Of a stretch of 64,000 nt of DNA, positions 1 to 64,000 are shown piece by piece. Under the pieces are notes generated by a model that saw only the letters and a program-made list of their open reading frames with translations, was not told the DNA's origin and made no database searches. The DNA lies in the NCBI RefSeq assembly GCF_001262495.1, contig NZ_LGYE01000002.1:858368-922367 (forward strand). Reading direction: 5' to 3'. Within the stretch, counting starts at the first letter, position 1. Each line of letters starts with the position of its first letter. Made by a program: the position numbers and the translations under genes. This DNA is from Microbacterium sp. GCS4 (GTDB taxonomy: Bacteria > Actinomycetota > Actinomycetes > Actinomycetales > Microbacteriaceae).

Positions 1-505
1 CGCCGAGATACACCTTGTAGCCGTTGTCGTTCGGCGGGTTGTGCGAGGCCGTGACCATCACGCCCGCATCCGCACCGAGATGGCGCACGGCGAAGGCGAG
101 CACCGGGGTCGGCAGCAGGCGGGGAAGCAGGATGGCACGCAGACCGGCACCCGCGAACAGCTCGGCCGAGTCCGTGGCGAACACTCGCGAGTTGCGGCGT
201 CCGTCGTAGCCGATCACGACCGTGGGGGTCGAGTCCGGTGCCTTCTCGCGCAGGTACGCCGCGAACCCGGCGGCGGCCTGCGCCACCAGCACGCGGTTCA
301 TGCGGTTGCTGCCGGCGCCGAGCGCGCCGCGCAGACCGGCCGTGCCGAAGGCGAGGCGCGTGGCGAAGCGGTCGTCGAGGTCGGCGAGCGCGGCCGCGTC
401 ACCGCCGCCCGCGCGCGTGATGACGCCGGCGAGCTCGTCGCGGGTCTCCTGGTCGGGGTCCTGGCGCAGCCATGCGCGCGCCTGTGCCAGGCGCTCCTCG
501 CTCAC
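1..505 (-). CDS. Phospho-sugar mutase (phosphomannomutase/phosphoglucomutase family), N-terminal part
   Basis: Interconverts hexose 1- and 6-phosphates through a phosphoserine; which sugar cannot be told from this part. Only the first 168 residues lie in the window; the gene runs off the left edge. The translated part contains FGTAGLRG near residue 45, IGYDGRR near 97 and the phosphoserine loop TASHNP near 157, which together define the family. The start is a GTG at 505 whose GTGA overlaps the stop codon of the upstream purine nucleoside phosphorylase, so the two are translationally coupled. The pairing suits nucleoside salvage, with a mutase handling the released (deoxy)ribose 1-phosphate, but that link is inference. 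Confidence 0.9.
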   Translation of the reverse strand, partial: MSEERLAQARAWLRQDPDQETRDELAGVITRAGGGDAAALADLDDRFATRLAFGTAGLRGALGAGSNRMNRVLVAQAAAGFAAYLREKAPDSTPTVVIGYDGRRNSRVFATDSAELFAGAGLRAILLPRLLPTPVLAFAVRHLGADAGVMVTASHNPPNDNGYKVYLG

Positions 506-1335
506 AGCGCCTCGACCACTCGGGCCAGCAGCGCCGAGATCACCGGCTCGGCCTCGCGGCCCGCCTCGATCACCTCGGCGTGGCTGAGCGGCGTCTTCTG
601 GATGCCGGCGGCGAGGTTCGTGATGAGCGAGAACCCGAGGATCTCCATGCCCGCCTCGCGCGCCGCGATGGCCTCGAGCGCGGTGGACATGCCGACGATG
701 TCGCCGCCGATGCGCTTGGCCATCTGCACCTCGGCCGGCGTCTCGTAGTGCGGGCCGCGGAACTGCGTGTACACGCCCTCGTCGAGGGAGGGGTCGACCG
801 TACGGGCGATGTCGCGCAGGCGCGTCGCGTACAGGTCGGTGAGGTCGATGAACGTCGCCCCCTCGAGCGGCGAGTCGGCCGTGAGGTTGATGTGATCGCT
901 GATGAGCACCGGCTGGCCCGGCTTCCACGTCTCGCGCACGCCGCCCGCGCCGTTCGTGAGGACCATGATCTCGGCTCCCGTGGCCGCGGCGGTGCGGACC
1001 GAGTGCACGACGCGGCGCACCCCGTGGTTCTCGTAGTAGTGCGTGCGGGCGCCGATCACGAGGACGTTCTTGCCGCCCGGGGTGCGGATGCTGCGCAGGG
1101 TGCCGACGTGGCCCTCGAGCGCGGGCTTCGAGAAGCCGGTCACCTCGGTCGCGGGGATGGTCGCGACGGTCTCGCCGATGAGGTCGGCGGCCTTGCCCCA
1201 GCCGCTGCCGAGCGTGAGGGCGATGTCGTGCTTCTCGACGCCGGTGAGGCGGGCGATGTCCGCGGCGGCTGCGGCGGCGACCTCGAACGGGTTCGCAGTC
1301 GGGTCGTCGAGAGGGTTGCTGTGGTTTTCAGGCAT
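502..1335 (-). CDS. punA: Purine nucleoside phosphorylase
   Basis: Cytosolic enzyme that splits purine nucleosides with phosphate, giving free base and (deoxy)ribose 1-phosphate. The 277-residue length fits the trimeric PNP/MTAP family. Motifs seen are LTLGSGWG near residue 41 (phosphate loop), GRTHYYE-like GARTHYYE near 96, the region around TNGAGG near 128, and FRGPHYETPAE with the following MSTALEAIAARE, which line the substrate pocket. It is the first gene of a short minus-strand operon with the phospho-sugar mutase (4-bp overlap). A TAGAGT hexamer lies 6 nt before the ATG, so the mRNA is probably leaderless. It is divergent from the lpdA-like gene. Confidence 0.93.
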   Translation of the reverse strand: MPENHSNPLDDPTANPFEVAAAAAADIARLTGVEKHDIALTLGSGWGKAADLIGETVATIPATEVTGFSKPALEGHVGTLRSIRTPGGKNVLVIGARTHYYENHGVRRVVHSVRTAAATGAEIMVLTNGAGGVRETWKPGQPVLISDHINLTADSPLEGATFIDLTDLYATRLRDIARTVDPSLDEGVYTQFRGPHYETPAEVQMAKRIGGDIVGMSTALEAIAAREAGMEILGFSLITNLAAGIQKTPLSHAEVIEAGREAEPVISALLARVVEAL

Positions 1336-1341
1336 GGATCC

Positions 1342-1347
1342 ACTCTA
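1342..1347 (-). promoter_or_regulatory. -10 hexamer TAGAGT of punA
   Basis: TAGAGT on the minus strand ends 6 nt before the punA ATG. This spacing places the transcription start at or next to the start codon, which is typical of leaderless actinobacterial genes. Confidence 0.6.
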
Positions 1348-1392
1348 GGAAGGTGGACGGCCGGGTGCCAGGATTGCGGAAGAATGGAGACC

Positions 1393-2832
1393 ATGTCTTC
1401 CACCCCTTTCGAACGCACTCAGCGCGTCGCCGTGCTCGGCGGCGGTCCCGGCGGCTACGAGGCAGCCCTCGCGGCCGCCCAGCTCGGAGCCGAGGTGACC
1501 CTGGTCGAGCGCGTGGGCGTCGGCGGGGCGGCCGTGCTGACCGACGTCGTGCCCTCGAAGAGCCTCATCGCCACCGCGGATGCGGCCGTCGCGATCTCGG
1601 AGGCGTCCGACCTCGGAGTTCAGTTCTACGCGAAGGGCGAGCACGGCAAGCCGCTCAAGCCCGAGATCGCCATCAACCTGGCCGCGGTCAACAAGCGGCT
1701 GATCGCCCTCGCCGGCCAGCAGTCCGAGGACATGCGCGCCACCCTGCTCGAGGCCGGCGTCCGCATCCTGTCCGGTCACGGCCGCCTCGAGGGGCCGAAC
1801 GCGATCATCGTCTCGACCGGGCAGGACGGCACGGACTTCGACCGCGTCGAGGCCGACACCATCGTGGTCGCTGTCGGCGCCTCGCCGCGCGAGCTCTCCT
1901 CCGCGAAGCCCGACGGCAAGCGGATCCTCACCTGGACCCAGCTGTACGACATGAAGGCGCTCCCCGAGCACCTGATCGTCGTCGGATCGGGTGTCACGGG
2001 GGCGGAGTTCGCCTCCGCGTACATGAACCTCGGAGCCAAGGTCACGCTGGTCTCCAGCCGTGAGCAGGTGCTCCCCGGCGAAGACCAGGATGCCGCGAAG
2101 GTCTTGGAGAAGGTCTTCAAGCGGGGCGGTATGGAGCTGCTGTCGAAGGCCCGCGCCGAGAAGGTCGAGGTGATCGACGACGGCGTCCGGGTGACGCTCG
2201 CCGACGGGCGCACGGTGGAGGGCAGCCACTGCCTGATGGCCGTCGGGTCCATCCCGAACACGCAGGGCATCGGTCTCGAGGAGGCCGGCGTCGAGCTCAC
2301 CGAGCAGGGCAACATCCGGGTCAACCGGGTGGCGCGCACCTCCGTCCCCAACGTGTACGCGGTGGGCGACTGCACGAACTTCTTCCCGCTCGCCTCCGTC
2401 GCCTCGATGCAGGGCCGCACGGCCGTGTTCCATGCGCTGGGCGACATTGTGATCCCGCTCGAGCTCATCAAGATCACTTCGAACATCTTCACCGCGCCGG
2501 AGATCGCGACGGTCGGCTACTCGCAGAAGGACGTCGAGGACGGCGTCGCCGACGGCCTGGTCTACAAGCTGCCCCTCGCGGCCAACCCGCGCGCCAAGAT
2601 GATGGGCATCAAGGACGGCTTCGTCAAGCTCATCGCCCGCAAGGGATCGGGCACCGTGATCGGCGGCGTGATCGTCGCCCCCAAGGCATCCGAGCTGATC
2701 TACCCGATCGCGGTGGCGGTCGAGCGTCGGCTCACCGTCGACCAGGTCTCGCGCGTCTTCGCGGCCTACCCGTCCCTGTCGAGCAGCATCACCGACGCGA
2801 GCCGCGCGATGCACCTCGTCAACATCTCGTAG
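1393..2832 (+). CDS. lpdA: LpdA-type NAD(P)H:quinone oxidoreductase (flavoprotein disulfide reductase fold)
   Basis: FAD/NAD(P)-dependent flavoprotein of 479 residues. The N-terminal FAD loop GGGPGGYEAA, the NAD(P) loop VVGSGVTGAEFAS near residue 200, the second FAD motif VYAVGDCTN near 325 and a C-terminal dimerisation domain are all present. The redox-active CxxxxC of true lipoamide dehydrogenases is missing: the site reads GGAAVLTDVVPSKS. That loss is known for mycobacterial LpdA (Rv3303c), which reduces quinones rather than disulfides, so I use that call. The start at 1393 follows GGAG; an in-frame ATG at 1384 is an alternative. Divergent from punA. Confidence 0.88.
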   Translation: MSSTPFERTQRVAVLGGGPGGYEAALAAAQLGAEVTLVERVGVGGAAVLTDVVPSKSLIATADAAVAISEASDLGVQFYAKGEHGKPLKPEIAINLAAVNKRLIALAGQQSEDMRATLLEAGVRILSGHGRLEGPNAIIVSTGQDGTDFDRVEADTIVVAVGASPRELSSAKPDGKRILTWTQLYDMKALPEHLIVVGSGVTGAEFASAYMNLGAKVTLVSSREQVLPGEDQDAAKVLEKVFKRGGMELLSKARAEKVEVIDDGVRVTLADGRTVEGSHCLMAVGSIPNTQGIGLEEAGVELTEQGNIRVNRVARTSVPNVYAVGDCTNFFPLASVASMQGRTAVFHALGDIVIPLELIKITSNIFTAPEIATVGYSQKDVEDGVADGLVYKLPLAANPRAKMMGIKDGFVKLIARKGSGTVIGGVIVAPKASELIYPIAVAVERRLTVDQVSRVFAAYPSLSSSITDASRAMHLVNIS

Positions 2833-2840
2833 ATCGGGCT

Positions 2841-2914
2841 GAGCGTTTCGTCTCGCTCCGCTCGCTCGACGAACGGCGGTCGCCCCGCGAGGAGCGCAGC
2901 GACGAGACGAAAGC
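2841..2914. repeat. REP-like palindromic element
   Basis: Positions 2841-2876 match 54637-54672 with three mismatches. The element is partly self-complementary: TTTCGTCTCG near its left end pairs with CGAGACGAAA at about 2903-2912. It sits between two convergent genes. Short dispersed palindromes in gene gaps fit a REP-type family. Confidence 0.55.
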
Positions 2915-2922
2915 CCATGACG

Positions 2923-2960
2923 CGAGAAGGGCGCTCCACCGTGGTGGAGCGCCCTTCTCG
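2923..2960. terminator. Bidirectional intrinsic terminator between lpdA and accA3
   Basis: A perfect 17-bp stem (arms 2923-2939 and 2944-2960) closes a 4-nt loop. It lies between convergent genes, so it can end transcription from both sides. There is no long T run, as is common in high-GC actinobacteria. Confidence 0.8.
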
Positions 2961-2981
2961 TATGGGCGGGTCGAGTGCGGG

Positions 2982-4748
2982 TCAGCTGATCGTGAGCAGC
3001 TGGTGGCCGGCCGAGACCGTCGCCCCGGCATCCGCGCTGATGTTGCCGACGACGCCGTCCTTGTGCGCCTGCAGCGGCTGCTCCATCTTCATGGCCTCGA
3101 GGACCACGACGAGATCGCCCTTGACGACCTGCTGGCCCTCCTCGACCGCGACCTTGACGACCGTGGCCTGCATCGGCGACTTCACGGCGTCGCCCGACGC
3201 TCCGGCGTTGGCTGCGGTCGCATGGCTGCGACGCGACGGGGGCACGGCGGCGGGACGTCCCGCGGTGCCGGCGGCGACCGCGACGCGGTCGGGCAGGCTG
3301 ACCTCGAGGCGCTTGCCGGCGACCTCGACGACCACGGTGTGGCGGCCGGACGTCGCGGCGGGCGACTCGAGCTCGCCGTCCCACGCGGGGATGTCGTTGA
3401 CGAACTCGGTCTCGATCCAGCGCGTGAACACGCCGAACTCGCCGTCCTCGGCGGTGAACGCCGGATCGTTCACGACCTTGCGATGGAAGGGCAGCACGGT
3501 GGGCAGACCCGCGACCTCGAACTCCTCGAGGGCACGTCGGGAGCGCTCGAGGGCCTCGGCGCGGTCCTTGCCGGTCACGATGATCTTCGCGAGCAGCGAG
3601 TCGAACGCTCCGGAGACCGAGTCGCCGGCCGTGACGCCGGAGTCGAGGCGGATGCCGGGACCGCCGAAGGTCTTGAAGACGTGGATCGGGCCCGGCTGGG
3701 GGAGGAATCCGCGACCCGGGTCCTCGCCGTTGATGCGGAACTCGATCGAGTGGCCGGTGGGCGCGGGGTCGTCGTAGTCGATCGTGCCGCCCGCGGCGAT
3801 GCGGAACTGCTCGCGCACGAGGTCGATCCCGGTGACCTCCTCGGACACCGGGTGCTCCACCTGCAGACGCGTGTTCACCTCGAGGAAGGAGACCGTGCCG
3901 TCGGCGCCGATGAGGAACTCGCACGTGCCTGCCCCGACGTAGCCGACCTCCTTGAGGATGGCCTTGGACGCGGAGTACAGCTGCGCGTTCTGCTCCTCGG
4001 TGAGGTACGGCGCGGGCGCCTCTTCCACGAGCTTCTGGTGACGGCGCTGCAGCGAGCAGTCGCGCGTCGAGATCACCACGACGTTGCCCTCGGCATCCGC
4101 CAGGCACTGCGTCTCGACGTGACGCGGCTTGTCGAGGTACTTCTCGACGAAGCACTCGCCACGGCCGAAGGCCGCAACGGCCTCGCGGGTCGCCGACTCG
4201 AAGAGCTCAGCGACCTCGTCGAGCTCGCGTGCGACCTTGAGGCCGCGTCCGCCGCCGCCGTATGCGGCCTTGATGGCGATCGGCAGGCCGTACTCCTTCG
4301 CGAACGCGACGACCTCGTCGGCGCCGGAGACCGGGCCGGGGGTGCCGGGGGCGAGGGGCGCCCCGACCTTCTCGGCGACGTGACGTGCGGTGACCTTGTC
4401 GCCGAGCGCCTCGATGGCCTCGGGGGACGGGCCGATCCACGTCATCCCCGCGCCGATCACAGCTCGGGCGAAGTCGGCGTTCTCGGCGAGGAAGCCGTAG
4501 CCCGGATGCACGGCGTCCGCGCCGGCGCGACGGGCGACCGAGAGGATCTTCTCGATCTGCAGGTACGTCTCGGCGCTGGTCTCGCCCCCGAGGGCGTAGG
4601 CCTCGTCGGCGAGCCGGGTGTGCAGTGCGTCGCGATCCTGGTCGGCGTAGACGGCGACCGAGGCGATCCCGGAGTCACGGGCGGCACGGATGATGCGTAC
4701 GGCGATCTCGCCGCGGTTGGCGATGAGCACCTTGGCGATATCAGGCAT
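2982..4748 (-). CDS. accA3: Acyl-CoA carboxylase alpha subunit (biotin carboxylase + biotin carboxyl carrier)
   Basis: Carboxylates a carried biotin with ATP and bicarbonate for acetyl-/propionyl-CoA carboxylase, feeding fatty-acid and lipid synthesis. The 588 residues begin with the biotin carboxylase start [13 protein letters not shown], followed by the ATP-grasp glycine loop AAYGGGGRG near 165 and the active-site region [15 protein letters not shown] near 285. The C-terminal carrier domain holds the biotin lysine in EAMKM near 553, after an Ala/Pro linker. The start at 4748 is chosen because the biotin carboxylase fold begins there and a TAGGCT -10 lies 7 nt upstream. The matching beta and epsilon subunits are encoded at 11.4-13.2 kb. 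Confidence 0.95.
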
Positions 4749-4755
4749 GATTGCC

Positions 4756-4761
4756 AGCCTA
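4756..4761 (-). promoter_or_regulatory. -10 hexamer TAGGCT of accA3
   Basis: TAGGCT on the minus strand ends 7 nt before the ATG at 4748, consistent with a leaderless transcript. Confidence 0.6.
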
Positions 4762-4826
4762 GCGAGAAGAAAGCCGATCTCTTTGACGACTCCCCACAAG
4801 AAAGGTGGGGAAACGTCGAGGGGACC

Positions 4827-5474
4827 CTACGACCAGAGGTCGGTCCACTGCACGCCGAGCTCGGCGGCCAGGCGGCGGATCGTCGACAGTGACATGCCCA
4901 CGACGGTGGAGGGATCGCCGTCCACCCGCGTGATGAACGCGCCGCCCAGGCTGTCGACCGTGAAGGCCCCGGCCACGTGCAGAGGCTCGCCGGAGGCGAC
5001 GTACGCCGCGATCTCGGCATCCGAGATGTCGTCCGCGAACGTCACGGCGGCCTCGGCGGTCGCGGTGGCCTCGATCGGCTCGGCGCCCGGGGCCACCCGA
5101 TACACGGAGTGGCCGGAATGCAGGATGCCGGTCGCGCCGCGCATCTCCTGCCAGCGCCGCGTCGCCTCCTCCGGCGTGTAGGGCTTGCCGTACACGCGGC
5201 CGCCGAGCGCGAACATGGAGTCGCCGCCGATCACGAGCCCGTCGAAGGTCGCGTCGGTCGCGAGCTTCCGGGCGACGGCTGCGGCCTTGGCCCGCGCGAG
5301 CAGGAGCACGAGGTCGGCGGGAGGGAGGTCGGCGCCGCGCTCGGCCGCCGCCGCGGCGGCCACGGCGTCCTCATCGACGTCAGGGGACTGCGTGAGCGGT
5401 TCGATCCCCGCCTGACGCAGCAGCATGAGACGGGCGGGGGAGGTGGAGGCGAGGCAGACGCGCATGTGCACCAC
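4827..5474 (-). CDS. maf: Maf-like nucleoside triphosphate pyrophosphatase
   Basis: Hydrolyses non-canonical or excess NTPs to NMP and pyrophosphate; Maf proteins are house-cleaning enzymes also linked to septum formation. Family motifs are the N-terminal LASTSPARLMLLRQAGI, SPDVDED near residue 33, GGDSMF near 84 and GDPSTVVGMSL near the C-terminus. The GTG at 5474 has GAGG 5 nt upstream; an in-frame ATG at 5465 would match the conserved N-terminus more tightly. Adjacent to accA3 on the same strand, an arrangement also seen in other actinobacteria. Divergent from the RNA methyltransferase at 5489. Confidence 0.9.
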   Translation of the reverse strand: MVHMRVCLASTSPARLMLLRQAGIEPLTQSPDVDEDAVAAAAAAERGADLPPADLVLLLARAKAAAVARKLATDATFDGLVIGGDSMFALGGRVYGKPYTPEEATRRWQEMRGATGILHSGHSVYRVAPGAEPIEATATAEAAVTFADDISDAEIAAYVASGEPLHVAGAFTVDSLGGAFITRVDGDPSTVVGMSLSTIRRLAAELGVQWTDLWS

Positions 5475-5488
5475 CGTATCCTCGAAGG

Positions 5489-6718
5489 ATGACTTCCTCC
5501 TCTGACCTGCTCGATCTGGACATCACCGGCATCGCGCACGGCGGAACCTTCGTCGCCCGCCATGAGGGGCGTGTCGTGTTCGTCTCCGACGCCATCCCCG
5601 GGGAGCGCGTCCGCGCACGCCTGGATGCCGAGTCGACCGGTGAGTCGAAGAGCTTCTGGCGCGCCGAGACCGTCGAGGTGATCCATCCCTCGCCGCACCG
5701 CACACCGCACATCTGGGCGGAGGCCGACGTCGAGAACGCCCCCGAGTCGCGACCAGGCGGAGCGGATCTCGGACACATCGAGCTCGCGCACCAGCGCGTC
5801 CTCAAGCGCCGGGTGCTCACGGAGGCTCTCGACCGGTTCGCTGGGGGCGGGCTCGAAGCCCCCGAGATCGAGGCCGTCGACTCCACGGACGGCACGGGGT
5901 GGCGCACGCGCGTCACACTCCACATCGACGACGACGGCGCGGTCGGCCCCTACGCGGCTCGCAGCCACCGCGTCATCCGCGTCGGAGAGCATCCGCTGGC
6001 ACGGCCGGCGATCGCGGAGGCCGCCCTCTCGCTCACGGGCGGGCGCCCCGGGAGCGTCGACCTCATCGAGCCCGCCGACGGGCGGGTGCGCATCCTCCGA
6101 CGCGACAGGATCGACGGGCGCCCCGGTCGCGGTCAGGGGCGCAGGCCGGAACCGGAGGTCGTGCACGAGCTGGTCGGCGACCGCCGGTTCCAGGTGGATG
6201 CCGGCGGCTTCTGGCAGGTGCACCCTCGCGCGGCATCGGTGCTCGACGCCGCGGTCTACGGCGTGCTCGACGGGCATGTCGACGAGACCGCCACGCACTA
6301 CGACCTCTACGGCGGAGTCGGTCTGTTCTCGGCCACCCTCGGCGACCTCGGGGCCACCGACGTCGTGACGGTGGAATCGAGCCGCCGTGCGACCGCGCAC
6401 GCCGCGGAGAACCTCGCGGACCTCGACGCGACCGCCGTCACCGCCCGGGTCGATCGCTACCTCGCAGGCCTTCCCTCCGGTGCCACGGCCGGCGCCGTGG
6501 TGCTCGATCCGCCTCGGGCGGGCGCCGGTCGCGCCGTCGTGGAGGCGTTGCACGGGCTCGCGCCTGACGCGATCGCCTACGTGGCCTGCGACCCGGTGGC
6601 GCTCGCCCGCGACCTGGGCACGTTCCGGGATCTGGGCTGGCAGGTGCCGACGATGCGCGGATTCGATCTGTTCCCGCACTCCCATCACTTCGAGGTCGTG
6701 GCGCTGCTCACCCGCTGA
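5489..6718 (+). CDS. TRAM-domain 23S rRNA/tRNA (uracil-5)-methyltransferase, TrmA/RlmD family
   Basis: Predicted SAM-dependent m5U methyltransferase of 409 residues. An N-terminal TRAM-like RNA-binding domain (about 1-65) precedes the Rossmann methyltransferase. The SAM loop DLYGGVGLFS lies near residue 271, LDPPRAG near 338, the catalytic cysteine in VACDPVALARDL near 366, and the C-terminal FPHSHHFEVVALL completes the family pattern. The first 130 residues contain no cysteine, so the iron-sulfur cluster of RlmD is absent. Target (tRNA U54 or an rRNA uridine) cannot be read from sequence. The ATG directly follows GAAGG and is only 14 bp from the divergent maf start. Confidence 0.88.
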   Translation: MTSSSDLLDLDITGIAHGGTFVARHEGRVVFVSDAIPGERVRARLDAESTGESKSFWRAETVEVIHPSPHRTPHIWAEADVENAPESRPGGADLGHIELAHQRVLKRRVLTEALDRFAGGGLEAPEIEAVDSTDGTGWRTRVTLHIDDDGAVGPYAARSHRVIRVGEHPLARPAIAEAALSLTGGRPGSVDLIEPADGRVRILRRDRIDGRPGRGQGRRPEPEVVHELVGDRRFQVDAGGFWQVHPRAASVLDAAVYGVLDGHVDETATHYDLYGGVGLFSATLGDLGATDVVTVESSRRATAHAAENLADLDATAVTARVDRYLAGLPSGATAGAVVLDPPRAGAGRAVVEALHGLAPDAIAYVACDPVALARDLGTFRDLGWQVPTMRGFDLFPHSHHFEVVALLTR

Positions 6719-6748
6719 GCGCCGCGCTCATCCCCGATCGCGACTCAG

Positions 6749-6754
6749 TAGGCT
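6749..6754 (+). promoter_or_regulatory. -10 hexamer TAGGCT of the LuxR-type regulator operon
   Basis: TAGGCT ends 6 nt before the ATG at 6761, a leaderless arrangement. Confidence 0.6.
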
Positions 6755-6760
6755 GGACGG

Positions 6761-7423
6761 ATGAGCAGGGTCGCACTCATCGACGATCACGAATCCGTCC
6801 GTCTCGGTCTGGAGGCGGCGTGCGCTCGTGACGGAGCGCAGACCGTCGTGTTCTCCGGCAGCACCGTCGGTTCGTACCTCGAGTGGCGGGCGTTGACCGC
6901 CGCCGCGCCGGCCGACGTCGTGGTGCTCGACCTCACCCTCGGCGACGGCACCACCGTGACCGAGAACGTCTCCTCGCTCGTCGCCGACGGGGCGAGCGTC
7001 GTGATCCACAGCGTCGCCGATCGCCCGGCCGCCGTGCGCGAGGCGCTCGTGGCGGGAGCCGCGGGCGTCGTGAGCAAGTCCTCGGCCCTCGACGACGTCC
7101 TCGACGCCATCCGCACCGTCGCGCAGGGCGACCCCCTCAACAACGTCGAGTGGGCGAGCGCGGTCGACGGCGACCGGGAGTTCGCGGACGCTCAGCTCTC
7201 GACCCGCGAGCGCGAGGTGCTGCGGCTGTACGCGACGGGCCTGCCGCTCAAAGCCGTGGCCGAGCGACTCGGCGTGGCCTACTCCACGGCCAAGGAGAAC
7301 ATCACCCGCATCCGCGTCAAGTACGTCGACGTCGGGCGCCCTGCGCCGACCAAGGTCGACCTGCTGCGCCGTGCGATGGAGGACGGCATCGTGGCCTCCG
7401 ACGGGGCGCCGAGTGCCCGCTGA
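6761..7423 (+). CDS. LuxR/NarL-type response regulator
   Basis: Two-component DNA-binding regulator of 220 residues. The receiver has the acidic pair in LIDDHESVR near residue 7, the likely phospho-acceptor aspartate in VVVLDLTLGDG near 52 and the conserved lysine in VVSKSSALDD near 107. The C-terminal LuxR helix-turn-helix starts at LSTREREVLRLYATG near 147 and contains the recognition region VAYSTAKENITRIRVKY. It heads a three-gene operon with the histidine kinase (11-bp overlap) and a kinase-like membrane protein. Targets are unknown. Confidence 0.92.
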   Translation: MSRVALIDDHESVRLGLEAACARDGAQTVVFSGSTVGSYLEWRALTAAAPADVVVLDLTLGDGTTVTENVSSLVADGASVVIHSVADRPAAVREALVAGAAGVVSKSSALDDVLDAIRTVAQGDPLNNVEWASAVDGDREFADAQLSTREREVLRLYATGLPLKAVAERLGVAYSTAKENITRIRVKYVDVGRPAPTKVDLLRRAMEDGIVASDGAPSAR

Positions 7424-8645
7424 TCCGCTCAGCATCCGCGAAGCCTGGAGCCAGATCCCTTCTCCGGGCAGCGTGGAGACCGAGTTCGAGCGCTTCACGG
7501 GCAAGCGCATGGAGCGCATCCTCGCGACCGTGGTCGCCATCGGGTCGGCCGTGCTCGGCACGCAGGCGCTGATCGCGGCGCTCTCGACGACGTCGTGGAG
7601 CGACGGCCCCCGGGTCGCGACGCTGCTCGCGGTGTACATCCCCTTCGCCGCCATGCTCGTCGCGTGCGTGATCGGGCGGGCGGTGCGCGTGGCATCCGGT
7701 CTCTTCGCCGTCGCCTACGTGCTGGCGCTCGGAGCCTGGCCGAGTCTCGTCGGTCCTGACGCCTCCGCGGCGGATCAGCCGTGGATCTTCTTCCTCGTCA
7801 ACGTGGGCGTCGTCGCGGCGATGCTGGCGTTCCCGCTGTGGCTGCAGTTCGCCTGGGCGGTGGGGCTCCCGTTCGTCTACGGCTACGTGCGGCTCGTGGA
7901 GGGCTCGTTCTCCCGCGACTTCTGGGTCACGACGGCGTTCGACGTCTCGTTCACGCTGATCCTCGGCATCGTCATCATCTCGCTCGGGTGGATGTTCCGC
8001 TCGGTGGCCGCGGGCGTGGACGAGGCGCGGGCGCGCGCGGTGGCGTCGTACGCGGATGCCGCCGCCGCGGCCGCAGCGGAGGAGGAGCGCGTCGCGATGT
8101 CGGCGCTCATGCACGACAGCGTGCTCGCCGCCCTGATCGCGGTGGAGCGGGCCGAGGGGGAGCGGGCACGCGACCTCGCGGTGGGCATGTCGCGCGAGGC
8201 GCTGACCCGTCTGGCCAACACCGAGGCCGCTGTCGCGCAGGAGGGCAGCGACGAGCCGATCGGCATGTCGCAGATCGTCGTCGAGTTGCGCCGCGCCCTC
8301 TCCGAGCTCGGGGCCGATGCGATCGTGGAGGAGCGCGGCGGACCCGGTCTGATCCCGGGGCGTGCGGCCAGGGCCCTCGTGCTCGCGGCGCGTCAGGCGC
8401 TGGGCAACGCGGTGACCCATGCGCACGGGCGCGGTCTGCACATCCTCGCGGAGGGGCACGGTGAGGAGGGCATCCGCGTCATCATCTCCGACACCGGTCC
8501 GGGCTTCGACGTCGATGCGATCGGCGCAGACCGTCTCGGCATCCGCGCGTCGATCCTGGCGCGCATGGCCGGCGTCGCCGGTTCCGCCAAGATCGACTCG
8601 AGCGAGCACGGCACCACGGTCGCCCTCGGATGGGAGAAGTCGTGA
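7413..8645 (+). CDS. Membrane sensor histidine kinase (NarL-partner type)
   Basis: Sensor kinase of 410 residues, partner of the preceding regulator. About six hydrophobic segments fill residues 30-205. A cytoplasmic helix follows with EEERVAMSALMHDSVLAAL, where the histidine before D is the likely phosphorylation site. The C-terminal ATPase shows the N box RQALGNAVTHA and a G1 box DTGPGF, then GIRASILARMAG. No extracytoplasmic sensor domain is visible, so it may sense the membrane or its third operon partner. The GTG start at 7413 overlaps the regulator stop; a longer in-frame version would reach further into that gene and lacks support. Confidence 0.88.
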   Translation: MPADPLSIREAWSQIPSPGSVETEFERFTGKRMERILATVVAIGSAVLGTQALIAALSTTSWSDGPRVATLLAVYIPFAAMLVACVIGRAVRVASGLFAVAYVLALGAWPSLVGPDASAADQPWIFFLVNVGVVAAMLAFPLWLQFAWAVGLPFVYGYVRLVEGSFSRDFWVTTAFDVSFTLILGIVIISLGWMFRSVAAGVDEARARAVASYADAAAAAAAEEERVAMSALMHDSVLAALIAVERAEGERARDLAVGMSREALTRLANTEAAVAQEGSDEPIGMSQIVVELRRALSELGADAIVEERGGPGLIPGRAARALVLAARQALGNAVTHAHGRGLHILAEGHGEEGIRVIISDTGPGFDVDAIGADRLGIRASILARMAGVAGSAKIDSSEHGTTVALGWEKS

Positions 8646-9649
8646 ACCGGACGGTGCGCAGCGTCGCCACCTCGCTCGCCGTGGGCTTCGCGATGTACTT
8701 CGCGGCGCGCGGCGTGTGGTGGATCGAGCAGCCGACCGGCCCGCTCTTCATGGTCGCGGCGATCGGCCTCTACCTGGTGGTCGTGAACGTCGCGATCCTG
8801 TGGGACTCGGCCGTCGATGTCAGGATGCCGCTGTGGACCGCGCTCGTCGCGCTGAGCTCGTCCGCGCTGATCCCGGCGCTCGTGACGCTGTCGTTGGATC
8901 CCGCCACACTGCGATCGCCGTTCGCGACCTGGTACATCGGCGCGCTCGGTCTGCTCGGCATCGTGTGCATCGTCCGCCGGCGCTTGGTGATCGGCTGGCT
9001 CAGCGTCATCGTCCTCGTCGCGGCGTCGTCGCTCGCGCTCGGGTTCTTCAGCGCCCTCTCCCTCGGCCTCGTGGGATCGATCATGTGGGTCGCGGTCGCG
9101 CACCTGCTCGTGATGTTCTGGGACAGGGCGGTGCGCGACACCGAGCGCCTCGCCGGCATCCAGCAGGCCGTGTCCGCCTGGCACGCCACGCAGCAGGTCC
9201 GGCAGCAGGAGCGCCGGTTGCGCACGCAGTTCGCGCTCGCGGTCGCGGGGCCCGTCCTGGCTCGAGCCGTGGCGACGCACGGGATGCTCGACGCCGCCGA
9301 GCGGCTCGAGGCGCGCCTGGCGGAGGGGCGGCTGCGCGACGAGCTCCGCGGTGCCGACCTCCTCAACGACGAGGTGCGCGACGCGATCGAGGACGCACGC
9401 CGTCACGGCGCGGCCGTCACGGTGTTCGACGAGGGAGGGCTGGACGACGTCGCTGAGGCGCGCCGCGCCGAGATCCGCGACGAACTCGCGTCGGTGCTGC
9501 GCGCGAGCGTCGCCGAGAGGTGGATCATCCGGGCTGCGCGCGATCCGCGCACGGCGGTGACCGTCGTGGGTCGGGCCGCGGCCGGCGACTCGAGCGACGA
9601 CGACGCCGTCGACGTGTGGCACGAGATCCCGCGGGCCCCGGAGGCCTGA
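8642..9649 (+). CDS. Multipass membrane protein with kinase-like layout but no kinase motifs
   Basis: Uncharacterised protein of 335 residues, coupled to the kinase by a GTGA overlap; GGAGAAG precedes the GTG. Five to six hydrophobic segments occupy about residues 8-165. A charged helical cytoplasmic half follows (QQERRLRTQFALAVAG onward). It copies the topology of the neighbouring kinase: membrane bundle, helical linker, then an alpha/beta-like tail with RDELASVLRASVAERWIIRAA where an N box would sit. No phospho-acceptor histidine, DxGxG or G2 box is recognisable. I infer a degenerate kinase homologue that may modulate the two-component pair; function unproven. Confidence 0.75.
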   Translation: MNRTVRSVATSLAVGFAMYFAARGVWWIEQPTGPLFMVAAIGLYLVVVNVAILWDSAVDVRMPLWTALVALSSSALIPALVTLSLDPATLRSPFATWYIGALGLLGIVCIVRRRLVIGWLSVIVLVAASSLALGFFSALSLGLVGSIMWVAVAHLLVMFWDRAVRDTERLAGIQQAVSAWHATQQVRQQERRLRTQFALAVAGPVLARAVATHGMLDAAERLEARLAEGRLRDELRGADLLNDEVRDAIEDARRHGAAVTVFDEGGLDDVAEARRAEIRDELASVLRASVAERWIIRAARDPRTAVTVVGRAAAGDSSDDDAVDVWHEIPRAPEA

Positions 9650-9970
9650 GGACGCTCCCCGGCGCGGGGGTCGATCGTGGCGTCCCGCCCGACGTGCGGT
9701 TTGCGCGCTCCGCCTCGGCTCCGGCCGGGGGAGGTGACCGGAGGCGAGGGGGGAAAAGAGTGGGCGAGGGGCGGCGAAGCCGCCTGCCCCTCGCCATGCG
9801 GGACAGTTACCCGAAAACCGTCCCGCCGAAGACCGGTCTGCGTCTGTCTACCCTGGGACAGAGAGACCAGCCGAACGCGAAGCGTCCCCCTCAGTCTGAT
9901 GGTTCTTCAAGACGTTGTCTGTAGGTATTTTGGGGGACACGAACTCCGGGCGCATGCGAGAAGATGGGGC
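9650..9970. other. Intergenic region before the ROK regulator
   Basis: About 320 bp without a convincing gene. It holds a terminator-like hairpin (9763-9795) and, closer to the ROK gene, a T-rich stretch near 9925-9940. No clear operator palindrome is seen, although ROK regulators often act on nearby sites. Confidence 0.5.
9763..9795 (+). terminator. Terminator-like hairpin after the two-component operon
   Basis: Arms GGCGAGGGGC...GCC pair with GGC...GCCCCTCGCC across a short AAGC loop, with one bulged T. No T tract follows, so this is a weak intrinsic terminator call. Confidence 0.45.
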
Positions 9971-11194
9971 ATGGTCAAGCGCCGCGGAACCAACCTGCCT
10001 CGGATGGGCGATTTCAATCAGTCCGTCATCCTGGAGGCGATCCGTCGGTCGGGGGAGGGCCTGAGCCGCATCGAGCTCGTCGACGAGACGGGGCTCTCGG
10101 CCCAGACCGTCACGAACATCACGCGTCGCCTGCTCGATGAGAAGGTCATCGCCGAGGCCGGCCGCACGATCAACGGCCCGGGCAAGCCGCGCGTCACGCT
10201 GCGCCTCGTGCCGGAGAGCCGCTACTCGGTCGGTGTGCACCTCGACCCCGCGGTCATCACAGTGGTTCTGCTCGACATGGCGGGGACGGTGGTCCATCGG
10301 CACGTGGTGCGCACCTCCGAACGGGAGCCGCGTCTGATCGTGGACACCATGGCTCGCACGATCGACGCCCTGATCCGCGACGCCGGGGTGGATCGCGCCG
10401 CGGTCGCGGGGGTGGGCGTCGCCGCGCCGGGACCGATCGACGCGGACCGAGGGACCGTGATCGATCCGCCGAAGCTCGACGGGTGGCACCGCGTTCCGCT
10501 GCGGGCCGTGCTCGCGGAGGCGACGGGACTCGACGTGACCCTGGAGAAGGACACGACCGCGGCTGCCGTGGGGGAGCAGTGGACGGGACGGTGGGACGCC
10601 GACCGCTCGTTCCTGTTCGTGTACCTGGGAACCGGCATCGGCGCCTCCCTCGTGCGCGACAGCGAGGCCGTCCGGGGCAGCTCGCACAACTGGGGCGAGA
10701 TCGGTCACATCATCGTCGATCCCGACGGCCCCGAGTGCGCCTGCGGCAGTCGAGGGTGCGTCGAAGTGGTGTGCACCCCGCAGGCGATCGTCGAGCGCGC
10801 GACCCGCGGCGGCGTGCTCGACGCGGCCGCGGACGCGAACGGGGTCGAGGAGCGGTTCTCACTGCTGTGCGATCGGGCGCGAGCGGGGGACGAGGCGGCG
10901 CTCGGCGTGCTCAGGGGAGCGGCCGGGCATCTCGCCGTGCTCATCTCCTCGCTCACGAATGCGATGGACGTGGATCGAGTGGTGATGGGCGGTCCGTTCT
11001 GGAGCCGTGTGGCGGACGTCTACCTCCAGGAGCTCCCCGCCCTGCTGGAGCGACGTGACGTCACCCGTGCGCTGCGGGCGCTCTCGGTGGACGGTACCGT
11101 CGTGGGCGACGACGTGGCCGCGGTGGGGGCGGCGTGCGTCGTGCTCGACGAGATCCTGAGCCCGCGTCCTACGGACCTGTACCTCGAAGACTGA
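9971..11194 (+). CDS. ROK-family transcriptional regulator
   Basis: Sugar-responsive repressor type (NagC/XylR-like), 407 residues. An N-terminal winged helix-turn-helix (SVILEAIRRSGEGLSRIELVDETGLS) is followed by a ROK kinase-like domain with VGVAAPGPID, the ATP/sugar site around LGTGIGASLV and the zinc motif CACGSRGCVE near residue 257. Regulators of this kind respond to a sugar or sugar phosphate; no sugar transport genes adjoin it, so the regulon lies elsewhere. The ATG at 9971 fits the start of the DNA-binding domain; GAGAAG lies upstream. Confidence 0.88.
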   Translation: MVKRRGTNLPRMGDFNQSVILEAIRRSGEGLSRIELVDETGLSAQTVTNITRRLLDEKVIAEAGRTINGPGKPRVTLRLVPESRYSVGVHLDPAVITVVLLDMAGTVVHRHVVRTSEREPRLIVDTMARTIDALIRDAGVDRAAVAGVGVAAPGPIDADRGTVIDPPKLDGWHRVPLRAVLAEATGLDVTLEKDTTAAAVGEQWTGRWDADRSFLFVYLGTGIGASLVRDSEAVRGSSHNWGEIGHIIVDPDGPECACGSRGCVEVVCTPQAIVERATRGGVLDAAADANGVEERFSLLCDRARAGDEAALGVLRGAAGHLAVLISSLTNAMDVDRVVMGGPFWSRVADVYLQELPALLERRDVTRALRALSVDGTVVGDDVAAVGAACVVLDEILSPRPTDLYLED

Positions 11195-11334
11195 ATAAGC
11201 CTGCAACCCGTATGCCGGAATATCGGCTTCAACCGTCGGTGCGTAAGTCCACTCGATGTACTATCGAAGCGGATGCGATGACTGGGGTACCGAGGGGGAA
11301 GCCGTCACGCATTTACGACGGAGGCTGTCTGCGC

Positions 11335-11362
11335 GGTCCGTGAGCTGGGGGGCTCGCGGACC
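11335..11362 (-). terminator. Hairpin downstream of the carboxylase epsilon gene
   Basis: GGTCCGTGAGC (11335-11345) pairs with GCTCGCGGACC (11352-11362) with one G-T wobble. It lies between the convergent ROK and accE genes and can serve either. No T run. Confidence 0.5.
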
Positions 11363-11376
11363 CGCAGTTCGGCCGC

Positions 11377-11622
11377 TCAGCCGGAGAAGCGGCCCCAGGG
11401 GATGTCGCGCCTCAGCGGACGCCGCAGCGGGCGCTGCGTGCGGGTCCAGGCCGAGACGATCGGCTCCTCCGCCACCGCCTCCGCCGCCTCCTGCGCATAG
11501 GCGTCGCTGACCACGGCGATCAGCGCCGCGAGCTCCTCCTCCGTCGCCGAGCCGCGCGTGATCTCGATGGTCGGCCGTTCGTCCCGGCCGTCCGTCGAAC
11601 CCTGCTCCTCCGCGCCCGTCAC
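11377..11622 (-). CDS. accE: Acyl-CoA carboxylase epsilon subunit
   Basis: Small 81-residue accessory subunit that stabilises the carboxylase alpha-beta complex in actinobacteria. The core [20 protein letters not shown] near residue 16 is the conserved epsilon pattern, and the C-terminus W...R.LRR...WGRF is typical. Its ATG overlaps the stop of the beta-subunit gene by 4 bp, so it is translated with it. Family identity rests on context and the short conserved core. Confidence 0.88.
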
Positions 11623-13208
11623 AGCGGGATGTTCCCGTGCTTCTTGGCCGGTAGCTCCGCACGCTTGCCGCGCAGGGCGCGCAGCGCCTTCGCGACCGAC
11701 ACGCGGGTGTTGGCCGGCTCGACGATGCCGTCGATCTCGCCGCGCTCAGCCGCCAGGAACGGCGAGGTGACGCTGTAGGTGTACTCGTTCGCGAGGCGGG
11801 TGCGCACCGCGGCGACGTCCTCACCGGCCTCCTCAGCCTTCTTGATCTCGTTGCGGTAGAGGATGTTCACCGCGCCCTGACCGCCCATGACCGCGATCTC
11901 GGCCGTCGGCCAGGCGAGGTTGACGTCGGCGCCGAGCTGCTTGGAGCCCATCACGATGTAAGCGCCGCCGTAGGCCTTGCGCAGGATCACGGTGACCATC
12001 GGGACGGTGGCCTCGGCGTAGGCGTAGATCAGCTTCGCGCCACGCCGGATCACGCCCGTCCATTCCTGGTCGGTGCCGGGGAGGTAACCGGGCACGTCGA
12101 CGAGCGTGACGATCGGGATCGAGAAGGCGTCGCAGAAGCGCACGAACCGGCTGGCCTTCTCGCCGGCCTCGATGTTCAGGGTGCCAGCCATCTGCGACGG
12201 CTGGTTCGCGATGATGCCGACCGAGCGGCCCTCGACGCGACCGAAGCCGATGAGGATGTTCGGCGCGAACAGCGGCTGCACCTCGATGAAGTCGCCCGCG
12301 TCCACGACGTGCTCGATCACGGTGTGCATGTCGTACGGCTGGTTGGGGGAGTCCGGGATGATCGCGTTCAGCGAGCGATCGGCATCCGTGGTCTCCCACT
12401 CGAAGCCGCTCTCGTACCCGGGGATCTCCGCCATGTTGTTGTCGGGCAGGAACCCGAGGAGCGTGCGCGCGTAGTCGAGCGCGTCGTCCTCGTCCTGCGC
12501 GAGGTAGTGCGCGACGCCCGAGCGGGTGTTGTGCGTGAGGGCGCCGCCCAGCTCCTCCATGCCGACATCCTCGCCCGTGACCGTCTTGATGACGTCGGGC
12601 CCGGTCACGAACATCTGGCTGGTCTTGTCGACCATGATCACGAAGTCGGTCAGGGCAGGGCCGTACACGGCGCCACCGGCGGCCGGGCCCATGATGATCG
12701 AGATCTGCGGGATCACGCCGGAGGAGCGGGTGTTCAGGCGGAAGATCTCGCCGTACTTGCTGAGGGCGAGGACGCCCTCCTGGATGCGCGCGCCGCCCGA
12801 GTCCAGGATGCCGATGATCGGCATCCCGTTGGTGAGCGCGAACTCCATGATCTTGATGATCTTGTCGCCCGACACCTCGCCGAGCGAGCCGCCGAAGGTC
12901 GTGAAGTCCTGGGAGTAGACCGCGACCGTCCGGCCGTTGATCGTGCCGACGCCGGTGACGACGGAGTCGCCGTAGGGGCGGTTGCGATCCATCCCGAAGG
13001 CCGTCGTGCGGTGACGCACGTACTCGTCGAACTCGACGAAGCTCCCCGGATCGACGAGCAGCTCGATGCGCTCGCGGGCGGTCATCTTGCCCTTGGCGTG
13101 CTGCTTGTCCTGCGCGACCTTCTCGGCGTCGACAACGGCTTCGTTGTAGCGAGCGCGGAGGTCTGCGATCCTGCCGGCGGTGGTCGAGAGTTCGGGCTTT
13201 TCCGTCAC
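11619..13208 (-). CDS. pccB: Acyl-CoA (propionyl-/acetyl-CoA) carboxylase beta subunit
   Basis: Carboxyltransferase of 529 residues that moves CO2 from biotin to acyl-CoA. It shows the two crotonase-like halves of the family: [11 protein letters not shown] and [16 protein letters not shown] in the first, and [13 protein letters not shown] and [14 protein letters not shown] in the second, which form the acyl-CoA and biotin pockets. A beta chain of this type normally works with the AccA3-type alpha chain seen at 3-4.7 kb. The GTG at 13208 is chosen because AAGGTGG lies 5 nt upstream; a GTG three codons earlier is possible. Operon with accE. Confidence 0.95.
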
Positions 13209-13309
13209 GGATTCCACCTTATCGTCGCCCCGGCGCTCTTCCTTGGATGCTCACCACAACGGCTCGCCGGATCCTTTGGCGTCTGTCGTGCACGAGCCTG
13301 GCGGCGCCG

Positions 13310-14299
13310 TCAGCCGTGCCGGCCGTCGTCGGCAGAGGACCACGTGCCGTCGGGGAGGCCGTGATCGCCCGCGGATTCGATCTCGGCGACGTCCTTCGTG
13401 CGGCGGCCCCGCCCCACCGACGCCACCTTGCGTCCGGCCCAGCCGGCACCGCGGGCAGCGGCCCCTGCGGCCCCCGCCACGGCGTTTCCGAGGTACTGCG
13501 CGCCGTGCAGCATCCGCAGCTCGACCTTCTCGGCGCCGTCGACGGGCTCGAGCTCGAGCGGGAGGTCGACGGGGGCGGCGCCGAACGCCCGGTGCGAGGT
13601 GGTCAGCACACGGCGGCCGAGGATGTGGTTGCCTGCGCCGCCGATCGCCGCGCCGACGCCGAACGGCAGCGCCTTGCCGAGGAACGACGCCCCGCCCGCG
13701 GCCGCGAACTGCTTCACGAACATGCTCTTGAGACGATCGACGAGCGGTCCGACGGCTGCCCGGGGGAGCGATGTCGTGACGAGCTCGCCCCAGTACGAGG
13801 AGCGGGTGCCGCCACGGCCCGTGGCCTGTCCCGCGAGCTGGCTGACGAGCGCGACGCCCTCCTTGCCGAGCATGAGCGTCATGACCAGCGCTCGGGCGCG
13901 GTCGGGGTTGGAGACCGCGATCCCGTGCACCTCGGCGACCGACTGCGCGAACAGCGCGGTCGATTCGACGAAGCCCAGGGTCTCGACACCGGAGAGGGCG
14001 AGCGTGACACCCGTGCCGATGCCCGGGACCACGGCCGTCGCCCCGACCGCGGCTCCCCCCGTCGTGACGGCGGCGAGATACCGGCGCTCGAGGATGCGGA
14101 TGATCTCCGCGGGCGTCGCATGGGGGTTGCGCAGACGGATGCTCCGGATGTGCGCGAGGACGAGCGGGCGCTGGATGGCGAGCACGCGATCCAGTCCTCT
14201 GACCATGAAGGGATGCTCGGGCGAGCCGACCGGCGGCACGCCCCGGTCCCAGGGCGCGTCGTCGGGGAGGGAGTGGATCTTGTGCACCTTCGGGGCCAT
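13310..14299 (-). CDS. Uncharacterised glycine/alanine-rich protein, EcsC-like
   Basis: Protein of 329 residues that I cannot assign firmly. The middle has amphipathic, glycine-rich hydrophobic stretches (TTGGAAVGATAVVPGIGTGVT near residue 80; AAIGGAGNHILGRR near 215) that recall EcsC-type proteins. N- and C-terminal parts are charged and probably soluble. No signal peptide and no catalytic motif are visible. TAGGAT ends 7 nt before the ATG, suggesting a leaderless mRNA. It is followed downstream by pccB on the same strand after about 100 bp, so read-through is possible but a joint function is not implied. Confidence 0.7.
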   Translation of the reverse strand: MAPKVHKIHSLPDDAPWDRGVPPVGSPEHPFMVRGLDRVLAIQRPLVLAHIRSIRLRNPHATPAEIIRILERRYLAAVTTGGAAVGATAVVPGIGTGVTLALSGVETLGFVESTALFAQSVAEVHGIAVSNPDRARALVMTLMLGKEGVALVSQLAGQATGRGGTRSSYWGELVTTSLPRAAVGPLVDRLKSMFVKQFAAAGGASFLGKALPFGVGAAIGGAGNHILGRRVLTTSHRAFGAAPVDLPLELEPVDGAEKVELRMLHGAQYLGNAVAGAAGAAARGAGWAGRKVASVGRGRRTKDVAEIESAGDHGLPDGTWSSADDGRHG

Positions 14300-14306
14300 G
14301 CACACG

Positions 14307-14312
14307 ATCCTA
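14307..14312 (-). promoter_or_regulatory. -10 hexamer TAGGAT of the EcsC-like gene
   Basis: TAGGAT on the minus strand ends 7 nt before the ATG at 14299. Confidence 0.55.
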
Positions 14313-14334
14313 GGAACGGATGCCGCGAGAACGC

Positions 14335-14370
14335 CGAAAGCCCGGCCCCGTTGACGGGGCCGGGCTTTCG
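14335..14370. terminator. Strong intrinsic terminator of the nucleotidyltransferase gene
   Basis: A perfect 16-bp stem (14335-14350 with 14355-14370) and TTGA loop lie 12 bp past the stop codon of the minus-strand gene at 14382. Its right flank on the minus strand has no T run. Confidence 0.8.
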
Positions 14371-14381
14371 TGCAGTGCGGA

Positions 14382-15074
14382 TCAGACGAAGAGGTTCGCC
14401 CGCTCGAGGTCCTCGGCGAAGTCGACCTCGACCGCGTACAGGTCGGAGACGTCCATCGGCTCGAGGAGGAGGCCGTCCTCCGCGATCGCGAGCTCGAGCC
14501 CGCGCTCGAAGTAGTCCTGGTCCTCGACGCGCTGCAGCTGGCGCATGAACGCCTTCTTGTGCGTGGAGGAGATGTAGTTGATTCCGACGGCCTCGCCGAG
14601 ACCGCCCTTGACCGTCTTCGACAGCTCCTTGATGAAGCCCTCGGCGGTCACGGTGTACTTGACCTCCTCGTCGCTCACCTTGGAGGTGTTGACGGTGACG
14701 AATGACTGGTCGCGCTCGATGTACTCGGCCGCGCGGCCGAGGATCATCGGGTCGAAGACGACGTCGCCGTTCATCCAGAGCACGCCGACGCGGCCGGTCG
14801 CGCCGAGAGCGCGCAGGAGGCTCTTGGAGGTGTTGGTCTCGTCGTAGCGCTCGTTGTGCACGTACTTCGCGGTCGGGAACGCCTCGATGATGGTCTCGGC
14901 ACGGTAGCCCACGACGGTGGTGATGCGTGCGTCGGAGCCGAAGGCGGCGCGGATGTTGTCGTGCTGCTGACGCATGATGGTGCGGCCGTCGCTCAGTTCG
15001 GTGAGCGGCTTCGGCAGCGCACGGCCGAGGCGCGAGCCCATGCCTGCGGCGAGGATGACGGTCTGAAGAGTCAC
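14382..15074 (-). CDS. Sugar-phosphate/phosphocholine-type nucleotidyltransferase
   Basis: Rossmann-fold nucleotidyltransferase of 230 residues. The NTP loop ILAAGMGSRLGRALPKPLTEL is at the N-terminus (residues 7-27), a metal-binding MNGDVVFDP lies near 102, and EAVGINYISS near 170 suits the LicC/phosphocholine cytidylyltransferase-like group. It would activate a small phospho-compound for cell-surface decoration, but the substrate is inference. GTG start with AGGAG 6 nt upstream. It stands alone: its upstream neighbour is divergent and a strong terminator follows. Confidence 0.8.
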   Translation of the reverse strand: MTLQTVILAAGMGSRLGRALPKPLTELSDGRTIMRQQHDNIRAAFGSDARITTVVGYRAETIIEAFPTAKYVHNERYDETNTSKSLLRALGATGRVGVLWMNGDVVFDPMILGRAAEYIERDQSFVTVNTSKVSDEEVKYTVTAEGFIKELSKTVKGGLGEAVGINYISSTHKKAFMRQLQRVEDQDYFERGLELAIAEDGLLLEPMDVSDLYAVEVDFAEDLERANLFV

Positions 15075-15100
15075 GAGTGCTCCTAAGGATTAGGTGTTCA

Positions 15101-15118
15101 CGGTCGGTTCACCGACCG
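15101..15118. promoter_or_regulatory. 18-bp palindrome in the divergent promoter region
   Basis: CGGTCGGT and ACCGACCG flank a TC centre, 27 bp before the nucleotidyltransferase start. It could be an operator or a hairpin in its leader. The rest of the 250-bp divergent gap holds a GC hairpin (15169-15186) and GGAATATTCC at 15292-15301. Confidence 0.4.
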
Positions 15119-15312
15119 GACACTTCGTCGTGCCGTGAGTCATGCTAGCGATACAGCCTGGGAAGCACCGGGGCGCGGAGGCCCCGTTGCCGTTTCGTGA
15201 TCCAGTACACACCGAACACTCAGATTCGTCCAGGGCTTGACAGGACCACGAGGAATCCCGAGGTTTCGCTCCCTTTATTGCGGCGAACGGAGGAATATTC
15301 CCGCCCCGTTGA

Positions 15313-15318
15313 TACCGT
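15313..15318 (+). promoter_or_regulatory. -10 hexamer TACCGT of the ABC exporter operon
   Basis: TACCGT ends 6 nt before the GTG at 15325, matching the leaderless pattern. A palindromic GGAATATTCC lies about 12-20 bp further upstream, where a regulator could act. Confidence 0.45.
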
Positions 15319-15324
15319 AGGACG

Positions 15325-17106
15325 GTGACTGCCTCCCCCGACGACCGCACCGATCCGGCATCCGATGCCGTGACCCCTTCCGAGAAGAAGACGCCGGTTC
15401 GGAAGACCCCGGCGAAGCGCACTCCCGCGAAGCGGACTCCCGCGCGCTCGGCCGCTGAGCAGGCGGCCCCGACGGTGGAGGTGGTCGTGGAGCCGGTCGC
15501 GAGGACGGATGCCGGTTCGGCGGGCGCAACCGCTCCCACGGCGGCGAAGGCGCCGACGAGGCGCCCGACCGCCGCGAAGAGCACCGCGGCGAGGACGACT
15601 GCGGCGAAGAGCACTGCGGCGAAGAGCAGTGCGGCGAAGAGCAGTGCGGCGAAGTCGACTGCGGCGAAGACGGCTGCAGCCCGCTCGACCGCAGCGAAGG
15701 CGTCTACGGCCAAGTCCGCGGCGACGAAGACCGCAGCGGCCAAGGCGGCGGCGGAGAAGTCGGCGGTGAGGAAGAGCGCCGCCCGCACCACGGCGGCGCG
15801 CACATCGGCCGATCGGACCGCCGCGGCGAAGAAGGCCGCAGCGACCAGGGCTGCCAAGGCTGCAGCCGCGAAGGCGGAGGCCGAGGCGCGAGCCGCGCAG
15901 GAGAACGCGTCGACGGAGGTCGCGGAGATCGCGACGCCCGCGGTCGAGCGTCCCTTGGAGACACAGTCGGAGGTGCCTGCTCCGTTCGAAGCCGTTCCTG
16001 CAGAACCCGCCGCGGCCGAGCCTGAGCGCGAGCCGATGCACCCCGTCGCTGAGGCCGCACTCCCCGCGAAAGGCGCCGATCAGGCAGAGCCGGTCGAGGC
16101 AGAGCCGGTCGAAGCAGAGCCGGTCGAAGCAGAGCCCACCGTGGCGGAGCCGACCGAGGCGGAGCCGGTCACCGAAGCGCCGGCGGAAGACCTTCCCGCA
16201 GCGGTCGACGACGCTCCAGCGGAGGCCGTGGACGACGCTGTCGCCGAGGCCCCTGCACAGGAAGACCCGCCCGTCGAGGAGGTCACCCCGGTTGTCGACG
16301 ATGCTCCGGCGGAGGAGCCCACGACGTCGAGCGCCGCCGCATCCGGAGTCGAGGCCATCCGCATCCGCGGTCTCGTGAAGAGCTTCGGCGATCACATCGC
16401 CGTCAACGGCGTCGACCTGACCGTGCCCGCCGGATCGTTCTACGGCATCGTCGGCCCGAACGGCGCCGGTAAGACGACCACGCTGTCGATCGTGGCCGGT
16501 CTGCTGCGCTCCGACAGCGGCGAGGTCGTGATCTGCGGCGTCGACCAGAGATCCGATCCGCTGGCCGCGAAGAGGATGATGGGCGTCCTCCCGGACCGCC
16601 TGCGCACGTTCGACCGTCTGACGGGGCGTCAGCTCCTCTACTACTACGGCCTGCTCCGCGGCCTGGCCTCCGACGTGATCGAGAAGCGCGTCGGCGATCT
16701 GGCTCGGGCGTTCGACCTCGGCGACGCCCTCGGGCGCGTCGTCTCCGACTACTCCGCCGGCATGACGAAGAAGATCATGCTCGCGGGAGCCATGATCCAC
16801 TCGCCGCGCGTGCTGGTGCTCGACGAGCCCTTCGAGGCGGTCGACCCGGTGTCGTCGGCGGTGATCCTCGACATCCTGCGGGCGTACGTCGCGCACGGCG
16901 GAACCGTGATCCTCTCGAGCCACGGGATGGACCTCGTCGAGCGCGTGTGCTCCCGGGTCGCGATCATCGTGGGCGGAGACGTCCTGGCCGAGGGCACGAT
17001 CGACGAGGTGCGCGCCGGGCAGACGCTCGAGGCGAGGTTCGTCGAGCTGTCCGGCGGCATCGGCGAGGTGGAGGGGCTCGAGTGGCTGCACACGTTCTCC
17101 GACTGA
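15325..17106 (+). CDS. ABC transporter ATPase with a long charge-segregated N-terminal tail
   Basis: 593 residues, more than twice a usual ABC ATPase. Residues 1-342 are low complexity in two parts. About 20-195 are Ala/Lys/Thr-rich, with repeated AAKST/AAKSS units like histone H1 or HU tails. About 200-335 are acidic and proline-rich with EPVEA repeats. The ATPase (343-593) is intact: Walker A GPNGAGKTT near 377, signature YSAGMTKK near 474 and Walker B VLVLDEPFEAVDP. It resembles drug or lipid exporter ATPases and pairs with the permease that follows. The tail may bind nucleic acid, wall polymers or the membrane; that is speculation. Confidence 0.85.
   Translation: MTASPDDRTDPASDAVTPSEKKTPVRKTPAKRTPAKRTPARSAAEQAAPTVEVVVEPVARTDAGSAGATAPTAAKAPTRRPTAAKSTAARTTAAKSTAAKSSAAKSSAAKSTAAKTAAARSTAAKASTAKSAATKTAAAKAAAEKSAVRKSAARTTAARTSADRTAAAKKAAATRAAKAAAAKAEAEARAAQENASTEVAEIATPAVERPLETQSEVPAPFEAVPAEPAAAEPEREPMHPVAEAALPAKGADQAEPVEAEPVEAEPVEAEPTVAEPTEAEPVTEAPAEDLPAAVDDAPAEAVDDAVAEAPAQEDPPVEEVTPVVDDAPAEEPTTSSAAASGVEAIRIRGLVKSFGDHIAVNGVDLTVPAGSFYGIVGPNGAGKTTTLSIVAGLLRSDSGEVVICGVDQRSDPLAAKRMMGVLPDRLRTFDRLTGRQLLYYYGLLRGLASDVIEKRVGDLARAFDLGDALGRVVSDYSAGMTKKIMLAGAMIHSPRVLVLDEPFEAVDPVSSAVILDILRAYVAHGGTVILSSHGMDLVERVCSRVAIIVGGDVLAEGTIDEVRAGQTLEARFVELSGGIGEVEGLEWLHTFSD
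15571..15720 (+). repeat. 15-bp tandem repeat coding for AAKS(T/S) units
   Basis: Units of GCGGCGAAGAGCA(C/G)T are nearly perfect at 15601-15675 and decay on both sides. They keep frame, each coding five residues, so copy-number change would lengthen or shorten the ATPase tail. Confidence 0.75.
16084..16143 (+). repeat. 15-bp tandem repeat coding for AEPVE units
   Basis: Three near-identical 15-bp units and a diverged fourth encode the acidic EPVEA repeats of the ATPase tail. Confidence 0.75.
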
Positions 17107-18647
17107 GGGCAGCGCTCCTGATCGGATCGCTCCGCGGCGAACGTCGGGTGCGGACGCTGCTCATGCTCGCTGTCGTGGTCGTCATCACGGTGCTCGTGTG
17201 CGCCGCGGTGCTGAGCCTCGAGTCCGCTCACGTCGACGTCGCCCGCACGGTCGTCGTCCTCGGCAATGCGGCGCTGTTCCTCGGGTTCCTCGTGGGGCCC
17301 ATCCTCGTCGGCGCGGTCGATCAGCTCGATCCGCGGAGGTTCGCGGTCTTCGGCGTCGACGAGCGACGGATGCCGGCGGTCCTGGCGCTCGCCTCGCTCA
17401 TCAGCATCCCGAGCCTGGCGGTGATCGCCGTGCATGCGAGCGTCTGCGTGGTCGCGGTGCGCCTGGGAGCCCCGTGGCCCGCGGCCGTGCTCCTGAGCGT
17501 GGTCAGCGCACTCACGACGATCCTCGCCGCCCGGGTCGGCATGGCCGTCAACGCCCTGCTGCTGCCCGAGCGCCGATCGCGTGAGCTGACCGCGCTGTTC
17601 GCGCTCGCCGTGATCGTCGTGGCGTTCCCCGTCGCGGTGTTCCTCGCGTCCCTGCGATGGGACGGCCAGGTGCCCGGGATCGTCGAGAGCATCACGACAG
17701 CGATCGGGGTCACGCCGCTCGCAGCCGCCCCGCGCTTCCTGTTCGCGGCTGCGGCGGACGACGTCGCCGGCGCCTGGATCAGCGGCCTCGTGGCCATCGC
17801 CACGCTCGTGATCCTCTGGGTGCTGTGGTCGTGGCTGGTGCGCCGTCTGCTGACGACCACGGAGCGCCCCGTGGCGTCTCGCGAGCGGACGGGTCTCGGC
17901 TGGTTCGGTCTGCTGCCGTCGAACGCCTTCGGCGCGATCGCGGCGCGCAGCCTCGTCTACTGGCTTCGTGACCGCCGGTACATCATGAACGTGATCGTGG
18001 TCCCCATCGCCGGGGTGCTCACCGTGCTGCCGCTCGTGGTCGCGGGCGTGCCGCTGGAGATCGCCGCACTGGTCCCGGTGCCCGTGATGGCCCTCTTCTT
18101 CGGGTGGCTCCCGCACAACGACGTCGCCTACGACTCGACCGCCCTCTGGACGCACGTGGCGAGCGGCGTGCGCGGTGTGCCCGACCGGCTCGGCCGTCTC
18201 GTGCCCGTGCTCCTCGTGGCGCTTCCGGTGCTCGCGGTCGCGGTGCCGCTCACCCTGCTGTCGATCGACGATTGGCGGCTCCTGCTGCCCCTCGTGGGCG
18301 TGGGCGCGAGCCTGCTGCTGTCGGCGCTCGGACTCTCGAGCATCGTGTCGGTGATCGCGCCGTACGCGGTCTCGCGTCCGGGCGACAGCCCGTTCCAGCA
18401 GCCGCAGCGCCCCACGTCGCGCGGCGCCTACGGTCCGGCGGCGGCGTTCCTCGGAGCGATCGTGCTGAGCGGGCCGACGATCTGGCTCTTCGCGCTCACG
18501 ACGATCGAGGGCTCCGCGTACGCGCCGGCGACCTTTTGGGTCGGTCTCGCGAGCGGACTGGTCGTGCTCGCGTTGGGCGTCGTGATCGGCGGGCGGATCT
18601 TCCAGCAGCAGGGCGAGCGGCTGATGGAGTTCGTCGAGACGGCATGA
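17082..18647 (+). CDS. ABC transporter permease, about 12 membrane segments
   Basis: Integral membrane protein of 521 residues. Long hydrophobic stretches start right after a basic N-terminus (LMLAVVVVITVLVCAAVLSL) and recur to the end (GLASGLVVLALGVVIGGRIF). It overlaps the preceding ATPase gene by 25 bp and uses a GTG preceded by GGAGGGG, so the two form one exporter. No substrate-binding protein is present, which agrees with export. Substrate unknown. Part of the hydrophilic loop around residue 270 (TTERPVASRERTG) separates two membrane bundles. Confidence 0.85.
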   Translation: MAAHVLRLRAALLIGSLRGERRVRTLLMLAVVVVITVLVCAAVLSLESAHVDVARTVVVLGNAALFLGFLVGPILVGAVDQLDPRRFAVFGVDERRMPAVLALASLISIPSLAVIAVHASVCVVAVRLGAPWPAAVLLSVVSALTTILAARVGMAVNALLLPERRSRELTALFALAVIVVAFPVAVFLASLRWDGQVPGIVESITTAIGVTPLAAAPRFLFAAAADDVAGAWISGLVAIATLVILWVLWSWLVRRLLTTTERPVASRERTGLGWFGLLPSNAFGAIAARSLVYWLRDRRYIMNVIVVPIAGVLTVLPLVVAGVPLEIAALVPVPVMALFFGWLPHNDVAYDSTALWTHVASGVRGVPDRLGRLVPVLLVALPVLAVAVPLTLLSIDDWRLLLPLVGVGASLLLSALGLSSIVSVIAPYAVSRPGDSPFQQPQRPTSRGAYGPAAAFLGAIVLSGPTIWLFALTTIEGSAYAPATFWVGLASGLVVLALGVVIGGRIFQQQGERLMEFVETA

Positions 18648-18675
18648 GGGCCGCCCATCGGCATCCTGGCGCGAC

Positions 18676-18681
18676 TAGACT
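18676..18681 (+). promoter_or_regulatory. -10 hexamer TAGACT of the DUF3039 gene
   Basis: TAGACT ends 6 nt before the ATG at 18688, a leaderless layout. Confidence 0.65.
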
Positions 18682-18687
18682 CAGCGC

Positions 18688-18954
18688 ATGAGTACTCCGC
18701 TGGACAGCCCCGATCAGGGCGGCGTGGCAACGCTTGATCGCGAACTGGAAGAGCTTCTCCGCGAGGAGAATCTCGAGCCGGGCGACCATGAGCGCTTCTC
18801 GCATTACGTGAAGAAGGACAAGATCCTCGAGTCCGCGATCACCGGCAAGCCGGTGCGGGCGTTATGCGGCAAGAAGTGGACCCCGGGCCGCGACCCGGAG
18901 AAGTTCCCGATCTGCCCCACGTGCAAGGAGATCTACGAGTCGATGGTCGGCTGA
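18688..18954 (+). CDS. DUF3039 family protein, small zinc-finger-like
   Basis: Actinobacterial protein of 88 residues and unknown role. The C-terminal half has ALCGKKWTPGRDPEKFPICPTC, with one cysteine followed by a CxxC pair, and an upstream HY, which could bind one zinc. The N-terminus is acidic and helical. The family is conserved with little length change, which suggests a housekeeping protein partner. Transcribed from its own leaderless promoter. Confidence 0.85.
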   Translation: MSTPLDSPDQGGVATLDRELEELLREENLEPGDHERFSHYVKKDKILESAITGKPVRALCGKKWTPGRDPEKFPICPTCKEIYESMVG

Positions 18955-19002
18955 CCGCCGCTCTCTCGCGTCGCGCCTCGGTCGTCGGCCGTCGACCAGC
19001 GG

Positions 19003-20325
19003 TCAGTCCGCGTCGACGAAGACCGTCGGGATCGCCGGGTCGGACTTGCTGAGCGCCAGCGCACGCACCGGCAGCTCCTCGCGCACGCGGAGGTGGTGCT
19101 CCCGAGCGGATGCCGTGCCTGCCGCTCCCTCGTAGGACGCGTCGATGTCCCCGGCCTCCATGAAGGTGACCTGCAGCGCGCGACCGTCCGGGTGATCCGC
19201 GGCTGTGTCGAGCTGCTCGAAGCCGTCCGAGACCACGACCGTCTCGCTGGTCGCGACGCCGTCGACGATCGTGCGGAACGCGGCCTTGCGCCCGCCGTGC
19301 GAGGCCTTGTCGGTCGAGGCCTTCGCGACGCCGACCCAGGCGCCGTCCGACCCCTGCCGTGCGACGAGCTTGTAGACCATGCTCGCAGTCGGGTAGCCGG
19401 AGCCGGTGACCACGGACGTGCCGACGCCGTAGGCGTCGACGGGGGCGGCGGCCAGCGTCGCGATCGCGTACTCGTCGAGGTCGCTCGTGACGGTGATGCG
19501 CGTCCCGATCGCTCCGAGCTCGTCGAGCTGGGCGCGCACCTCGGCTGCCACGATCGGCAGATCACCCGAGTCGAGGCGCACGCCGCCGAGCTCCGTGCCG
19601 GCGACCCGGATCGCGGTCTCGACGCCCGTGCGGATGTCGTACGTGTCGACCAGTAGGGTCGTGTCGACCCCGAGGCTCGCGATCTGCGAGCGGAACGCCT
19701 CCTCCTCGGTGTCGTGCAGCAGCGTCCATGAGTGCGCCGCGGTGCCCATCGTGGGGATTCCCCACTCGCGACCGGCTTCGAGGTTGCTCGTGGCGCCGAA
19801 GCCGGCGATGTACGCGGCGCGCGCGGCCGCGACGGCCGAGCGCTCGGCCGCACGGCGCGACCCCATCTCGGCGAGCGGCCGCTCTCCGGCGGCGATGCTC
19901 ATCCGCGCGGCGGCCGTCGCCACCGCGGAGTCGTGGTTGAGGACGCTCAGGGCCAGGGTCTCGAGCACGACGGCATCCGCGAAGGTGCCCTCGACCGTGA
20001 GGATGGGGGAGCCGGGGAAGTACAGCTCGCCCTCACGGTAGCCGCGGATCGAGCCGGTGAAGCGGTAGTCCTCGAGGTAGGCGAGGGATGCGGCATCCAC
20101 CACGTCGTGGTCGCGCAGGAAGCGCAGCTCGTCGTCGCCGAAGCGGAAGTCGCGCAGCAGGGTCAGCAGGCGTCCGGTGCCGGCGACGACGCCGAAGCGG
20201 CGGCCGCCGGAGAGCCTGCGGGAGAAGAGCTCGAACACGCTGGGCCGCGCGGCCGTCCCGTCGCGGAGCGCGGCGGCGAGCATGGTGAGTTCGTAACGAT
20301 CGGTCAGAAGCGCCGTGGACGTCAT
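19003..20325 (-). CDS. pncB: Nicotinate phosphoribosyltransferase
   Basis: Couples nicotinate and PRPP to give nicotinate mononucleotide in NAD salvage. The 440 residues begin with [15 protein letters not shown], the family hallmark. The active-site region [25 protein letters not shown] near residue 170 carries the conserved histidine, and GVRLDSGDL near 239 and TSDLDEYAI near 265 form the phosphoribosyl site. The start is fixed by the conserved N-terminus and by a TATGCT -10 six nt upstream. Divergent from murI. Confidence 0.93.
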
Positions 20326-20331
20326 CCGCTC

Positions 20332-20337
20332 AGCATA
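20332..20337 (-). promoter_or_regulatory. -10 hexamer TATGCT of pncB
   Basis: TATGCT on the minus strand ends 6 nt before the ATG at 20325. Confidence 0.6.
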
Positions 20338-20385
20338 GTGACGACGACGCCCTGCGGCGGCGCGCATGTCGGGGGTGTGCGCGAC

Positions 20386-20391
20386 TAGGCT
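20386..20391 (+). promoter_or_regulatory. -10 hexamer TAGGCT of murI
   Basis: TAGGCT ends 8 nt before the ATG at 20400; leaderless layout for the murI-rph-rdgB cluster. Confidence 0.6.
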
Positions 20392-20399
20392 GGGGAGTC

Positions 20400-21227
20400 A
20401 TGAACGACGCGCCGATCGGAATCTTCGACTCCGGTGTCGGCGGGCTCACGGTGGCGAGGGCCATCCGGGCCCAGCTGCCCCGCGAGTCGTTCGTCTACAT
20501 CGGCGACACGGCGCACTCGCCCTATGGGCCCAAGCCGATCGCGGATGTGCGGCGCTACGCGCTCGAGGTGCTCGACACCCTCGTCGACCAGGGCGTCAAG
20601 ATGCTCGTGATCGCGTGCAACACGGCATCCGCGGCGATGCTGCGCGATGCGCGCGAGCGCTATGACATCCCGGTCGTCGAGGTCATCGCGCCGGCTGTGC
20701 GGCGGGCCGTCTCGACGACCCGCAACGGCCGCGTCGGCGTGATCGGCACGGTCGGCACGATCGGCTCGCGCGCCTACCAGGACATGCTCGAGGTGAACGA
20801 GCGGCTGTCGGTGTTCACGGCGGCGTGCCCGCGGTTCGTGGAGTTCGTCGAGGCCGGGATCACCGACACCCCCGAGGTGCTCGCGACGGCGGAGGAGTAT
20901 CTCGCCCCGCTGCGCGAGGCCGGTGTCGACACGCTCGTGCTCGGATGCACGCACTACCCGTTCCTGCGCGGCGCGATCAGCTACGTCATGGGCGAGGACG
21001 TGACGCTCGTCTCGAGCGACGACGAGACGGCGGGCGACGTGTTCCGACAGCTCGTGCGCGGCGACCTGCTCGCTCCCGCCGACGCCGCGGCGTCCTACGT
21101 GTACGAGGCGACCGGCGCCTCGGCCACCGAGTTCACCGCCCTCGCCAACCGGCTGATGGGCCGCGAGGTGCGCGACGTGCAACTCGTGCAGACCGGCGTC
21201 ATCACCCTGCCCGACGTCGCTCGCTGA
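20400..21227 (+). CDS. murI: Glutamate racemase
   Basis: Makes D-glutamate for peptidoglycan in the cytosol. The 275 residues contain the N-terminal [16 protein letters not shown] and both catalytic cysteines, in [11 protein letters not shown] near residue 73 and in [12 protein letters not shown] near 184. [13 protein letters not shown]-like [15 protein letters not shown] completes the pattern. It leads a cluster with rph and rdgB, a common actinobacterial order. Confidence 0.95.
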
Positions 21228-21292
21228 TCCACCGACTCCTGATTCTTCTCCCCGCCGCCAGACCGAACGCGTCACCCGACCGAAGGAACACC

Positions 21293-22027
21293 ATGTCAGA
21301 CATCGTCCGTGCCGATGGCCGCTCCACAGACCAGCTCCGCGAGGTCACGATCGAGCGCGGCTGGAGCGCTCACGCCGAAGGGTCGGCCCTGATCAGCTTC
21401 GGCGGCACCAAGGTGCTGTGCACCGCCTCGTTCACCAACGGCGTGCCCCGCTGGCTCACCGGCAAGGGCAAGGGCTGGGTCACCGCCGAGTACTCGATGC
21501 TGCCGCGGGCCACGAACAGCCGCAACGACCGCGAGAGCGTCAAGGGGCGCATCGGCGGGCGGACGCATGAGATCTCGCGCCTGATCGGTCGGGCGCTGCG
21601 CGCCGTCGTCGACACCAAGGCGCTGGGCGAGAACACGATCGTGATCGACTGCGACGTGCTGCAGGCCGACGGCGGCACGCGCACGGCCGCGATCACGGGC
21701 GCGTACGTCGCGCTGGCGGACGCGATCGAGTGGGGTCGCGAGAAGAAGTTCATCGCCAAGAACTCGACGCCGCTGATCGACTCGGTGTCGGCGATCTCCG
21801 TCGGCATCATCGACGGCGAGCCGATGCTCGACCTGGCGTACGTCGAGGACGTGCGCGCCGAGACCGACATGAACATCGTGGTCACCGGTCGCGGCCTGTT
21901 CGTCGAGGTGCAGGGCACGGCCGAGGGAGCGCCCTTCGACAAGCGCGAGCTCGACGCGCTGCTCGACCTCGGTGTCGCGGGCTGCGCCGACCTCAAGACC
22001 CACCAGCTGACGGCGCTCGCAGGCTGA
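21293..22027 (+). CDS. rph: Ribonuclease PH
   Basis: Phosphorolytic 3' exonuclease that trims tRNA 3' ends, 244 residues. The family start [19 protein letters not shown], the basic R-rich region [26 protein letters not shown] near residue 73 (RNA and phosphate binding) and [22 protein letters not shown]-like [15 protein letters not shown] near 118 are present. ATG at 21293 follows GAAGGA. The stop overlaps the rdgB start. Confidence 0.95.
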
Positions 22028-22620
22028 TGAAGGTCGTCCTCGCCACGCACAACGCGCACAAGGTCGCGGAGTTCCAGCAGATCGTCTCGCTCACGCGGCC
22101 CGATCTCGAGATCGTCGCGTATGACGGACCGGAGCCCGTGGAGGACGGTGTGACGTTCGCCGAGAACGCGCTGATCAAGGCGCGTGCGGCCGCGGTGCAC
22201 ACGGGGCTCGCGGCGCTCGCCGACGACTCGGGCATCTGCGTCGACGTGCTGGGCGGTTCGCCGGGCGTGTTCTCGGCGTACTGGGCGGGGCAGAAGAAGG
22301 ATGCCGCAGCGAACCTCGAGCTGCTGCTCGACCAGCTGCGCGACATCGCGGACCCGCACCGCACCGCGCACTTCACGTCGTCGATCGCGCTCGTGACGCC
22401 CGACGGCGCCGAGCGCGTGGTCGAGGGGCTATGGCCGGGGCGCCTCGCGCATGCGGCATCCGGGGCGGGTGGCTTCGGCTACGACCCGATCTTTCTCCCC
22501 GATGGCCAGCCTGCGGGGGAGGAGCGTTCGGTGGGCGAGTTCACCGCGGAGGAGAAGCAGTCGCAGTCGCATCGGGCTCGAGCGTTCGCCGAACTCGTGC
22601 CGCTGCTGGCGGAGCTCTGA
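22027..22620 (+). CDS. rdgB: RdgB/HAM1-type XTP/dITP pyrophosphatase
   Basis: Removes deaminated purine triphosphates (ITP, XTP, dITP) from the nucleotide pool. The 197 residues start with VVLATHNAHKVAEFQQI, hold the catalytic ENALIKARAA near residue 47 and ADDSGICVDVLGGSPGVFSAYWAG near 65, and end in GYDPIF and the MAELS-like SQSHRARAF. Its ATG shares a base with the rph stop (TGATG), so translation is coupled. Confidence 0.95.
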   Translation: MKVVLATHNAHKVAEFQQIVSLTRPDLEIVAYDGPEPVEDGVTFAENALIKARAAAVHTGLAALADDSGICVDVLGGSPGVFSAYWAGQKKDAAANLELLLDQLRDIADPHRTAHFTSSIALVTPDGAERVVEGLWPGRLAHAASGAGGFGYDPIFLPDGQPAGEERSVGEFTAEEKQSQSHRARAFAELVPLLAEL

Positions 22621-22632
22621 ACGCTTGTCGCT

Positions 22633-22668
22633 AACCACTACGCTTGACGTACTTCATTCGTAGTGGTT
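22633..22668. promoter_or_regulatory. Inverted repeat, probable operator of the DHFR-like gene
   Basis: AACCACTACG (22633-22642) and CGTAGTGGTT (22659-22668) are perfect 10-bp inverted arms around a 16-bp centre that contains TTGACG. It ends 11 bp before the downstream ATG. The spacing and symmetry suit a dimeric repressor covering a promoter; a hairpin ending rdgB transcription is the alternative. Confidence 0.5.
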
Positions 22669-22679
22669 GAGTGGTGGGC

Positions 22680-23255
22680 ATGAGAGAGCTCACCTACTAC
22701 ATCGGCGTCACCCTCGACGGTTTCATCGCGGGACCCGACGACGAGGTCGACTTCTATCCCGTCACCCCCGCGTTCGCCGAGACGCTCGGCACCGAGCTCG
22801 CCGACCTGCAGCCGGCCTTCGTGCGTGCGGGGCGCGGGGGAGCGGACCAGCCCGTCACCCGCTTCGACACGGTCATGATGGGGCGCCGCACCTACGAGCC
22901 CGCGCTCGACCAGGGCGTGCTCGACCCGTACTCGCACCTGCGCACGATCGTCGTCAGCACGACCCTCGACGTTCCCGAGCATGAGAACGTCGAGATCGTG
23001 CGGACCGATCCTGTCCAGCGCGTGCGCGAGCTCAAGGCCGAGGACGGCCTCGGGATCTACCTCGCGGGCGGCGCGGGCCTCGCGGGCACGCTGCTCGACG
23101 AGATCGACCGGTTGATCGTCAAGAAGTACCCGGTGATCGCCGGCTCCGGCATCCCGATGGTCAGTCACGGCTTCCAGCCGACCGCGTTCGCGCTCGACCG
23201 CGCCCGCACCTACGACAACGGCTGCGTCGTGCTGGAGTGCACCCGGGCGCGGTGA
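22680..23255 (+). CDS. Dihydrofolate reductase-like (RibD C-terminal domain) protein
   Basis: NAD(P)H-dependent reductase fold of 191 residues related to RibD C-terminal and YyaP/YwjB proteins. Family signs are the N-terminal YYIGVTLDGFIAGPDDEVDF, the FDTVMMGRRTYE motif near residue 62 and IYLAGGAGLAGTLL near 123. Its substrate is unknown; members are often regulated and stress-linked. The ATG at 22680 follows GGTGGG; a GTG three codons earlier is possible. A strong inverted repeat sits immediately upstream. Confidence 0.85.
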   Translation: MRELTYYIGVTLDGFIAGPDDEVDFYPVTPAFAETLGTELADLQPAFVRAGRGGADQPVTRFDTVMMGRRTYEPALDQGVLDPYSHLRTIVVSTTLDVPEHENVEIVRTDPVQRVRELKAEDGLGIYLAGGAGLAGTLLDEIDRLIVKKYPVIAGSGIPMVSHGFQPTAFALDRARTYDNGCVVLECTRAR

Positions 23256-23274
23256 ACGGCGGCAGCGGGACTAC

Positions 23275-23294
23275 TGAGAATCATCACCATTCCC
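23275..23294 (+). promoter_or_regulatory. Zur/Fur-type box upstream of the CDF exporter
   Basis: The 20-mer beginning TGAGAATCAT and continuing CACCATTCCC resembles the TGANAATGATNNNCATT core of actinobacterial Zur boxes. It lies about 40 bp upstream of the -10 hexamer, an activator rather than a repressor position. Confidence 0.45.
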
Positions 23295-23332
23295 GAGTAC
23301 GCGGATCCGTCCCGAACGGACGGAAAGCGCCT

Positions 23333-23338
23333 CTAACC
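23333..23338 (+). promoter_or_regulatory. -10 hexamer TAACCT of the CDF gene
   Basis: TAACCT ends 7 nt before the ATG at 23346; leaderless layout. Confidence 0.55.
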
Positions 23339-23345
23339 TGGTCGT

Positions 23346-24266
23346 ATGCATGATCACGCGCCCGCCGCCGGCGGTATCCGCTCGGCCGGTCATCGTCGTC
23401 TCCTGGCGATCTCGCTGACCCTCACCGCGACCATCATGGTCGTGCAGGTGGTCGGCGCGATCCTCACGGGATCGCTGGCTCTGCTCGCCGACGCCGCGCA
23501 TATGTTCACCGATGCCTCCGCGCTCGTGATCGCGCTGATCGCGGCCTCCGTGGCCGCCCGCCCCGCGGACGGCCGCCGCACGTTCGGCTATCAGCGGGCC
23601 GAGGTGTTCGGTGCGCTGATCAACGCGATCATCCTGATCCTGCTGTCGGGGTGGGTCGGCATCGAGGCCATCGGCCGCCTGCTGAACCCCGGCGAGGTCG
23701 AGGTCGCGGGCGGGCTCATGCTCGTCGTCGCCGCGGTCGGCCTCATCGCGAACGCGATCTCGATGTGGCTGCTGAGTCGCGCCCAGCGCACGAGCATCAA
23801 CGTGCGCGGCGCGTACCTCGAGGTCATGGGCGACCTGATCGGCTCGGCGATGGTGATCGTCGCCGCGATCGTGATCGTCACGACAGGATGGATGCCGGCG
23901 GACGCGATCGCGTCCATGGCGATCGCGGTGCTCATCATCCCGCGCGCGATCGCGCTGCTGCGGGAGGTGTTCTCGGTGCTGTCCGAATCCGCGCCGAAGG
24001 GCACAGCCGTGGCCGACATCCGCCAGCATCTGCTCGACTACGAGGGCGTGGTGGGCGTGCACGACGTGCACGTGTGGCAGCTCACGCGCGGCGCCCCGGT
24101 CTTCAGTGCGCACGTGAGCGTCGAGCCGGCTCTGCTTGCGGACGGGCGCTCGGCGCGTCTCCTGAGCGAGATGCAGGAATGCCTGGCGGAGCACTTCGAC
24201 GTCGAGCACTCGACGTTCCAGATCGAACCCGCCGAGCAGTCCGACTGCGAGCCGCACCACGCCTGA
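23346..24266 (+). CDS. Cation diffusion facilitator, zinc/divalent metal exporter
   Basis: Proton-antiport metal exporter of 306 residues in the cytoplasmic membrane. Six membrane segments are visible, with the metal site HxxxD in LLADAAHMFTDAS near residue 52 and the second site in VMGDLIGSAMV near 162. The cytoplasmic C-terminal domain has VGVHDVHVWQL and a His-containing tail (EPHHA). The HxxxD pattern at the first site favours zinc or cobalt over manganese. A Zur-like box upstream would match zinc-induced export as in Streptomyces zitB. Convergent with ligD. Confidence 0.92.
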   Translation: MHDHAPAAGGIRSAGHRRLLAISLTLTATIMVVQVVGAILTGSLALLADAAHMFTDASALVIALIAASVAARPADGRRTFGYQRAEVFGALINAIILILLSGWVGIEAIGRLLNPGEVEVAGGLMLVVAAVGLIANAISMWLLSRAQRTSINVRGAYLEVMGDLIGSAMVIVAAIVIVTTGWMPADAIASMAIAVLIIPRAIALLREVFSVLSESAPKGTAVADIRQHLLDYEGVVGVHDVHVWQLTRGAPVFSAHVSVEPALLADGRSARLLSEMQECLAEHFDVEHSTFQIEPAEQSDCEPHHA

Positions 24267-24284
24267 TCCGGCCCGGCTGACCGC

Positions 24285-26246
24285 TCAGCTCTCCACGACG
24301 ACTTCGTCGGGCGACTTGTCCGGACGCAGCCCCCGCCAGCGCGCGTGGCGCAGCACCCCGTCGGGCGTCCAGTTCGCGAACTCGACCTCGCCGACGAGCT
24401 CGGGCCGCACCCACAGCGCGTCCGAGGCGTCGGGGGCGGGCACGCCGCCGAGTGGAGCGTCGTCCACGCGCAGCGGTGCCAGGCGTGCGAGCAGGTCGCG
24501 CAGCATCCGATCCGTGAATCCGGTGCCGACACGTCCGACATAGCGCAGGCGCCCGGAATCCGGCACGGCGAGCAGGAGAGACCCGAACGTCCCCTCCCGA
24601 TCGCCCTTGCCCGGACGGATGCCGACGATCACCGCCTCCTGCATGCGGGTGTGTTTGATCTTGAGCCACGAGGGCGAGCGCTGCCCCGCCCGATACGCCG
24701 ACCGCGGGTCCTTCACGACCACGCCCTCGAGACCGAATTCCTCGCTCGCGGCGAGGGCGGCCTCCAGGTCGTCGAACACCGGCGGGACGCGCATCGGAGC
24801 ATCCAGGTCGGACACCACGTCCTCCAGCAGCGTCCGCCGCTGCGACAGGGGCATCGACGACAGGTCATGACCGTCGAAGCGCAACAGGTCGAAGACGAGG
24901 TACACGATCGGGGTGCGCACGACCTCGCGCTCGATCTCGCGCGCGCGCGTCAGGTGCATGCGGTTCTGCAGCAGCGAGAAGCTCGGGCGACCCTGGGCGT
25001 CGAAGGCGACGATCTCGCCGTCGACGATCGCGTCGGAGGCCGGCAGGAACGGCGCGCCGTCGGCCGTGAGCTCCGGATAGCGCGCGGTGATGTCTATGCC
25101 GCTGCGGGCATGCAAGCGCAGCCGCCCCTCCGCCCAGGTGCCGACGGCGCGGATCCCGTCCCACTTGACCTCGACCCAGGGCGGCGTGCTGAGCCCACGC
25201 GCGATGGCGGGCGTGCCGTTCTCGGCGAGCATCGGCGAGAGGGATGCCGGGACCGCATCGGACGCGGACCCCGACGCCGCGGCGATCCGCGGACGATGCT
25301 CCTTGCGTGCCGGTCGCTCGGTGACGAGCTCGCGGTCATCGCGGGGCACCGGCGGGTTTTCAGGCCTCAACGCGGCGAGGGGATCGACACCCGCGGCCGC
25401 GCGTTCCAGGACCTGCTCGATGTCGAGCTGCGCGAGGTCGGGGTCGTCGAGCTCGTCCCAGGTGCGCGGCGCCGCGACCCAGGGCTGTGCGCGCCCGCGG
25501 AGCGAGTAGGGCGAGATCGTCGTCTTCTTGCCGTTGTTCTGGCTCCAGTCGAGGAACACCTTGCCGCCGCGCGCGGCCTTCGCCATCGTGCTCGTGGCGA
25601 GATCGGGATGCTCGGTCTCGATGATCCGCGCGACCTCCTTCACGACCCCGGAGATCTCGTCGCTGGTCTGCTGCCCCGGCAGCGCCGCATACAGGTGGAT
25701 GCCCTTGCTGCCGCTCGTCACGGGCAGCGGGTCGAGCCCGATGCCGGTGAGGATGCCGCGGGCGATCCGCGCCACCTCGGCGCACTGCGCGAGGCCCACG
25801 CCGGGCCCCGGGTCGAGGTCGAGCACGAGGCGGTCGGGTCGCGCGGGGAGCCCTGCCGCATCGAAACGCCACTGCGGCACGTGCAGTTCGATCGCGGCGA
25901 CCTGTGCGAGCCACACGAGCGTCGGCACGTCGGTGACGAGCGGGTACTCCTTCGGACCGTCGGAGTGCTGGATCGCCTGACGCGGGATCCAGCTCGGCGC
26001 TCCGGGCTCGAGCTGCTTCGTGAAGAACGAATCGGCGGGAGCATCCGTCGTCCCCACTCCCTCGACCCAACGCTTGCGGGTGACGGGGCGTCCGTCGAGC
26101 AGGGGGAGCAGCAGGGGAGCGATCGCCGTGTAGTACGCGAAGACCTCGCCCTTGGTGGTGCCCGTCTCGGGGTAGACGACCTTGTCGAGGTTCGTGACGC
26201 GCAGTCGGCGGCCGTCGATCTGCACGTTCTGCGCCTCGGCTGCCAT
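24285..26246 (-). CDS. ligD: LigD-type ATP-dependent DNA ligase with polymerase domain
   Basis: Non-homologous end-joining enzyme of 653 residues. The N-terminal primase/polymerase domain (about 1-275) contains the metal aspartates in LVLDLDPGPG near 141-149 and SGSKGIHLY near 178. The ligase domain starts near 335 and has the adenylated lysine in EVKWDGIRAVG (Lys361), DGEIVAFD and FEGVVVKD-like GLEGVVVKDP, then the OB fold. The 3'-phosphoesterase domain of mycobacterial LigD is absent. It is divergent from ku, its partner, by 73 bp. TACGCT 6 nt before the ATG suggests a leaderless mRNA. Confidence 0.94.
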   Translation of the reverse strand: MAAEAQNVQIDGRRLRVTNLDKVVYPETGTTKGEVFAYYTAIAPLLLPLLDGRPVTRKRWVEGVGTTDAPADSFFTKQLEPGAPSWIPRQAIQHSDGPKEYPLVTDVPTLVWLAQVAAIELHVPQWRFDAAGLPARPDRLVLDLDPGPGVGLAQCAEVARIARGILTGIGLDPLPVTSGSKGIHLYAALPGQQTSDEISGVVKEVARIIETEHPDLATSTMAKAARGGKVFLDWSQNNGKKTTISPYSLRGRAQPWVAAPRTWDELDDPDLAQLDIEQVLERAAAGVDPLAALRPENPPVPRDDRELVTERPARKEHRPRIAAASGSASDAVPASLSPMLAENGTPAIARGLSTPPWVEVKWDGIRAVGTWAEGRLRLHARSGIDITARYPELTADGAPFLPASDAIVDGEIVAFDAQGRPSFSLLQNRMHLTRAREIEREVVRTPIVYLVFDLLRFDGHDLSSMPLSQRRTLLEDVVSDLDAPMRVPPVFDDLEAALAASEEFGLEGVVVKDPRSAYRAGQRSPSWLKIKHTRMQEAVIVGIRPGKGDREGTFGSLLLAVPDSGRLRYVGRVGTGFTDRMLRDLLARLAPLRVDDAPLGGVPAPDASDALWVRPELVGEVEFANWTPDGVLRHARWRGLRPDKSPDEVVVES

Positions 26247-26252
26247 AGGGAC

Positions 26253-26258
26253 AGCGTA
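26253..26258 (-). promoter_or_regulatory. -10 hexamer TACGCT of ligD
   Basis: TACGCT on the minus strand ends 6 nt before the ligD ATG. The ku promoter must lie in the same 73-bp gap. Confidence 0.55.
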
Positions 26259-26319
26259 GTGAGGGCCCGCCTCGTCAAGGGACTGGCTGTGACGGGTGCG
26301 ACTGGTGTTCACTTATGCC

Positions 26320-27195
26320 ATGAGGACGATCTGGAAGGGCGCGCTGACCTTCGGTCTCGTGAACGTGCCGGTCAAGGTGTACTCCGCGACCGAGGACCAC
26401 GACGTGCCGCTGCATCAGGTGCACGACAAGGACGGCGGGCGCATCCGCTACCAGCGCACGTGCGAGGTGTGCGGCGAGACCGTCGCGTACGCCGACATCG
26501 ACCGCGCCTACGTCGACGAGGGGCAGACCGTCGTGCTCACAAAGGACGACCTCGCCGCCCTGCCGGCCGAGAAGAGCCGAGAGATCGACGTCGTCGAGTT
26601 CGTTCCCTCGGAGCAGGTCGACCTCCTCACCCTCGACAAGCCGTACTACCTCGAACCCGACTCTAAATCGCCCAAGGCGTACGTACTGCTGCGCAAGACC
26701 CTCGAGCAGACTGACCGCACCGCGATCGTGCGGTTCACGCTGCGGCAGAAGACCCGCCTCGCGGCGCTGCGCGTGCGCGGCAAGGTCCTCGTGCTGCAGA
26801 CGCTGCTGTGGGCCGACGAGGTCCGTGAGGCCGAGTTCCCCTCGCTCGACGAGGACGTGCGCATCTCGAAGAAGGAGCTCGAGCTCTCGGCATCCCTCGT
26901 CGACAGCTACTCGGCGGACTTCGACCCCGAGTCGTTCGTCGACGAGTACCAGAAGGAGCTGCGCACCCTGATCGACGCCAAGATCGAGGCCGGCGACACG
27001 TTCGACGTGGCCGACACGTTCGGTGAGGAGGAGGGCGACGCCAAGAGCGGCGAGGTGATCGACCTCATGGAGGCGCTGCGCGCGAGCGTCGCGAAGTCCA
27101 AGGCCGCGCGGTCGGGCGGCTCGGATGCCGATGCGGACGATGACGCCGAGAAGGCGAAGCCGAAGAAGTCCGCGACGAAGAAGAAGGCCGGCTGA
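26320..27195 (+). CDS. ku: Ku, DNA end-binding protein
   Basis: Homodimeric ring that binds double-strand ends and recruits LigD. The 291 residues begin with the conserved MRTIWKGALTFGLVNVPVKVY, followed by RIRYQRTCEVCGETVAY and LPPEK-like regions of the core. The C-terminal tail is lysine-rich (KAKPKKSATKKK), as in actinobacterial Ku, where it aids DNA binding or threading. The start at 26320 matches the conserved N-terminus; an in-frame upstream GTG would add 8 unlikely residues. Partner of the divergent ligD. Confidence 0.96.
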   Translation: MRTIWKGALTFGLVNVPVKVYSATEDHDVPLHQVHDKDGGRIRYQRTCEVCGETVAYADIDRAYVDEGQTVVLTKDDLAALPAEKSREIDVVEFVPSEQVDLLTLDKPYYLEPDSKSPKAYVLLRKTLEQTDRTAIVRFTLRQKTRLAALRVRGKVLVLQTLLWADEVREAEFPSLDEDVRISKKELELSASLVDSYSADFDPESFVDEYQKELRTLIDAKIEAGDTFDVADTFGEEEGDAKSGEVIDLMEALRASVAKSKAARSGGSDADADDDAEKAKPKKSATKKKAG

Positions 27196-27220
27196 CCGGC
27201 ATCCGCTCTCGCGCGTCGGG

Positions 27221-27991
27221 TCAGTGCTTGCCGTCGCCGTCCAGGTCGGGTGCGCGGTCGAACACCTCGGGCTCGAGCGCGAGCTCCTCGGCCTCCGCAG
27301 CATCCGTTGCGCCTTCGCCTGCCGCGGCCTCCTTCTTGGCCTTGTGGCGCTCCGACAGGTAGTGCCAGAGCGTGACGAGCGCGGTGCCGCCCACGGCGGC
27401 GAGCAGGATGAGGTCGATGTAGCTCTCGACGAAGTGCGCGACCGGGGGGATGAACCCAATCAGGTAGCCGAACATCGTCAGGCCGAAGCCCCACAGCACC
27501 GCGCCGATCAGGTTGTACAGCGTGTAGCGGCGCCACGGCATGTGGCCGACTCCCGCCGCGACGGGCGCGAACGTGCGGACGATCGGGACGAAGCGGGCGA
27601 GGATGACGGTGATGCCGCCGAACCGCTCGAAGAACGCGTTCGTGCGTTCGACGTTCTTCTTGCTGAAGAGGCCGGACTCCTTGCGTTCGAAGACCGCCGG
27701 ACCGCCCTTGTGGCCGATGACGTAGCCGACCTCACCGCCGACGAACGCCGCCAGGCCGATCAGCAGGGCGACGATCCAGACGTTGATGCCGAAGACGCCG
27801 TGCTCGGAGCCCGCGATCGGGTGCGACAGCAGACCCGCGATCACGAGCAGCGTGTCGCCGGGGAGCAGGAAGCCGACCAGCAGACCGGTCTCGGCGAAGA
27901 CGATGAAGCACACCACGAGCAGAGCCCAGGGCCCGGCGGCACCGATGATCGTGGCGGGGTCGAGCCAGGGGAGGAGAGCGGCGTGATGCAT
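27221..27991 (-). CDS. DedA family membrane protein (VTT domain)
   Basis: Polytopic inner-membrane protein of 256 residues, a family linked to lipid flipping and membrane homeostasis. Family motifs are FAETGLLVGFLLPGDTLL near residue 32, the conserved GxxxG-type stretch FVGGEVGYVIG near 83 and FxRFxPxxRT as ILARFVPIVRTFAPVAAG near 130. The C-terminal 50 residues form an acidic cytosolic tail. Convergent with ku; the tRNA-Leu gene lies upstream on the same strand. Confidence 0.92.
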   Translation of the reverse strand: MHHAALLPWLDPATIIGAAGPWALLVVCFIVFAETGLLVGFLLPGDTLLVIAGLLSHPIAGSEHGVFGINVWIVALLIGLAAFVGGEVGYVIGHKGGPAVFERKESGLFSKKNVERTNAFFERFGGITVILARFVPIVRTFAPVAAGVGHMPWRRYTLYNLIGAVLWGFGLTMFGYLIGFIPPVAHFVESYIDLILLAAVGGTALVTLWHYLSERHKAKKEAAAGEGATDAAEAEELALEPEVFDRAPDLDGDGKH

Positions 27992-28058
27992 GGATTTCCC
28001 GTCGTAGTGCTGAATGCGGCGGTGCTGACGTCGGCCGCGGAAGGATGCGACTGATCGG

Positions 28059-28140
28059 TGCGGAAGGTGGGACTTGAACCCACACGCCCTGAGGCACAGG
28101 AACCTAAATCCTGCGTGTCTGCCAATTTCACCACTCCCGC
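28059..28140 (-). tRNA. tRNA-Leu, anticodon TAG
   Basis: The minus strand reads GCGGGAG at the 5' end pairing with CTTCCGC at the 3' end, with a discriminator A. The anticodon arm CAGGA/TCCTG closes the loop TTTAGGT, giving anticodon TAG. The T arm GTGGG-TTCAAGT-CCCAC and a variable arm typical of a class II tRNA are present. Length is 82 nt and CCA is not encoded. Confidence 0.93.
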
Positions 28141-28151
28141 GCGGTGGGATA

Positions 28152-28157
28152 AGTCTA
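28152..28157 (-). promoter_or_regulatory. -10 hexamer TAGACT of the tRNA-Leu gene
   Basis: TAGACT on the minus strand lies 11 bp before the mature tRNA 5' end, leaving a short leader for RNase P removal. Confidence 0.6.
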
Positions 28158-28259
28158 CTGACCGGGGCATCGTGCGATGCTGGGGATCCGCCCGCAGTCG
28201 GATGAGGACAGTGTGGATAACTCGTCCGGGCAGGCCGGGATTCTTGCGAGGATGCCCGG

Positions 28260-29405
28260 GTGAATCAGCCCTCCCTCGTCATCGCCGAACGCGTCCGCCG
28301 TCGGCTGCGCGCCGAGGGGATCGAGCCCGCGGTGGATGCACAGGCCGCGCGGGCGGTCGCACAGGCCGAGGTCCGGCGGTTCAACGACGTCGCGCTGGCC
28401 CGCGGAGAGGCCCTGGCCGACGACGAAGCGCAGTGCGTCACCGACGTGCTCGCCTCGGTGCACGGGTTCGGGGCGCTGCAGCCCCTGCTCGACGATCCCG
28501 AGATCGAGGAGATCTGGCTCAACGGACCCGGCAGCGTGCACGTGGCGCGCGGTGGCGTCGCCGAGCGGATCGATCTGCGACTCACCGAGGTGCAACTGCG
28601 CGACCTCGTCGAGCGGATGCTGCAGTCCACCGGACGCCGGGTCGACATCGGTCAGCCCTTCGTCGACGCGTCGCTGCCCGACGGCTCGCGCCTGCACGTC
28701 GCGATCGCCGACGTCGTGCGCGGAGGGTGGGCCGTCAACATCCGCAAGTTCCTCACGCGGCACCGGGGTCTCGACGCGCTGGTGGCGCAGGGAAGCCTTC
28801 CCGCCGCGCTCGCCGCGGACTTGACGGCCGCGGTGCGGGCGGGGCGCAGCCTGATCGTGTCGGGTGCGACGCACGCGGGGAAGACCACGATGCTCGCTGC
28901 CCTGCTCGAGAGCGCCGCCGAGCGGCAGCGGATCGTCACGGTCGAGGAGACGTTCGAACTGGCGCTGCAGGGTCCGGACGTCGTCGCCCTGCAGGGGCGC
29001 CAGGCGAGCCTCGAGGGGGCGGGTGAGATCACGCTCCGTCGGCTCGTGAAGGAGGCGCTGCGCATGCGACCCGACCGGCTCGTGGTCGGAGAGGTCCGGG
29101 ATGCCGAGGCGCTCGACCTCGTGCTCGCCCTCAACACCGGAGTGCCCGGAGCTGCCACCGTGCACGCGAACTCGGCTGAGGAGGCGCTCGAGAAGCTCGC
29201 GCTGCTCCCGCTGCTCGCGGGCCGCAACATCGACCGTGGTTTCATCGCGCCGGCGCTCGCCGGATCGATCGACCTCGTGGTGCACTGCGAGCGGTCGGCC
29301 GACGGCGTGCGGCGGGTGCGGGAGGTCGTCGCACCCACCGGTGCGATCGTCGCGGGGCGGATCGAGGCGCGGACGGTGTTCCGACGCGACGGCGGTCTCG
29401 TATGA
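28260..29405 (+). CDS. tadA: TadA/CpaF-type secretion ATPase
   Basis: Cytosolic hexameric ATPase that powers assembly of Tad/Flp pili, 381 residues. It shows the N-terminal helical region, PEIEEIWLNGPGSVHV near residue 80, a Walker A written GATHAGKTT near 201 (commoner form GGTGSGKTT) and the Walker B-like RPDRLVVGEVRDAEALD near 270, followed by the His-box ATVHANSAEEAL. GTG start with GAGGATG upstream. First gene of the tad operon and coupled to tadB by a 4-bp overlap. A GATAAC near 28216 may be its -10. Confidence 0.93.
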   Translation: MNQPSLVIAERVRRRLRAEGIEPAVDAQAARAVAQAEVRRFNDVALARGEALADDEAQCVTDVLASVHGFGALQPLLDDPEIEEIWLNGPGSVHVARGGVAERIDLRLTEVQLRDLVERMLQSTGRRVDIGQPFVDASLPDGSRLHVAIADVVRGGWAVNIRKFLTRHRGLDALVAQGSLPAALAADLTAAVRAGRSLIVSGATHAGKTTMLAALLESAAERQRIVTVEETFELALQGPDVVALQGRQASLEGAGEITLRRLVKEALRMRPDRLVVGEVRDAEALDLVLALNTGVPGAATVHANSAEEALEKLALLPLLAGRNIDRGFIAPALAGSIDLVVHCERSADGVRRVREVVAPTGAIVAGRIEARTVFRRDGGLV

Positions 29406-30259
29406 CGGCGCTCCTCGGCGCGACGCTCGCCGCCGGCATCCTGCTCGTGATCTCGCCGTGGCTGTGGCCGGGAGGGAATGGCGCGGACCGTGTGGTGCGG
29501 AGGGGGATCCTCACCCGGATGCTGGAGGAGGCCGGGTTCGCCGCGATCGCTCCCCGCATCCTGATCGTCGTGATGATCGGCCTGGCGCTCGCCGCGGCCT
29601 CCGTCGTGTGGCTGCTCGTAGGCATCCCGGTGCTCGCTGCGCTGGCCGGCGGCGCGGCGGCCGTCGCGCCCCTGCTGTTCCTCCGCGCCCGGCGGCTGCG
29701 CCTGCGCAAGGTACGTCGTCAGCTCTGGCCGGACGTGTGCGACCTGTTGATCGCCTCGATCCGGGTGGGGCTGTCGCTCCCCGACGCCGTTGCCTCGCTC
29801 GCAGACTCCGCTCCGCTCATGATGCGGCCCGCGTTCGAGGTGTTCGCGCGCGACCTGCACGCCACGGGACGCTTCGAGAGCAGCCTCGACCGGCTCAAGG
29901 CGACCCTGGCCGACCCGATCGCGGATCGGATGATCGAGACGCTGCGCATGGCCCGGCAGGTGGGAGGCACCGAACTCGGGGCGGTGCTGCGCGCGCTGTC
30001 GTCGTCGGTGCGGGCGGATGCCGCGCTGCGCGGCGAGGTCGAGGCGCGTCAGTCATGGATCCGCGGTGCCGCCGTGCTCGGAGCGGTGGCGCCCTGGGTC
30101 GTCCTGGGGCTGCTGGTGATGCGGCCGGAGGGTGCGGCGGCGTACGGCACGCCGGAGGGCGTCGCGGTGATCTGCATCGGCGCGGCTGTCTCAGTGGTCG
30201 CGTACCGGATCATGATCAGGATCGGGCGGCTGCCGGAACCCGAGCGGTGGTTCGGATGA
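29402..30259 (+). CDS. tadB: TadB-like pilus assembly membrane protein (type II secretion F family)
   Basis: Inner-membrane platform protein of 285 residues. Two N-terminal membrane segments, a cytoplasmic F domain with QLWPDVCDLLIASIRVGLSLPDAV near residue 106 and METLRMARQVGGTELG-like MIETLRMARQVGGTEL near 178, and two C-terminal membrane segments are seen. It works with TadC as the pilus platform above TadA. Overlaps both neighbours by ATGA. Confidence 0.9.
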   Translation: MTALLGATLAAGILLVISPWLWPGGNGADRVVRRGILTRMLEEAGFAAIAPRILIVVMIGLALAAASVVWLLVGIPVLAALAGGAAAVAPLLFLRARRLRLRKVRRQLWPDVCDLLIASIRVGLSLPDAVASLADSAPLMMRPAFEVFARDLHATGRFESSLDRLKATLADPIADRMIETLRMARQVGGTELGAVLRALSSSVRADAALRGEVEARQSWIRGAAVLGAVAPWVVLGLLVMRPEGAAAYGTPEGVAVICIGAAVSVVAYRIMIRIGRLPEPERWFG

Positions 30260-31194
30260 GCGTGTTCTCGACGATGGCCGTGGCGGTGCTCGGCGGGGGA
30301 GCGCTCGCCGCCGGAGCGCTGCTGATGCTCGCCGCGCTTCCGCGCTGGTCCGCCACTCCGCTCGCGATGCGCATCGCGCCGTACGTGCGCGACGTCGTCG
30401 CCGAGGAGGCCCTTCCGCCCGCTGCGCTGCCCAGGGTCGGAGCGCTTCCGGCGACCTCGCGCTCTCTGCGAGGTCACGCCCTTGCCGTGGTCGAGCGTGT
30501 GCTGGGGGATGGCGCATCGCTGCAGAAGCGGCTCGCGCAGGCGGGAGCAGCACTGAATGCCGCGGGGTTCCGCAGTCGACAGCTCGGCTGGACCGTGGCC
30601 GGCATCGCCGCCGGCGCGCTGGCGCTCATCGTGATCGTGCTCGCCGGGCGGATGTCGCTCCCCGCGCTGCTGCTGCCGATCCTCGCCGGCGCCGGCGCGG
30701 CGATCGGGTACGACATGCAACTGTCGGCTCGGGTCACGGCGCGACGTCGGAGACTCACCGACGAACTGCCCACGACACTGGAGTTCCTCTCGCTGTGCCT
30801 CGCCGCCGGAGAAGGACTCCTCGATTCGCTGCGCCGGGTCGCGCAGGTCGGCACCGGGGAGCTCACGACCGAGCTTCGCGGAGTGGTGCTGGCGGTCGGC
30901 ACGGGATCGCCGCTCGGGGAGGCTCTGCGCGAGATGTCGGTGCGGCTCGAGCTGCCGGGACTCACCCGCGCGGTCGATCAGGTGATCGCGGCGCTCGAGC
31001 ACGGTGCACCGCTCGCGGGGGTGCTTCAGGCACAGGCGGGGGATGCGCGGGAGGACGCGAAGCGGGTGCTGATCGAGCAGGCGGGGCGCAAGGAGATCTT
31101 CATGCTCCTGCCGCTGGTGTTCCTGATCCTGCCGCTGTCGGTGCTGTTCGCGATCTATCCGGGACTGTTCATCCTGCGACTCGGCATCGGCTGA
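30256..31194 (+). CDS. tadC: TadC-like pilus assembly membrane protein
   Basis: Second platform protein, 312 residues, same fold as TadB. The F domain reads ELPTTLEFLSLCLAAGEGLLDSLRRV near residue 175 and LTRAVDQVIAALEHGAPLAGVL near 236, ending in a hydrophobic FMLLPLVFLILPLSVLFAIYPG. A part of this gene (about 30794-31112) recurs in decayed form at 32730-33046, just past the operon end. ATG overlaps the tadB stop. Confidence 0.9.
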   Translation: MSVFSTMAVAVLGGGALAAGALLMLAALPRWSATPLAMRIAPYVRDVVAEEALPPAALPRVGALPATSRSLRGHALAVVERVLGDGASLQKRLAQAGAALNAAGFRSRQLGWTVAGIAAGALALIVIVLAGRMSLPALLLPILAGAGAAIGYDMQLSARVTARRRRLTDELPTTLEFLSLCLAAGEGLLDSLRRVAQVGTGELTTELRGVVLAVGTGSPLGEALREMSVRLELPGLTRAVDQVIAALEHGAPLAGVLQAQAGDAREDAKRVLIEQAGRKEIFMLLPLVFLILPLSVLFAIYPGLFILRLGIG

Positions 31195-31216
31195 GTGCAC
31201 CCAACGAGAGGACGAC

Positions 31217-31414
31217 ATGAACACACTGCGACGCTGGCGGCACGCGGCCGCCGAGAACCTGCGGGACCTCCGTGACGACGAGACGGGCGATGTACCCGGC
31301 TGGGTGCTGGTCACGTTGATGACGGCAGGGCTGGTCGTGCTGATCTGGGCCGTGGCGGGCCCCGCACTGAGCGACCTGTTCGAACAGGCGATCCAGCGCG
31401 TCTCCGGCCTCTGA
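31217..31414 (+). CDS. Flp-type small pilin candidate
   Basis: 65-residue protein with a basic, then acidic, N-terminal leader ending DDETGDVPG and a single hydrophobic segment WVLVTLMTAGLVVLIWAVAG, followed by a short amphipathic tail. Size, position between tadC and the TadE genes, and the glycine before the hydrophobic helix fit a Flp/DUF4244-type prepilin. The typical glutamate at position 5 after cleavage is not evident, so processing is uncertain. Confidence 0.7.
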   Translation: MNTLRRWRHAAAENLRDLRDDETGDVPGWVLVTLMTAGLVVLIWAVAGPALSDLFEQAIQRVSGL

Positions 31415-31421
31415 GCGCGCT

Positions 31422-31820
31422 ATGTCCATGTCGCTGCATGATGACGAGCGCGGGTCGAGCCCGGTCGAGTTCGTGCTCGTCGGCACCATGCTCACGGTGC
31501 TCACGCTGGCGGTGCTGCAGCTCGCGCTCGTCGTGTATGTGCGGAACGTCGTGCACGACGCCGCGGTCGAAGGCGCGTATTACGCGGCTCTGGCAGATAC
31601 GGTTTCCGAGGAGGGTGCCGCGCGTGCGCGCGAGGTGGTCACGCGTGCCGTGGGCGCAGCCTATGCGGAGGACGTCACAGTGGGTCCGGCGCGGCAGGCG
31701 GGGGAGGACACGGTCGTGGTGCGGATCCGCACCACGCTGCCGCTCCTCGGTCTGATCGGGATTCCCGCCGCGCTGCAGGTGGAGGCGCATGCCCCGGTGG
31801 AGACGTTCGATGTCGAGTGA
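31422..31820 (+). CDS. TadE-like pseudopilin
   Basis: 132-residue minor pilin candidate. DDERGSSPVEFVLVGTMLTVLTLAVLQLALVVYVRN matches the TadE prepilin leader with the conserved glutamate after SPV, then one membrane helix and an extracytoplasmic domain. Starts 7 bp after the preceding stop and overlaps the next gene by 11 bp. Confidence 0.85.
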   Translation: MSMSLHDDERGSSPVEFVLVGTMLTVLTLAVLQLALVVYVRNVVHDAAVEGAYYAALADTVSEEGAARAREVVTRAVGAAYAEDVTVGPARQAGEDTVVVRIRTTLPLLGLIGIPAALQVEAHAPVETFDVE

Positions 31821-32277
31821 GCAGGCTGTCTCGGTGGATGAGAGGTCGGCGGAGGTGGGATCGGCGGCGCTGGAGTTCATCGCGGTCGGGGTGCTCCTGC
31901 TCGTGCCGCTGGTGTATCTGATCGTCGCGCTCGGCACGATCCAGGAGCAGGCGCTCGGCGTGGAGGCCGCCGCCCGGCATCTGGCTCGCACGCTGTCGCT
32001 GGCTCCGGATGCCGAGGCGGGAGCGGCACGCGCTCAGCGGGTGCTCGACGGTGTGACCGCCGAGTACGGCATCGACCCGGCGGCACTGGACGTCGACATG
32101 ACGTGCGCGCCGATCGCGACACCTTGTCCTGCGGCGGGGACCACCGTGACAGTGACGGTGCGCACCCGCGTGCAGCTTCCGCTCGTGCCGGCCGTGCTCG
32201 GTCTCGATCGTGCTGCCGCCGTGCCCGTCGAGGGCATCGCCGTGCAGAAGGTGTCGCGCCTGTGGGGTGCGTCGTGA
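31810..32277 (+). CDS. TadE/TadF-like pseudopilin with disulfide candidate
   Basis: 155-residue protein with leader EVGSAALEFIAVGVLLLVPLVYLIVALG, the same GSxxxEF pattern as its neighbour. The extracytoplasmic part has two cysteines, in DMTCAPIATPCPAAG near residue 98, which could form a short disulfide loop. The ATG at 31810 lies inside the previous gene's end; GGAG is 8 nt upstream. Coupled by GTGA to the next gene. Confidence 0.82.
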   Translation: MSSEQAVSVDERSAEVGSAALEFIAVGVLLLVPLVYLIVALGTIQEQALGVEAAARHLARTLSLAPDAEAGAARAQRVLDGVTAEYGIDPAALDVDMTCAPIATPCPAAGTTVTVTVRTRVQLPLVPAVLGLDRAAAVPVEGIAVQKVSRLWGAS

Positions 32278-32705
32278 AGGCTCTCGCGGGGGATGCGGAT
32301 GATTGCGACGAGGAGGGGAGCGTGCTGCTGCTCGCGCTCGGCTACGCGGTGCTCGCGATCTCCCTGATCCTGGTGTGCGTATGCGCGACGGACCTGTACA
32401 TCGCGCAGAAGCGCCTCGACGCGCTCGCCGACTCCGCCGCGCTCGCCGGAGCGGACGGCTTCATCGTCGAGGTCGAGGGGGATGCCGTGCGCGCCGAACT
32501 CACGAACGCTGCCGTGCAGGGGCAGGCGGTCGCCCTCCTGCGGGAGCGGCCCGGTGACGCGACGCTCGTTTCGGCATCCGCCCCCGACGGTCTCTCCGCC
32601 CGCGTCACGATCACGACCGACTGGCACCCGCCGGTCGTGTCGCTGTTCGTGCCGGAGGGCGTGCGCCTGGAGGCGACCGCGACGAGCCGGACCGCGTTGC
32701 GTTAG
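32274..32705 (+). CDS. TadG-related / TadE-like secreted protein
   Basis: 143-residue last gene of the tad operon. The N-terminus DDCDEEGSVLLLALGYAVLAISLILVCVCATDLYIAQKRLDALADSAALAGAD is the typical TadG/Flp-associated start, with one membrane helix followed by the ALADSAALAGAD stretch. Starts at a GTG overlapping the previous stop. It would be a minor pilus or surface component. Confidence 0.82.
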   Translation: MKALAGDADDCDEEGSVLLLALGYAVLAISLILVCVCATDLYIAQKRLDALADSAALAGADGFIVEVEGDAVRAELTNAAVQGQAVALLRERPGDATLVSASAPDGLSARVTITTDWHPPVVSLFVPEGVRLEATATSRTALR

Positions 32706-32729
32706 GACCGCGCGGGCGAACATGCCTGC

Positions 32730-33046
32730 TTGCGTCGACGGCCGGAGAGGTGCTCCTCGATTCGCTGGGTCGGGTCTCGCAGGTCGGCGGGGGGACAGCG
32801 CACGAGCAAGCTCCGCAGTGTGGTGCTGGCGGTCGGCACCGAATCCTGTCTGGGAAATGCCCTCCGGGAGATGCCGGTGCGGCTCGAGCTGTCGGACTCA
32901 CTCGCGCGCTCGATGAGGTGATCGCGGCGCTCGAGCACAGTGGACCGCTCGCGGGGCAGTTCAGGCGCAGCCGGGGATGCGTGGGAGGTCGCCATGCGGG
33001 TGCTGATCGAGAAGCCGGGACACATGGAGGCGCTCATGCTCCTGCC
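32730..33046 (+). pseudogene. Decayed partial second copy of tadC
   Basis: This stretch aligns end to end with tadC positions about 30794-31112. Identical runs include CTCCTCGATTCGCTG and GTGGTGCTGGCGGTCGGCAC, and the segment reading GTGATCGCGGCGCTCGAGCA. Reading requires at least two frame changes: LLDSLGRVSQVGG in one frame, VVLAVGTESCLGNALREMPVRLEL in a second and VIAALEHSGPLAGQF in a third. It lacks a start, the N-terminal half and the final membrane helix. It abuts the lower-GC island. Confidence 0.9.
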
Positions 33047-33099
33047 CCGAAACGATCGCTCGACGAACGATAAGCCGAAGTGATCGGTTGAACGAACCA

Positions 33100-34077
33100 T
33101 CAGTCCGCCTCGTCGCCGTTCGCTTCCATGAACGGGGCGAGTTGAGCGGGGGATGGACGTGCAGCCGGAATTCCAGATGGATAAGCCGAGGCAACTGGAG
33201 CTTCTCGTGCTCGCTCGCGAAGGTTGGTCATCGACCTGATGTAGTCGTCGAGTTCCTCTATGAAATGCGGGTCCAATCTGCTGCGGACGGCGGGGTCGAG
33301 ATCTCTAGATGAGAATGACTCGCGCAAAGCCTTTGCGGCAGCGTCCCCGATAGTTGAACCGATTCCGTCTGGTTCCCACACGCAGGCAGTCGCGTGCTCA
33401 TCTTGAGGGTACCAAGTGAACATCGGGCCGAAGGTGGCATGGCAGAGTTGCTCGAAGGCTCCAAGCACCTCGTCCATGTCGGGCGCGAAGAACTCCCAGT
33501 ATGCGGGCTGAGTAGCCCGCGTGCTGCCAGGCGGGATGTTCCCTTTGGAGCTTTGCGCGCCGTGGAGCACGACGCGGATGTCGTCGCCGGTGCTAAGCGT
33601 TCCCCAATCAAAGACTGGCCACATCTGTGGGTGCATGAAAACTGTGCGGAAATCTCGCGAAGCGCGAAGCGTCTCGAGCGGAGACGATAACCACCCCTCC
33701 GCACCTACAGACTCCCACCACGTCAGGAACTTATCGTTTGAGTTGATGGGCGGCTCTGACTGGGCGAGGTGAACTCTGATGCGTCCGTGAACTGAAGCCA
33801 ACGCAGACAACGTTGCGTAAACCTGTTCGAAGAAGCCTTGGGTCAGCTCGTACGCGACATCCTGTTCGTCGGGCGTTGGCTGCTTCCCTAGGCCCATTGG
33901 CGAATTGGCGGCCGCGCGGATGAAAGAGGCGTACGCGTTACGCTTCCTCAGTAAGCGACGCAGTTGCTCGCGAAGATGCTGCACTGCGAGACGCTGGGCC
34001 GGATTGAGCCTCACGTGGTCCGCATTGTGGGTCGCATAGTTCAGGCGGTGCGCCATCGCGCTTGGGTTGCCGTCCAT
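33100..34077 (-). CDS. Unknown protein of the lower-GC island
   Basis: 325 residues, no family recognised. It is soluble, with a helical N-terminal half (NPAQRLAVQHLREQLRRLLRKRNAYASF) and a tryptophan-rich middle (FLTWWESVGAEGWLSSP). RTVFMH near residue 135 has an Rx4H spacing as in HEPN ribonucleases, but this alone is weak. Codon usage is less GC-biased than in its neighbours, so it may be transferred DNA. The start at 34077 follows GAGGATG; a downstream ATG seven codons later is possible. Confidence 0.65.
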   Translation of the reverse strand: MDGNPSAMAHRLNYATHNADHVRLNPAQRLAVQHLREQLRRLLRKRNAYASFIRAAANSPMGLGKQPTPDEQDVAYELTQGFFEQVYATLSALASVHGRIRVHLAQSEPPINSNDKFLTWWESVGAEGWLSSPLETLRASRDFRTVFMHPQMWPVFDWGTLSTGDDIRVVLHGAQSSKGNIPPGSTRATQPAYWEFFAPDMDEVLGAFEQLCHATFGPMFTWYPQDEHATACVWEPDGIGSTIGDAAAKALRESFSSRDLDPAVRSRLDPHFIEELDDYIRSMTNLRERAREAPVASAYPSGIPAARPSPAQLAPFMEANGDEAD

Positions 34078-34510
34078 AGGATCATCCTCGCAGTACCCAC
34101 GGACACGATGACGTTGCGACAGCATGGGCAGCTACGCCTCAGTAGATGGGTGTTCCCTGTCTGCGACGAGCATGCGAGCGAGAATTTGCGAAGCACAAAG
34201 CACAAAGCACTCTGTCGCGACGCGCCAGCGATTGCCCCATCGACCGTCAATGAGATTCGTCTCGGCGGCATCGCGGCCATCCGTTGTCCTCGTTACTTCT
34301 CGAGTGGACGCTGCACGCGTCTCGAGATCAGGTGCGAAGCAACGTGGCATGTAACGGCGGTGGCAGACGATGACGCCATCCTCTCGAGCCAAGGTCAACG
34401 CTTTGTGTCTCACCTCGGCCCCAGCGCCGCGTGTGCGTGGCCGCGGCAGGTGCACCTGCCAGGATTAATGTGCGCTGGCACCGGGGGTGCTCTGCGGCCA
34501 TGATTGTCTC
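34078..34510. other. Gap between two divergent island genes
   Basis: About 430 bp with no gene I can support. Short open frames exist on both strands but lack family motifs or good ribosome sites. Base composition is mixed, with AAGCACAAAGCACAAAGCAC near 34191-34210, a small direct repeat of the unit AAAGCAC. It must contain the promoters of both flanking genes. Confidence 0.5.
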
Positions 34511-35467
34511 GTGAGCAAGAGTGATGAGCCAAACAAGCTGTTCAAACGAATCGGAATCCTGATGCAGGAGGCGTTCGACTTTATCGGCGAGTCGGCGGAC
34601 CATCATCACAACAAACTCAAGGTGTTAGCCGTCCCTCGTCTGGATCCAGACCGGCGACGAGCCGTATATTTCGTTCGCGCGCGCGGTCAGCTTGTTCCCG
34701 CGGAACTCGAGTACAAGCTGAGCAGCATCCTCTTTCAAGCGCGTGCCACTCTCGATAGAGCCATCTTCGCTGCTTCGCACGCGGATCCGAGCGAGACGTG
34801 GACCGAGAGCGAAAACACGCAAACTGCGTTCCCAATCGCGGCAACAGAAGCACACTGGGATTCTCTAACCCGGCGTAAGCACTTGGTCGCGTTGGGAGAA
34901 CGAAGAGTTGCAAATTTGCGGGACATTCAGCCGTTCACCACCGGCGCTTCGCTTCCCGGGCTGTTGAATGACCTTCACCGGTTCGACAAGCACCGCGATC
35001 CCTTGACCCTATTTCTCATTGCTGATCCGCAGTTTCCCATGCTTTTCAACCACGTGATCGATCATCCGGCTGGCCCCGGAGAGTGGTGGATCGATTTTGT
35101 CCAGCCGAATCCGCCATTGGCTGTTGGGCTTGAACTGGTCGAGCGTCGCACCACCCGCCCGATGGTCAGCGCCGGACCTGAGGATATCCCTGTTGCCCTT
35201 GCCGCGCGTATCGGCGAAGATCTGGTAGACGTGCAAGATCTTCTTTGGGATGCGATGGAGTACGTCAGCAGGGCTGTCGAGATCCTTGAGGGGCAAAAAC
35301 CCACGGCGGCGGATGCCTTTGCCGCGTACATCTCCGCCGAGCGCAGGCAGCTAGCCGCATTCCAGCGCGGGATGCTTGACGATGACTGGACTGAGTGGCT
35401 GTACCTCTCGGGGTCGGATGGGAATCAGGGAGCGAGCTTCCGCTCTACCGCTGACGGGACGCACTGA
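34511..35467 (+). CDS. Unknown protein of the lower-GC island
   Basis: 318 residues, cytosolic, no firm family. An N-terminal helical region contains LSSILFQARATLDRAIFAASH near residue 70, later FPIAATEAHW near 104 and LLNDLHRFDKHRDPLTL near 148. This order (a helix with ALDxxxxxL-like residues, FPI, then DKHR) resembles a widespread uncharacterised bacterial family, from memory only. RAIFAASH has an Rx6H spacing. GTG at 34511 is chosen as the first plausible start; a weak ribosome site leaves it open. Divergent from the 33100-34077 gene. Confidence 0.65.
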   Translation: MSKSDEPNKLFKRIGILMQEAFDFIGESADHHHNKLKVLAVPRLDPDRRRAVYFVRARGQLVPAELEYKLSSILFQARATLDRAIFAASHADPSETWTESENTQTAFPIAATEAHWDSLTRRKHLVALGERRVANLRDIQPFTTGASLPGLLNDLHRFDKHRDPLTLFLIADPQFPMLFNHVIDHPAGPGEWWIDFVQPNPPLAVGLELVERRTTRPMVSAGPEDIPVALAARIGEDLVDVQDLLWDAMEYVSRAVEILEGQKPTAADAFAAYISAERRQLAAFQRGMLDDDWTEWLYLSGSDGNQGASFRSTADGTH

Positions 35468-35469
35468 CA

Positions 35470-35655
35470 GTGCATCTGGAGTTCGAACGGGACCTCTGCG
35501 TTCAATGTCACTTCGCGGCGGCAATGGCGATCGCCTTCGTGCTGGCGGTCATCGTATTCGACTCGCTCATACGGGCGAAGGGGTTGTCATCGTCGTCTTT
35601 GATCCTGTGGTTGTCCGCGATCCTGCTGCTGCCGTTCGCCGGACCGCGCTGCGGT
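35470..35655 (+). pseudogene. Truncated PLDc_N-like two-helix membrane fragment
   Basis: The frame reads AMAIAFVLAVIVFDSLIRAKG, then SSLILWLSAILLLPFAGP, two hydrophobic helices ending in the PFxGP pattern of phospholipase-D N-terminal-type small membrane proteins. After GP the likeness stops, and the frame runs on without a natural stop into the antisense of the next gene. I read it as the remains of a gene broken at the island edge; low certainty. Confidence 0.3.
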
Positions 35656-35664
35656 AGGGCAGCC

Positions 35665-36327
35665 TCAGCCTCGGAACGCCGACCGGATCCGCACCCAGAG
35701 CGGGTCGGCTTCGGAGAGCGCCGACACGAGCCGCAGCACGCCGCCGAACTGCACGGACCCCGAGACCAGGGCGAGCACGCCGATCGCTCCGAAGGCTGCG
35801 GTCACCGACGTCCATTCCGTCACGAGATCGCGGATCAGCAGGGAGACGCCGGCGATGCCGAGCAGCAGCGCGAGCGTGGCCGTCGTGATCCGCGCGAAGA
35901 CCCGCGGTTCGAAGTTCACCGTCCGCGCCTGCAGCCACCCAGCGGCTCGGCGCTGGCGACCGCCGTGCGTGTACGGCAGCCGCATCCACCACGACGCCGC
36001 GCGCAGCATCCGTCGTCCCGATCGCCACAGGACGACGAGCACCGCGACACCGGCGGACGCGACAGCAGCGGCGACGACGATGACCACCACGTCCAACACG
36101 GCCGGCACCCCGCCCAGCATGGCGATCGTGCCGACCATCCCCACGGCCACGAGCAGGCCGAGCGCCGTGAGGAAGAACGTCAGGAGTCCCAGCCCCCAGC
36201 GCGACCAGCGCTCGTAGTCCGCGCGGAGCGCTGACGCCGCGCGGTCCGCATCGACGGGGTGGGCGTCCTGCGAGCCGGCCGTGTCGAGCAGAGGGCGGGA
36301 GGCGGGCAGCACGAATGCGAAGGCCAT
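35665..36327 (-). CDS. Uncharacterised four-helix membrane protein
   Basis: 220 residues with four hydrophobic segments: two near 46-70 and 78-103, and two near 149-166 and 175-195. Between the pairs lies a basic loop (WRSGRRMLRAASWWMRLPYTHGGRQRRAAG). No family recognised. TAGCCT ends 6 nt before the ATG, giving a leaderless transcript. It is the first gene after the island with normal base composition. Confidence 0.75.
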   Translation of the reverse strand: MAFAFVLPASRPLLDTAGSQDAHPVDADRAASALRADYERWSRWGLGLLTFFLTALGLLVAVGMVGTIAMLGGVPAVLDVVVIVVAAAVASAGVAVLVVLWRSGRRMLRAASWWMRLPYTHGGRQRRAAGWLQARTVNFEPRVFARITTATLALLLGIAGVSLLIRDLVTEWTSVTAAFGAIGVLALVSGSVQFGGVLRLVSALSEADPLWVRIRSAFRG

Positions 36328-36333
36328 GCGACC

Positions 36334-36339
36334 AGGCTA
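36334..36339 (-). promoter_or_regulatory. -10 hexamer TAGCCT of the four-helix membrane protein gene
   Basis: TAGCCT on the minus strand ends 6 nt before the ATG at 36327. Confidence 0.55.
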
Positions 36340-36362
36340 GGGGGCCGCCGCGACCTCCGTCG

Positions 36363-36914
36363 TCAGCGCGCCAATCGCGAGAGAACCTGCGCGACCCGGT
36401 TATGGAACTGCGGAGGCACCTCGTCTGGCAACGCGTCGAGCGGCCACCAGCGGACGTCTTCGGATTCGTCGCTCACGACCAGCGCGGTGTCGCCGTCGAG
36501 GGTCAGCGCGACACCGATGTCGAGGTGCGAGGCGCAGCGGCCGAAGGCCGCGGACAGCGCGTGGTGGTCGAGGTCGTACGCGTACTGCTCATCGAGCGCC
36601 GCCGGTGCGACACCCGTCTCCTCGGCGAGCTCCCGCAACGCGGCATCCGCGATCGACCGATCACCGGGCTCGAGGTGACCACCCGGCTGCACCCAGAATC
36701 GGCCCTTGCCGTGGAACACCAGCAGGATGCGCGTGAGCGACGGATCGAACACGAAGGCGGATGCCGTGGCATGGTGCGGGCCGTCGTCGCGGGCGACCGG
36801 ACCGTCATCGTCGGCGAAGAACGAGGCGAAGTCCGCCTGGACGGCGCGATCGTGATCGGACTCCGCCGGGAACCCCGCGACGAGCCTGCGCACGTCCGCG
36901 CCGAGCACGCTCAT
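36363..36914 (-). CDS. NUDIX hydrolase
   Basis: 183-residue pyrophosphohydrolase acting on a nucleoside diphosphate linked to another group; substrate unknown. The NUDIX box reads GGHLEPGD...AALRELAEETGV near residue 78, with the second part REL..EETG intact and an aspartate where the first glutamate often stands, a variant common in actinobacteria. The ATG overlaps the stop of the upstream MFS gene by 4 bp, so the two are co-translated. Confidence 0.9.
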   Translation of the reverse strand: MSVLGADVRRLVAGFPAESDHDRAVQADFASFFADDDGPVARDDGPHHATASAFVFDPSLTRILLVFHGKGRFWVQPGGHLEPGDRSIADAALRELAEETGVAPAALDEQYAYDLDHHALSAAFGRCASHLDIGVALTLDGDTALVVSDESEDVRWWPLDALPDEVPPQFHNRVAQVLSRLAR

Positions 36915-38224
36915 TCGGCATTCTCCGCCGGTCCGCCATCCTCCACAGGCCCCGGATTCTTTGCACGCGGCACGAACCGCGGGATCCAGCGCAGGAACCC
37001 GCCGGCCCCGACGAGGCCGATCACGCCGATCACCGCCGCAGCGACCGGCAGCGACGCCACCGCCGTGATGCCCGACACGAGCAGCGGCGCCACCGCGCCA
37101 CCGGCATCCGTCAGCGTCCGCCACGATCCCAGGAACGCCGCCGGTTCCCGTTTCGGCGCGACATCGGCACCCAGGGTCAGCAGGATGCCGCTGGACAGGC
37201 CGTTCCCCACCCCGAGCACGGCCGCGAACATACCGAACCACAGCACCGCGGCATCCCCATCGTGCGTGAACGACAGCGCGAGGAACCCCGCGCCCATCAG
37301 CACCATGGCGGGCATCGCCGCCCACAGCCGCCCGAAGCGGTCCATGACCTGGCCGCTCGCGTAGAACAGGGCGAAGTCGATTGCGCCCGAGATGCCGACG
37401 ACGAGCGCGATGGTCGAGGCGTCGAGTCCGAGCGAGAGCCCCCACAGCGGCAGCACCACCTGGCGCGCCGAGCGGACAGCTGAGAGGGATGCCGCGGCGA
37501 GGCCGAGACGCCCGAGCACGGAGCGCTGCTGCCACATTGTGCGGAAGATGCCGGTGGGCGGCGCTGTGGCGATCGCCCCGCTCACGGCCTCGCCGGTGTC
37601 CTCCGCCAGGGGAGCGGTGCGCACGGACGTCGTGGGCGGGATCGTCTTCTCCGGGTCGGGGCCGAACAGCACCAGCACGACCATCACGATCAGGCATGCG
37701 AGGAAGAACCAGATCGCCGCGGCCTCGGTTCCGAACAGCTGCAGCAGTCCCGCCGCGACGAAGGGGCCGATGAAGATGCCGAGCCGGAAGCTTCCTCCCA
37801 GCAGCGACAGCGCCCGCGCACGGAACGCGATCGGCACGCGCGTCGTCATGAACGCGTGTCGTGCGAGCCCGAACGCGGCGGCGCAGAAACCCAGCAGGAA
37901 CACGGATGCCGCCAGGATCGCGGGCGACGGCGCGAACACCATGCCGACACCGGCCCCGATCGCGACGACCCCCGCGATGACCATCGTGAACCGCTCGCCG
38001 ATGCGCGCGACGGCCCACCCCGCGGGAAGGTTGCCGCACAGCTGGCCGACCACGAGCGCCGAGGCGACCAGAGCCGCGAACGCGACATCGGCGCCCATCG
38101 ACGCGGCGATCACCGGGATCAGCGGGATGACCGCACCCTCGCCGAGCGAGAACAGCACGGTCGGCAGGTACACCATGGGCCCGAAACGTCTCAGAACCGT
38201 GGATGCGCCGCTCACTCCCTTCAC
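36911..38224 (-). CDS. MFS transporter
   Basis: 437 residues with about 12 membrane segments split by a hydrophilic loop (PDPEKTIPPTTSVRTAPLAEDTGE near 190). The N-terminal half has the GWAVARIGERF motif between helices 2 and 3 in place of the classical GxxxDRxGR. Probably a drug or metabolite exporter. The GTG at 38224 has GGGAG 4 nt upstream; a second GTG at 38215 is possible. Operon with the NUDIX gene, divergent from prfB. Confidence 0.87.
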   Translation of the reverse strand: MKGVSGASTVLRRFGPMVYLPTVLFSLGEGAVIPLIPVIAASMGADVAFAALVASALVVGQLCGNLPAGWAVARIGERFTMVIAGVVAIGAGVGMVFAPSPAILAASVFLLGFCAAAFGLARHAFMTTRVPIAFRARALSLLGGSFRLGIFIGPFVAAGLLQLFGTEAAAIWFFLACLIVMVVLVLFGPDPEKTIPPTTSVRTAPLAEDTGEAVSGAIATAPPTGIFRTMWQQRSVLGRLGLAAASLSAVRSARQVVLPLWGLSLGLDASTIALVVGISGAIDFALFYASGQVMDRFGRLWAAMPAMVLMGAGFLALSFTHDGDAAVLWFGMFAAVLGVGNGLSSGILLTLGADVAPKREPAAFLGSWRTLTDAGGAVAPLLVSGITAVASLPVAAAVIGVIGLVGAGGFLRWIPRFVPRAKNPGPVEDGGPAENAE

Positions 38225-38269
38225 GCTACTCCCGTTCGCGGCGCGTCCCCGCCCGGGCAGGCGGCACGT

Positions 38270-38275
38270 TAGGCT
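38270..38275 (+). promoter_or_regulatory. -10 hexamer TAGGCT of prfB
   Basis: TAGGCT ends 9 nt before the prfB ATG; the mRNA is leaderless or nearly so. Confidence 0.6.
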
Positions 38276-38284
38276 GGGTGAGCC

Positions 38285-39394
38285 ATGCTCGAACTCGATC
38301 TCTCCGCCGACATCCAGGCCCTCCGCGTCACCTACGGTGACATCCGCGAGGTCGTCGATGTCGATGCGCTCCGCTCCGACATCGCCCGACTCAGCGAAGA
38401 AGCCGGCGCGCCGGATCTCTGGGACGACACCGAGCGGGCCCAGAAGGTGACCAGCGCCCTCAGCCACGCCCAGTCGGCCCTCGCCCGCGTCGAAGGCATC
38501 GGCCGTCGGCTCGACGACCTCGAGGTGCTCGTCGAACTCGCGAACGAGATGGGCGACGAGGACTCCGCGATCGAGGCCCGCAACGAGCTCGCCGCGCTCA
38601 CCGAGGTGATCAACCAGCTCGAGGTGCAGACGCTGCTCGACGGCGAGTACGACGAACGCGCCGCGATCATCACGATCCGCTCCGGCGCCGGCGGCGATGA
38701 CGCCACCGACTTCGCCGAGATGCTCATGCGCATGTACCTGCGCTACGCCGAGCAGCACAAGTACCCGGTCAAGGTCATGGACACGTCCTACGCGGAAGGC
38801 GCGGGCATCAAGTCGACGACCTTCGAGATCGACGCCCCCTACGCTTTCGGCACCCTGTCGGTCGAGGCCGGCACGCACCGCCTCGCGCGCATCAGTCCTT
38901 TCGGCTCCGCCGACAAGCGCCAGACCTCGTTCGCTGCCGTCGAGGTCATCCCGCTCATGGAGGAGGCGACCGAGGTCGACATCCCCGAGGGCGACATCCG
39001 CGTCGACGTGTTCCGCTCCTCCGGCCCCGGCGGGCAGTCCGTCAACACGACCGACTCCGCCGTGCGCATCACGCACCTCCCGACCGGCATCGTCGTCTCG
39101 ATGCAGAACGAGAAGTCGCAGATCCAGAACCGCGCCGCCGCCATGCGCGTGCTGCAGACCCGCCTCCTGCTGCTGCAGAAGGAAGAGGAAGCGGCGAAGA
39201 AGAAGGAGCTCGCGGGAAACATCACCGCGAGCTGGGGCGACCAGATGCGGTCGTACTTCCTCTACGGGCAGCAGCTCGTCAAGGACCTGCGCACCGGCCA
39301 CGAGTCGGGAAACCCGGCCGCGGTGTTCGACGGCGACCTCGACGGGTTCATCTCCGCGGGCATCCGCTGGCGCAAGCGCAAGGACGAGGACTGA
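38285..39394 (+). CDS. prfB: Peptide chain release factor 2
   Basis: Recognises UAA and UGA stop codons and triggers peptide release. The 369 residues carry the RF2 stop-reading tripeptide SPF (204-206) and the catalytic GGQ (249-251). The gene is one uninterrupted frame; the +1 programmed frameshift used for autoregulation in many bacteria is absent. It sits upstream of the ftsE-ftsX-smpB region, the usual actinobacterial neighbourhood, here separated by two DUF2510 genes. Confidence 0.97.
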   Translation: MLELDLSADIQALRVTYGDIREVVDVDALRSDIARLSEEAGAPDLWDDTERAQKVTSALSHAQSALARVEGIGRRLDDLEVLVELANEMGDEDSAIEARNELAALTEVINQLEVQTLLDGEYDERAAIITIRSGAGGDDATDFAEMLMRMYLRYAEQHKYPVKVMDTSYAEGAGIKSTTFEIDAPYAFGTLSVEAGTHRLARISPFGSADKRQTSFAAVEVIPLMEEATEVDIPEGDIRVDVFRSSGPGGQSVNTTDSAVRITHLPTGIVVSMQNEKSQIQNRAAAMRVLQTRLLLLQKEEEAAKKKELAGNITASWGDQMRSYFLYGQQLVKDLRTGHESGNPAAVFDGDLDGFISAGIRWRKRKDED

Positions 39395-39409
39395 TCCTCC
39401 GGGCGGTCC

Positions 39410-40648
39410 TCAGCGAGCTGCGCCCTGCACGGTGCCCGTGACGTCCTCGTAGCTGTAGACGATGCACACGACCTCACGGTCACCCATCCGCCACGTGCGC
39501 TGCGTCGGCACCGACCAGTAGAAGTCGAGGACCGAGTCGGCGTACGCGTAACCGACGAAGGCTTCGAACTCGGCGATGCAGCGCTCGTCGGCGATCCGGC
39601 TGACCTCCTCGTCGCCCGGGAAGTCGCCGTCGTCGATGTCGAACGTGAAGTACACCTCGTCGGTGTGCGGCTGGTCGCAGGAGACGACGGGCACGTAGTA
39701 GACGTCCTCTTCCCAGTCGACGTAGGGGATGCACTGGCCGACCTCGAGGTCGGCCCAGCCGACCTGCTCCGCGTCGTCGGGGACCGTGGGGCCGTCGCTC
39801 GGCGCTGTCGTCGGAGGAGCGATCGGCGTGCCGCCGGTCTCGGGCGAGGTGCCGGCGGAACCGAACGAGATGAGCACGACCGCGACGGCGAGGAACGACC
39901 CGAGCACGCTCACGCCCATGCCGGCGATACCCGGCCACTTGGGTGCGCGGAAGAACAGCGACACGATGCCGAGCACGAAGGCGAGACCGAGAATCGCCCA
40001 ACCCACGACCGCGATCGCGGGCACACACGACAGGACGGCCCCGAGGACGGCGAGCCCGAGGGCGACCACCCCGAGGATCGGGAACCGGCGTGGCGGAGCC
40101 GCTGCGGCGGGTGCACCCCAGGCGGGCTGTGCGGCGCCGGGGTAGATGTTCGGTGCGCCCCAGCCAGGCTGGGAGACGGAGCCGGGGTATCCCGGGGCGG
40201 CGCTGACCGGCACTGTGGGCTGCTCCGCCGAAGCCGCGCCCGGCAGGGCCCACGGTGGAGTGAAGGCGGCGGTCGCCGCGGCGTCGTGCGGAGGAGCAGG
40301 AGCGCCGACGGCAGGAGCGCCGACGGTGGGCATGCTGTCCACGGGCGTGCCGTCGGTCGCCGGGCCGCTGGTCGGTGTGCTGTCGACCGCCGCGTCGTCG
40401 AGCGGCACGGTCGCCGCAGCATCTGCGGGCGCTCCCTCCGCCGATGCCTCGGTGGAATCGTCGTTCTCCGCGCTCGCGGGGTGCTGTGCGGCGACCGCGG
40501 CTGCATCAGCCTCGGCGGCGGGCGTCGTGGGCGTGGCAGGCGTCGTCGGTGTCGCGGGCGCGGCGAGCGTGTGCTGCGTCCACGCGGAGCCGTCCCACCA
40601 GCGTCGCCGCCCGGAGCCGTCGGCGTACCATCCGGCAGGGATTGTCAT
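39410..40648 (-). CDS. DUF2510 membrane protein with septum-formation-like extracellular domain
   Basis: 412 residues. The N-terminal PAGWYADGSGRRRWWDGSAWTQH is a DUF2510 domain, followed by about 160 residues rich in Ala, Pro and Thr, then two to three membrane helices (FPILGVVALGLAVLGAVLSCV; FLAVAVVLISFGS). The extracytoplasmic C-terminal domain begins at GWADLEVGQCIPYVD and has four cysteines (QCIP, SCDQ, RCIA, VCIV), a layout seen in septum-formation-type domains. Paralogue of the next gene, convergent with prfB. Confidence 0.82.
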   Translation of the reverse strand: MTIPAGWYADGSGRRRWWDGSAWTQHTLAAPATPTTPATPTTPAAEADAAAVAAQHPASAENDDSTEASAEGAPADAAATVPLDDAAVDSTPTSGPATDGTPVDSMPTVGAPAVGAPAPPHDAAATAAFTPPWALPGAASAEQPTVPVSAAPGYPGSVSQPGWGAPNIYPGAAQPAWGAPAAAAPPRRFPILGVVALGLAVLGAVLSCVPAIAVVGWAILGLAFVLGIVSLFFRAPKWPGIAGMGVSVLGSFLAVAVVLISFGSAGTSPETGGTPIAPPTTAPSDGPTVPDDAEQVGWADLEVGQCIPYVDWEEDVYYVPVVSCDQPHTDEVYFTFDIDDGDFPGDEEVSRIADERCIAEFEAFVGYAYADSVLDFYWSVPTQRTWRMGDREVVCIVYSYEDVTGTVQGAAR

Positions 40649-40671
40649 GCCGTCGTCCTCGTCCTTCGTGC

Positions 40672-42177
40672 TCAACCGGCGGTCGCGGTGACCGAGATGC
40701 GGGCGACTTCCTGCAGCAGCTCGTCCGTCACGATGACGGTGTACGAGCCGCTCTGGGCGACGTCGAAGGTCACCTTGCCGTTGACCGACTGTCCGGCAGC
40801 GAGCTCCTCGCTGCCGATCTGGCCGTCGGCGAAGAAGTCGTACGTTCCCTCGACGCCCTCGGCGGTCTCGATGCCGAAGTAGATCGGGTTGACGTAGCTG
40901 GTGCCGGAGACCCCGGACCACGTGATATCGAGGATCACGAAGCCGCCGTTGGTCGCGGGGATGCTCGAGCCGTCGGACGTCGCCCATGTGGCGGAGTTCA
41001 CAGTGACCTCACCCGATCCGGACAGCTGGGTCACGGTGATGGCTTCGCCCATCGTGCCCTCGACGACCTCGGGCGTTCCGAAACCGCCGTCGGAGTCGCC
41101 GTCGGTGCCGGTGTCGCTGTCGCTGGACGGAGGCGAGGTCGGGAAGTCACGGGTGACCTCGGACGCGACCGTCGCCACGAAGAACACGATGGCCACGACG
41201 ACGCCGATGATCGTGCCGACGACCGACAGGATGAGCCCCGTGATGCCGGGCCACTTCCGGCCCTTCAGGAAGAGCGAGATGAGCGAGGCGATGAAGCCGA
41301 CCCCGAGCAGCACGAAGCCGATGATGTTGAGGAACGGGATGAAGGCCAGGATCGTGCCCAGCACGGCGAGGCCGAGACCGACCAGTCCGAGCACCGAGGG
41401 GCGCGCGGGGGCGGCGGGAGCCCCACCGTAACCTCCGGGATAGCCGCCGATCGGGTATCCCGGGCCGCCGGGCGCAGAGCCGGCACCGGAGTAGGCCTGA
41501 GCCGCACCGGGATAGGTCGGCGGCTGTGGGGCGGGCGCAGCGGCGGGGTACGCGACGCCGGCTCCCGGGTAGGTCGGCGCCGGATTGCCGTACGGAGGCA
41601 CGGCGGGATCGAGTGGCGCGGAGGGCCCGGCGGCGCCGGGGGCCGTGAACGGCGTGCCCCATGACGGGGCCTCGGGGGTCGCCGGTGCCGACCAGGACGG
41701 TGCCGCCTCGGGGGCCGTGACCGGTTCGCTCCCAGACGTGGGGACCGCGGTGTCGGGCGCGGGACTCTCGGGCTCGGCGCCGTCGGCCGGAGCCGCGGGC
41801 GCAGCCGCAACGGGCTCAGCGGCAGTGGGTGCAGTCGCAACGGGCTCGGCGGCGACAGGCTCCGCGGCGATGGGTTCAGCGCCGATGCCGACCGCATCCG
41901 CGGTCGGGGTGTTCACACCCGAACCGGCATCCGCTGACCCGGCATCCGCCGATCCGGCACCTGCGGGGGCGGTCTCCGTGGACGGAGCCTCGGACCACGA
42001 CGTCTCGACGGCGGCGACCGATCCGAGCGTCGACTCCGTCTCCGTGGCGGCGGGCGTGGTGTCGGCGGCGGTCACGTCCGCCGGGGCGACCGGGGCGAAG
42101 TGCTCGGTCCACTGGGTGCCGTCCCACCAGCGCTGCCGGCCGGATCCGTCGTCGTACCAGCCTGCGGGCGTCGTCAT
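40672..42177 (-). CDS. DUF2510 membrane protein with DUF4352-like extracellular domain
   Basis: 501 residues with the same layout as its neighbour. DUF2510 start PAGWYDDGSGRQRWWDGTQW, a long Ala/Pro/Glu linker, a Gly/Tyr/Pro-rich stretch (GGPGYPIGGYPGGYGG), membrane helices (SVLGLVGLGLAVLGTILAFIP; GTIIGVVVAIVFFVA) and an extracytoplasmic beta-rich domain (about 375-501). That domain resembles DUF4352/immunoglobulin-like modules. It is 23 bp upstream of the paralogue on the same strand. Role unknown; location beside prfB/ftsEX hints at envelope work. Confidence 0.82.
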   Translation of the reverse strand: MTTPAGWYDDGSGRQRWWDGTQWTEHFAPVAPADVTAADTTPAATETESTLGSVAAVETSWSEAPSTETAPAGAGSADAGSADAGSGVNTPTADAVGIGAEPIAAEPVAAEPVATAPTAAEPVAAAPAAPADGAEPESPAPDTAVPTSGSEPVTAPEAAPSWSAPATPEAPSWGTPFTAPGAAGPSAPLDPAVPPYGNPAPTYPGAGVAYPAAAPAPQPPTYPGAAQAYSGAGSAPGGPGYPIGGYPGGYGGAPAAPARPSVLGLVGLGLAVLGTILAFIPFLNIIGFVLLGVGFIASLISLFLKGRKWPGITGLILSVVGTIIGVVVAIVFFVATVASEVTRDFPTSPPSSDSDTGTDGDSDGGFGTPEVVEGTMGEAITVTQLSGSGEVTVNSATWATSDGSSIPATNGGFVILDITWSGVSGTSYVNPIYFGIETAEGVEGTYDFFADGQIGSEELAAGQSVNGKVTFDVAQSGSYTVIVTDELLQEVARISVTATAG

Positions 42178-42300
42178 GATGGTCCCCTCGGAAGTCTTCG
42201 TCCGCGCTGACCGCGGATCGACACCTCCATGTATAGCAGTGCCCTCGGACGCAGAGGTGGTCTGCGGGGTGTCGCTCGCGGGCACACCATCCGGCGCGCT

Positions 42301-42306
42301 TAGGCT
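42301..42306 (+). promoter_or_regulatory. -10 hexamer TAGGCT of ftsE
   Basis: TAGGCT ends 9 nt before the ftsE ATG. Confidence 0.6.
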
Positions 42307-42315
42307 CGAAGCGCC

Positions 42316-43386
42316 ATGATTCGGTTCGAGAACGTCACGAAACGCTACCGCGGGACCACCAGACCCGCCCTGTCCGGCGTCGACTTCGAAGTCCAGCGCG
42401 GGGAGTTCGTCTTCCTCGTCGGCGCCTCGGGGTCGGGCAAATCGTCGTGTCTGCGACTCATCCTGCGCGAGGACGTCCCCACGACGGGTCGTATCGCCGT
42501 GCTCGGCCGCGACCTGCGGTCGCTGGCGAACCGCAAGGTCCCCTACTTCCGGCGGCACATCGGCTCGGTGTTCCAGGACTTCCGCCTGCTGCCCTCGAAG
42601 ACCGTGTATCAGAACGTCGCGTTCACCCTGCAGGTGACCGGATCGTCACGCGGGTTCATCCAGCAGGCGGTGCCGGAGGCGCTCGCGCTCGTCGGCCTCG
42701 ACGGCAAGCAGAAGCGGATGCCGCACGAGCTGTCCGGTGGGGAGCAGCAGCGTGTGGCGATCGCGCGCGCGCTCGTGAACCGACCTCAGGTCCTGCTGGC
42801 CGACGAGCCGACCGGAAACCTCGACCCCGCGACCTCCGTCGACATCATGCAGCTGCTCGCACGGATCAACGCCGGCGGCACGACCGTGCTCATGGCCACG
42901 CACGAGGCGGCGTTCGTCGACCAGATGCAGCGCCGCGTGATCGAGCTCCGCGACGGCGAGATGGTGCGCGACGAGGTCCACGGTGGCTACGGCGACACGT
43001 CGAACATCCCGCGCCTCGTACCGGAGGAGGTCCGTGGCGCCGCCGCCGCGGCCGCACTCACCGCGGTGCAGGAGGTGCAGCGCCAGACCGCCGATCTCTC
43101 GGTCGTGCGCGCAGCGCTCGCGGAGGAGCTGAGTGCGCAGCGTAGAGCGGCATCGACCGCCCCTGACGCCGTGCCCACGGCATCCGAGATCCCCGAGGCC
43201 CAGGCGGTGCCCATCGAACCGCAGACCGACGTGCAACCCGAGACGACGCCTGAGGCGAAGCCGGCGGCGGTCGGACCGCGCACGCATCCGATCGTCCTGC
43301 CGCAGGTCGACGTGGCTGAGGTGGGGGTCGCAGACCGACTGGGCCTGTCCGACGACGGCGCCGAGGAGGTGGGCCCGACCTCATGA
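42316..43386 (+). CDS. ftsE: FtsE, cell-division ABC ATPase with C-terminal extension
   Basis: ATPase that with FtsX controls peptidoglycan hydrolases at the septum. The first 230 residues are standard: Walker A GASGSGKSS near 36, signature [15 protein letters not shown] near 140 and Walker B VLLADEPTGNLDP. Usual FtsE ends near 230; here about 125 extra residues follow, Ala/Glu/Pro-rich (AAAAAALTAVQEVQRQTADL onward), helical then disordered. The extension may bind cytosolic division proteins. The stop overlaps ftsX by 4 bp. Confidence 0.94.
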   Translation: MIRFENVTKRYRGTTRPALSGVDFEVQRGEFVFLVGASGSGKSSCLRLILREDVPTTGRIAVLGRDLRSLANRKVPYFRRHIGSVFQDFRLLPSKTVYQNVAFTLQVTGSSRGFIQQAVPEALALVGLDGKQKRMPHELSGGEQQRVAIARALVNRPQVLLADEPTGNLDPATSVDIMQLLARINAGGTTVLMATHEAAFVDQMQRRVIELRDGEMVRDEVHGGYGDTSNIPRLVPEEVRGAAAAAALTAVQEVQRQTADLSVVRAALAEELSAQRRAASTAPDAVPTASEIPEAQAVPIEPQTDVQPETTPEAKPAAVGPRTHPIVLPQVDVAEVGVADRLGLSDDGAEEVGPTS

Positions 43387-44297
43387 GAATCGGACTCATC
43401 CTGGCGGAAGCCCTCGGCGGCCTCCGTCGCAACATCTCGATGGTCATCTCCGTCGTACTCGTGACATTCGTGTCGCTCACATTCGTCGGGGCCGCGATCC
43501 TCATGCAGTCGCAGATCGGCACCATGCGCGGGTACTGGACCGAGCGGGCCCAGGTGGCCGTGTACATGTGCTCGACGATCTCCGAGTCGCCGACCTGCGT
43601 CGACGGCGGCGCCACTGAGGATCAGGTGAACGCCGTGCGCGACCAGCTCGACGGCGAGGCCCTCTCACCGCTCATCAGCGAGGTGACCTTCGATACCAAG
43701 GAGGACACCTACGCCAAGCTCGTCGCGCAGCTCGGCGAGGAGCAGGCGAGCGTGATCACCCCGGACCAGGCGTTCGAGGTCTTCTTCGTCACGATGAAGG
43801 ACCCGGGGCAGTCGCAGGTGATCTCCGAGGCGTTCAACGGCGTCGCCGGGGTCGAACAGGTGCAGGATCAGCTGCAGTACCTGGAACCCCTGTTCTCGGC
43901 GCTCACGGTCGCGACGTACATCGCGGTGGGCATCGCCGTGCTGATGCTCATCGCCGCGATCCTGCTGATCGGCACGACGATCCGATTGTCGGCGTATGCG
44001 CGTCGCAAGGAGATCGGCATCATGCGACTGGTCGGGGCGTCGAACCGCTTCATCCAGACCCCGTTCGTGCTGGAGGGCGTGTTCGCGGCGTTCCTCGGGT
44101 CCGTCCTCGCGAGCGCCGCGGTCGTCGCCGGGGTGCACTTCGGCGTCAACGGCTATCTCCGCGGACGCGTGCCGTTCATCACGACCTGGATCACGATGCA
44201 GGATGCCGCGCTCGTCGTTCCCGTCCTGATCGGCATCGGCGTGGTGCTGGCCGCGCTCTCGGCCGGGTTCGCGATCCGCCGGTGGCTTCGCACCTGA
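43383..44297 (+). CDS. ftsX: FtsX, cell-division membrane protein
   Basis: Permease-like partner of FtsE that passes the ATPase signal across the membrane to cell-wall hydrolases, 304 residues. One N-terminal helix ([23 protein letters not shown]), an extracellular loop of about 130 residues with two cysteines ([15 protein letters not shown]) and three C-terminal helices match FtsX. The intracellular [17 protein letters not shown] near residue 208 is the family motif. Confidence 0.95.
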
Positions 44298-44311
44298 CCC
44301 GCTCCGCGGTA

Positions 44312-44317
44312 TAGACT
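44312..44317 (+). promoter_or_regulatory. -10 hexamer TAGACT of smpB
   Basis: TAGACT lies about 65 bp before the smpB ATG, so unlike most neighbours this gene has a real 5' leader, ending in an AGGAGA ribosome site. Confidence 0.5.
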
Positions 44318-44382
44318 GGCAGGCTGCCGTGCGCCCGCCACCGGGCACCGCACGATGCCACGGCACGGATCAGGAGAGAATC

Positions 44383-44859
44383 ATGCCCAGGGAACGCGGG
44401 GAGAAGGTCATCGCGACCAATCGTCGCGCACGTCACGACTACAACATCGAGAAGTCGTACGAGGCGGGGATGGTGCTCACCGGCACCGAGGTGAAGTCGC
44501 TGCGTCAGGGACGCGCCAACCTCAGCGACGGCTACGCGTTCGTCAAGGGCAACGAGGTGTTCCTGGATGCCGTGCACATCCCCGAGTACTCCCAGGGGCA
44601 CTGGACGAACCACTCGGCCAAGCGCATCCGCAAGCTGCTGCTGCACCGCGAGGAGATCGCCAAGCTCGCTCACGCCGTCTCGGCAGGCGGGTACACCCTG
44701 ATCCCGCTCAAGCTGTACTTCTCGGACGGCCGCGCGAAGGTCGAGATCGCCTTGGCGAAGGGCAAGCGCGAGTACGACAAGCGCCAGACCCTGCGCGAGC
44801 GTCAGGACACCCGCGAGGCCGAGCGCGCCATGCGCCTGCGCAACCGCGTCGGCGAGTGA
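44383..44859 (+). CDS. smpB: SmpB, tmRNA-binding protein
   Basis: Binds tmRNA and delivers it to stalled ribosomes for trans-translation. The 158 residues contain [31 protein letters not shown] near the N-terminus, HIPEYSQG near 64 and the basic C-terminal tail [16 protein letters not shown] that mimics mRNA in the decoding channel. AGGAGA precedes the ATG. Follows ftsX by 85 bp; the tmRNA gene itself is not found in the window. Confidence 0.96.
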
Positions 44860-44897
44860 CCGTCGCCCTCTGATCCGCCTCCCGTGGCGGCACGCCC

Positions 44898-46781
44898 TCA
44901 GGGCGCGGGTGTGAAACCGAACACGCGGCCGAGGAACGCGAGCTCGCGCTCGAGCGCGTCGACGATCGTCTCCGCCGCCCGGAAGCCGTGGCCCTCCGTC
45001 GGGTACGCCACGTACTCGTGCTCCACGTCCCGCGACCGCAGCGCGTCGCGGATCGCCTCGGACTGGGCGGGAGGCACCACGCGATCCTCTCCGCCCTGCA
45101 ACAGGAGCACCGGCACGTCGATGCGGTCGGCGTGCGTGAGCGGCGAGCGGTCGACGTACAGCTGCTCGGCCTCGGGGAGCGGACCCACCAGGCCCTCGAT
45201 GTAGTGCGCCTCGAAGTCGTGCGAGTGCTCGGCCAGCATCCGCAGGTCCGCGACGCCGTAGCGGCTGATCCCGGCGGCGAACGTGCCGCCCCGCACGAGC
45301 GCAGACAGCACCGTCCACCCACCCGCCGAACCGCCGCGGATCGCGATGCGCGCCGGGTCGGCCAGCCCGGCATCCACCAGGCCGCGCGCGGCCGCGATCA
45401 CGTCGTCGACGTCGACGACGCCCCACTGGCCGTCGAGCCTTTCGCGGTACGCACGGCCGTAGCCCGTCGATCCCCCGTAGTTGACGTCGAGCACGCCGAT
45501 GCCGCGGCTGGTGTAGAACGCGACGGCGGCGGAGGACGCCCCGGTGACATGCGCCGTAGGACCGCCGTGCACGAAGACGACGTACGGCGAGAGCTCGCCG
45601 TCCGGCGCGGTGTGCTCGGGGTTCCGCGGGGCGTAGGCGAACGCGTGCACGGGGCCGTGCGGGCCGTCGACGAGGAGGACGGATGCCGTGGGCATCCACG
45701 CAGGATCCGCTGGCGTCCCTCCGGCGATGCGCTCGACTGCGCCCGAGTCGACGTCGACCGCCCACACGCCGGGTGCAGACGTCGAGCTGCTGCCGGACAG
45801 CAGCACGCGGGAGCCCGAGACGTCGTCGACGCTGACGTGACCGTCGGCCGCGAGGGTCAGCGGGCGTGCGCTGCCGTCCGGTGAGACGACCACCACGTCG
45901 TCGCGACCGTTCGTGCGCACCGCCACGATGCGGCCGTCGTCGAGAGGCTGGAACCATCTGTTGCCGAGAACCCAGAGCCCGTAGCCGGTGTCGGCGTCGA
46001 TGCGAGCGGCCGACACCGCTCGAACATCCGCTTCGCTGCGGTCGCCGTCGGCGCCGCTGCCGTCGCCGAGGCGGAGGCGCTGCAGAGCCCAGCGCCCGGA
46101 GGGATCGTCGGCGTACACGAGCTCGTCGTCGCCGGTCCACTCCGGCTGCAGGGCGGCTCGGGTCGCAGGTGCGATCCGCCGGTCGCGGTCCGCGATCACG
46201 AGTGCGGCCGACTGCCACGGCATCCGGGGAGCATGCCACTCGACCCAGGCGAGGCGGGAGCCGTCGGGCGAGAGCGCGGGATGCGCGTAGAAGCCCTCGC
46301 CCTCCACGATCACGGTCAGTGCGCGCTCGTCGTCCGCTGCCGAGCCGTCCAGCGGGATCTCCACGATGCCGCGACGGTGCGGATCGCTCGTCAGGTCCTC
46401 ACGGACCGCGAACAGGCGCCCGTGCTGCAGTCGCAGTCCGCCGTGAGCCGGCCCGGGCGGGGTGAGCGGCACGGGATCGCCGCCGCGCGGCATCCGGCGC
46501 ACGCGCTGGTCGGCCGCGTCGACGAAGTACAGGGTGCCGTCGTGGTCGGCCGTCCAGGCGCCACCGCCGTACTCGTGCACTCGGGACCGCGCGTTCCACG
46601 GAGCGGGCAGGACCACCGCGCCCGTCGAGCTGCGCACTGCGACGCGGCCGCCCTCTGCGGGCACGGACTCTCCCCACCACACCTCGTCGCCGACGAAGCG
46701 GGCACCGTCGATGCGCGGCGCGGCTGCGGCGATCGACGCGGGGGAGAAGGGGGAGGACCAGGAGCCGTACGGTGCGGTCAT
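44898..46781 (-). CDS. S9 family serine peptidase (prolyl oligopeptidase type)
   Basis: 627-residue cytosolic peptidase with an N-terminal beta-propeller (about 1-370) and a C-terminal alpha/beta hydrolase. The catalytic triad is visible: Ser485 in RGGSAGGW, Asp566 in GGEDRVV and His598 in TEGHGF. VHGGPTAHV near 408 forms the oxyanion region. It would cleave short peptides, perhaps acyl-peptides. TAGGCT ends 7 nt before the ATG, suggesting a leaderless mRNA. Not functionally tied to smpB, with which it is convergent. Confidence 0.92.
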   Translation of the reverse strand: MTAPYGSWSSPFSPASIAAAAPRIDGARFVGDEVWWGESVPAEGGRVAVRSSTGAVVLPAPWNARSRVHEYGGGAWTADHDGTLYFVDAADQRVRRMPRGGDPVPLTPPGPAHGGLRLQHGRLFAVREDLTSDPHRRGIVEIPLDGSAADDERALTVIVEGEGFYAHPALSPDGSRLAWVEWHAPRMPWQSAALVIADRDRRIAPATRAALQPEWTGDDELVYADDPSGRWALQRLRLGDGSGADGDRSEADVRAVSAARIDADTGYGLWVLGNRWFQPLDDGRIVAVRTNGRDDVVVVSPDGSARPLTLAADGHVSVDDVSGSRVLLSGSSSTSAPGVWAVDVDSGAVERIAGGTPADPAWMPTASVLLVDGPHGPVHAFAYAPRNPEHTAPDGELSPYVVFVHGGPTAHVTGASSAAVAFYTSRGIGVLDVNYGGSTGYGRAYRERLDGQWGVVDVDDVIAAARGLVDAGLADPARIAIRGGSAGGWTVLSALVRGGTFAAGISRYGVADLRMLAEHSHDFEAHYIEGLVGPLPEAEQLYVDRSPLTHADRIDVPVLLLQGGEDRVVPPAQSEAIRDALRSRDVEHEYVAYPTEGHGFRAAETIVDALERELAFLGRVFGFTPAP

Positions 46782-46788
46782 GCCTTCG

Positions 46789-46794
46789 AGCCTA
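46789..46794 (-). promoter_or_regulatory. -10 hexamer TAGGCT of the S9 peptidase gene
   Basis: TAGGCT on the minus strand ends 7 nt before the ATG at 46781. Confidence 0.6.
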
Positions 46795-46919
46795 AGCGCG
46801 GGGCGCCGTGCGGTGCCTTCCGGCGCGCGTCGAGGGAGCGGGACGGCGCGCGGTCGTGCGGTGCGGCGCGGGCGGCGAACAGCGCAGAATCAGACGGCGC
46901 GCAGTCAGGCGGCGCAGTG

Positions 46920-47606
46920 TCAGACGGCGCGGAGGACGGCCACGACCTTGCCGAGGATCACGGCCTCGTCGCCGAGGATCGGCTCGAACGCGGAGTTGCG
47001 CGGCAGCAGCCACGTGTGACCGTCGCGGCGTCGCAGCACCTTGACGGTGGCTTCTCCGTCGAGCATCGCGGCGACGATCTCGCCGTTCTCGGCGGTGCCC
47101 TGGGATCGCACGACCACCCAGTCGCCGTCGCAGATCGCGGCGTCGATCATCGATTCGCCCGAGACCTTCAGCATGAACAGGTCGCCCTTGCCGACCAGCT
47201 GACGCGGCAGGGGGAAGATCTCCTCGACCTGCTGGTCGGCGGTGATCGGCACACCCGCGGCGATGCGGCCGACCAGGGGGACGAGCGCGGCGTCGCCGAC
47301 CGGGGTCGCGACGTCGGCGGGATTCTCGGCGCCGGTGCCGGGGAGGTCGATCAGCACTTCCATGGCCCGTGTCTTGCCGGGATCGCGGCGCAGGTAGCCG
47401 CTGAGCTCGAGCTGGCCGAGCTGGTGGGTCACGCTCGACAGCGACTTGAGGCCGACGGCGTCGCCGATCTCGCGCATGCTCGGCGGGTAGCCGTAGCGGC
47501 TGATGGAGGTCTGGATGACCTCGAGGATGGCCATCTGCTTGGGGCTGAGGCTCTTCCGACGACGAGTGCGCGGCGCCTCGGCTTCGGGGGCGGAGTTCTC
47601 GCTCAT
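46920..47606 (-). CDS. lexA: LexA, SOS repressor
   Basis: Represses DNA-damage genes and self-cleaves when RecA filaments form. The 228 residues have the winged helix-turn-helix ([33 protein letters not shown] region), the Ala117-Gly118 cleavage site in RIAAGVP, and the catalytic dyad Ser152 (SGESMID) and Lys189 (ATVKVL). It is divergent from the LysM protein gene, and the 279-bp gap between them carries LexA-like palindromes. Start ATG at 47606 follows GGAGAACC. Confidence 0.97.
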
Positions 47607-47675
47607 GGTTCTCCTCAGGGGTGCGGATCCGGCGTCTCGATTCGAATGTCGGAGGTCCGTGGTGGGGTGTTCGTA

Positions 47676-47691
47676 TCGAAACCGTATCCGA
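47676..47691 (-). promoter_or_regulatory. Possible LexA box for lexA autoregulation
   Basis: TCGAAACCGTATCCGA partly matches the actinobacterial SOS box TCGAAC-N4-GTTCGA (left half good, right half weak). It lies about 70 bp upstream of the lexA start. Confidence 0.35.
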
Positions 47692-47760
47692 GAAACGCGC
47701 CGATAGGGAATATCTGTTCGAGCGTGTCGGTTATCTCGGGGGCCGGATTTCGAAGAAGTC

Positions 47761-47792
47761 TTGACAGATGTTCGAATTCGAAGATAACTTCG
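47761..47792 (+). promoter_or_regulatory. SOS-type promoter of the LysM gene with LexA-like operator
   Basis: TTGACA (47761-47766) is a consensus -35, and TAACTT (47785-47790, 18-bp spacer) or GATAAC is the -10. A perfect palindrome CGAAG-ATAA-CTTCG (47779-47792) covers the -10, and TTCGAATTCGAA (47771-47782) fills the spacer. Both resemble LexA half-sites (CGAA/TTCG). LexA binding here would block the polymerase. Confidence 0.65.
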
Positions 47793-47885
47793 GAACGTAG
47801 CTTCGCATCCTCGGCTCCCGGCCGAGTCGCGGATGCGAACGCTACGCCACCTTCACCGCCCCGCGGTCACCCAGAGGAGCACGAG

Positions 47886-48248
47886 ATGAGCACCATCACC
47901 TTCAGCAGCGCAGCAGTCCTTCCGGCACGTCCGGCGACTCGCATCCGGCTGACGGCGCGCGGTCGTCGGGTCGTGCTCGCTCTCGCGGCTCTGCCGCTCG
48001 CGGCGGGCATCGCCTTCGGTGCGCTGAGCGGCGGGAGCGCGATCGCATCGAACGAGCACGTCGCGACAGCATCCTTCGAGACCGTGACCGTGATGCCCGG
48101 CGACACCCTCTGGTCGATCGCCGAGAGCGTCGCGCCGGGATCGGACCCGCGTGAGGTCATCGGCGACATCACTCGGCTCAACGCGCTGCAGGGCGGCGCG
48201 TTGCAGATCGGTCAGGAGATCGCGATCCCCGCGGTCTACTCGGAGTGA
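47886..48248 (+). CDS. LysM-domain membrane protein, likely SOS cell-division inhibitor
   Basis: 120 residues: a basic N-terminus, one membrane helix (VVLALAALPLAAGIAFGAL, about 30-48) and an extracytoplasmic LysM domain (VTVMPGDTLWSIAESVAP...LQIGQEIAIP). This is the layout and position, facing lexA, of Bacillus YneA and mycobacterial Rv2719c, SOS-induced proteins that halt division by acting on the cell wall. The promoter carries LexA-like palindromes. GAGGAG lies 7 nt before the ATG. Function by analogy, identity of the domains by sequence. Confidence 0.85.
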   Translation: MSTITFSSAAVLPARPATRIRLTARGRRVVLALAALPLAAGIAFGALSGGSAIASNEHVATASFETVTVMPGDTLWSIAESVAPGSDPREVIGDITRLNALQGGALQIGQEIAIPAVYSE

Positions 48249-48295
48249 GTGCTTCACTCGGCGTCACCGAGTGACGCGCGGTGCCCCGCTCGGCC

Positions 48296-48301
48296 TACCA
48301 T
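48296..48301 (+). promoter_or_regulatory. -10 hexamer TACCAT of hisC
   Basis: TACCAT ends 7 nt before the GTG at 48309; leaderless layout for the hisCBH operon. Confidence 0.5.
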
Positions 48302-48308
48302 GGGAAGG

Positions 48309-49394
48309 GTGACTGCTTCGCTCGCCGACCTTCCGCTCCGTGACGATCTCCGGGGCCTCACGCCCTATGGTGCGCCTCAGGCCCCGCTTCCCATCGCGCT
48401 GAACGTCAACGAGAACACGCATCCCGTGCCCGATGCCGTCGCCAGCGACATCCTCGACGACATCGCGGTGGCGCTTCGCGACGTCAACCGCTACCCCGAT
48501 CGCGAGTTCACGACCCTCCGCGAAGGTTTCGCGGAGTACCTCGGCCACGGACTCGACGCCTCGCAGATCTGGGCCGGCAACGGTTCGAACGAGGTCCTGC
48601 AGCACATCCTGCAGGCGTTCGGTGGGCCCGGTCGCACCGCGTTCAGCTTCGCGCCCACCTACTCGATGTACCCGTTGATCGCGAAGGGCACCGGCGCGAA
48701 CTGGGTCGCCGGTACGCGGCAGCCGGACTACACGATCACCCCGGATGAGGCCGCCGCGCAGGTCGCCGAGGTCGATCCCGACGTCATCCTGCTCTGCGCG
48801 CCGAACAACCCGACGGGTACCCCACTGGGCCTCGACGTCGTCGAGGCGGTCTACGAGGTCTCGCGGGGCATCGTCGTCGTCGACGAGGCGTACCAGGAGT
48901 TCGCACCGCACGACGCGCCCTCCGCTCTCACCTTGCTCGACGGCCGTCCGCGCCTGGCGGTCTCGCGCACCATGAGCAAGGCCTTCGCGTTCGCCGGCGC
49001 GCGCGTCGGCTACCTCGCTGCCGACCCCGCGTTCATCGACGCCCTGCGCCTCGTCCGTCTGCCCTATCACCTCAGCGCGCTCACACAGGCGGCCGCGATC
49101 GCGGCACTGCGCAACTCTGACGTGATGCTCGGCATGGTCGCGGAGATCGTCGAGCAGCGTGATCGGATCTCGGCGACACTCGAGGCGCTCGGCTACACGC
49201 CGCACGAGTCATGGTCGAACTTCGTGCTGTTCGGCGGCGTCGCCGATCCGAAGCGCGTCTGGCAGGAGCTGTACGACGGGGGAGTGCTGATCCGCGACGT
49301 GGGGCTTCCCGGGCACCTCCGTGTGACGGCCGGCACCGACGCCGAGACCACGGCGTTCCTGGACGCCCTCGCATCGATAGGATCGGCATCATGA
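48309..49394 (+). CDS. hisC: Histidinol-phosphate aminotransferase
   Basis: PLP enzyme of histidine synthesis converting imidazole acetol phosphate and glutamate to histidinol phosphate. The 361 residues show [11 protein letters not shown] at the N-terminus, [11 protein letters not shown] near 98, [10 protein letters not shown] near 175, [10 protein letters not shown] near 202 and the PLP lysine in [17 protein letters not shown] near 236. First gene of hisC-hisB-hisH, with a 4-bp overlap into hisB. GTG start with GGGAAGG just upstream. Confidence 0.95.
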
Positions 49395-50008
49395 GCAGCA
49401 CCGCCCAGGCCCCGCGCACCGCCAACCGTGTGCGCAGCACCTCCGAGTCGTCCGTCGAGCTCGAGCTGAACCTCGACGGCACGGGTGCGAGCCGCATCGA
49501 CACCTCGGTGCCGTTCTTCGACCACATGCTCACGGCGTTCGCGAAGCACTCGCTGACCGACCTCACGGTGCGCGCCTCCGGCGACACCCACATCGACGCC
49601 CACCACACCGTCGAGGACATCTCGATCGTGCTCGGTCAGGCGATCCGCGAGGCGCTCGGCGACAAGTCGGGCATCGCCCGCTACGGCGACGCGCTCGTGC
49701 CTCTCGACGAGGCGCTCGCGCAGGCCGTGGTCGACATCTCCGGACGGCCGTACCTCGTGCACACCGGCGAGCCCGTCGGCTTCGAGCACCACCTGATCGG
49801 CGGTCACTTCACGGGGTCGCTCGTGCGACACACGTTCGAGGCGCTCGCGTTCAACGCCGGCCTCACGGTGCACGTCCGAGTCCTGGGCGGCCGCGACCCG
49901 CACCACATCGCGGAGGCCGAGTACAAGGCGTTCGCGCGCGCGTTCCGTCAGGCCAAGGCTCTCGACCCGCTGGTCGACGGCATCCCCTCCACCAAGGGAG
50001 CGCTGTGA
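49391..50008 (+). CDS. hisB: Imidazoleglycerol-phosphate dehydratase
   Basis: Dehydrates imidazole glycerol phosphate, the step before HisC. The 205 residues contain the metal-binding histidine motifs [13 protein letters not shown] near 42, [15 protein letters not shown] near 65 and the second [16 protein letters not shown] near 170. It is the single-domain dehydratase, without the phosphatase fused in enterobacteria. ATGA overlap with hisC and GTGA overlap with hisH. Confidence 0.96.
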
Positions 50009-50646
50009 GCCGTACGCCCCGCGTCGCCGTCTTCGACTACGAGTCCGGCAACGTGCACTCGGCGGTGAAGGCCCTCGTCGCGGCCGGAGCGGATGCCGTG
50101 CTCACGCGCGACCGCTCCGAGGCGCTCGAGGCCGACGGCCTGCTCGTGCCCGGTGTCGGCGCCTTCCAGGCCGTGCGCGATGCCCTGCACGCCCACGGCG
50201 GGGACGAGATCATCGATCGCCGGCTCGCCGGCGGACGTCCGGTGCTCGGCATCTGCGTCGGCATGCAGGTCCTCTTCGCGCACGGCGTGGAGCGCGGCCA
50301 CGACACCGAGGGACTCGGCGAATGGCCCGGGGCGGTGACCGAGCTGAACGCTCCCGTGCTCCCACACATGGGGTGGAACACCGTCGAACCCGGCGCGGAC
50401 TCCGTTCTCTTCCGCGGAATCGAGCAGGAGCGCTTCTACTTCGTGCACTCCTACGGCGCCCAGAAGTGGGAGCTCGACGTCATCCCGCCGTTCCCGCAGC
50501 CGGTCCTGACGTGGGCGACGCACGGCGACCCGTTCCTCGCCGCCGTCGAGAACGGTCCGTTGTCGGCCACGCAGTTCCACCCGGAGAAGTCCGGCGATGC
50601 CGGCATCCAACTGCTCCGGAACTGGATCGGTTCCCTCGGGGACTGA
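50005..50646 (+). CDS. hisH: Imidazole glycerol phosphate synthase glutaminase subunit
   Basis: Class I glutamine amidotransferase that feeds ammonia to HisF. The 213 residues hold the nucleophile cysteine in [11 protein letters not shown] near 83, the oxyanion PHMGWN near 117, and the His-Glu pair in [10 protein letters not shown] near 193. [13 protein letters not shown] opens the domain. HisF is not in the window. The next his gene, priA, follows after an opposing ParA-like gene. Confidence 0.95.
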
Positions 50647-50682
50647 CCTGCCCGTACGGCCACCCGGCTGAGCGGGTCGCTC

Positions 50683-52512
50683 TCAGAACCCGCGGGCGAC
50701 GGCCGCAGCGGCCGACAGCCACGCCTCCTGGGTGGGCGAGGCGAGCGCGCGCAGCCGAAGGTGACCGTCGACCATCTCCCGGTCGTAGGGGATCTGTACG
50801 ACTTCCCGCGCGAGCGGCTGATAGCCGGCGACGACCTCGGCGATCTCGGCGGACGAGGCCTTGGGGTCGGCCTGGCTCACCACGACGACGGCCTGGCGCG
50901 CGAGATGGGCGGACCGCTCGTCGCGGTCCTCCAGCGCCTCCAGGAGCAGTGCCCCTGCTTCGGCGTGGTCGTCGCGGGTCGTCGTGGCGACGACGAGCTG
51001 GTCGGCACGGTCGATCATCCGCAACCACATCGGGTCGGACTCGTCGTTGCCCGAGTCGATGATGATGAGACGGTAGAACTTCGCGGCGACCGCGTGGATC
51101 GCATCCACGTCCGCGGGACTCAGCCTGTTCTCGTGCGCGAGCCGGATCGGCTTCGACCGCAGCACGTCGTACTTCTCCTGCGGCTGGTGGTGCACGAAAT
51201 GCGCGAGGTCGGCGGACTGCCCTTGGGCGCCCAGCAGCCTCTGCGTCTGGGGGAGCAGTTCCAGGAGGGTGCGATCGTGCGCCCCGGTCTCGGTGCGCCA
51301 CCCGAGCGTTCCCCGGGTCTGGTTGTTGTCCCAGGCGAGCACCCCGGCGCCACCGTACTGCGCGAACACCGCGGACAGCAGCACGGTCGCCGGGGTCTTC
51401 CCCGCTCCGCCCTTGCCGTTGACGACTGCGACGGTGCGAGGTCCCGGCCAGTGGCGGCTCACGGCATGCTCGTCATCGCGCTGTGCGCGTTCGCTCGCGT
51501 TCGGTCCCAGGGAGAACCCGAGACGGTTGAGGAAGCCGCGTCCTCCGCGGCGGGCGGGATCCTCGCGCGGATCCTGCTGGAGGAAGGAACGCCGCTCGAC
51601 ACCCTGCTCGCGCTGCTCGCGCCGGGATGCGGCGGGGTGGTCGGATGCCGACGCGGCAGGTGCCTGCGGCGCGGCGGGCGCGTGCGGCGCGGCGGGTGTC
51701 TGCGGTGCGGCGGGCGCGTGCGGTGCGGTGGGTGCCTGCGATGCGGCAGGCGGATGCTGCGCGGCCGGCGTATGTGGAGCCGCCGGCGCGTGCGGTGTGG
51801 CGGGCGCGTGCGATGCGGCGGGCGCGAACGGAGCCGAGGGAGCAGAGGTCCGCGGCGGATGCGCCCCGGGAACCTTCTCGACGAGTTCCGGCTGAGCCGG
51901 CGAGGTCGGCTGAGGTGGTGCTGCCGTCGCCGCCGGTGACGAGGGCGCGCCGGATGCCGGTGGCATGGTGGGCCGTGCCGCGGGCGCGGTGCCCTGGTCG
52001 GCGGCCTGCGGTGGGACGGGCATCGCGGTGGGCACGGGCGGCGTCGCCGGGGCGGACGGGATGCTCGCGGTGCTCGGCGACGGTGTGGTCGCCGGGTCGG
52101 GTGGGCTCGTCTGCGTCTGCGGGCTCGCCTGCGCAGGGGCGGGAGCGGGCGCGGTCACCTCGGATGGGGCGGCGGGTCGGTTCGCGGCGGCGGCGGCCGC
52201 AGCGGCACGCGTCGTGGGAGCGGGCACGGTGCGGGGCGCGGGAGTGACGGCCGGCGCGGTAGCGGACGTCGGCGGAGTCGTCGGGGCACCCGGGGTCACC
52301 GGCGCGGCCGGAGCCGGAGGAGTCGGGGGGTGGTCAGTCGGCGCCGCGGTTGGCGTCCGAGATACCGCGTATCCCGGCATGGTGGGCCAGTCGTCGTCAT
52401 CCTGGTCCTGCGGAGTGAGGGGCACGTGCTCGACGAGCTCGGGCGTCTCGGGCGGGCTCGTGTTTCCCCGCCGCAGGGGGCCTCCGCCGTAGGCTTCGCC
52501 GTCGCGCGTCAT
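50683..52512 (-). CDS. ParA/MinD-like ATPase with long Pro/Ala-rich N-terminal tail
   Basis: 609 residues. About 1-330 are proline-alanine-rich and likely disordered, including nine 6-residue units of the [12 protein letters not shown] type. The C-terminal 260 residues are a P-loop ATPase: deviant Walker [12 protein letters not shown] near residue 368, [13 protein letters not shown] near 394 and [13 protein letters not shown] as Walker B region near 476. The tail-plus-ATPase layout recalls EspI-like and other actinobacterial partition-type proteins, perhaps polar or surface localisation. Runs opposite to the his genes it separates. GGAGAAGG precedes the ATG. Confidence 0.82.
51667..51828 (-). 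repeat. 18-bp tandem repeat in the ParA-like gene
   Basis: Nine imperfect 18-bp units (plus-strand form CGGTGCGGCGGGCGCGTG) encode the 6-residue Pro/Ala repeats of the tail. The frame is kept, so copy-number change would only alter tail length. Confidence 0.75.
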
Positions 52513-52667
52513 GGACCTTCTCCTCGTCGACCGGATACACGTGTCTTCGAGGCTACCGCGTGGCATCCGTCCCACGGTGTCACGCTCATTTGGAGCGGAC
52601 GGATGCGGCGGCTAGTGTCGATTCTCGTGCCGACGAATCGGCGCTCCCGATCCCACCTGAGGACGTC

Positions 52668-53414
52668 ATGAACGACTTCGCGCAGTCCCCTTCCCTCACC
52701 CTGCTTCCCGCGGTCGACGTCGCAGGCGGCAAGGCTGTCCGGCTCACGCAGGGCGAGGCCGGCACCGAGACCAGCTACGGCGACCCGCTCGACGCGGCGG
52801 GGGAGTGGGTGTCGCAGGGGGCGAAGTGGATCCACCTCGTCGACCTCGACGCGGCGTTCGGGCGCGGCAGCAACGCGCCGATCCTCCGCAGGGTCATCAA
52901 GCAGTTCAAGAACGTGAACGTCGAGCTCTCCGGCGGCATCCGCGACGACGCCACTCTCGAGGCGGCTCTCGAGAGCGGGGCGACGCGCATCAACCTCGGC
53001 ACCGCGGCGCTCGAGAACCCGGAGTGGGCCGCCGACGTCATCAGCCGCTTCGGCGAGGCGATCGCGGTCGGTCTCGACGTGCGCGGCACGACGCTCGCCG
53101 CGCGCGGGTGGACCAAGGAGGGCGGCGACCTCTGGGAGGTGCTCGAGCGCCTCGAGGACGCCGGTTGCAGCCGCTACGTCGTGACCGACGTCACGAAGGA
53201 CGGCACGCTCAAGGGCCCGAACCTGGAGCTCCTGCGCGAGGTGACGTCCCGCACGCCCAAGCCTGTCGTGGCCTCCGGAGGCATCTCGAACCTCGACGAC
53301 ATCGCGGCGCTCCGCGACCTCGTGCCTCTCGGCGTCGAGGGTGCGATCGTCGGCAAGGCACTGTACGCCGGTGCGTTCACGCTCGCTGAGGCACTGGATG
53401 TCGCGGGAGACTGA
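52668..53414 (+). CDS. priA: Phosphoribosyl isomerase A (HisA, probably bifunctional PriA)
   Basis: TIM-barrel isomerase of histidine synthesis; in actinobacteria the same protein often also serves as TrpF in tryptophan synthesis. The 248 residues show the general base aspartate in [15 protein letters not shown] near 14, [12 protein letters not shown] near 53, [10 protein letters not shown] near 86 and the acid aspartate in [15 protein letters not shown] near 174. Whether TrpF is absent elsewhere decides bifunctionality. Start ATG follows GAGG. Overlaps sseB by 17 bp. Confidence 0.93.
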
Positions 53415-54210
53415 CGCCCCCGCGTGCGGCCCCGAGTCGCACGATCATTCGGCGCACGGCCACGGCGATTCCGCCGGCGTCCCGTGGGAGGGACGCAGCT
53501 TCGAGACGAATCCGCACGCCGCCGACGACGGCTCCGCGGACCCGGCCCTGCTCGCCGCCCTGCTGCGCTTCCGATCGGGGGAGGGCTCGCAGGCCGAGGT
53601 CGTCGATGCTTTTCGCGCAGCCAGGGTCCTGGTCCCTCTGATCGCCGAGAAGGGCGAGGAGGGGGTGGCGCCCAGCGGACTCGCGGTCGACAAGACGCAG
53701 GAGCTGTCGATCGTGACGGTGGCTGCTCCCGACGGACGTCGTGTGCAGCCCGTGTTCTCCTCCGTGCAGACGATGCAGGCATGGGATGCCGCGGCGCGGC
53801 CGATCCCGGTCGAGGCCGTGCGTGTCGCCCTGTCGGCCTCCGCGGAGGACACCGACCTGATCGTGCTCGACCCGACCTCCGAGACCGAGTTCGTGATCCG
53901 GCGTCCGGCAGTCTGGGCGCTCGCCCAGGGGCACGCGTGGGAGCCGAGCTTCCTGTCTCCCGAGGTGGTCCGCGCGCTGCAGGAGAGCGTCGCGCACGAG
54001 CTGGCCGTGATCGATGTCGCCGTCGCTCCGGGGGATCCCGACGCCCGTCTGCGCGGTCCCGAGCTGATCGTGATCCTCGAACTCGTCGACGGACTCGAGC
54101 GCGAAGTGTTGGATGCCGTGCTCTCCCGGCTTGCGCAGCGCTGGGCCGCCGACGACCGCATCGCCGTGCTCGCGGACTCGCTGACCGTCAAGCTGCGCCG
54201 CTCCGTCTGA
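53398..54210 (+). CDS. SseB family protein
   Basis: 270 residues with the SseB N-terminal domain: [25 protein letters not shown] near 57 and [23 protein letters not shown] near 101, ending in [12 protein letters not shown]. The molecular role of SseB proteins in non-enterobacteria is unknown; here it is not linked to secretion. A histidine-rich segment (HDHSAHGHG near 15) at the N-terminus could bind metal. Its start lies inside the end of priA, so it is co-transcribed. Confidence 0.85.
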
Positions 54211-54223
54211 CGCCCTGCACCGA

Positions 54224-54229
54224 TATGCT
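54224..54229 (+). promoter_or_regulatory. -10 hexamer TATGCT of the small secreted protein gene
   Basis: TATGCT ends 6 nt before the ATG at 54236. Confidence 0.55.
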
Positions 54230-54235
54230 CGCGGC

Positions 54236-54637
54236 ATGAAGCGGGTGAGCGCGGTCGGGGCGCTGGTGGGCGTCGTCGCAGTGCTCAGCGGCTCCGCGTT
54301 CCCGCCGGGCGCGTGCACGACGATCGGATGGAGCAACGCGGTCGAGATCGACCCCTCCGCCTACGGCTCCGACGTGTTCCTGCAGGTGTGCACGGATGCC
54401 GGGTGCTCGACGGGGCCGGGAGTCGAACCGACGCCGAGCACGGACCTCTCGGTGCCGGAGCGCGGGGACGCCGGGGCGTTCGGGTTCGGCTTCGACGCGC
54501 CGGACCACATCATCGTCCGCGTGTACGACGACGGCGGCATCCTGCTCTCCGAGACCGAGGAGCCGATCGACTGGACGCACTCCACCGACCCGTGCGGGGG
54601 ACCGTCGACGGCGCCGCCGGTGGTTCTGGAGCGGTAG
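54236..54637 (+). CDS. Small secreted protein, unknown
   Basis: 133 residues with a signal sequence (MKRVSAVGALVGVVAVLSG, then SAFPPGAC). GAC at the end is not a good lipobox, so secretion by signal peptidase I is more likely than a lipoprotein. The mature part has four cysteines (ACTT, VCTD, GCST, PCGG), which could form two disulfides, and a beta-rich middle (FGFGFDAPDHIIVRVYDDGG). No family recognised. Leaderless promoter just upstream. Confidence 0.75.
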   Translation: MKRVSAVGALVGVVAVLSGSAFPPGACTTIGWSNAVEIDPSAYGSDVFLQVCTDAGCSTGPGVEPTPSTDLSVPERGDAGAFGFGFDAPDHIIVRVYDDGGILLSETEEPIDWTHSTDPCGGPSTAPPVVLER

Positions 54638-54690
54638 AGCGTTTCGTCTCGCTGCGCTCGCTCAACGACCGGTCAAGGGGCGCTCGTTCA
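54637..54690. repeat. REP-like element, second copy
   Basis: Positions 54637-54672 match 2841-2876 with three mismatches, and a shorter CGCTCGTTCAACGA echo follows at about 54681-54694. Lies in the gap after the small secreted protein gene and overlaps its stop codon. Confidence 0.55.
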
Positions 54691-54758
54691 ACGAATGGGC
54701 AGGGGCGCCTGCGAAAGACCGGGGAGGGGTGCTCGCGAGAGACCGGGGAGTCGCGGGG

Positions 54759-55157
54759 TCAGGTGACCGGGCCGGTCCACTTCTCGCCGGGGCCCTTGCC
54801 GATCGGGTCGGGGATCGTGGAGGTCTCGCGGAATGCGAGCTGCAGCGAGCGGAGGCCGTCGCGCAGCGACCGCGCGTGCATGTCGCTGATCTCGGGTGCA
54901 CCCGCGGTGATGAGGCCGGCGAGGGCGTTGATGAGCTTGCGAGCCTCATCGAGGTCGATCTGTGCGGCCGCGTTCGGGTCGTCGGCGAGGCCGAGCTTGA
55001 CCGCGGCCGCGCTCATGAGGTGCACCGCCGCGGTGGTGATGACCTCGACCGCGGGGACGTCCGCGATGTCGCGGGTGGCCGACGACGCGGCCTCCTCCTG
55101 CCGAGCCCAGCGCTCTTCGCGCTCACGTGCGGTCTCGTCGGATGCCTGGTTCGTCAC
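54759..55157 (-). CDS. DUF1844 domain protein
   Basis: 132 residues. An acidic, coiled N-terminus (ETAREREERWARQEEAAS) precedes the DUF1844 core VEVITTAAVHLMSAAAVKLGL near residue 40 and LDEARKLINALAGLI near 75. The family is found beside infC in actinobacteria, and its role is unknown. GTG start with AGGCAAGG 5 nt upstream. It is divergent from infC. Confidence 0.85.
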   Translation of the reverse strand: MTNQASDETAREREERWARQEEAASSATRDIADVPAVEVITTAAVHLMSAAAVKLGLADDPNAAAQIDLDEARKLINALAGLITAGAPEISDMHARSLRDGLRSLQLAFRETSTIPDPIGKGPGEKWTGPVT

Positions 55158-55174
55158 TTCGCCTTGCCTTCTGT

Positions 55175-55180
55175 TAGACT
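55175..55180 (+). promoter_or_regulatory. -10 hexamer TAGACT of the infC operon
   Basis: TAGACT lies about 235 bp before the infC start, giving a long 5' leader, unlike most genes here. Confidence 0.6.
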
Positions 55181-55186
55181 GTGTCG

Positions 55187-55413
55187 GGCTCCGGAGCGTC
55201 ATGCTCCGGCACGAAAGAGGATTCACTTCCCACCCGCGCTTGCCGTTCCAGGCTACCGGGTCTTGCACTCCACCGGATCGCGTCGTCAGACCGAACCGGC
55301 AGACAGGGTGCGAAGCCGGCATCTGACTGCCGGCGGGTGGGGGACGATTCCGAATTCGCTCGGGATGCAGACAGCATCCTGATGGCCGAATCCCATCGTC
55401 TAAGGAGTTCCGC
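55187..55413 (+). promoter_or_regulatory. Structured 5' leader of infC-rpmI-rplT
   Basis: About 225 nt untranslated. Hairpins seen are CCGGAGC/GCTCCGG (55191-55209, 5-nt loop) and GCCGGC/GCCGGC (55315-55334, 8-nt loop), plus repeated ACCGG motifs. Leaders of this operon in other bacteria bind L20 or use attenuation; the same is inferred here. It ends in TAAGGAG, 6 nt before the ATC start. Confidence 0.55.
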
Positions 55414-56028
55414 ATCAGCGATCCCCGCACCAATGAGCGCATCCGCGTCCCCGAGGTCCGCCTCGTCGGCCCCGCGGGTGAGCAGATCGGCGTCGTCCGC
55501 ATCGAGGCGGCGCTGCGCCTTGCGCAGGAAGCCGACCTCGATCTCGTCGAAGTGGCCCCCAACTCGAAGCCGCCCGTGGTCAAGATCATGGACTATGGCA
55601 AGTTCAAGTACGAGGCCAACCAGAAGGAGAAGGAAGCTCGCCGCAACCAGGCGAACACCGTCCTGAAGGAGGTGCGCTTCCGTCTGAAGATCGAGGCGCA
55701 CGACTACACGACCAAGCTCAAGCGCGCCGAGGGCTTCCTCAAGGCCGGCGACAAGGTCAAGGCCATGATCCTGTTCCGCGGCCGTGAGCAGTCGCGTCCC
55801 GAGCAGGGCGTGCGTCTGCTCCGCAAGTTCGCGGAGGACGTCGCCGAACTCGGCACCGTCGAGTCGAACCCGACCATCGACGGCCGCAACATGGTCATGA
55901 TCGTGGCCCCGCTCAAGAGCAAGTCCGAGGCCAAGCAGGAGCAGAACGCCGTCCGCGACGCGAAGAAGCGGGCCGCGCGCGATGCCAAGCACGAGTCCGA
56001 CGCCCCGGCCGCAGCCGGGGCGGAGTGA
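55414..56028 (+). CDS. infC: Translation initiation factor IF-3 (ATC start)
   Basis: Binds the 30S subunit, checks the initiator tRNA and blocks premature 50S joining. The 204 residues begin (M)[19 protein letters not shown] and contain [21 protein letters not shown] near 45 and the C-terminal domain with [14 protein letters not shown]. The frame has no ATG at the conserved N-terminus; AAGGAG is 6 nt before an ATC, which gives the family-typical start. Non-AUG starts are known for infC and allow IF3 to control its own translation. C-terminal tail extended and charged. Confidence 0.93.
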
Positions 56029-56101
56029 CGACCGCCCCCCTACTTCCCGCACAGCGGGTTGACACCGTCGCCTGAGAAGGCGCATTACGAAGGAAGAGAA
56101 G

Positions 56102-56296
56102 ATGCCGAAGCAGAAGACCCACTCGGGTGCTAAGAAGCGCTTCAAGATCACCGGCAGCGGCAAGCTGAAGAAGCAGCAGGCCGGGATGCGCCACAACCTC
56201 GAGCACAAGTCGAGCCGTCGCACCCGTCGTCTGAACCAGGACCAGGTGCTCGCGAAGGCCGACTTCAAGGTCGCCAAGAAGCTTCTCGGCCGCTGA
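56102..56296 (+). CDS. rpmI: 50S ribosomal protein L35
   Basis: 64-residue basic ribosomal protein. [23 protein letters not shown] at the N-terminus and [16 protein letters not shown] are the family core. Second gene of infC-rpmI-rplT, with GAAGGAAGAGAAG upstream of its ATG. Confidence 0.97.
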
Positions 56297-56329
56297 CGCG
56301 CCCGAACGCACGAATAGGAACACAGGAAA

Positions 56330-56716
56330 ATGGCAAGAGTCAAGCGGGCGGTAAACGCCCACAAGAAGCGCCGCGTCATCCTCGAGCGCGCATCCGGCTA
56401 CCGCGGTCAGCGTTCGCGCCTCTACCGCAAGGCCAAGGAGCAGGTCATCCACTCCCTGGTCTACTCGTACCGGGACCGTCGCAAGCGCAAGGGTGACTTC
56501 CGTCGCCTCTGGATCCAGCGCATCAACGCTGCTGCACGCCAGAACGGCATCACGTACAACCGCTTCATCCAGGGCCTCGGCCTCGCGGGTGTCACGGTCG
56601 ACCGTCGCATGCTCGCCGACCTCGCGGTCAACGACGCGGCGACGTTCACGACGCTCGTCGAGACGGCCAAGAAGGCTCTGCCTTCCGACGTCAACGCGCC
56701 GAAGTCGGCCGCGTAA
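56330..56716 (+). CDS. rplT: 50S ribosomal protein L20
   Basis: 128-residue protein that binds 23S rRNA early in assembly and in many bacteria represses its own operon. [37 protein letters not shown] and [13 protein letters not shown] are diagnostic. Ends the operon; a strong terminator follows 10 bp later. Confidence 0.97.
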
Positions 56717-56726
56717 GCAGCACGTC

Positions 56727-56768
56727 ACGACAGAGGACGCTCTCCTTCGGGAGGGCGTCCTCTGTCGT
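56727..56768 (+). terminator. Strong intrinsic terminator of the infC operon
   Basis: A 14-bp perfect arm pair (56727-56740 with 56755-56768) continues as CTCC/GGAG around a TTCG tetraloop. It is followed by TCTCCTGCTGTT. Confidence 0.9.
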
Positions 56769-56807
56769 TCTCCTGCTGTTATCCGCGGGAGAGGGTGCCA
56801 GGGTCCC

Positions 56808-56813
56808 TAGACT
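56808..56813 (+). promoter_or_regulatory. -10 hexamer TAGACT of the SpoU methyltransferase gene
   Basis: TAGACT ends 6 nt before the GTG at 56820, so a leaderless GTG-start mRNA is likely. Confidence 0.65.
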
Positions 56814-56819
56814 GGGATC

Positions 56820-57632
56820 GTGCTGGAGAACCCCCGGTCCCCCCGAGTCCGTGCCGTCGCGAAGCTGACGAAGCGCAGCGCGCGCACCGAGACGGGCCTG
56901 TACCTGCTCGAAGGCCCTCAGGCGGTGCGTGAGGCGCTCACCTACAGTCCTGAGGCCATCGTCGAACTGTTCGCGACTCCGAGCGGTTGGGACAAGCATC
57001 CCGACATCCGGGCGAAGGCGACGGATGCCGGCGTCGACGTCGAGCACGTCACAGAGTACGTCCTCAACGCGATGGCCGACACGGTCACCCCCCAGGGGCT
57101 GGTCGCGGTCGTGCGTCAGACGCCCACCTCCGTGCGCGACATCTTCGCGGCCGCTCCCCGTCTCGTGGCGATCTGCGAGGAGATCCGCGATCCGGGCAAC
57201 CTCGGCACGATCATCCGGGCGGCCGATGCCGCGGGAGCCGATGCCGTCGTGCTCACCGGCAACACGGTCGACCCGTACAACCCCAAGGTCGTCCGGGCGA
57301 CGACCGGATCCCTGTTCCACCTCCCGGTGTCGGTGAACGCCGACCTGGCCGATGTCGTGGAGCGGGCGCACGCCTCAGGCCTCCGCATCCTCGCCGCCGA
57401 TGTGAAGGGCGACGACCTGCTCGACGCGCGCGCCGAGGGGATGCTGGCGGAGCCGACGGCGTGGCTGTTCGGCAACGAGGCGCGGGGCCTGGAAGACGAG
57501 GCGCTCGACCGCGCCGACAGGGTGCTCCGGCTGCCGATCTTCGGACGGGCGGAGTCCCTCAACCTCGCGACGGCCGCGAGCGTGTGCCTGTACGAGAGCG
57601 CCTTCGCACAGCGCGCCGCGGCGCTCACCTGA
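56820..57632 (+). CDS. TrmH/SpoU family RNA 2'-O-ribose methyltransferase
   Basis: SAM-dependent methyltransferase of 270 residues with a trefoil-knot fold. An N-terminal substrate-binding domain (LYLLEGPQAVREAL) precedes the SPOUT motifs: EEIRDPGNLGTIIRAADAAGADAVVL near 120, LFGNEARGLEDEALDRAD near 218 and RLPIFGRAESLNLATAASVCLYE near 240, where the SAM pocket and catalytic arginine lie. The target is probably 23S rRNA, by neighbourhood with L20, but not proven. Confidence 0.92.
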   Translation: MLENPRSPRVRAVAKLTKRSARTETGLYLLEGPQAVREALTYSPEAIVELFATPSGWDKHPDIRAKATDAGVDVEHVTEYVLNAMADTVTPQGLVAVVRQTPTSVRDIFAAAPRLVAICEEIRDPGNLGTIIRAADAAGADAVVLTGNTVDPYNPKVVRATTGSLFHLPVSVNADLADVVERAHASGLRILAADVKGDDLLDARAEGMLAEPTAWLFGNEARGLEDEALDRADRVLRLPIFGRAESLNLATAASVCLYESAFAQRAAALT

Positions 57633-57667
57633 GCCGCTCGCGGTCGGGCGCGACGACCCCCGACTGA

Positions 57668-57673
57668 TAATCT
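57668..57673 (+). promoter_or_regulatory. -10 hexamer TAATCT of the OmpR-type operon
   Basis: GATAATCT gives two overlapping -10 matches (GATAAT, TAATCT) about 37 bp before the ATG at 57710. Confidence 0.5.
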
Positions 57674-57709
57674 GTCCCCCTGCCCGAGCGGAGAAGGGGA
57701 CCGGGGTCG

Positions 57710-58378
57710 ATGCGGATTCTGATCGTGGAGGACGACGAGCGCGTCGCCGCCGCCCTCGACGCGTTCCTCGCGCGGTCCGGGTACGCGACCGCCCGGGCCT
57801 CGGACGGCGCATCCGCGCTCGAGATGGTGGGCGCCGACACCGAGGTCGTGCTGCTGGATCTCGGCCTGCCCGACGTCGACGGCATCGACCTGTGCCGACG
57901 CATCCGCGGCCGCTCCGAGGTCCCGATCGTGATCGTCACGGCTCGCAACCAGGTCACCGAGCGCATCAAGGGGCTGCGCGCCGGCGCCGACGACTTCGTG
58001 GTCAAGCCCTACGACGTGCACGAGCTGCTCGCCCGCATCGAGGCCGTCACACGGCGATCACGCCCGGTGCAGCCCGTGACCGAGGCGATCGTGCAGATAG
58101 ACGACGGCGCCGTGCAGATCGACCTCGTCGCACGCCAGGTCGTGGTGGACCGGGCCCTTCTCGAGCTCACCCGCAAGGAGTTCGACATCGTCGCGGTGCT
58201 CGCGCGCTACCCCGGCGTGGCGGTACCGAAGGAACGTCTCATCCGCGAGGTGTGGAACACCGATTGGCGGGGCTTCGGTCACTCGCTCGAGGTGCACGTG
58301 GGCGCGATCCGCAAGAAGGCCGGGCACCGGCGGCTCATCGAGACCGTGCGCGGCGTCGGCTACCGGCTGGCGGGGTGA
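57710..58378 (+). CDS. OmpR/PhoB-type response regulator
   Basis: 222-residue two-component regulator. Receiver residues are ILIVEDDERVAAAL (acidic pair), VVLLDLGLPDVDG (phospho-acceptor near residue 49) and FVVKPYDVHELLARI (lysine near 101). The C-terminal winged helix has ELTRKEFDIVAVLARYPGVAV and HSLEVHVGAIRKKAG. First gene of a three-gene operon with a HAMP kinase and a TAXI lipoprotein; probably responds to the ligand of the latter (inference). Confidence 0.94.
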   Translation: MRILIVEDDERVAAALDAFLARSGYATARASDGASALEMVGADTEVVLLDLGLPDVDGIDLCRRIRGRSEVPIVIVTARNQVTERIKGLRAGADDFVVKPYDVHELLARIEAVTRRSRPVQPVTEAIVQIDDGAVQIDLVARQVVVDRALLELTRKEFDIVAVLARYPGVAVPKERLIREVWNTDWRGFGHSLEVHVGAIRKKAGHRRLIETVRGVGYRLAG

Positions 58379-58385
58379 GCGACGC

Positions 58386-59762
58386 ATGCGCAGACGCCTC
58401 GTGGTCGTCTTCCTCGTGCCTCTGATCGCGATACTCCTGACGCTCGGCGGCGCGACGACATGGAGCGCGACGCGCAGCATCCAGCAGGCGTTCTACACCG
58501 AGCAGCTCGGCGACCTCGCCTATTTCGTGACCAGCGCGAGGCAGGCACTGCGATCGGGGAGCGCCGCGGTGATCGACGCCGAGGTGCAGCGGTTCCACGA
58601 GGTGTACGGGATCGACGTCGTCGTGTTCGACCTCTCGGGCGGCGAGTGGGCGGCCGGCGATGCCGACGGAGACGTGCTCACGGACGACGAGGCGGCGCGG
58701 GTGGGTCTCGCGCTGTCCGGCCGCCGCGCGGAGGCCCCCGAGCCGGTGTTCCCGTGGAGCGTCGCCGACTCCTCGCTCGTGGAGCCGGTGTTCGATGACG
58801 GAGACGTGATCGGCGCGGTCATGGTGTCCGAGGACACCTCGGCGCCGCGGGCCGAGATCATCCAGCAGATCGTCGTGCTGTCGCTCGTCGCCGTGCTGTC
58901 GGTCGCGCTCGGCATCCTCCTCGTCCGCCAGCTCGCTCGCTGGGTGCTCGCGCCGGTGCGCCGGCTCGACGAGGCCATGGTGGCGATCGAGCGCGGCGAG
59001 ATGGATGCGCGTGTCGCCGAGGACACCGGACCGCCCGAGCTGCGCCGCATGACCCGGGTGTTCAACGGCATGGCCGACGAGATCGAGAGGGTCATGACCC
59101 GGCAGCAGGAGTTCGCGTTGAACGCCTCTCACGAGCTCCGCAACCCGCTCAACGCCCTGCTGCTGCGCGTCGAGCATCTCGCGACGGGGCTCGACGACGA
59201 GTGGGCCGACGACGTGGAGGAGACGCGCGAGGAGGGACGCCGCATGACCCGCATCCTCGAGACGCTTCTCGGTCTCGCCCGCGGCGGCCGACTCGACACG
59301 ACGATCTCGGCGGTCGACCTCGCGACGCTCGCGGGGCGTCGGGTGGATGCGTGGCGGGACGTGGCCGCGCAGCGCGGCATCCGCATCTCTGCGGCCACGT
59401 CGGATGCCGTGCTGAGCGTGACCGACCGCACGATCGTCGAGAGCGCGCTGGACGCGGTCATCGACAACGCCGTGAAGTACTCGCCGGCGGGTTCGACGGT
59501 CGAGGTCGCCGCGCGCCGTGACGGCGAGGTCTGCCGGCTCTCGGTGCGGGACGACGGTCCCGGCCTCACGGTCGAGCAGGCGGCGTACGCGACCGATCGC
59601 TTCTGGCGCAGCGACGGGAACGGCGAGACCCCCGGCTCCGGGCTGGGACTGGCGATCGCCACCGATCTCCTCGCGACGGTGGACGGAGAGCTCGTCGTGG
59701 ATGCCCCGGACGGCGGCGGACTGCTCGTCACGCTCCTGCTGCCAGCGGGGACGATCGCATGA
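58386..59762 (+). CDS. Sensor histidine kinase with HAMP domain
   Basis: 458 residues: helix 1 (VVVFLVPLIAILLTLGGATT), an extracytoplasmic domain of about 130 residues, helix 2 (IVVLSLVAVLSVALGILLV), HAMP (LAPVRRLDEAMVAIERGEMDARV), the HisKA box NASHELRNPLNALLLRVEHL with the phospho-histidine near 244, and the ATPase with IDNAVKYSPAGS, DDGPGL and GSGLGLAI. All catalytic motifs are intact. Starts 8 bp after the regulator and overlaps the TAXI gene by 4 bp. Confidence 0.94.
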   Translation: MRRRLVVVFLVPLIAILLTLGGATTWSATRSIQQAFYTEQLGDLAYFVTSARQALRSGSAAVIDAEVQRFHEVYGIDVVVFDLSGGEWAAGDADGDVLTDDEAARVGLALSGRRAEAPEPVFPWSVADSSLVEPVFDDGDVIGAVMVSEDTSAPRAEIIQQIVVLSLVAVLSVALGILLVRQLARWVLAPVRRLDEAMVAIERGEMDARVAEDTGPPELRRMTRVFNGMADEIERVMTRQQEFALNASHELRNPLNALLLRVEHLATGLDDEWADDVEETREEGRRMTRILETLLGLARGGRLDTTISAVDLATLAGRRVDAWRDVAAQRGIRISAATSDAVLSVTDRTIVESALDAVIDNAVKYSPAGSTVEVAARRDGEVCRLSVRDDGPGLTVEQAAYATDRFWRSDGNGETPGSGLGLAIATDLLATVDGELVVDAPDGGGLLVTLLLPAGTIA

Positions 59763-60736
59763 GGCGCGGGATGCGGCAGCGGATGACGCGCCGTCTTGTC
59801 GCGGCGGCGCTCGTGCTCGTGACGGCCGCTCTGGCGACCGGCTGCGGCGGACGATCGGACGGCTGGGGTGCGGAGCCGACCTCGATCGCCGGCGGCGGGC
59901 CGGACGGCGTGTACTTCGCGTACGGCACCCGACTCGCGGAGGAGCTCTCGGCGCGGTTCGACCTCGACGTGTCGGCGGAGCAGACCGCAGGATCGGTCGA
60001 CAACCTGCTGCGCGTGGCATCGGGGGAGTCCCTGCTCGGATTCGCGCAGGGCGACGCGGCAGCGGATGCCGTCGCCGGGGTCGGTGCGTTCGCGGAACCG
60101 CTGCCCGTGCAGGCCGTCGCACGCCTCTACGACGAGTACCTGCACGTGGTTGTGCGGGAGGACTCCGACATCGACCAGCTCGCCGACCTCACGGGACGTA
60201 CGGTGTCGCTGGGCGCGGAGAACTCCGGGGTCAACGTGATCGCCTCGCGCGTGCTGGACGCGGCGGACGTCGACGTCGCGTCGATCGACGACCCGCAGCT
60301 CGGGCTCGGGGACTCCATCCGCGCGCTCGAGGACTCGACGATCGACGGCTTCTTCTGGGTCGGGGGCATCCCGACCCCCGGGATCGCCGAGCTCGCGCGC
60401 ACGACCCCGGTGCGGCTCCTGCCGATCGAGCAGGGGTGGGTCGCCGACGTCAACGAGCGCTACTCGCACGCCTACCGGCAGGCGGACCTGCCGGTAGGGC
60501 TCTACGGGATCGCCGAATCGGAGCCGACCCTCGCGGTGCCGAACTACCTCGTCACCGCGGCGGACACCCCGGATGGCGTGGTGCGTGACGTGCTCGACGC
60601 GCTGTTCGGAGCGCGCACCTCGATCGCCCATGATGTTCCGGTCGCCGCGTTCCTCGACCGCACCCAGGCCATCTTCACGGGGCCGGTGCCCCTGCATCCG
60701 GGAGCCGTCGAGTACTTCCGCAGTCAGCGCGACTGA
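59759..60736 (+). CDS. TAXI-family solute-binding lipoprotein
   Basis: 325 residues with a lipoprotein signal (RRLVAAALVLVTAALATGC, lipobox ATGC). The mature part follows the TAXI TRAP pattern: TSIAGGGPDGVYFAYGTRLAEEL near 41, GESLLGFAQGDAAADA near 87, DLTGRTVSLGAENSGVNV near 145 and FFWVGGIPTPGIAEL near 198. No TRAP permease genes adjoin. Its ATGA overlap with the kinase indicates it may present ligand to the sensor rather than feed a transporter. This coupling is inference. Confidence 0.88.
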   Translation: MRRGMRQRMTRRLVAAALVLVTAALATGCGGRSDGWGAEPTSIAGGGPDGVYFAYGTRLAEELSARFDLDVSAEQTAGSVDNLLRVASGESLLGFAQGDAAADAVAGVGAFAEPLPVQAVARLYDEYLHVVVREDSDIDQLADLTGRTVSLGAENSGVNVIASRVLDAADVDVASIDDPQLGLGDSIRALEDSTIDGFFWVGGIPTPGIAELARTTPVRLLPIEQGWVADVNERYSHAYRQADLPVGLYGIAESEPTLAVPNYLVTAADTPDGVVRDVLDALFGARTSIAHDVPVAAFLDRTQAIFTGPVPLHPGAVEYFRSQRD

Positions 60737-61101
60737 AATGCCGGTCGGCGATCTCAAGAAATCCTCAAGAAGTTCTCACCGAGGCATCCCGCTCTGACAA
60801 TCTGGGGTCGATCGCGCATGATTCGACGGAGAATTCAGATGCCAGTACGCCCGTGCCTACCCTGCAGGCCCGGGTCTCGGCATCCCTTCGGATCGTCTCG
60901 CGATCGCATCCGATCGGAGGCTTGCCGTTCCGTTCTCCGTGGGGGAGGAACGAGGCGGCAGGGACGCCCCCTCGGTCTGCGGGGGCGGACCGGGGGGCAC
61001 TCCGGTGCTCGGGCGGACACGGCTCGATCACGGGATTACGAACGTGTAAATCTCGACGAACCCGCCTGGAGACGCGTCATCGACGTGACTAGTTTGGAGA
61101 A
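60737..61101. other. Intergenic region before gluA
   Basis: 365 bp without a gene. It contains a hairpin CGCCCCC/GGGGGCG near 60965-60987 and the gluA promoter at its right end. Nothing else is recognisable. Confidence 0.5.
61090..61095 (+). promoter_or_regulatory. -10 hexamer TAGTTT of gluABCD
   Basis: TAGTTT ends 6 nt before the ATG at 61102 and is followed by GGAGA. The first ATG fits a leaderless start; the adjacent ATG at 61105 fits the ribosome site. Confidence 0.5.
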
Positions 61102-61851
61102 ATGATGACCTCTGATAAGCCGCTCGTCGTCGTCGACAACGTGCAGAAGCACTACGGCGACTTCCAGGCGCTCACCGACATCGATCTCACGGTCAACGCC
61201 GGCGAGGTCGTCGTGGTGATCGGCCCCTCCGGTTCGGGCAAGTCGACCCTGTGCCGCACGATCAACCGCCTCGAGACCATCACGAGCGGCACGATCAGCA
61301 TCGACGGCAAAGCGCTCCCCGCCGAAGGCAAGGGGCTCGCCACGCTGCGCGCGGACGTCGGGATGGTGTTCCAGTCGTTCAACCTCTTCGCGCATCTCAC
61401 GATCCTCGAGAACGTGACGCTCGGGCCCATCAAGGTCCGCGGCCTCAAGAAGGCGGATGCCGAGAAGGAGGCCATGGCGCTGCTCGAGCGTGTCGGCGTC
61501 GCGAAGCAGGCCTCGAAGCTCCCCGCGCAGCTGTCGGGCGGACAGCAGCAGCGTGTCGCGATCGCCCGTGCCCTCGCGATGCACCCCAAGGTCATGCTCT
61601 TCGACGAGCCGACGAGCGCGCTCGACCCCGAGATGATCAACGAGGTCCTCGATGTCATGGTCGAACTCGCCCAGGAGGGCATGACGATGATCGTCGTGAC
61701 GCACGAGATGGGCTTCGCCCGCAAGGCGGCCGATCGCGTCGTCTTCATGGCCGACGGGCAGATCGTGGAAGAGGCGAAGCCCGAGGAGTTCTTCACCAAC
61801 CCGAAGAGCGACCGGGCCAAGGACTTCCTCTCGAAGCTCCTCACGCACTGA
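61102..61851 (+). CDS. gluA: Glutamate-type amino acid ABC importer ATPase
   Basis: 249-residue ATPase of a polar amino acid importer. Walker [11 protein letters not shown] near 36, [21 protein letters not shown] near 83, signature [17 protein letters not shown] near 147 and Walker [16 protein letters not shown]. Gene order ATPase, binding protein, two permeases equals corynebacterial gluABCD. Two consecutive ATGs (61102, 61105) leave the exact start open. Confidence 0.93.
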
Positions 61852-61930
61852 GCCCCACGCGCTGATGCCGCACACGTCAGCCCCGCACACCTCACAGACC
61901 CTGCACACACAGCACACGAAGGAGACGCAC

Positions 61931-62848
61931 ATGCGACGCACACGGACACTGGCAGGAATCGGTATCGCAGCCGTAGCACTGCTCGCCCTGACGGCCTGCA
62001 ACAGCGGCACGCCGTCCAGCACCGGAGCGCCGGAGGGCGGCGACGAGGGCGACTCGTCCAGCAGCACCCCCTGGACCGTTCTCACGGACGTCAGCATCGA
62101 CGGCAGCCCGACCTTCGACCGGATCTCCTCGTCCGGCACGGTGAAGGTCGGCGTCAAGGAAGACCAGCCGGGTCTCGGTTACCTCGACCCTGTGACGGGC
62201 GAGCGCACCGGATTCGACGTCGACATCGCGCGCTGGATGGCCGCATCGCTCGGAGTCGACCCGGAGAAGATCGAGTTCCAGGCGATCGCCTCCGCCAACC
62301 GCGAGCAGGCCATCGTCAACGGCGACATCGATTACTACGTCGGCACCTACTCGATCACCGACAAGCGCAAGGAGCAGATCTCCTTCGCCGGTCCGTACTT
62401 CGTCACGGGTCAGGGTCTCCTGGTCGCGGCCGACAGCGACATCGAGAGCGTCGACGACCTCAGCTCGTCGACCACCGTCTGCTCGGCGACCGGCTCCACG
62501 CCGATCCAGAACATCAAGACGAACTACCCCGATGTCCCGACCAAGGAGTACGACACGTACTCGAAGTGCGTCGAGGACCTCAAGAACGGCCAGGTCGACG
62601 CCGTCACGACCGATGAGGCGATCCTCATCGGTTACGCAGCACAGGACCCCGACAACCTCAAGGTGGTCGGCGAGCCCTTCAGCGAGGAGCGCTACGGCAT
62701 CGGAGTCGCCAAGGGCGATGACGCGCTGGTCGAGTACTTCAACACGCAGCTGACCGACGGCGGAGACATCTGGCAGCAGATCTTCGACAACAACCTCGGC
62801 GCCTCCGGTGTCAAGGCCACCCAGCCCGAGGTCGACCCGGTCGGCTGA
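61931..62848 (+). CDS. gluB: Glutamate-type solute-binding lipoprotein
   Basis: 305-residue extracellular binding protein. Signal sequence RTLAGIGIAAVALLALTAC with lipobox LTAC, then a Ser/Gly-rich linker (about 24-45). The binding domain has GTVKVGVKEDQPGLGYLDPVTGERTGFDVDIARWMAASLG, and GDIDYYVGTYSITDKRKEQISFAGPYF with the conserved arginine for the alpha-carboxylate. VCSATGSTPIQNI and the DEAIL motif follow. AAGGAGA 7 nt before the ATG. Confidence 0.93.
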   Translation: MRRTRTLAGIGIAAVALLALTACNSGTPSSTGAPEGGDEGDSSSSTPWTVLTDVSIDGSPTFDRISSSGTVKVGVKEDQPGLGYLDPVTGERTGFDVDIARWMAASLGVDPEKIEFQAIASANREQAIVNGDIDYYVGTYSITDKRKEQISFAGPYFVTGQGLLVAADSDIESVDDLSSSTTVCSATGSTPIQNIKTNYPDVPTKEYDTYSKCVEDLKNGQVDAVTTDEAILIGYAAQDPDNLKVVGEPFSEERYGIGVAKGDDALVEYFNTQLTDGGDIWQQIFDNNLGASGVKATQPEVDPVG

Positions 62849-62926
62849 TGACGACGGGGCGGCCGGCACGGTCGGCCGCCCCATATCAGCAGGTCCATCC
62901 GAGAACCCGAATCGACAGGAGCAGCA

Positions 62927-63574
62927 GTGGGAGTCATCACCGACCACCTCGACCTCTGGGGAGAGGCGCTGTGGGGAACCATCGTCCTGTTCCTGGGTGG
63001 AGGACTGATCGCCCTGGTCCTCGGACTCATCGTCGGGGCGGCGAGAGTCTCGCCGGTGCCGATCGCTCGTGCCGCGGGCGGCGTGTATGTCAACTGGATC
63101 CGCAACACCCCGCTGACACTCGTCATGTTCTTCTTCGCGTTCTGCCTGCCGATCCTGCTCGGCGAGCGCGTGAACTCGCTGCTGCTCGCGGTACTCGCGC
63201 TCGGCATCTACACCGCCACGTACGTTGCGGAGGCGCTGCGCGCCGGTATCAACACCGTCCCGGTCGGACAGGCCGAGGCCGCGCGGGCGATCGGCCTGAA
63301 CTTCGGGCAGGTCATGCGCTACGTCGTGCTGCCGCAGGCGACGAGGTCTGTCGTCCCGCCGATGATGAGCGTCCTGATCGCTCTCATGAAGAACACCACG
63401 GTCGCCGCCGGCTTCTCCGTGGTCAACCTCGGCACGATCCGAGCGGCTCTCAGCGAGCGCGGTGAGAGCGCCCTGGCCGTGCTGCTCTGGGTCATGGTCA
63501 TCTTCATCGTGCTCGTGCTGGTGCTCAGCTGGGTGCAGAACAGACTCGAGAACAAGTGGAGGATCGTGCGATGA
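62927..63574 (+). CDS. gluC: Glutamate-type ABC importer permease
   Basis: 215-residue inner-membrane permease with five hydrophobic segments. WGTIVLFLGGGLIALVLGLIVGAAR opens it, NWIRNTPLTLVMFFFAF follows, and the EAA loop reads GQAEAARAIGLNFGQVMRYVVLPQA near 132. GTG start preceded by AGGAG. Its stop overlaps gluD by 4 bp. Confidence 0.93.
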   Translation: MGVITDHLDLWGEALWGTIVLFLGGGLIALVLGLIVGAARVSPVPIARAAGGVYVNWIRNTPLTLVMFFFAFCLPILLGERVNSLLLAVLALGIYTATYVAEALRAGINTVPVGQAEAARAIGLNFGQVMRYVVLPQATRSVVPPMMSVLIALMKNTTVAAGFSVVNLGTIRAALSERGESALAVLLWVMVIFIVLVLVLSWVQNRLENKWRIVR

Positions 63575-64000
63575 GCTCCGTTCTTTTCGACGTCCCGGGC
63601 CCCCGCGCCGTCGTCCGCAACCGGATCATCGGCGTGGTCACCGTGCTCGTCGTGCTCGCGGTGCTCGGCTGGGTCGTCTGGAGGCTCTTCGCCACCGGGC
63701 AGTTCTCCGCGGCGAAGTGGAACATCTTCACCTTCTCTGCCGTGTGGGTGCGATTCGGCGAGGGCCTGCTGAGCACTCTGGCTGCGTTCGCCGTCGCTGG
63801 CGTCGGGTCTCTCGCTCTCGGCTTCCTCCTGGGTGTGGGCCGGCTATCGGAGCATGCCTGGGTGAGGGAGCCCGTCCGGTGGATCATCGAGGTCTTCCGT
63901 GCGATCCCCGTCCTCATCCTGATGATGCTGCTCTACTACGGCCTCCCGGTGATCGGTGTGCGGATGCCGCCATACTGGGCGGTCGTGATCGCGCTGATCG
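63571..64000 (+). CDS. gluD: Glutamate-type ABC importer permease, second subunit (partial)
   Basis: First 143 residues only; the gene leaves the right edge. It starts with a cytosolic tail and a membrane helix (IIGVVTVLVVLAVLGWVVW), then the permease domain with VRFGEGLLSTLAAFAVAGVGSLALGFLLGVGR and IIEVFRAIPVLILMMLLYYGLP. The longer N-terminus than GluC is typical of GluD. Coupled to gluC by an ATGA overlap. Confidence 0.92.
   Translation, partial: MSSVLFDVPGPRAVVRNRIIGVVTVLVVLAVLGWVVWRLFATGQFSAAKWNIFTFSAVWVRFGEGLLSTLAAFAVAGVGSLALGFLLGVGRLSEHAWVREPVRWIIEVFRAIPVLILMMLLYYGLPVIGVRMPPYWAVVIALI

Follow-up and report, generated by a model that had tools for sequence, protein, structure and literature searches.

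In the window, that is, the whole 64,000-nucleotide stretch of Microbacterium sp. GCS4 DNA analysed here, part of contig C2 in a genome of 3.65 Mb, an exporter-type ABC ATPase carries a 340-residue low-complexity N-terminal tail that is basic in its first part and acidic in its second, an anatomy of which we are practically certain. Our comparisons also support that this tail is a trait of the Microbacteriaceae clade within this exporter ATPase, and that its sequence and length drift fast while its basic-then-acidic order is kept in the genus.

Table. Coordinates in the window of the tailed ATPase gene, its parts, and its neighbours
Feature	Position	Strand	Basis
Extended -10 element TGATACCGT, 6 nt upstream of the GTG	15310..15318	+	TGnTAnnnT in genus orthologs
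Tailed ABC ATPase of 593 aa, from the GTG start through the stop codon	15325..17106	+	ORF translation and Pfam
N-terminal cap, residues 1-20 (VTASPDDRTD...), short and polar; first residues similar among relatives	15325..15384	+	
Basic Ala/Lys/Thr/Ser block, residues 21-197, net +28	15385..15915	+	Residue count
15-bp tandem array within the basic block, AAKST-type units	15574..15670	+	Tandem Repeats Finder
One long predicted helix, residues 137-199, overlapping the best-conserved-looking basic stretch	15733..15921	+	AlphaFold2 and comparison with close relatives
Acidic Ala/Glu/Pro/Val block, residues 198-340, net -36, predicted disordered	15916..16344	+	Residue count and AlphaFold2
15-bp tandem array within the acidic block, AEPVE units	16082..16170	+	Tandem Repeats Finder
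ABC ATPase domain, residues 341-593	16345..17103	+	Pfam, alignment, AlphaFold2
Partner permease, 521 aa, inferred GTG start, 25 bp overlap with the ATPase gene	17082..18647	+	
DUF3039 gene, syntenic within the family	18688..18954	+	

Upstream, the open reading frame is bounded by an in-frame stop at 15310, and the charges within its tail are strongly segregated: residues 21-197 contain 37 Lys/Arg against 9 Asp/Glu, and residues 198-341 contain 3 against 39. The cumulative charge along the tail spans a range of 38, whereas 20,000 shuffles averaged 16.7 and never exceeded 30, which places its charge blocks beyond chance in this test. The ATPase domain that follows looks intact, with the motifs GPNGAGKTT, SAGM, LVLDEP, and SSHGM in place; it is assigned to ABC_tran (PF00005) with an E value of 3.4e-23 and 83.2 bits against a cut-off of 25, and the Walker A, signature, Walker B, and H-loop residues are invariant or near-invariant in 37 aligned genus proteins. 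Residue counts, shuffles, and the ABC_tran match thus confirm the claim of an earlier note on this DNA that some 340 charge-segregated residues precede an intact ATPase, and its view that the tail is carried by an ATPase of the exporter type is supported as well. The in-frame 15-bp repeats which that note had placed at 15601-15675 and 16084-16143 are real, in arrays wider than it had claimed: the array in the basic block has 6.5 copies with an 84% match (11.9 copies and 69% for a looser array at 15586-15764), and the array in the acidic block has 5.9 copies with an 85% match.

Very probably, the ATPase is translated together with its tail. The sequence upstream of the GTG is TTGATACCGTAGGACG, and among the 95 genus orthologs (ATPase identity above 64%, the window's own included), TGnTAnnnT ends 3-7 nt before an in-frame start in 89, in every one of which a T precedes it (89/89); the spacing between element and start is 6 nt in 76, 7 nt in 7, and 3 nt in the remaining 6, where the usual start sits one codon further on. 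As a control, the element was found before 6 of 3936 other in-frame start codons. A -10 box of this kind marks a transcription start a few nucleotides downstream, and we read the conserved spacing as the likely signature of a leaderless mRNA. The start peptide VTAS[LP] is present in 13 of the 26 tails of the window's clade (0.0073 when shuffled), and [VM]T[AP]SLPxP in 40 of the 59 genus tails outside it (0.0001 when shuffled), these expressions, like that of the motif described below, having been chosen after inspecting the sequences. No stop falls in the reading frame over 26,852 tail codons, compared with 295 and 449 in the shifted frames, an openness that arises partly by construction because the tails were defined inside an open frame. 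Moreover, Trp, Cys, Phe, Tyr, and His together average 0.9% of the genus tails, with 4.2% as the largest value, compared with 4.5-11% in 14 upstream frames from outside the family. The rival view, in which the upstream frame is open and untranslated and the true start lies near residue 340, may appeal to the commonness of open frames in DNA of 70% GC and to three uncut orthologs (L098, L100, and L102) without the element before an upstream in-frame start, the other three of the six that lack it being cut by contig ends; yet the rarity of the element before other start codons, the similar peptide at the conserved start across the genus, the 15-bp repeats that keep the reading frame, and the residue composition of the tails all argue against it, and we hold it to be extremely improbable. 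On start element and start peptide together we reject such a late start, which the earlier note had named as the finding to set against its own reading, and which the leaderless-type start and the conserved residues behind it therefore contradict at the sequence level.

ATPase matches at E<=1e-50 were found in 97 of 99 genus genomes, and the loci of 95 of these, each from another species, were used, G023 and G091 being left out for their weak or partial matches; the start element is present in 89, of which 87 are uncut and 85 have tails of at least 60 residues. The 85 tails measure 62-594 residues, with a median of 319, and two further ones (L096 and L097) have 11 residues; L102, which has no start element, has 8 open codons before its ATPase. 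Judged by charge centroids, basic precedes acidic in all 85 tails (permutation p<0.01 in 70), and likewise in 75 of 75 tails from a second, overlapping set of 80 loci, the other 5 of which are cut off, the species of one genus being non-independent samples in these counts. With net charges between -85 and +28, the genus tails keep no fixed charge balance. In eight loci whose ATPases are 93.7-96.4% identical to that of the window, the tails have 279-394 residues and the repeat arrays differ, so that the repeat-based variation in length suggested earlier for strains holds at least between species. A conserved segment with a VEP motif recurs in 12 of the 26 tails of the window's clade (0.0094 when shuffled). 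In 16 pairs, pN/pS is 0.32-0.70 in the tails, always below 1, and 0.01-0.25 in the ATPases, for pairs that were hand-chosen and sometimes share a species, with a protein-based alignment that lowers the tail values and an unsure alignment of the repeats.

Across the Microbacteriaceae, a match at E<=1e-75 occurs in 161 of 199 genomes and 71 of 85 genera, some of these matches being paralogs. Of 60 hand-chosen family representatives, mostly one per genus, 54 have an identified start and are uncut, the chosen starts of L190, L223, L225, and L227 being doubtful, and 51 of these 54 have tails of at least 60 residues. Their block order is mixed, with 31 of 51 basic first (10 at p<0.01) and 20 acidic first (5 at p<0.01), and therefore what is constant in the family is a long Ala/Pro/Thr/Ser-rich tail with Lys/Arg and Asp/Glu, the order being a trait of the genus. 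In a quick tree of 198 ATPase domains, in which 87 of 195 inner branches are left open, all 95 genus loci group together, and a branch with SH-aLRT 99 separates 154 rows, among them every one of the 129 whose tail reaches 100 residues, from 15 paralogs, 28 rows from outside the family, and L225. The short-tailed L096, L097, L102, L197, and L220 lie inside the tailed side, L102 having been placed by hand among the short tails because no start element was found; we read these as losses, and the tail is therefore dispensable for the persistence of the pump, that is, accessory.

The next ATPase in the window's own genome is only 35% identical, and for this reason paralogs were drawn from other species of the genus, where none of 15 has such a tail; these tail-less relatives serve as a control for mutational habit alone. 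Two of them, L112 and L113, seemed tailed at first look, but codon composition and a close ATG speak against it. Outside the family, no tail was seen at 32 loci (28 distinct ATPases): 18 have fewer than 60 open codons before the ATPase, and the other 14, the upstream frames already mentioned, whose starts are provisional, have 0-0.7% Lys along with their higher share of Trp, Cys, Phe, Tyr, and His, a composition unlike that of the tails, so they were not counted as such. The -10 element is present at three of the outside loci (L164, L167, and L168), before N-termini of 18-27 residues. Spread by plasmids was also considered and set aside, the only plasmid match at E<=1e-60 covering just query residues 344-588.

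In the genus, outside the window's clade, we also found a proline-rich motif, PP[KR]PPLP, which is new here and occurs in 39 of 59 tails (those of L038-L099), compared with 0.0002 in shuffled tails; it occurs in none of the 26 tails of the window's clade and in none of the 54 family representatives. In 37 of the 39 tails, the motif comes after the best charge split, from which it is separated by a median of 30 residues and at most 157; in 38, it follows two aliphatic or aromatic residues. A looser expression, adding PP[KR]P.[LVI]P as well as PPLP followed by an Ala-rich stretch, finds 48 of 59 (0.0044 when shuffled). PPKPPLP also appears in a study of an SH3 domain. A search for a partner and for other motif proteins in six genomes identified no partner, the control pattern being about equally frequent overall; plausible coding frames with the motif beyond the tail are L358, L362, and the ends of L363 and L378. 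Lying near the block junction, the motif may add a specific partner outside the window's clade.

An AlphaFold2 model of the ATPase with its tail, built with 37 sequences, gives a confident ATPase and pLDDT values below 50 over residues 1-70, 72-137, and 202-340. Between these, the long helix is predicted with low confidence up to about residue 160 and with block means above 70 only from about residue 161, and it overlaps the basic stretch that appears by eye to be the best conserved in close relatives. The basic block as a whole is poor in bulky hydrophobic residues, and the helix is nearly without them, so any contact with the membrane would be electrostatic.

As the best explanation, which we put forward tentatively and with somewhat less than even confidence, we propose that the tail is a selected, disordered polyampholyte that tethers or clusters the pump electrostatically and in some lineages also docks a partner. 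Such a tail would work as a flexible electrostatic polymer, probably in two copies per exporter, the basic block loosely binding a polyanion or an anionic surface, be it the inner leaflet, RNA, or DNA, and the acidic block acting as a counter-charged spacer that would keep the basic block away from its own ATPase. Alternatively, the acidic block may pair with the basic blocks of neighbouring pumps, which would then be clustered or held in place. The earlier description of the acidic part as a counter-charged brush is fair as a description, and any function as a brush is putative. Several results speak against our proposal, namely the mixed order in the family, the lack of the proline-rich motif in the window's own clade and in the family representatives, the persistence of the exporter with tails of 11 residues or with 8 open codons, the wide span of net charge, and the distance between motif and charge split, which reaches 157 residues.

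A different explanation is that the tail is merely tolerated low-complexity sequence, produced by slippage of GC-rich 15-bp repeats in a gene end that can accommodate it, and functionless beyond solubility or bulk. The rapid turnover of the tails in sequence and length, their absence from some orthologs, the mixed block order across the family, and the low-complexity stretches in further genes of the window all agree with this explanation, which we consider unlikely but of real weight, given that the order is kept in 85 of 85 genus tails, that pN/pS is below 1 in 16 of 16 pairs, though with a pN lowered by the protein-based alignment, that the proline-rich motif and the start peptide far exceed their shuffled frequencies, and that 15 paralogs of the same genus lack such a tail.

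Other proteins of the window do have low-complexity stretches, and such tails are therefore not rare in it. An FtsE-like ATPase of 356 residues (42316-43386, + strand), so named from its sequence, ends at its C-terminus in an acidic, proline-rich stretch of about 130 residues, and an ATPase that reads as ParA/MinD-like (50683-52575, - strand) has a long Pro/Ala/Thr N-terminal tail with 18-bp repeats at 51652-51826. Two adjoining membrane proteins (39410-40987 and 40672-42558, - strand) combine a PAGWYxDGSGRxRWWDG motif with Ala/Glu/Pro linkers, and one of them carries 15-bp repeats at 41796-41881. Crude gene calling over 464 kb, the window included, gave 367 genes and 3 with both charge blocks, which makes a weak control that carries no weight in our reading; the two other than the ATPase gene look like false upstream extensions.

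The basic part had also been likened to histone H1 in the earlier note, and this stands as a likeness of composition: Pfam HC2 matches 5 of the 37 aligned genus proteins at E<=0.01, the window's among them, with a best value of 1.3e-7. As an assignment it does not stand, the window protein scoring 21.1 bits (E 0.00038) under a cut-off of 40, and the likeness would be one of composition rather than demonstrated homology. HupB-type Lys/Ala tails presumably resemble the basic block too. The primary sigma factor of the same genome (L273) has, by our reading of its sequence, a short N-terminal tail that is overall basic and then acidic, unlike the tail studied here in its length of about 100 residues, in its more mixed charges, and in being attached to a transcription protein; the window tail gives a weak phmmer match (E 0.0026) to the SigA chain in 8dy7 and 8dy9. 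DNA binding by the tail is thus conceivable, and it is possible to imagine the basic block binding DNA as the H1, HC2, and HupB tails do, anchoring the exporter to the nucleoid, with the acidic block tuning the binding. The HC2-like composition, the scarcity of bulky hydrophobic residues in the basic block, and the tail of the genome's own sigma factor would fit such an anchor, but the HC2 score lies below its cut-off, membrane lipids or RNA would serve just as well as polyanions, a net acidic charge is common among genus tails, the acidic block comes first in some tails of the family, and an HU-like protein of the same genome (L276) is without a Lys-rich tail, so we regard anchoring to the nucleoid as rather unlikely.

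As for the exporter to which the tail belongs, in the stretches fetched the permease gene adjoins the ATPase gene in 60 of 60 family representatives and 20 of 20 loci outside the family, and DUF3039 is present in 64 of 65 genus loci, 56 of 60 family representatives, and 2 of 20 loci outside the family. The permease model has a mean pLDDT of 85 and, weakly, most resembles the mycobacterial Rv1217c pump: this pump heads the Foldseek list (E 3e-4 to 1.4e-3, TM 0.29-0.38), and 8k1n, 8k1m, and 8k1p give the only full-length alignments of the model among the best 50 rows (Z 9.2-10.9, rmsd 7.5-9.4; for 8k1n_C, Z 10.9 with 401 aligned residues and an rmsd of 7.8). Matches of Z 9-11 may reflect only a shared helical arrangement; a comparison of the permease with the Rv1217c pump by sequence profile gave no match, and the C-terminal half of the permease fits CcmB (Z 16.3), NosY, and ABCG better than Rv1217c among the structural matches listed. 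The ATPase is homologous to Rv1218c (8k1n_E, E 1.8e-33), and ABCA ATPase domains score higher, so that the match to Rv1218c alone is non-specific. Six Rv1218c chains occur across three PDB entries and two in a fourth; with two ATPase chains in the related pump, each exporter would carry two tails.

A bolder extension of our proposal, which we regard as doubtful, is that charge-block tails across the family form membrane-attached condensates of pumps or fasten them to the nucleoid, with the proline-rich motif near the junction recruiting a partner. If it were true, charge pattern and repeat number, rather than a folded anchor, would set the position of the pump. The 95 genus genomes constitute a natural bacterial series of the same exporter ATPase with tails of 62-594 residues, with losses, with tail-less paralogs, and with a motif present in part of the genus, and therefore whether selection keeps charge pattern over sequence, and what role the tail has for the pump, become directly testable.

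Discussion of long disordered tails that combine opposite charge blocks has mostly concerned eukaryotic condensates. In the literature searched, which was mainly open-access, such a tail on an exporter ATPase was not found, and the portion of the literature on coacervating charge-segregated proteins that was consulted included no bacterial exporter ATPase among the matches listed. The tail in the window is like those coacervating proteins in having opposite charge blocks in a single disordered chain. With HC2 and histone H1-like tails, it shares an Ala/Lys-rich low complexity, short tandem units, and few bulky hydrophobic residues, and it differs from HC2 in its fusion to an ABC ATPase and in the acidic block that follows the basic one. 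The mycobacterial multidrug exporter Rv1217c-Rv1218c (PDB 8k1m, 8k1n, 8k1o, and 8k1p) has, as here, one ATPase gene beside one permease gene. That locus, which we take to be adjoined by the regulator Rv1219c, differs from the one described here, where the exporter genes neighbour a divergent NTP-transferase gene and DUF3039, and the Rv1218c chains, with 289-311 residues aligning from residue 3 or 10, have no long N-terminal tail, unlike the ATPase of the window.
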